10,779 nucleotides of DNA. Source: Turicibacter sp. GTDB lineage: Bacteria; Bacillota; Bacilli; MOL361; Turicibacteraceae. The notes under the pieces are model-generated. The model did not search any database. It was not told the origin of the DNA and was given only the letters and a program-made list of their open reading frames with translations. The position numbers and the translations under genes were made by a program. Shown piece after piece: positions 1 to 10,779 of the stretch (position 1 is its first letter; each line of letters starts with the position of its first letter). Where the stretch lies: positions 1 to 10,779 of the forward strand of contig JAUMTV010000101.1 in assembly GCA_030531025.1 (NCBI GenBank), read 5' to 3'.

Positions 1-55
1 CTTACCAACTAAGACTGATGTAGCATTATAAAATACATTTCTGTTTATATATAGA
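1..55. repeat. 55-bp repeat, left copy (window starts inside it)
   Basis: These 55 bases match 10692-10746 at 54 of 55 positions; the one difference is C at 15 against T at 10706. The match starts at the first base of the window, so this copy probably extends further left, out of view. After position 55 the copies diverge: this one continues TAAACG directly, while the right copy has 25 other bases before TAAACG (10772-10777), a short match that may be chance. The segment holds a possible weak hairpin (TATAAA...TTTATA). No coding potential is visible. It looks like the 3' part of a multi-copy intergenic element or structured RNA; its orientation is unknown. Confidence 0.85.
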
Positions 56-147
56 TAAACGTTTTGATGACAACATTAAGAAGATAAATATTTTAACTAA
101 CGTTTGGATAAAAGATTATAATGATCGATGGTTACCTTAAAAGATAG

Positions 148-178
148 ACTGCTCCTGTGATGAATGGAGCAGTTTTTT
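148..178 (+). terminator. Rho-independent terminator
   Basis: Stem ACTGCTCC (148-155) pairs perfectly with GGAGCAGT (166-173) around a 10-nt loop, followed by six T. No gene precedes it in the window, so it ends a transcript that comes from the left, possibly the repeat element itself. A GGAG motif starts only a few bases after the T-tract, so it could also act as an attenuator for the downstream gene. Confidence 0.85.
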
Positions 179-198
179 AGTTAGGAGAGTATTTATAA

Positions 199-267
199 AT
201 GTGGAAGTTCTATTTTCTGTCATTTAGTACATATAATGTATGGAGGTTTTTGAGTCATAAGGAGTGA
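199..267 (+). CDS. possible 22-aa leader peptide upstream of DUF805 gene
   Basis: An ATG at 199 opens a 22-codon frame rich in aromatic residues (begins MWKFYFLSFS), ending TGA at 265-267, six bases before the DUF805 start. AGGAG at 183-187 lies 11 bases upstream, rather far for a ribosome binding site. The stop overlaps the AAGGAG of the next gene, an arrangement that would allow translational coupling. Against it, a TATAAT sequence (232-237) that could be the promoter of the next gene lies inside the frame. There is no recognisable family, so it may be chance. Confidence 0.22.
   Translation: MWKFYFLSFSTYNVWRFLSHKE
232..237 (+). promoter_or_regulatory. possible -10 box for DUF805 gene
   Basis: A perfect TATAAT lies 36 bases before the DUF805 start codon. 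No convincing -35 box is found 16-18 bases upstream (TCTATT at 209-214), and no TG extension is present, so the promoter assignment is tentative. Confidence 0.35.
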
Positions 268-272
268 TTTTA

Positions 273-731
273 ATGACATTTGTAGGTGCGTATCAGTCAT
301 TTTGGAAAAATTATTTTAATTTTACCGGACGTGCAACACGAAGTGAGTTTTGGTTTGTTGTTCTTTGGAATGTGATTATTGGTGCCGTTTTAGGCTTTGC
401 TCTAGGACTTTCTTTCGTTGGAATGGCTGCTTCAGCGGTGACGTTTGGAGATGGATTCTCAGCGAGTGTCGTTTTTACGATTTTATTTGGTGGATTACTT
501 ACGATTTATAGTTTAGCATCTTTTATTCCATGTTTAAGTTTAGCGGTTCGTCGATGTCGAGACACAGGCTTATCTGGATGGTGGTATGTTGGACTTTATG
601 TGGCAAATTTATTGATTGTTGCATTTGATGGTGGAGGATTTTGGTCAGTAGTTAGTTTCTTAATTAATCTTGCCATTTTCATTATTAGTGTACTTCCAAC
701 GAATCAATTTGCTAAGCATCATGAATCTTAA
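273..731 (+). CDS. DUF805 family membrane protein
   Basis: A 152-residue integral membrane protein of the DUF805 (YhaH/YhaI-like) family, whose function is not known. The N-terminal family signature is clear: an amphipathic F-x3-YFNFTGRATRSEFW stretch at residues 10-27 before the first membrane segment (about 27-50). Three further hydrophobic segments follow (about 64-90, 104-118 and 123-143). The second hallmark, LAVRRCRDTGLSGWW, sits at 90-104 between membrane segments. The ATG at 273 was chosen over a GTG at 264 because AAGGAG (259-264) is correctly spaced from the ATG and would overlap the GTG. The gene appears monocistronic, between terminators at 148-178 and 741-775. Family assignment is firm; role unknown. 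Confidence 0.9.
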   Translation: MTFVGAYQSFWKNYFNFTGRATRSEFWFVVLWNVIIGAVLGFALGLSFVGMAASAVTFGDGFSASVVFTILFGGLLTIYSLASFIPCLSLAVRRCRDTGLSGWWYVGLYVANLLIVAFDGGGFWSVVSFLINLAIFIISVLPTNQFAKHHES

Positions 732-740
732 TAGGGATGA

Positions 741-775
741 GAAGTTGAAATCTTTTGATTTCAACTTCTTTTTTT
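741..775 (+). terminator. Rho-independent terminator after DUF805 gene
   Basis: A perfect 12-bp stem (GAAGTTGAAATC, 741-752, with GATTTCAACTTC, 757-768), TTTT loop and seven T. It starts nine bases after the stop codon and is the longest perfect terminator stem in the window. Confidence 0.93.
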
Positions 776-778
776 ATT

Positions 779-792
779 TGAAAGCGCTTTCG
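779..792. promoter_or_regulatory. cre site (CcpA operator)
   Basis: TGAAAGCGCTTTCG matches the Gram-positive catabolite-responsive element consensus (TGWAANCGNTNWCA) at every position except the last. Its core GAAAGCGCTTTC (780-791) is a perfect 12-bp palindrome. It lies 121 bases upstream of the GH43-like gene and just after the previous terminator, so it most likely puts that gene under CcpA carbon catabolite control. In this family of sites, overlap with the promoter usually gives repression. Confidence 0.85.
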
Positions 793-816
793 AAATTTGG
801 ATGATGATGGTAAGAT
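788..816 (+). promoter_or_regulatory. possible promoter of GH43-like gene
   Basis: TAAGAT at 811-816 preceded by TGG forms an extended -10-like motif. Seventeen bases upstream is a weak -35 (TTTCGA, 788-793) that overlaps the cre palindrome, which would explain CcpA repression by occlusion. Both boxes are poor matches, so this is a suggestion only. Confidence 0.3.
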
Positions 817-836
817 TAAGTTGTAATGAATTGGTA

Positions 837-870
837 TGTAAGTGGAGTAAGAGAGGGACGTAAACTTACA
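837..870. repeat. inverted repeat in leader of GH43-like gene
   Basis: TGTAAGT (837-843) and ACTTACA (864-870) form perfect 7-bp arms around 20 bases. The repeat ends 42 bases before the start codon. It could be an operator for a sugar-responsive regulator or a leader-RNA hairpin. No known consensus is recognised. Confidence 0.4.
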
Positions 871-912
871 GGCCGATGTCTATTCATGTATGATTGAGAG
901 GGGAAGTTGAGC

Positions 913-1857
913 ATGCAAGCATATTTATTTGTCCACTTCAGAGAAAAGACAACGCCAGATGGAGAACAAGTTTATTTTGGGTTAAGTAAAGATGGTTTTC
1001 ATTGGGAGGCAGTGAATGAGGGGCGTCCTGTTTTATGGGCGTATTATGGTGATAAGGGCGTTCGCGATTTTACAATTACAAGATGTCAAGAGACAGGAAA
1101 GTTTTATATTATGGCGACTGATTTAAGTTTAGCGTATGGGTTGCGTAATCAGTATCACAATTCATGGTATGAGATTTCGGTGAATGGAAGTAAATGTTTT
1201 TCGATTTGGGAATCGGATGATTTAGTGAATTGGTCAGAACAACGCTTAGTTAAAATTGGCGATGAGAATTTTGGTTGTATGTGGGCACCAGATCTGATTT
1301 ATGATAAAGAAAATAAGGATTATGTACTACATTGGTCATCGCCACATCGTGATTATACAAATGGATTTAAAGGGATTTATTATAGTCGAACGAAAGACTT
1401 TCAAACGTTCACGAAGCCAGAAGTGTTGTATCGTAAAGAAGATAGTGGTGTGATTGATTCAGCGATTTATGAAGAAGATGGCATGTATTATTTGTTTGTG
1501 AAAAGTGAAGATTACCCAGCTAAAAATATGTTGCTGACATCAAAGCAAGTGACAGGGCCTTATACGAAAATTGAAGCATTTGATGAGTGTATGGCTGAGT
1601 TAGATCCTCATGTATATGAAGCACCGACAGCTGTTCGTTTAGAAAATGGAAACTGGTGTTTATTTTTAGATTACTATGGCGTTCGTGGAGCGGGACAAGG
1701 GTATGTACCATTTATCTGTGAAAATATTGCAAAAGGAAAGTTTGTTCGCTCTGATGCGAGCTTTAGTTTTCCTTATGGTTTTAAACATGGAACGATCTTA
1801 CCGATTACGATGGAAGAATATGAACGCATTAAACAACATAATTGGAACGAAGAATAA
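913..1857 (+). CDS. GH43-like glycoside hydrolase (beta-xylosidase/arabinosidase type)
   Basis: A 314-residue protein resembling the five-bladed beta-propeller glycosidases of family GH43, which cleave arabinose- or xylose-containing oligosaccharides. No signal peptide is visible, so it probably acts in the cytoplasm on imported sugars. Recognisable blocks are a propeller start (AYLFVHFRE, 3-11), GVRDFTITR (49-57), GCMWAPDLIYD (121-131), VIDSAIYEEDGMYYLFVKSE (180-199) and YEAPTAVRLENGNW (235-248). By family analogy D182 is the likely pKa-modulating Asp and E236 the general acid; D52 is a candidate for the Asp base. Related proteins often have Pro after that Asp, here Phe. ATG 913 was preferred to TTG 907 because the AGAGGGGA ribosome binding site ends at 904. 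The gene stands alone between terminators, with a cre site upstream. The exact substrate cannot be told. Confidence 0.82.
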   Translation: MQAYLFVHFREKTTPDGEQVYFGLSKDGFHWEAVNEGRPVLWAYYGDKGVRDFTITRCQETGKFYIMATDLSLAYGLRNQYHNSWYEISVNGSKCFSIWESDDLVNWSEQRLVKIGDENFGCMWAPDLIYDKENKDYVLHWSSPHRDYTNGFKGIYYSRTKDFQTFTKPEVLYRKEDSGVIDSAIYEEDGMYYLFVKSEDYPAKNMLLTSKQVTGPYTKIEAFDECMAELDPHVYEAPTAVRLENGNWCLFLDYYGVRGAGQGYVPFICENIAKGKFVRSDASFSFPYGFKHGTILPITMEEYERIKQHNWNEE

Positions 1858-1864
1858 TAAAAAG

Positions 1865-1894
1865 TGTGAGTTGATTAGCTCACATCTTTTTTTT
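1865..1894 (+). terminator. Rho-independent terminator after GH43-like gene
   Basis: TGTGAG (1865-1870) pairs with CTCACA (1879-1884), and a run of eight T follows at 1887-1894. It begins seven bases after the stop codon. Confidence 0.85.
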
Positions 1895-1934
1895 ATGTAA
1901 ATAATTATATTAAATGATAAAATAATTAAAAAAT

Positions 1935-1951
1935 ATGAAACGCTTGTTTTA
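1935..1951. promoter_or_regulatory. candidate regulator binding site at siderophore operon promoter
   Basis: ATGAAACGCTTGTTTTA recurs as ATGAAACGCTGATTTTA at 8208-8224, upstream of the AraC-type regulator gene (15 of 17 identical). Here it overlaps the -35 box (1944-1949), a usual position for AraC-family activators. The link to the regulator is inferred from the repeat and its two locations. Confidence 0.45.
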
Positions 1952-1972
1952 AAATGTTTCTTTCCGTATAAT
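1944..1972 (+). promoter_or_regulatory. promoter of siderophore uptake operon
   Basis: TTGTTT (1944-1949), a 17-base spacer and a perfect TATAAT (1967-1972) make the best sigma-A promoter for the operon. Transcription would start near 1979, giving a leader of about 53 bases before the first gene. The weak last half of the -35 fits activator dependence. Confidence 0.75.
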
Positions 1973-1981
1973 CCAGTTATC

Positions 1982-1999
1982 AGTTAGCTTTTGCTAACT
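1982..1999. promoter_or_regulatory. palindrome at the operon's transcription start
   Basis: AGTTAGC-TTTT-GCTAACT has perfect 7-bp arms and lies just after the predicted start point. It could be a repressor operator or a 5' hairpin stabilising the mRNA. The GTTAGC/GCTAAC half-sites recall metal-repressor boxes of the DtxR type, but the four-base spacing does not match that consensus, so no regulator is named. Confidence 0.5.
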
Positions 2000-2031
2000 A
2001 GTTGAGTTTATGAAAGTTAAGGAGCGTAAAA

Positions 2032-2985
2032 ATGAAAAAGACGATTTTAGCATTTACAAGTATTTTCGTTTTAATGTTAGGGCTAGTTGGTTGCTCTAAT
2101 GGAAATAAAACAGATGAAGCAGCAGGATCAAGTGTAGAAGAGCGTGTTATAACAGATGTCAAAGGTGAGGTTACAATTCCTGCGAATCCAAAACGTATTG
2201 TTGATATTAGTGGAGCAAGTGATATTTTATCAATTTTAGGCTATGACGTAATCGGAACAGCTAACAGTGATGGATATGATTATACGAAATTCCCAACTTA
2301 TTTAGAAGATGTATTAGCTGATGCGAAGATTTTAGGTTATAGCATGTTAGCAGAGATGGATGTTGAAGCGATTATTGCATTAGAACCAGATTTAATTGTG
2401 ATTTCAACAGTTCAAGAAAAAATGTATGATCAATTATCAAAAATTGCACCGGTTGTCATGGTTGAAATGAAACAAGTCGATTGGACAGAAGACTTTATGC
2501 ATGTAGCAAAAGTGTTTGGAAAAGAAGCAGAGGCAACAACTTGGATTGATAATTATTTAGCAAAAGCTTTAGAAGTTGGAAATCAAATTAAAGCGACTTA
2601 TGGAGAAGATAGCACGTTCTTATCATTCTTAGCGAGTGCAGGAAGCTTATTTATTTTTGATAAAGCAGGCCTTGGATCAGTGTTATATGATGATATGGGA
2701 TTAGCAAAACCAGCAGGAATGCCAGAACAAGAAGATATTAGTTTACCAGTTGTTTCATTAGAAGGGTTAGCTGAAATTACTTCAGATTATATTTTCGCGA
2801 TTGGAACAGATGAAGATTTAGCGACATTAACAGCAAGCAGCATTTGGAATGGAACAGAAGCTGTAAAAGCAGGAAATGTAGTGACATTACCAGCAAGTCC
2901 ATACTTCAATCAAGGTTATAGCCCAATTGGACGTTTAGCGTTTGTTGAAGAAGTACAACAATTATTAGTGAGCATGCATGAATAA
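2032..2985 (+). CDS. iron-siderophore ABC transporter, substrate-binding lipoprotein
   Basis: A 317-residue lipoprotein of the FepB/FhuD (periplasmic-binding-protein class III, PF01497) type that would capture a ferric siderophore or similar chelate outside the membrane. The signal peptide (MKKTILAF..., hydrophobic to about residue 19) ends in the lipobox LVGC with Cys21 as the lipidated residue, followed by a polar linker to about residue 35. The fold's hallmarks follow: GEVTIPANPKRIVDI near 45-60, a first lobe ending EPDLIVIS, then the long linking helix and a second lobe, closing with the usual IWNGTEAVKAGNVVTLP block. AAGGAG (2019-2024) sits 7 bases before the ATG. It is first in a five-gene operon and overlaps the next gene by 8 bases. 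Haem or cobalamin binding cannot be excluded, but the neighbouring MFS pump and regulator favour a siderophore. Confidence 0.9.
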   Translation: MKKTILAFTSIFVLMLGLVGCSNGNKTDEAAGSSVEERVITDVKGEVTIPANPKRIVDISGASDILSILGYDVIGTANSDGYDYTKFPTYLEDVLADAKILGYSMLAEMDVEAIIALEPDLIVISTVQEKMYDQLSKIAPVVMVEMKQVDWTEDFMHVAKVFGKEAEATTWIDNYLAKALEVGNQIKATYGEDSTFLSFLASAGSLFIFDKAGLGSVLYDDMGLAKPAGMPEQEDISLPVVSLEGLAEITSDYIFAIGTDEDLATLTASSIWNGTEAVKAGNVVTLPASPYFNQGYSPIGRLAFVEEVQQLLVSMHE

Positions 2986-3958
2986 AAAAGTTGTTTTTCT
3001 TATTAGTACGTGTAGTTTATTCGCAATAATCGGGCTAGTTGTTGCGATCTGTGCTGGTGCAAAGAGTATTCCTTTGCAAGCAGTATGGGAGAGTCTCTTT
3101 CACTATGAAGATGTGTTAGAGATGCAATTAGTAAGAGATGTTCGAATACCAAGAGCTATTTGTACCGCCTTTGTAGGCGGTCTTCTTGGTATTACAGGGG
3201 CAATGATGCAAGGGGTCACGAGAAACCCTGTCGCTGAGCCGTCTTTAATGGGAATTACGCAAGGGGCGATGTTTGCGGTTGCCATTGTTGGAACAAGCCC
3301 TAGTTTATATGGACTATTTGGCAACATGTTTGCTGCCCTCATTGGAGCATTAATTAGTGGGTTATTAGTGCTTGGATTTAGTATGAAAAGTGCGCGAAAT
3401 ATGAATTTGTCGCGTTTATTATTAGCGGGAACAGCGTTAAGTACGTTTTTTATTTCATTGGCGACTGTGATTGCACTGTTAACGAATCAGTCACAAAACT
3501 TAGCATTTTGGATTTCGGGCGGTTTTCGTGCCACGACATGGGAAAGTGTGAAGTTAGTTAGCATGATTGGTGGTGTTTCCACTATTCTTTCGTTACTTTT
3601 AGCACGTAAAATCAATACGTTGAGTCTAGGTGAAGATGTTTGTATTGGGCTTGGCCAAAATCCTGTGAAAATTCGACTGTATACATTATTATTAATTATC
3701 CCAATGTGTGCGGTTAGTGTCGCGGTCGCAGGAAATATTGCGTTTATTGGGTTAATTGTGCCGTACATTGTTCGAAAAATCGTCGGAAGTGATTATCGTG
3801 TCATTATGCCGGTGTCATTTTTATGCGGAGCAACGCTTGTTATTTGGGCTGATATATTGGCACGATTAGTCAATCAACCGTATGAAACACCGATTGGATT
3901 ATTTACGTCATTAGTTGGTGTTCCGTTATTTATTTGGATGGTTAGAAAGGAGGGCTAA
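2978..3958 (+). CDS. iron-siderophore ABC transporter permease (FecCD type) 1
   Basis: A 326-residue membrane protein of the FecCD/BtuC permease family, one half of the transmembrane channel. Family features are R-I-P-R-A near residue 52, GAMMQGVTRNPVAEPSLMGI in the first third, a LSLGEDVCIGLG block around 212-225, and the conserved GNIAFIGLIVPYIVRKIVG coupling region followed by D-Y-R and AD-x2-AR near the C-terminus. About ten hydrophobic segments are present, as usual. The ATG lies within the end of the binding-protein gene (shared ATGAATAA). No strong ribosome binding site precedes it, so translation probably depends on coupling. Length is normal for the family. Confidence 0.9.
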   Translation: MNKKVVFLISTCSLFAIIGLVVAICAGAKSIPLQAVWESLFHYEDVLEMQLVRDVRIPRAICTAFVGGLLGITGAMMQGVTRNPVAEPSLMGITQGAMFAVAIVGTSPSLYGLFGNMFAALIGALISGLLVLGFSMKSARNMNLSRLLLAGTALSTFFISLATVIALLTNQSQNLAFWISGGFRATTWESVKLVSMIGGVSTILSLLLARKINTLSLGEDVCIGLGQNPVKIRLYTLLLIIPMCAVSVAVAGNIAFIGLIVPYIVRKIVGSDYRVIMPVSFLCGATLVIWADILARLVNQPYETPIGLFTSLVGVPLFIWMVRKEG

Positions 3959-4962
3959 TGTTGAAGAAACGTTTTTTGATAATGATGTTGATCATGAGCC
4001 TTCTTTTACTTTTCGTTTTTTTAATCGCCATTAGCTGGGGAACATATACGATGTCATTAAGTGATGTGGTGATGACGTTGTTTGGAAATGGATCAAAGCT
4101 TCAAAGTACAACGATTTTTGATATTCGTCTGCCACGTATTTGTGTCGCGATGTTAGTGGCTGTTTGTTTATCAACGGCTGGATGTGTGCTACAAAGTGTC
4201 ACACGAAATGAGTTAGCTGAACCGGGAATGATCGGAATTAATGCAGGAGCAGCGTTAGCCGTTGTTTTACTTATTTCATCTGGACAAAAAACATATTACA
4301 GTGTAATTGGTGATGCTTCTTTGTTTGTGATGCCTATCATTGCGATTATTGGAAGTTTCATCAGTGGAAGTTTGATTTATCGTTTAAGCTATAAAAAAGG
4401 TGTGTCACCAACACGTCTAATTTTAACGGGAATTGGTGTGAATGTTGGAATTAATGCGTTTATTTCACTCTATCAATTAAATATGGCTCAAGGCGACTAT
4501 AATCAAGTGTTGACTTGGATTAATGGAAGTCTATGGGGAAGTAGTTGGAAGTTCTTTTATTTAATTCTGCCACTTACCCTCGTTTTTTTAGGATTAACGC
4601 TATGGAAGTCAAAGATTTTAGATGTGATTGATTTAGGTGATGAAATAGCGACAGGATTAGGGGTTAACGTAGAGAAAGAACGAAAAATCTTGTTCTTTTA
4701 TGCTATTGCCTTAGCTGCCTTAGCAACGTCTGTTGCTGGAAATCTTGCCTTTTTAGGATTGTTAGGTCCGCATCTAGCGAAGCGATTAGTCGGACCGGTT
4801 CATCGACGACTCATTCCAATGGCAAGTCTTTTGAGTTGTGTTATTATTTTAGTTGCCGACTCGATTTCAAGAAATGTGTTCTCACCGATTGAAATTCCAG
4901 TTGGAATTACGATTGCAATTGTCGGGGTTCCATACTTTATTTATTTAATGTTAAAAGAATAA
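3958..4962 (+). CDS. iron-siderophore ABC transporter permease (FecCD type) 2
   Basis: A 334-residue second permease, paralogous to the one before it; such systems often use a heterodimer of two FecCD proteins. It shows the same signposts: RLPRICVAM, GCVLQSVTRNELAEPGMIGI, VIDLGDEIATGLG, and the coupling stretch GNLAFLGLLGPHLAKRLVG followed by RRLIP and AD-x2-SR. The start codon overlaps the previous stop by one base (TAATG), with AAGGAGG just upstream inside the preceding gene. The first segment is very hydrophobic (residues 7-30). Confidence 0.9.
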   Translation: MLKKRFLIMMLIMSLLLLFVFLIAISWGTYTMSLSDVVMTLFGNGSKLQSTTIFDIRLPRICVAMLVAVCLSTAGCVLQSVTRNELAEPGMIGINAGAALAVVLLISSGQKTYYSVIGDASLFVMPIIAIIGSFISGSLIYRLSYKKGVSPTRLILTGIGVNVGINAFISLYQLNMAQGDYNQVLTWINGSLWGSSWKFFYLILPLTLVFLGLTLWKSKILDVIDLGDEIATGLGVNVEKERKILFFYAIALAALATSVAGNLAFLGLLGPHLAKRLVGPVHRRLIPMASLLSCVIILVADSISRNVFSPIEIPVGITIAIVGVPYFIYLMLKE

Positions 4963-4980
4963 GCAGAGCGGAGGGTGCTT

Positions 4981-5778
4981 ATGGATGCAATTTCTGTGAA
5001 AAACTTAGATGTTGCCTATGAAGATAAATATATTATTAAAAATATGAATTTAGAAATTCCTAAAGGGAAAATCACGATGATTATCGGATCGAATGGTTGC
5101 GGAAAGTCAACGCTTTTAAAAAGTATTGCTCGTATTATTACGCCTAAAAAAGGAGAAATTAAATTAGATGGTGTGAGTCTGAAAGCACAAGCACCAAAAG
5201 AGATTGCTAAAAAGATGGCGGTTCTGCCACAAAGTCCGATTGTTCCGTCAGGTCTTTTAGTAAAAGAACTTGTTTCTTATGGACGATTTCCTCATCAAAA
5301 AGCGATGGGAGGATTGAAAGAAAAAGATATCGAGATGATTAACTGGGCGATGAAAGTGACTGGCATTTTTGAATTAGCCGATCGAACAGTTGATTCTTTA
5401 TCAGGCGGACAACGCCAACGTGCTTGGATTGCTATGGCACTTGCACAAGAAACGGAAATATTAGTGTTAGATGAACCAACCACTTATCTTGATTTAGCTC
5501 ATCAACTTGAAATTTTAATGTTATTAAAAAAATTAAATGAAGAAGAAAATCGCACGATTGTAATGGTTTTGCATGAATTAAATAATGCAACGAAATTTGC
5601 TCATTATTTAGTTGGTGTGAAGGAAGGACAGATTGTCTTTTCAGGGAAGCCGCTTGATGTGATTACAGAAGAGAACTTATTTATGCTTTATGGAATTCAT
5701 GCGACCTTACAATTAGATGAAACGAAACAATATCCCATTTGTGTTGATTTTCATTTGAAAGAAGCAAGTATTAGTTAG
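4981..5778 (+). CDS. iron-siderophore ABC transporter ATPase (FepC type)
   Basis: A 265-residue ATP-binding subunit that would power the two permeases from the cytoplasmic side. All catalytic motifs are intact: Walker A GSNGCGKST (36-44), Q-loop Gln84, ABC signature LSGGQRQR (140-147), Walker B ILVLDE (160-165), D-loop LD (170-171) and the switch His198. The sequence after Walker A and the SYGRFPHQ segment (99-106) are typical of the FepC/FhuC group. ATG 4981 was preferred to GTG 4975 because GGAGG (4970-4974) is well spaced from the ATG and touches the GTG. It sits 18 bases after permease 2 and 8 bases before the MFS gene. Confidence 0.93.
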   Translation: MDAISVKNLDVAYEDKYIIKNMNLEIPKGKITMIIGSNGCGKSTLLKSIARIITPKKGEIKLDGVSLKAQAPKEIAKKMAVLPQSPIVPSGLLVKELVSYGRFPHQKAMGGLKEKDIEMINWAMKVTGIFELADRTVDSLSGGQRQRAWIAMALAQETEILVLDEPTTYLDLAHQLEILMLLKKLNEEENRTIVMVLHELNNATKFAHYLVGVKEGQIVFSGKPLDVITEENLFMLYGIHATLQLDETKQYPICVDFHLKEASIS

Positions 5779-5786
5779 GAGTCGTT

Positions 5787-7049
5787 ATGTCAACTCAGTT
5801 ATATCATAAAAATTTTAATTTATTAGTTATAGGACAGATTATTTCGTTGTTTGGAAGTTCCATTCAACGATTTGCTTTATCATTATATTTATTAGATTTA
5901 ACGGGATCAGCAAGTATATTTGCTAGTATTTTAGCCATTTCAATGATTCCTGTTGTGTTAGTGTCTCCGGTTGCTGGAATTTTAGCAGACCGCGGTAATA
6001 AAAAACATTTGATGATATTACTTGATGTCATTAGTGCTGCTTTATTAGTTATTTATGCAACTATTTTATTAAATGGAAACGATCAAGTTTGGATTGTGGC
6101 CATTGTGATGATTGTGTTATCGACGATTTCAACAATTTATCAACCGGTTGTGAATACATGTATTCCTGTCGTTGTTGCTAAAGATCATTTAGTTCGAGCA
6201 AATGCTATTATTCAACAAGTGTCATCGCTGAGTAATTTTTTAGGTCCTATTTTAGCGGGATTACTTTATGGATTTTTCGGGATTACGGGAGTAGTTATAT
6301 TAAACCTTGTTAGTTTTTTATTTGCGGCTATTTTAGAGTTATTTTTAGATATTCCTCATGAAAAAGTAACAAAAAAAGAGAGCTTTGTTTCTGTCTTTTT
6401 ATCAGATATGAAAGAAAGCTATACGTATTTAAAATATAAAAATCCGATCGTGTTTCGAATGTTATTATTTTCAGGATTTTATAATTTATTTTTAGTGCCT
6501 GTCTTTAGTGTCGCTGCCCCTTATTTAATTAAAGTGACATTTGGGTTGTCATCAGAAGTGTACGGAGTAGCTGAAGGACTGATCGCACTTGGAATGATTA
6601 TTGGTGGATTGATTATTACATGGAAACCGATGAAGTTTCATATTAAACGAGTACATCATATTTTATATTTAACGTCGGTTTCAATGGCTTTAATGGGACT
6701 TTCAGTCTTTTTATTCCAACGAGGATACAGCTCATCTTTTGTTAGTGTCGTTCTTTTCACTATTTTTGGGATGGTCATTATGGGGGTTCTTGGAATTGCG
6801 AATGTGTTGAGTGCGACTTACTTATATGAGGCAGCTGAAAGTTCGATGTTAGGAAAGGTGTTAGCCTTTGGATCAGCTTTTGCGGTCTTATGTATCCCGC
6901 TTGGACAAATTTTATTTGGCGGATTAATTGAGTTATTTGTTCATCAAATTTATTGGCTCATTTATATCGCTGCTAGTTTAGTTTTTGGTGTCACGTTATT
7001 AGTTCGTTGGAATGTGTTACAAATTAAAGAAGAAAATAAAAGCAGCTAA
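5787..7049 (+). CDS. MFS transporter, EntS-like (MFS_3 type)
   Basis: A 420-residue major facilitator protein with about twelve hydrophobic segments. The opening NFNLLVIGQIISLFGSSIQR and the motif-A-like loop GILADRGNKKHLM near residues 65-77, between the second and third segments, resemble the MFS_3 group that includes the enterobactin exporter EntS and some drug exporters. It is the last gene of the operon: AGGAG (5777-5781) overlaps the ATPase stop codon and the ATG follows 5 bases later. Its cotranscription with a siderophore importer suggests export of a siderophore or recycling of the iron-free ligand, but a role in drug efflux is possible. No siderophore synthesis gene lies nearby. Confidence 0.85.
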   Translation: MSTQLYHKNFNLLVIGQIISLFGSSIQRFALSLYLLDLTGSASIFASILAISMIPVVLVSPVAGILADRGNKKHLMILLDVISAALLVIYATILLNGNDQVWIVAIVMIVLSTISTIYQPVVNTCIPVVVAKDHLVRANAIIQQVSSLSNFLGPILAGLLYGFFGITGVVILNLVSFLFAAILELFLDIPHEKVTKKESFVSVFLSDMKESYTYLKYKNPIVFRMLLFSGFYNLFLVPVFSVAAPYLIKVTFGLSSEVYGVAEGLIALGMIIGGLIITWKPMKFHIKRVHHILYLTSVSMALMGLSVFLFQRGYSSSFVSVVLFTIFGMVIMGVLGIANVLSATYLYEAAESSMLGKVLAFGSAFAVLCIPLGQILFGGLIELFVHQIYWLIYIAASLVFGVTLLVRWNVLQIKEENKSS

Positions 7050-7068
7050 GTGTACTTAGCTGTTTTTT
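7043..7068. terminator. bidirectional terminator between operon and regulator gene
   Basis: CAGCTAAG (7043-7050) and CTTAGCTG (7055-7062) form an 8-bp stem with a TGTA loop and six T on the plus strand. The stem overlaps the MFS stop codon. Read on the minus strand it is followed by CTTTTATTTTC, so it can also serve the convergent AraC-type gene ending at 7073. Confidence 0.85.
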
Positions 7069-7072
7069 GTGA

Positions 7073-8098
7073 TTAAAGGATCGGTTTGTTTTTACTATGA
7101 TTTCGATATTGTAGCGGGGTACAATCATAAGTTTGTTTAAACATTTTAATAAAGTTACTTGGATAAAGATAACCAACTTTTTGGGATATGTCTGAAATTC
7201 TCATATCTGTTGTGCATAATAAATTAGCAGCCAATGTCATTTTTAAAGAAGTAATGAAGTCTCCAATCGATTGATGATAGTAATGTGAAAATCCTGCTTG
7301 TAACTTTTGTGGATTGAGTAAAACCATTTCGCTGAGTTTATCAATAGTCGGTGGATTTTCGACTTGTTGTGTTAAGATGTCATGAGCTTTTTGAATGCTT
7401 TGAATATCTTGTGCACTTAAATGCAAATAACGATCCGTTCCAATCTTAACTTTTCCATAGTAAAGTTGATTCGTAAACGTGTTATCGGGAGATTGTTCAA
7501 TCGTTTGAATAATGATAGAGATACATTGTAAAAGGGCACTTTCAAGTTGTAAGGGGTCAAGGGCATTTTTATTAGACAGTGCCTGCATCGATTGAATGAT
7601 TGACATGACTTCAAGTGGAAGGTAGTTATACGTATAATTTTTAATAAATAAATCGAAGTTAAACTCTGTTTTTAATAACGGTTGAATGATGTCATTAAAA
7701 TAATTTTCATAAATCGTCAGTTCAGCGCCATGAAAATGTTGACCTTTATGCCATGTTTGCTTTCCTTTAAGATCCTGTTCAACAACAAAGAAAGAAGATG
7801 GTTTGAACGAAGAAACGGGCGCATTATCTAGTTGGAATTCAGTCGTTCCTTTGTAGACCGTTCCTAAACGGACAAGTCGTTGCGGATTATCAAAATGAAT
7901 GGTAAAAGGGTGGTCAATCGTATAATCAGCAATACCAAACTCATAGTAGCCAGGACGCTCATATAGTAAGAAAAATCCGTTTTTAGGATTTTTTTTATTG
8001 CTATATAACGTACAGTATTTTTCTTGTGTAGCTGTAAAGTTTAATTCAGATAGTACTGTTTCACGAAATTCTTTAACTGTTTTAACATAGTTGTGCAT
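7073..8098 (-). CDS. AraC-family transcriptional regulator, PchR/YbtA-like
   Basis: A 341-residue DNA-binding regulator. The C-terminal ~105 residues hold both AraC helix-turn-helix units: one around NPPTIDKLSEMVLLNPQKLQ and one around RISDISQKVGYLYPSNFIKM, followed by FKQTYDCTPLQYR. This form is typical of the PchR/YbtA branch, whose members respond to siderophores and activate adjacent uptake genes. The N-terminal ~220 residues would be the effector domain, with no recognised ligand motif. The start is placed at 8098: GAGGGA lies 6 bases upstream, and an earlier in-frame ATG (8155) falls before the likely transcription start. The gene faces the siderophore operon tail to tail, and a 17-bp near-repeat links the two promoters, so it is the prime candidate for controlling the operon. 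Confidence 0.9.
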   Translation of the reverse strand: MHNYVKTVKEFRETVLSELNFTATQEKYCTLYSNKKNPKNGFFLLYERPGYYEFGIADYTIDHPFTIHFDNPQRLVRLGTVYKGTTEFQLDNAPVSSFKPSSFFVVEQDLKGKQTWHKGQHFHGAELTIYENYFNDIIQPLLKTEFNFDLFIKNYTYNYLPLEVMSIIQSMQALSNKNALDPLQLESALLQCISIIIQTIEQSPDNTFTNQLYYGKVKIGTDRYLHLSAQDIQSIQKAHDILTQQVENPPTIDKLSEMVLLNPQKLQAGFSHYYHQSIGDFITSLKMTLAANLLCTTDMRISDISQKVGYLYPSNFIKMFKQTYDCTPLQYRNHSKNKPIL

Positions 8099-8143
8099 AG
8101 TGAGTCCCTCTTCTTCTTTAAAGAAATGTTGAGATAAAGATGA

Positions 8144-8167
8144 TATGATATACAAAAGTATATCATA
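8144..8167. promoter_or_regulatory. 24-bp palindrome over regulator promoter
   Basis: TATGATATAC-AAAA-GTATATCATA has perfect 10-bp arms. It contains the extended -10 of the minus-strand promoter, so a protein bound here would directly affect regulator transcription. Autoregulation is likely by analogy with the family, though AraC proteins usually bind direct rather than inverted repeats, so another repressor is possible. Confidence 0.6.
8157..8165 (-). promoter_or_regulatory. extended -10 promoter of AraC-type gene
   Basis: On the minus strand, TGATATACT (TG-N-TATACT) forms an extended -10 motif; no good -35 is found 16-18 bases upstream, as is common for this class. The start point would be near 8150, leaving a leader of about 50 bases before the ATG at 8098. 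Confidence 0.55.
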
Positions 8168-8207
8168 ATTTGGTTTAGTTTATTTTAGAAAAAGACTTTG
8201 TTTGATA

Positions 8208-8224
8208 ATGAAACGCTGATTTTA
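8208..8224. promoter_or_regulatory. second copy of candidate regulator site
   Basis: ATGAAACGCTGATTTTA matches 1935-1951 at 15 of 17 positions. It lies about 45 bases upstream of the regulator's -10 region, in the opposite orientation relative to that promoter. It may be an autoregulatory site for the AraC-type protein. Confidence 0.4.
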
Positions 8225-8576
8225 TGGTAGAACAAAAAGCGATTAAATTTGAAGTAGGGAATGTGATGGTTAAGGAACCATTTTAGTGATAGATGATGAA
8301 GTTGAAATCGCGTATTGGAATATGGAGCATTATAATTATTGGATTACGCTATATAATGATAAGGGCATGTATTACTCGACTAAAAACCTATGGTATGACT
8401 TAAATGAGATCGAGAAGATGGGGGAGTCAGACGACTGTACGATTGTTTTTTCAGATCAAGTTGTGCAACTCACGATTTATCGATTAATTAGTCCAGGTTT
8501 TGTTCTCATGCTTAAAACAATTTGTCTTGTTTCATCAGGTATCATTTTCTTATTTATGTTTTTAGTCTTTTTCTGA
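8224..8576 (+). pseudogene. small C-tail-anchored protein gene with apparent frameshift
   Basis: A 20-codon frame from ATG 8224 (ends ...VMVKEPF, TAG 8284-8286) is followed at once, in the -1 frame, by a 96-codon frame reaching 8576. Adding one T to the TTTT at 8281-8284 joins them into one protein of about 118 residues, reading KEPFLVIDDEVEIAYWN across the join. The joined protein has an acidic, aromatic-rich soluble part (motifs MEHYNYWITLYND, YYSTKNLWYDLNEIE) and one C-terminal membrane helix (the last ~22 residues). No good ribosome binding site precedes ATG 8224. The second frame could start alone at GTG 8286, also without a clear ribosome binding site. No family is recognised. It could be a real frameshift, a sequencing error, or programmed slippage; decay fits the next feature. 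Confidence 0.5.
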
Positions 8577-8712
8577 TTATATACAAGTTGTTACGACAAG
8601 AGGAATAAACTTAAAACGTGGGGCAGCATCAATAACTATAAAAATAGAAGGAACATTATCCGTACTTAATCAGTTAAGATTTAGATTTGGTAGACATTTG
8701 TTTGAGAATTAA
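8566..8712 (+). pseudogene. start-less ORF remnant
   Basis: This frame is open from 8566 to TAA at 8710-8712 but has no ATG, GTG or TTG start with a ribosome binding site. From ATA 8581 it encodes 43 residues of protein-like composition: IQVVTTRGINLKRGAAS, later TIKIEGTLSVLNQLRFRFG, ending HLFEN. The ATA could be a mutated ATG. It looks like the C-terminal remnant of a lost gene; no family is recognised. Confidence 0.35.
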
Positions 8713-8748
8713 GATTAACATCATGACATCTTTTATGAACTAAAGCAT

Positions 8749-8777
8749 AAAAAAAGCTAGATCAATGTGATCTAGCT
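8749..8777 (-). terminator. terminator of DUF1540 gene
   Basis: AGCTAGATCA and TGATCTAGCT form a perfect 10-bp stem with a 3-base loop. On the minus strand it is followed by seven T (AAAAAAA at 8749-8755 on plus). The plus-strand side has no T-tract, so it acts in one direction, 24 bases past the stop codon of the minus-strand gene. Confidence 0.9.
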
Positions 8778-8801
8778 AAAAGATATTAGGAGAGGATTGA
8801 G

Positions 8802-8966
8802 CTATTCTTGAAGTTCAAATGATTGACAATCTGTACATTCTACTTGAGTTGGATTTTTTTCATGTGTTCCAACTTTGATTGTCTCTAATTTACAGTAGTG
8901 TTTATTTTTGTTATTAAATTTACAACTGCTAACGTTACATTTGATACTTGGGTTTTTTTCTAACAT
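8802..8966 (-). CDS. DUF1540 domain protein (small, Cys-rich)
   Basis: A 54-residue protein matching the DUF1540 pattern: IKC-x4-C near the start, then C25, and C-x2-C near the end (Cys10, Cys15, Cys25, Cys44, Cys47). The clustered Cys suggest metal binding, but the function of the family is unknown; members are common in Firmicutes. The ATG at 8966 was chosen over upstream in-frame ATG 9065 because GGAGG lies 8 bases before it and homology to the family begins just after it. The upstream extension would also overlap the promoter. The gene is divergent from the alpha/beta hydrolase gene, with a palindrome inside its promoter. Confidence 0.85.
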   Translation of the reverse strand: MLEKNPSIKCNVSSCKFNNKNKHYCKLETIKVGTHEKNPTQVECTDCQSFELQE

Positions 8967-9036
8967 ACCTAAATCCTCCAGACTGAGAAGTTTGTTGTGT
9001 GTCACAACAATAATAGTATGGTGTTTGATTGTGTCG

Positions 9037-9065
9037 AATATAAGTGTAAAATGTTTACAATCCAA
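9037..9065 (-). promoter_or_regulatory. promoter of DUF1540 gene
   Basis: On the minus strand TTGGAT (9065-9060), a 17-base spacer and TATATT (9042-9037) form a good sigma-A promoter, with a leader of about 60 bases before the start codon. Its -35 lies back to back with that of the divergent promoter, 5 bases apart. Confidence 0.65.
9045..9059. promoter_or_regulatory. 15-bp palindrome in DUF1540 promoter spacer
   Basis: TGTAAA-ATG-TTTACA has perfect 6-bp arms and lies exactly between the -35 and -10 boxes of the minus-strand promoter, the classic place for a repressor. No regulator is recognised. Confidence 0.5.
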
Positions 9066-9067
9066 AA

Positions 9068-9084
9068 AGTTTGATGCACAAACT
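9068..9084. promoter_or_regulatory. 17-bp palindrome over -35 of hydrolase promoter
   Basis: AGTTTG-ATGCA-CAAACT has perfect 6-bp arms and covers the -35 box of the plus-strand promoter (9071-9076). It is a candidate operator; it differs in sequence from the palindrome at 9045-9059. Confidence 0.42.
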
Positions 9085-9099
9085 ATTATTTGTTATAAT
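9071..9099 (+). promoter_or_regulatory. promoter of alpha/beta hydrolase gene
   Basis: TTGATG (9071-9076), 17 bases, and a perfect TATAAT (9094-9099) preceded by TGT, giving an extended -10 as well. This is the best promoter match in the window, with a leader of about 37 bases. Confidence 0.8.
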
Positions 9100-9142
9100 A
9101 AGTAAAAAAATTATTTGAAGTTAAAAGTAATGAGGTGTTGCT

Positions 9143-10108
9143 ATGAAAAAGAAGAAAGTATTGATTGGATCGGGAATTGCTACAGCGACTTCGGCTGCAG
9201 TTGTTGGTGCAGCAACATGGATTATTGGTGGAATGGTTTATGATGGAACGGTTGGTAAAAAAGCATCCGTTAAAGCAGAAGAGATGGAAGAATTTTATTC
9301 AAATCGAGAAGATAAAGTGTTAGAGAAGTTAGAGAAATATGAACATGAGACCGTGTTTGTAAACAGTGAGGAAAATAGTTACGAAGTCGAAACACTTAGC
9401 ATTAAGTCAAATCAAGAAACGTCAGATGCAATGATTGTCGTTCATGGTATTGGAAGTAATTATCATGAAGTCTTAAATGTGGCTTTTAATTATTTAGAAA
9501 ACGGGTATAACGTTGTTGTTTATCATCAAAGAAATACGGGATTAACAGGTGGAGATAACTTTACCTTTGGTTTATATGAACGCTTCGACTTAGAAGCTGT
9601 CGCGGAGTATACACGCGCTCTTTATCCAGGTGGAATCATCGGAGTTCATGGATTTTCAATGGGAGCAGCTACGTCAACGATGCATACTGAGCTAAATGAA
9701 GAAAGTAAAAATGTTGATTTTTATGTGTTAGATGCGCCTTATCATACAATGGAGAGTGCAGTCGAACTCGGAATTATTGCAGAGAATATTCCGTTTTTAC
9801 CTGTTAGCTTCGCCAAATGGGCGGGAAATGTTGTCTTAAAAGTGAAAGAGCGTTTAACTTACGATGATATTCAACCAGTTGATGCGGTAAAAAATATTAC
9901 GGTCCCTGTTCTATTGATTCATGGAAAAGAAGATAAGGTGACATCACCTGAAAGTAGTCAGTATATCTTTGATGCTATTCCACATGATAAAAAAGCTTTA
10001 TGGTATATTAACGGATTAGGTCATTGTGAAGCCGATAGTGTGATGGAAAAAGAATATTTTGATGGAATTTATCAATTTATTGCAACATATATGAAGTCAG
10101 GAGAATAA
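9143..10108 (+). CDS. membrane-anchored alpha/beta hydrolase (serine hydrolase)
   Basis: A 321-residue protein with a short basic start (MKKKK), one Gly/Ala-rich membrane segment (about residues 6-32) and a coiled, charged linker (40-68), then an alpha/beta hydrolase domain. The oxyanion-side HG motif (VVHGIGSN, 99-106), the nucleophile elbow GFSMG with Ser172, the acid in LLIHGKEDKV (Asp264) and the histidine in GLGHCE (His294) give a complete catalytic triad. The layout resembles S9/YqkD-like esterases or peptidases; the natural substrate is unknown. The domain probably faces outside, as no retention signal argues otherwise, but topology is uncertain. GAGGTG (9132-9137) precedes the ATG. 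The gene is monocistronic, divergent from DUF1540, and the terminator overlaps its stop codon. Confidence 0.87.
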   Translation: MKKKKVLIGSGIATATSAAVVGAATWIIGGMVYDGTVGKKASVKAEEMEEFYSNREDKVLEKLEKYEHETVFVNSEENSYEVETLSIKSNQETSDAMIVVHGIGSNYHEVLNVAFNYLENGYNVVVYHQRNTGLTGGDNFTFGLYERFDLEAVAEYTRALYPGGIIGVHGFSMGAATSTMHTELNEESKNVDFYVLDAPYHTMESAVELGIIAENIPFLPVSFAKWAGNVVLKVKERLTYDDIQPVDAVKNITVPVLLIHGKEDKVTSPESSQYIFDAIPHDKKALWYINGLGHCEADSVMEKEYFDGIYQFIATYMKSGE

Positions 10109-10122
10109 TCCTGACTTTTTTT
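10094..10122 (+). terminator. terminator of hydrolase gene
   Basis: AAGTCAGGA (10094-10102) and TCCTGACTT (10109-10117) form a perfect 9-bp stem whose loop is GAATAA, including the stop codon itself. Seven T follow the C at 10115. The last codons of the gene are therefore part of the hairpin. Confidence 0.92.
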
Positions 10123-10167
10123 CTAAAATTTTGAATAAATAACCAAATAATAGAAATAATAGTGAAG

Positions 10168-10194
10168 GTGACAAAACTGCAAGGTTATTGTCAC
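10168..10194. promoter_or_regulatory. inverted repeat upstream of micropeptide genes
   Basis: GTGACAA (10168-10174) and TTGTCAC (10188-10194) form perfect 7-bp arms with a 13-base spacer. It is centred about 50 bases upstream of the TATAAT at 10227. With no good -35 there, it could be an activator site. Alternatively TTGTCA (10188-10193) may itself be a -35, paired with a poor -10 (TAATCT, 10211-10216). Confidence 0.5.
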
Positions 10195-10226
10195 GTAGTG
10201 AAATAGGAGATAATCTAATTGAAGGG

Positions 10227-10232
10227 TATAAT
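10227..10232 (+). promoter_or_regulatory. possible -10 box of micropeptide operon
   Basis: A perfect TATAAT lies 30 bases before the first micropeptide start. No acceptable -35 is at 16-18 bases, which would fit an activator-dependent promoter using the inverted repeat upstream. Confidence 0.4.
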
Positions 10233-10262
10233 GAATACATCAAATAACGAGGAGATGATACA

Positions 10263-10349
10263 ATGAAACGATTCTTAGAAGTGATTCAAGTGATTGTCTT
10301 AGTGGTCATGGCTGGTTATGATGAACGCGCCTTTCAATTAGAAGCTTAA
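10263..10349 (+). CDS. hydrophobic micropeptide 1 (28 aa)
   Basis: A 28-residue peptide starting MKRFLEVIQVIVLVV, followed by MAGYDE and a polar tail. GAGGAG (10249-10254) lies 8 bases before the ATG. It shares with the next peptide the pattern MK-x2-LEV-x2-V-x3-VV-x2-GY-x-E, 11 identical residues in the first 21. At four of the identical positions (V7, V15, G18, E21) the codons differ silently, which suggests selection on the peptide and argues against chance. Residues 4-17 could form a short membrane helix or beta-rich strand. No signal peptidase site or known pheromone motif is visible. No family is recognised; signalling, toxin or membrane-regulatory roles are only possibilities. Confidence 0.6.
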   Translation: MKRFLEVIQVIVLVVMAGYDERAFQLEA

Positions 10350-10362
10350 AAAGGAGACTATA

Positions 10363-10434
10363 ATGAAAGTAATTTTAGAAGTTTTAGAAGTGGTGATCCA
10401 CGTGGTGTTATTAGGATATCAAGAGGTAAAATAG
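10363..10434 (+). CDS. hydrophobic micropeptide 2 (23 aa), paralogue of peptide 1
   Basis: A 23-residue peptide starting MKVILEVLEVV and ending LLGYQEVK. AAGGAG (10351-10356) is 6 bases before the ATG, an ideal ribosome binding site, just after the stop of peptide 1 (13-base gap). It lacks the polar tail of peptide 1 but keeps the LEV, VV and GY-x-E positions. The pair looks like an old tandem duplication. Val, Leu and Ile make up more than half of it, so membrane association is likely. Function unknown. Confidence 0.6.
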   Translation: MKVILEVLEVVIHVVLLGYQEVK

Positions 10435-10445
10435 GAGTGTCAAAG

Positions 10446-10490
10446 ATGTTAGTTAATATAAAGAGTCCGAACATCAAAAAAAATCGATGA
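10446..10490 (+). CDS. possible third micropeptide (14 aa), overlapping terminator
   Basis: ATG 10446 opens 14 codons beginning MLVNIKSPNI and ending in basic residues (KKNR). AGGAG (10433-10437) lies 8 bases before it and overlaps the stop of peptide 2. The frame runs through the loop of the terminator and stops inside it, so ribosome movement here could affect termination. It is unlike peptides 1 and 2. The spacing is good but the frame is so short that chance is a real option. Confidence 0.35.
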   Translation: MLVNIKSPNIKKNR

Positions 10491-10504
10491 TTCGGACTTT
10501 TTTT
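10464..10504 (+). terminator. terminator of micropeptide operon
   Basis: AGTCCGAA (10464-10471) pairs with TTCGGACT (10491-10498), extended by CATC/GATG (10472-10475, 10486-10489) across a single bulged A, and followed by seven T. It closes the micropeptide unit. Confidence 0.9.
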
Positions 10505-10562
10505 AATTTCAATTATTTAGATAAGTCCAGATAAGGATTTAACATCATAAAAAGGTTTAAAG

Positions 10563-10659
10563 CCCTAGCAATTGAGGATACATTTTCTTCGAAAATGGTA
10601 GGTGACCCATTCCCTAGCAATGGAGGGATAGATTTCTTTCAGAAATCGCTAGGTGACCC
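10563..10659. ncRNA. tandem structured element, two hairpin units
   Basis: Two adjacent units, 10563-10608 and 10612-10659, share the frame CCCTAGCAAT - (T/G)GAGG - ATA - hairpin - TAGGTGACCC. The inner hairpin is CATTTTC/GAAAATG in unit 1 and GATTTCT/AGAAATC in unit 2, both perfect 7-bp stems with a TTC loop; several base pairs differ while pairing is kept. The outer stem is CCTAGC/GCTAGG in unit 2 and partly kept in unit 1 (CCTA/TAGG). A purine-rich 5' bulge of 11-12 bases is conserved, and its GGG could pair with the CCC after the unit. No Rfam family is recognised, and either strand may be the functional one. Confidence 0.55.
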
Positions 10660-10674
10660 CTGGACTATAGTCTG

Positions 10675-10705
10675 TCTTAGTGTTAAAGCGGCTTACCAAC
10701 TAAGA
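10675..10705. repeat. hairpin preceding and entering the 55-bp repeat
   Basis: TCTTAGT (10675-10681) and ACTAAGA (10699-10705) form a perfect 7-bp stem around a 17-base loop. The right arm lies inside the 55-bp repeat and is unchanged in the left copy (positions 8-14), whose left arm is outside the window. A nearby GACTATAGTC (10663-10672) is a perfect 10-base palindrome. Confidence 0.5.
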
Positions 10706-10746
10706 TTGATGTAGCATTATAAAATACATTTCTGTTTATATATAGA
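10692..10746. repeat. 55-bp repeat, right copy
   Basis: It matches window positions 1-55 at 54 of 55 positions. Here it follows the tandem hairpin element, which suggests that the full repeat includes those hairpins and that the left copy is cut by the window edge. It is followed by a GC-richer stretch (CCATCACGCCTGGAGGGC) that has no counterpart in the left copy. No gene is seen from 10505 to the window end. Confidence 0.85.
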
Positions 10747-10779
10747 CCATCACGCCTGGAGGGCACCACAATAAACGAA

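Follow-up and report, generated by a model that had tools for sequence, protein, structure and literature searches.

Near its 3′ end, the window (the whole 10,779-nt stretch of Turicibacter DNA that was analysed) carries two consecutive short reading frames on the plus strand. The first, p1 (10263..10349, stop included), has 28 codons and encodes MKRFLEVIQVIVLVVMAGYDERAFQLEA, and the second, p2 (10363..10434, stop included), has 23 codons and encodes MKVILEVLEVVIHVVLLGYQEVK. Each is preceded by an AGGAG Shine-Dalgarno site on the same strand, at 10250..10254 for p1 and 10352..10356 for p2, with 8 nt and 6 nt between AGGAG and ATG, respectively; the p1 site is kept in a related Turicibacter genome, G002. 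The coordinates and sites given for this tandem pair in a preliminary description of the DNA were verified, as was the pattern MK-x2-LEV-x2-V-x3-VV-x2-GY-x-E that the two peptides have in common, and direct reading of the codons agreed that four of the 11 shared residues (V7, V15, G18 and E21) are encoded by different codons. After the initial Met, p1 and p2 are identical at 10 of 22 positions, which was equalled in 1 of 100,000 shuffles, and their BLOSUM62 score was equalled in none of 100,000. Random sequence generated with the dinucleotide make-up of the window (2 Mb) contained 183 ORFs of 20–60 codons with a Shine-Dalgarno-like site and 0 tandem pairs of ORFs at most 40 nt apart, even though similarity of the peptides was not demanded. 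Taken together with the substitution pattern described below, p1 and p2 are very probably real, coding genes, and the pair probably arose by tandem duplication. A TTG-initiated mini-ORF of 15 codons that overlaps the p1 start in the window was rejected, since its frame is closed in G002.

The upstream neighbour is an alpha/beta hydrolase gene (9143..10108, +; Pfam Hydrolase_4) whose product has an N-terminal hydrophobic stretch and whose stop lies 154 nt from p1. It serves here as a syntenic marker and is a candidate partner only. Further upstream, an 87-residue ORF on the minus strand (8802-9065) lies between two genes and has several cysteines in C-x-H-like and C-x2-C-like spacing.

Promoter region, terminator and third reading frame

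The preliminary description had framed the unit with a TATAAT, an upstream inverted repeat and a strong terminator. A −10-like box for p1, TATAAT, is present at 10227..10232 (+), and G002 has TATTAT at the corresponding position. A −35 box is missing, as the hexamers 16–18 nt upstream are AGGAGA, TAGGAG and ATAGGA, and the hexamers upstream of TATTAT in G002 are the same. The inverted repeat GTGACAA-13-TTGTCAC was found at 10168..10194 and would be a candidate operator or RNA hairpin. Its outer GTGA...TCAC is retained in G002, and the hairpin has a folding energy of −11.1 kcal/mol in the window and −7.3 kcal/mol in the G002 stretch. The window and G002 share 82% identity over 209 nt upstream of and including the p1 start, and since this stretch is mostly non-coding, the conservation between the two there is not specific to the reading frame; it points to a retained promoter region. 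The presence of a −10 box without a −35 box, together with the conserved inverted repeat, suggests that the p1 promoter is probably activator-dependent and that the peptides would be made conditionally. Downstream of p2, an intrinsic terminator (10464..10505, +) consists of a stem at 10464-10498, which folds at −14.3 kcal/mol, followed by a T run; it is missing from the list of the terminator scanner, presumably because its 10-nt loop exceeds the scanner limit of 8.

A third ORF of 14 codons, p3 (10446..10490, +), had also been proposed. Its open frame and its own AGGAG (10433-10437) are indeed present, but it is unsupported as a gene. Compared with its counterpart in G002, which overlaps a lengthened p2, there are 5, 3 and 4 differences at codon positions 1, 2 and 3, so that no codon bias is seen, and the ORF lists of G001 and G003, two further Turicibacter genomes, show no p3-like frame behind the peptide. 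On these grounds p3 was rejected as a gene and is best seen as a run into the terminator.

A dispersed repeat lies 3′ of the peptides (10548-10779). It comprises a pair of half units, each about 50 nt long (CCCTAGCAAT...GGTGACCC), and another, separate unit of about 88 nt, which is also found by itself. At a threshold of E 1, there were at least 65 matches in G002, at least 46 in G005, 24 in G004, 15 in G003 and 10 in G001, and at one place in G002 (L067) the repeat forms a tandem run with 51-nt steps. No Rfam family matched this repeat at its gathering score.

Distribution and coding pattern of the peptides in Turicibacter

Among named relatives, the one closest to the locus was a Turicibacter MAG, which a scan with the hydrolase identified at 85% identity, with more distant matches in Clostridium gasigenes and Romboutsia; when the peptides were searched against these three loci by tblastn, a convincing match was found in the Turicibacter MAG only. 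Among five Turicibacter genomes, four (G001, G002, G003 and G005) have one or two family members with an open frame, as the check in the preliminary description would require. G001 and G003 each have a single p2-like peptide, MKAILEVVEVVIQVVILGYQLKD and MKAILEVLEVVVQVVIFGYQLED, respectively. Both types are intact in G002, where p1 has 29 residues and p2 (L035) has 30, because its stop is replaced; the extension adds two extra cysteines. In G005 (L038), p1 is intact and a broken remnant occupies the place of p2; parts of the former p2, and of the sequence after it, can still be aligned. Orthologues of p1 are thus found in G002 and G005 and those of p2 in G001, G002 and G003, and among the four relatives the intact pair occurs in G002 alone, with one intact copy in the other three. 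A family profile gave E-values of 4.2e-12 to 1.1e-16 for five places in the four genomes; the profile had been built from the very sequences it then matched.

In each of the four carrier genomes, the family members lie 3′ of the same alpha/beta hydrolase gene, and the order AraC-hydrolase-peptide is the same in all four, while the surroundings in G004 differ. The hydrolase is present in all eight genomes of the order that were searched (the five Turicibacter and three others), and four of these (G004, G006, G007 and G008) have no full-length match to the peptides; therefore, the peptides are not strictly tied to the hydrolase. A tie was also rejected as a reading of the proximity, since synteny extends over the entire neighbourhood and G004 lacks the peptide despite having the hydrolase.

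To a wider scale, no further full-length relative was found in a class sample of 395 genomes. Matches at E 0.05 or better occurred in 13 of these, namely the four known genomes and nine with partial matches that cover 11–19 of 28 positions and contain an internal stop in three cases. The phylum sample gave matches in 7 of 392 genomes, which are the same four plus three of the partial ones, with no full-length newcomer. The partial distant matches were taken as chance, and within this sampling the peptide family appears to be confined to Turicibacter. A mobile origin was considered and rejected: a tblastn search with one hybrid query, run with the low-complexity filter and a cut-off of E 10, found no peptide match in phages or plasmids, which gave short weak matches only at the DNA level (best E 0.02), and 101 pattern matches in viral contigs yielded 0 confirmed loci.

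Eight residues (M1, K2, E6, V7, V10, V14, G18 and Y19) are invariant across the seven peptides. Variable columns were counted over codons 2–23 in four p2 and three p1 sequences. For the pooled set, 18, 9 and 24 of 44 columns varied at positions 1, 2 and 3, respectively, with Fisher values of 0.007 for the third-position excess and 0.0018 for the second-position deficit. The corresponding counts were 9, 4 and 14 of 22 for p2 (0.0085 and 0.0073) and 9, 5 and 10 of 22 for p1, which is not significant alone (0.21 and 0.086). Across nine orthologue pairs, pN/pS was 0.30–0.49. The fraction of neutral simulations that stayed open with as few amino-acid changes was 0.0036 for the window and G001 and 0.0043 for G002 and G003, and 0.05–0.16 for the other six of eight orthologue pairs. 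Within the spacer that follows the hydrolase, the sole stretch that aligns between the window and G003 is 10353-10422, which corresponds to the p2 ribosome binding site and ORF; between the window and G001 it is 10363-10422, with 323 of the 605 G001 spacer bases being N. These results point to a protein-coding pattern of substitution that is clear for p2 and weaker for p1. Accordingly, the earlier claim of synonymous-biased change stands for p2 and for the pooled set, and maintenance by selection is supported for p1 and p2 together (frames open in four of five genomes, no indel in the aligned ORFs, biased change), but not for p3.

Peptide properties and possible modes of action

The maximum hydropathy over 15 residues is 2.33–2.85 in all seven peptides (23–30 aa), and the residues that follow Y19 sum to a neutral or negative charge in all seven, with K or R present in five. 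We propose that a single small transcript codes for one such hydrophobic micropeptide, of 23–30 residues, or for two paralogous ones, and that each would form a single helix over residues 3–19, with a narrow polar stripe made up of K2, E6 and positions 9, 13 and 20. The peptides would reside in or on the cytoplasmic membrane and act by binding and modulating a membrane partner, for which E6, V10, V14 and G18 could be a contact face. In permutation tests, the conservation moment at 100 degrees had a p value of 0.37 and the hydrophobic moment at 100 degrees one of 0.11; since neither helical moment passes, the polar stripe is a reading and not a result. Likewise, the spacing of E6/V10/V14/G18 is suggestive of a helical contact face, yet with a permutation p of 0.37 it was set aside as a finding. 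At 180 degrees the conservation moment had a p value of 0.11, so a strand is a possible alternative conformation. Octanol sums for residues 3–19 were −2.27 to +0.35 and became −4.29 to −9.23 with neutral Glu, and full membrane insertion is thus borderline because of the charged Glu in the core. The preliminary suggestion of membrane-active or signalling peptides is therefore retained in its first half, with which the composition is consistent; signalling has no support of its own.

We put at about one in two the probability that these are Turicibacter-restricted membrane micropeptides with one helix each, which are made from a small mRNA of their own and probably modulate a membrane partner. 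Modulation of a partner is the most economical choice, and we infer it from hydropathy and position.

The main alternative is a type I toxin-like module, in which p1 and p2 would perturb the membrane and their mRNA would be silenced by an antisense RNA whose start lies within p2 or shortly behind it. The size and hydrophobicity of the peptides fit this class as outlined in PMC8309996 (see also PMC7699646), and in all four p2-carrying genomes the minus strand has a promoter-like site over p2, compared to none of four for the plus strand. In the window, the site is TTGACA-19-TATCCT (10413..10443, −), a weak candidate antisense start that reads back over p2 and p1, is the same in G002 and may be due to chance. 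However, there are two independent sites at most, because the window and G002 share one and G001 and G003 have another elsewhere; each is expected in about 0.20–0.24 of resampled sequences, a control that was chosen after the hits, and G005, which has p1 only, has no such site. According to the same review (PMC8309996), type I membrane toxins have cationic residues, generally at the C-terminus, with some exceptions and an acidic Fst also listed; of the seven tails after Y19, five contain K or R and none is net positive. In addition, no described toxin family was matched, although profiles are weak on such short peptides, and the single syntenic place with vertical inheritance differs from a mobile pattern. 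Overall, we regard a toxin-like module as unlikely, if still the strongest competitor of partner modulation. A more elaborate reading, a new Turicibacter-restricted micropeptide switch in which the paralogous membrane peptides p1 and p2 come from an activator-controlled mRNA, are perhaps countered by an antisense RNA from within p2, and co-assemble in the membrane so as to tune, in the gut, a membrane enzyme or the state of the membrane, is improbable as a whole.

Somewhat less probable again is an extracellular role, with secreted or surface-acting peptides that resemble pheromones or phenol-soluble modulins. The arrangement of p1 and p2, two leaderless frames in tandem that each have a Shine-Dalgarno site, resembles the psm-alpha layout. 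For the seven members, no pheromone or phenol-soluble-modulin Pfam family was listed at E-values of up to 10; genes for an exporter or receptor are absent next to the peptides in the mapped loci, as judged by a few named domains; and the uninterrupted hydrophobic core and mostly negative charge argue against this reading. Equally doubtful is that the segment acts as RNA or DNA (an sRNA or regulatory leader) with incidental frames. The upstream non-coding block is conserved as much as p1 between the window and G002, but the alignments to G001 and G003 are limited to the p2 ORF region and change follows codon positions. Moreover, there was no Rfam match at gathering scores, and an E-value search of 9900-10779 gave 17 weak matches, none near the gathering score. 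Finally, attenuation leader peptides for a downstream branched-chain amino acid gene would explain Val/Ile/Leu-rich peptides ahead of a terminator and the sub-threshold matches to IlvGEDA_leader (PF08046) in two of the seven peptides (12.9 and 12.3 bits, cut-off 25), but are very improbable because, in three of four relatives (G001, G003 and G005), the next gene found runs convergently; in G002 it is a same-strand ORF with a lipoprotein-looking start, and the window ends before its next gene.

Comparison with known small peptides

No family in Pfam, NCBIfam or PADLOC claims the peptides, the nearest in Pfam being IlvGEDA_leader at half its cut-off. PHROGs gave just two unnamed families (E 0.046 and 0.05, one member each) and the PDB one weak cathelicidin match (E 0.37). 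A search for Turicibacter sORF literature found none, and among papers on Turicibacter small proteins and on T. sanguinis RNA-seq or operons, no title concerned this locus. Since gene callers mostly skip genes of fewer than 30 codons, a coding-supported micropeptide family in a gut genus would be a testable addition. With the pair present in the window and G002, one copy in each of G001 and G003, and a p2 remnant in G005, these loci allow the capacity of a single copy to be compared in nature. Turicibacter has few genetic tools. If the antisense or membrane readings are true, the locus would represent a new toxin-like or membrane-tuning module in this genus.

Like the membrane-type type I toxins (Fst/Ldr, Ibs and TisB among others; PMC8309996), p1 and p2 have fewer than 60 residues and one hydrophobic segment, and appear to lie on their own small mRNA with a terminator; unlike these, they have no family match and no net-cationic tail, occupy one syntenic locus, and have a putative antisense RNA at most. 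With the phenol-soluble modulins they share tandem leaderless micropeptide genes, and differ from them in lacking a Pfam match and in their longer uninterrupted hydrophobic core and mostly negative net charge. Branched-chain operon leaders (PF08046) resemble them in Val/Ile/Leu-rich composition before a terminator and give a weak match below the cut-off, but do not fit the convergent next gene in most relatives and leave the invariant E6 and GY unexplained. KdpF, CydX and AcrZ are examples of small membrane proteins with one helix, each of which modulates a membrane complex. Compared to these, p1 and p2 have no partner complex alongside and no family match, and occur as tandem paralogues in the window and G002, while their size, hydrophobic core and short polar tail are alike. 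From sequence, we consider p1, p2 and their relatives to be a new family among the small hydrophobic bacterial peptides.
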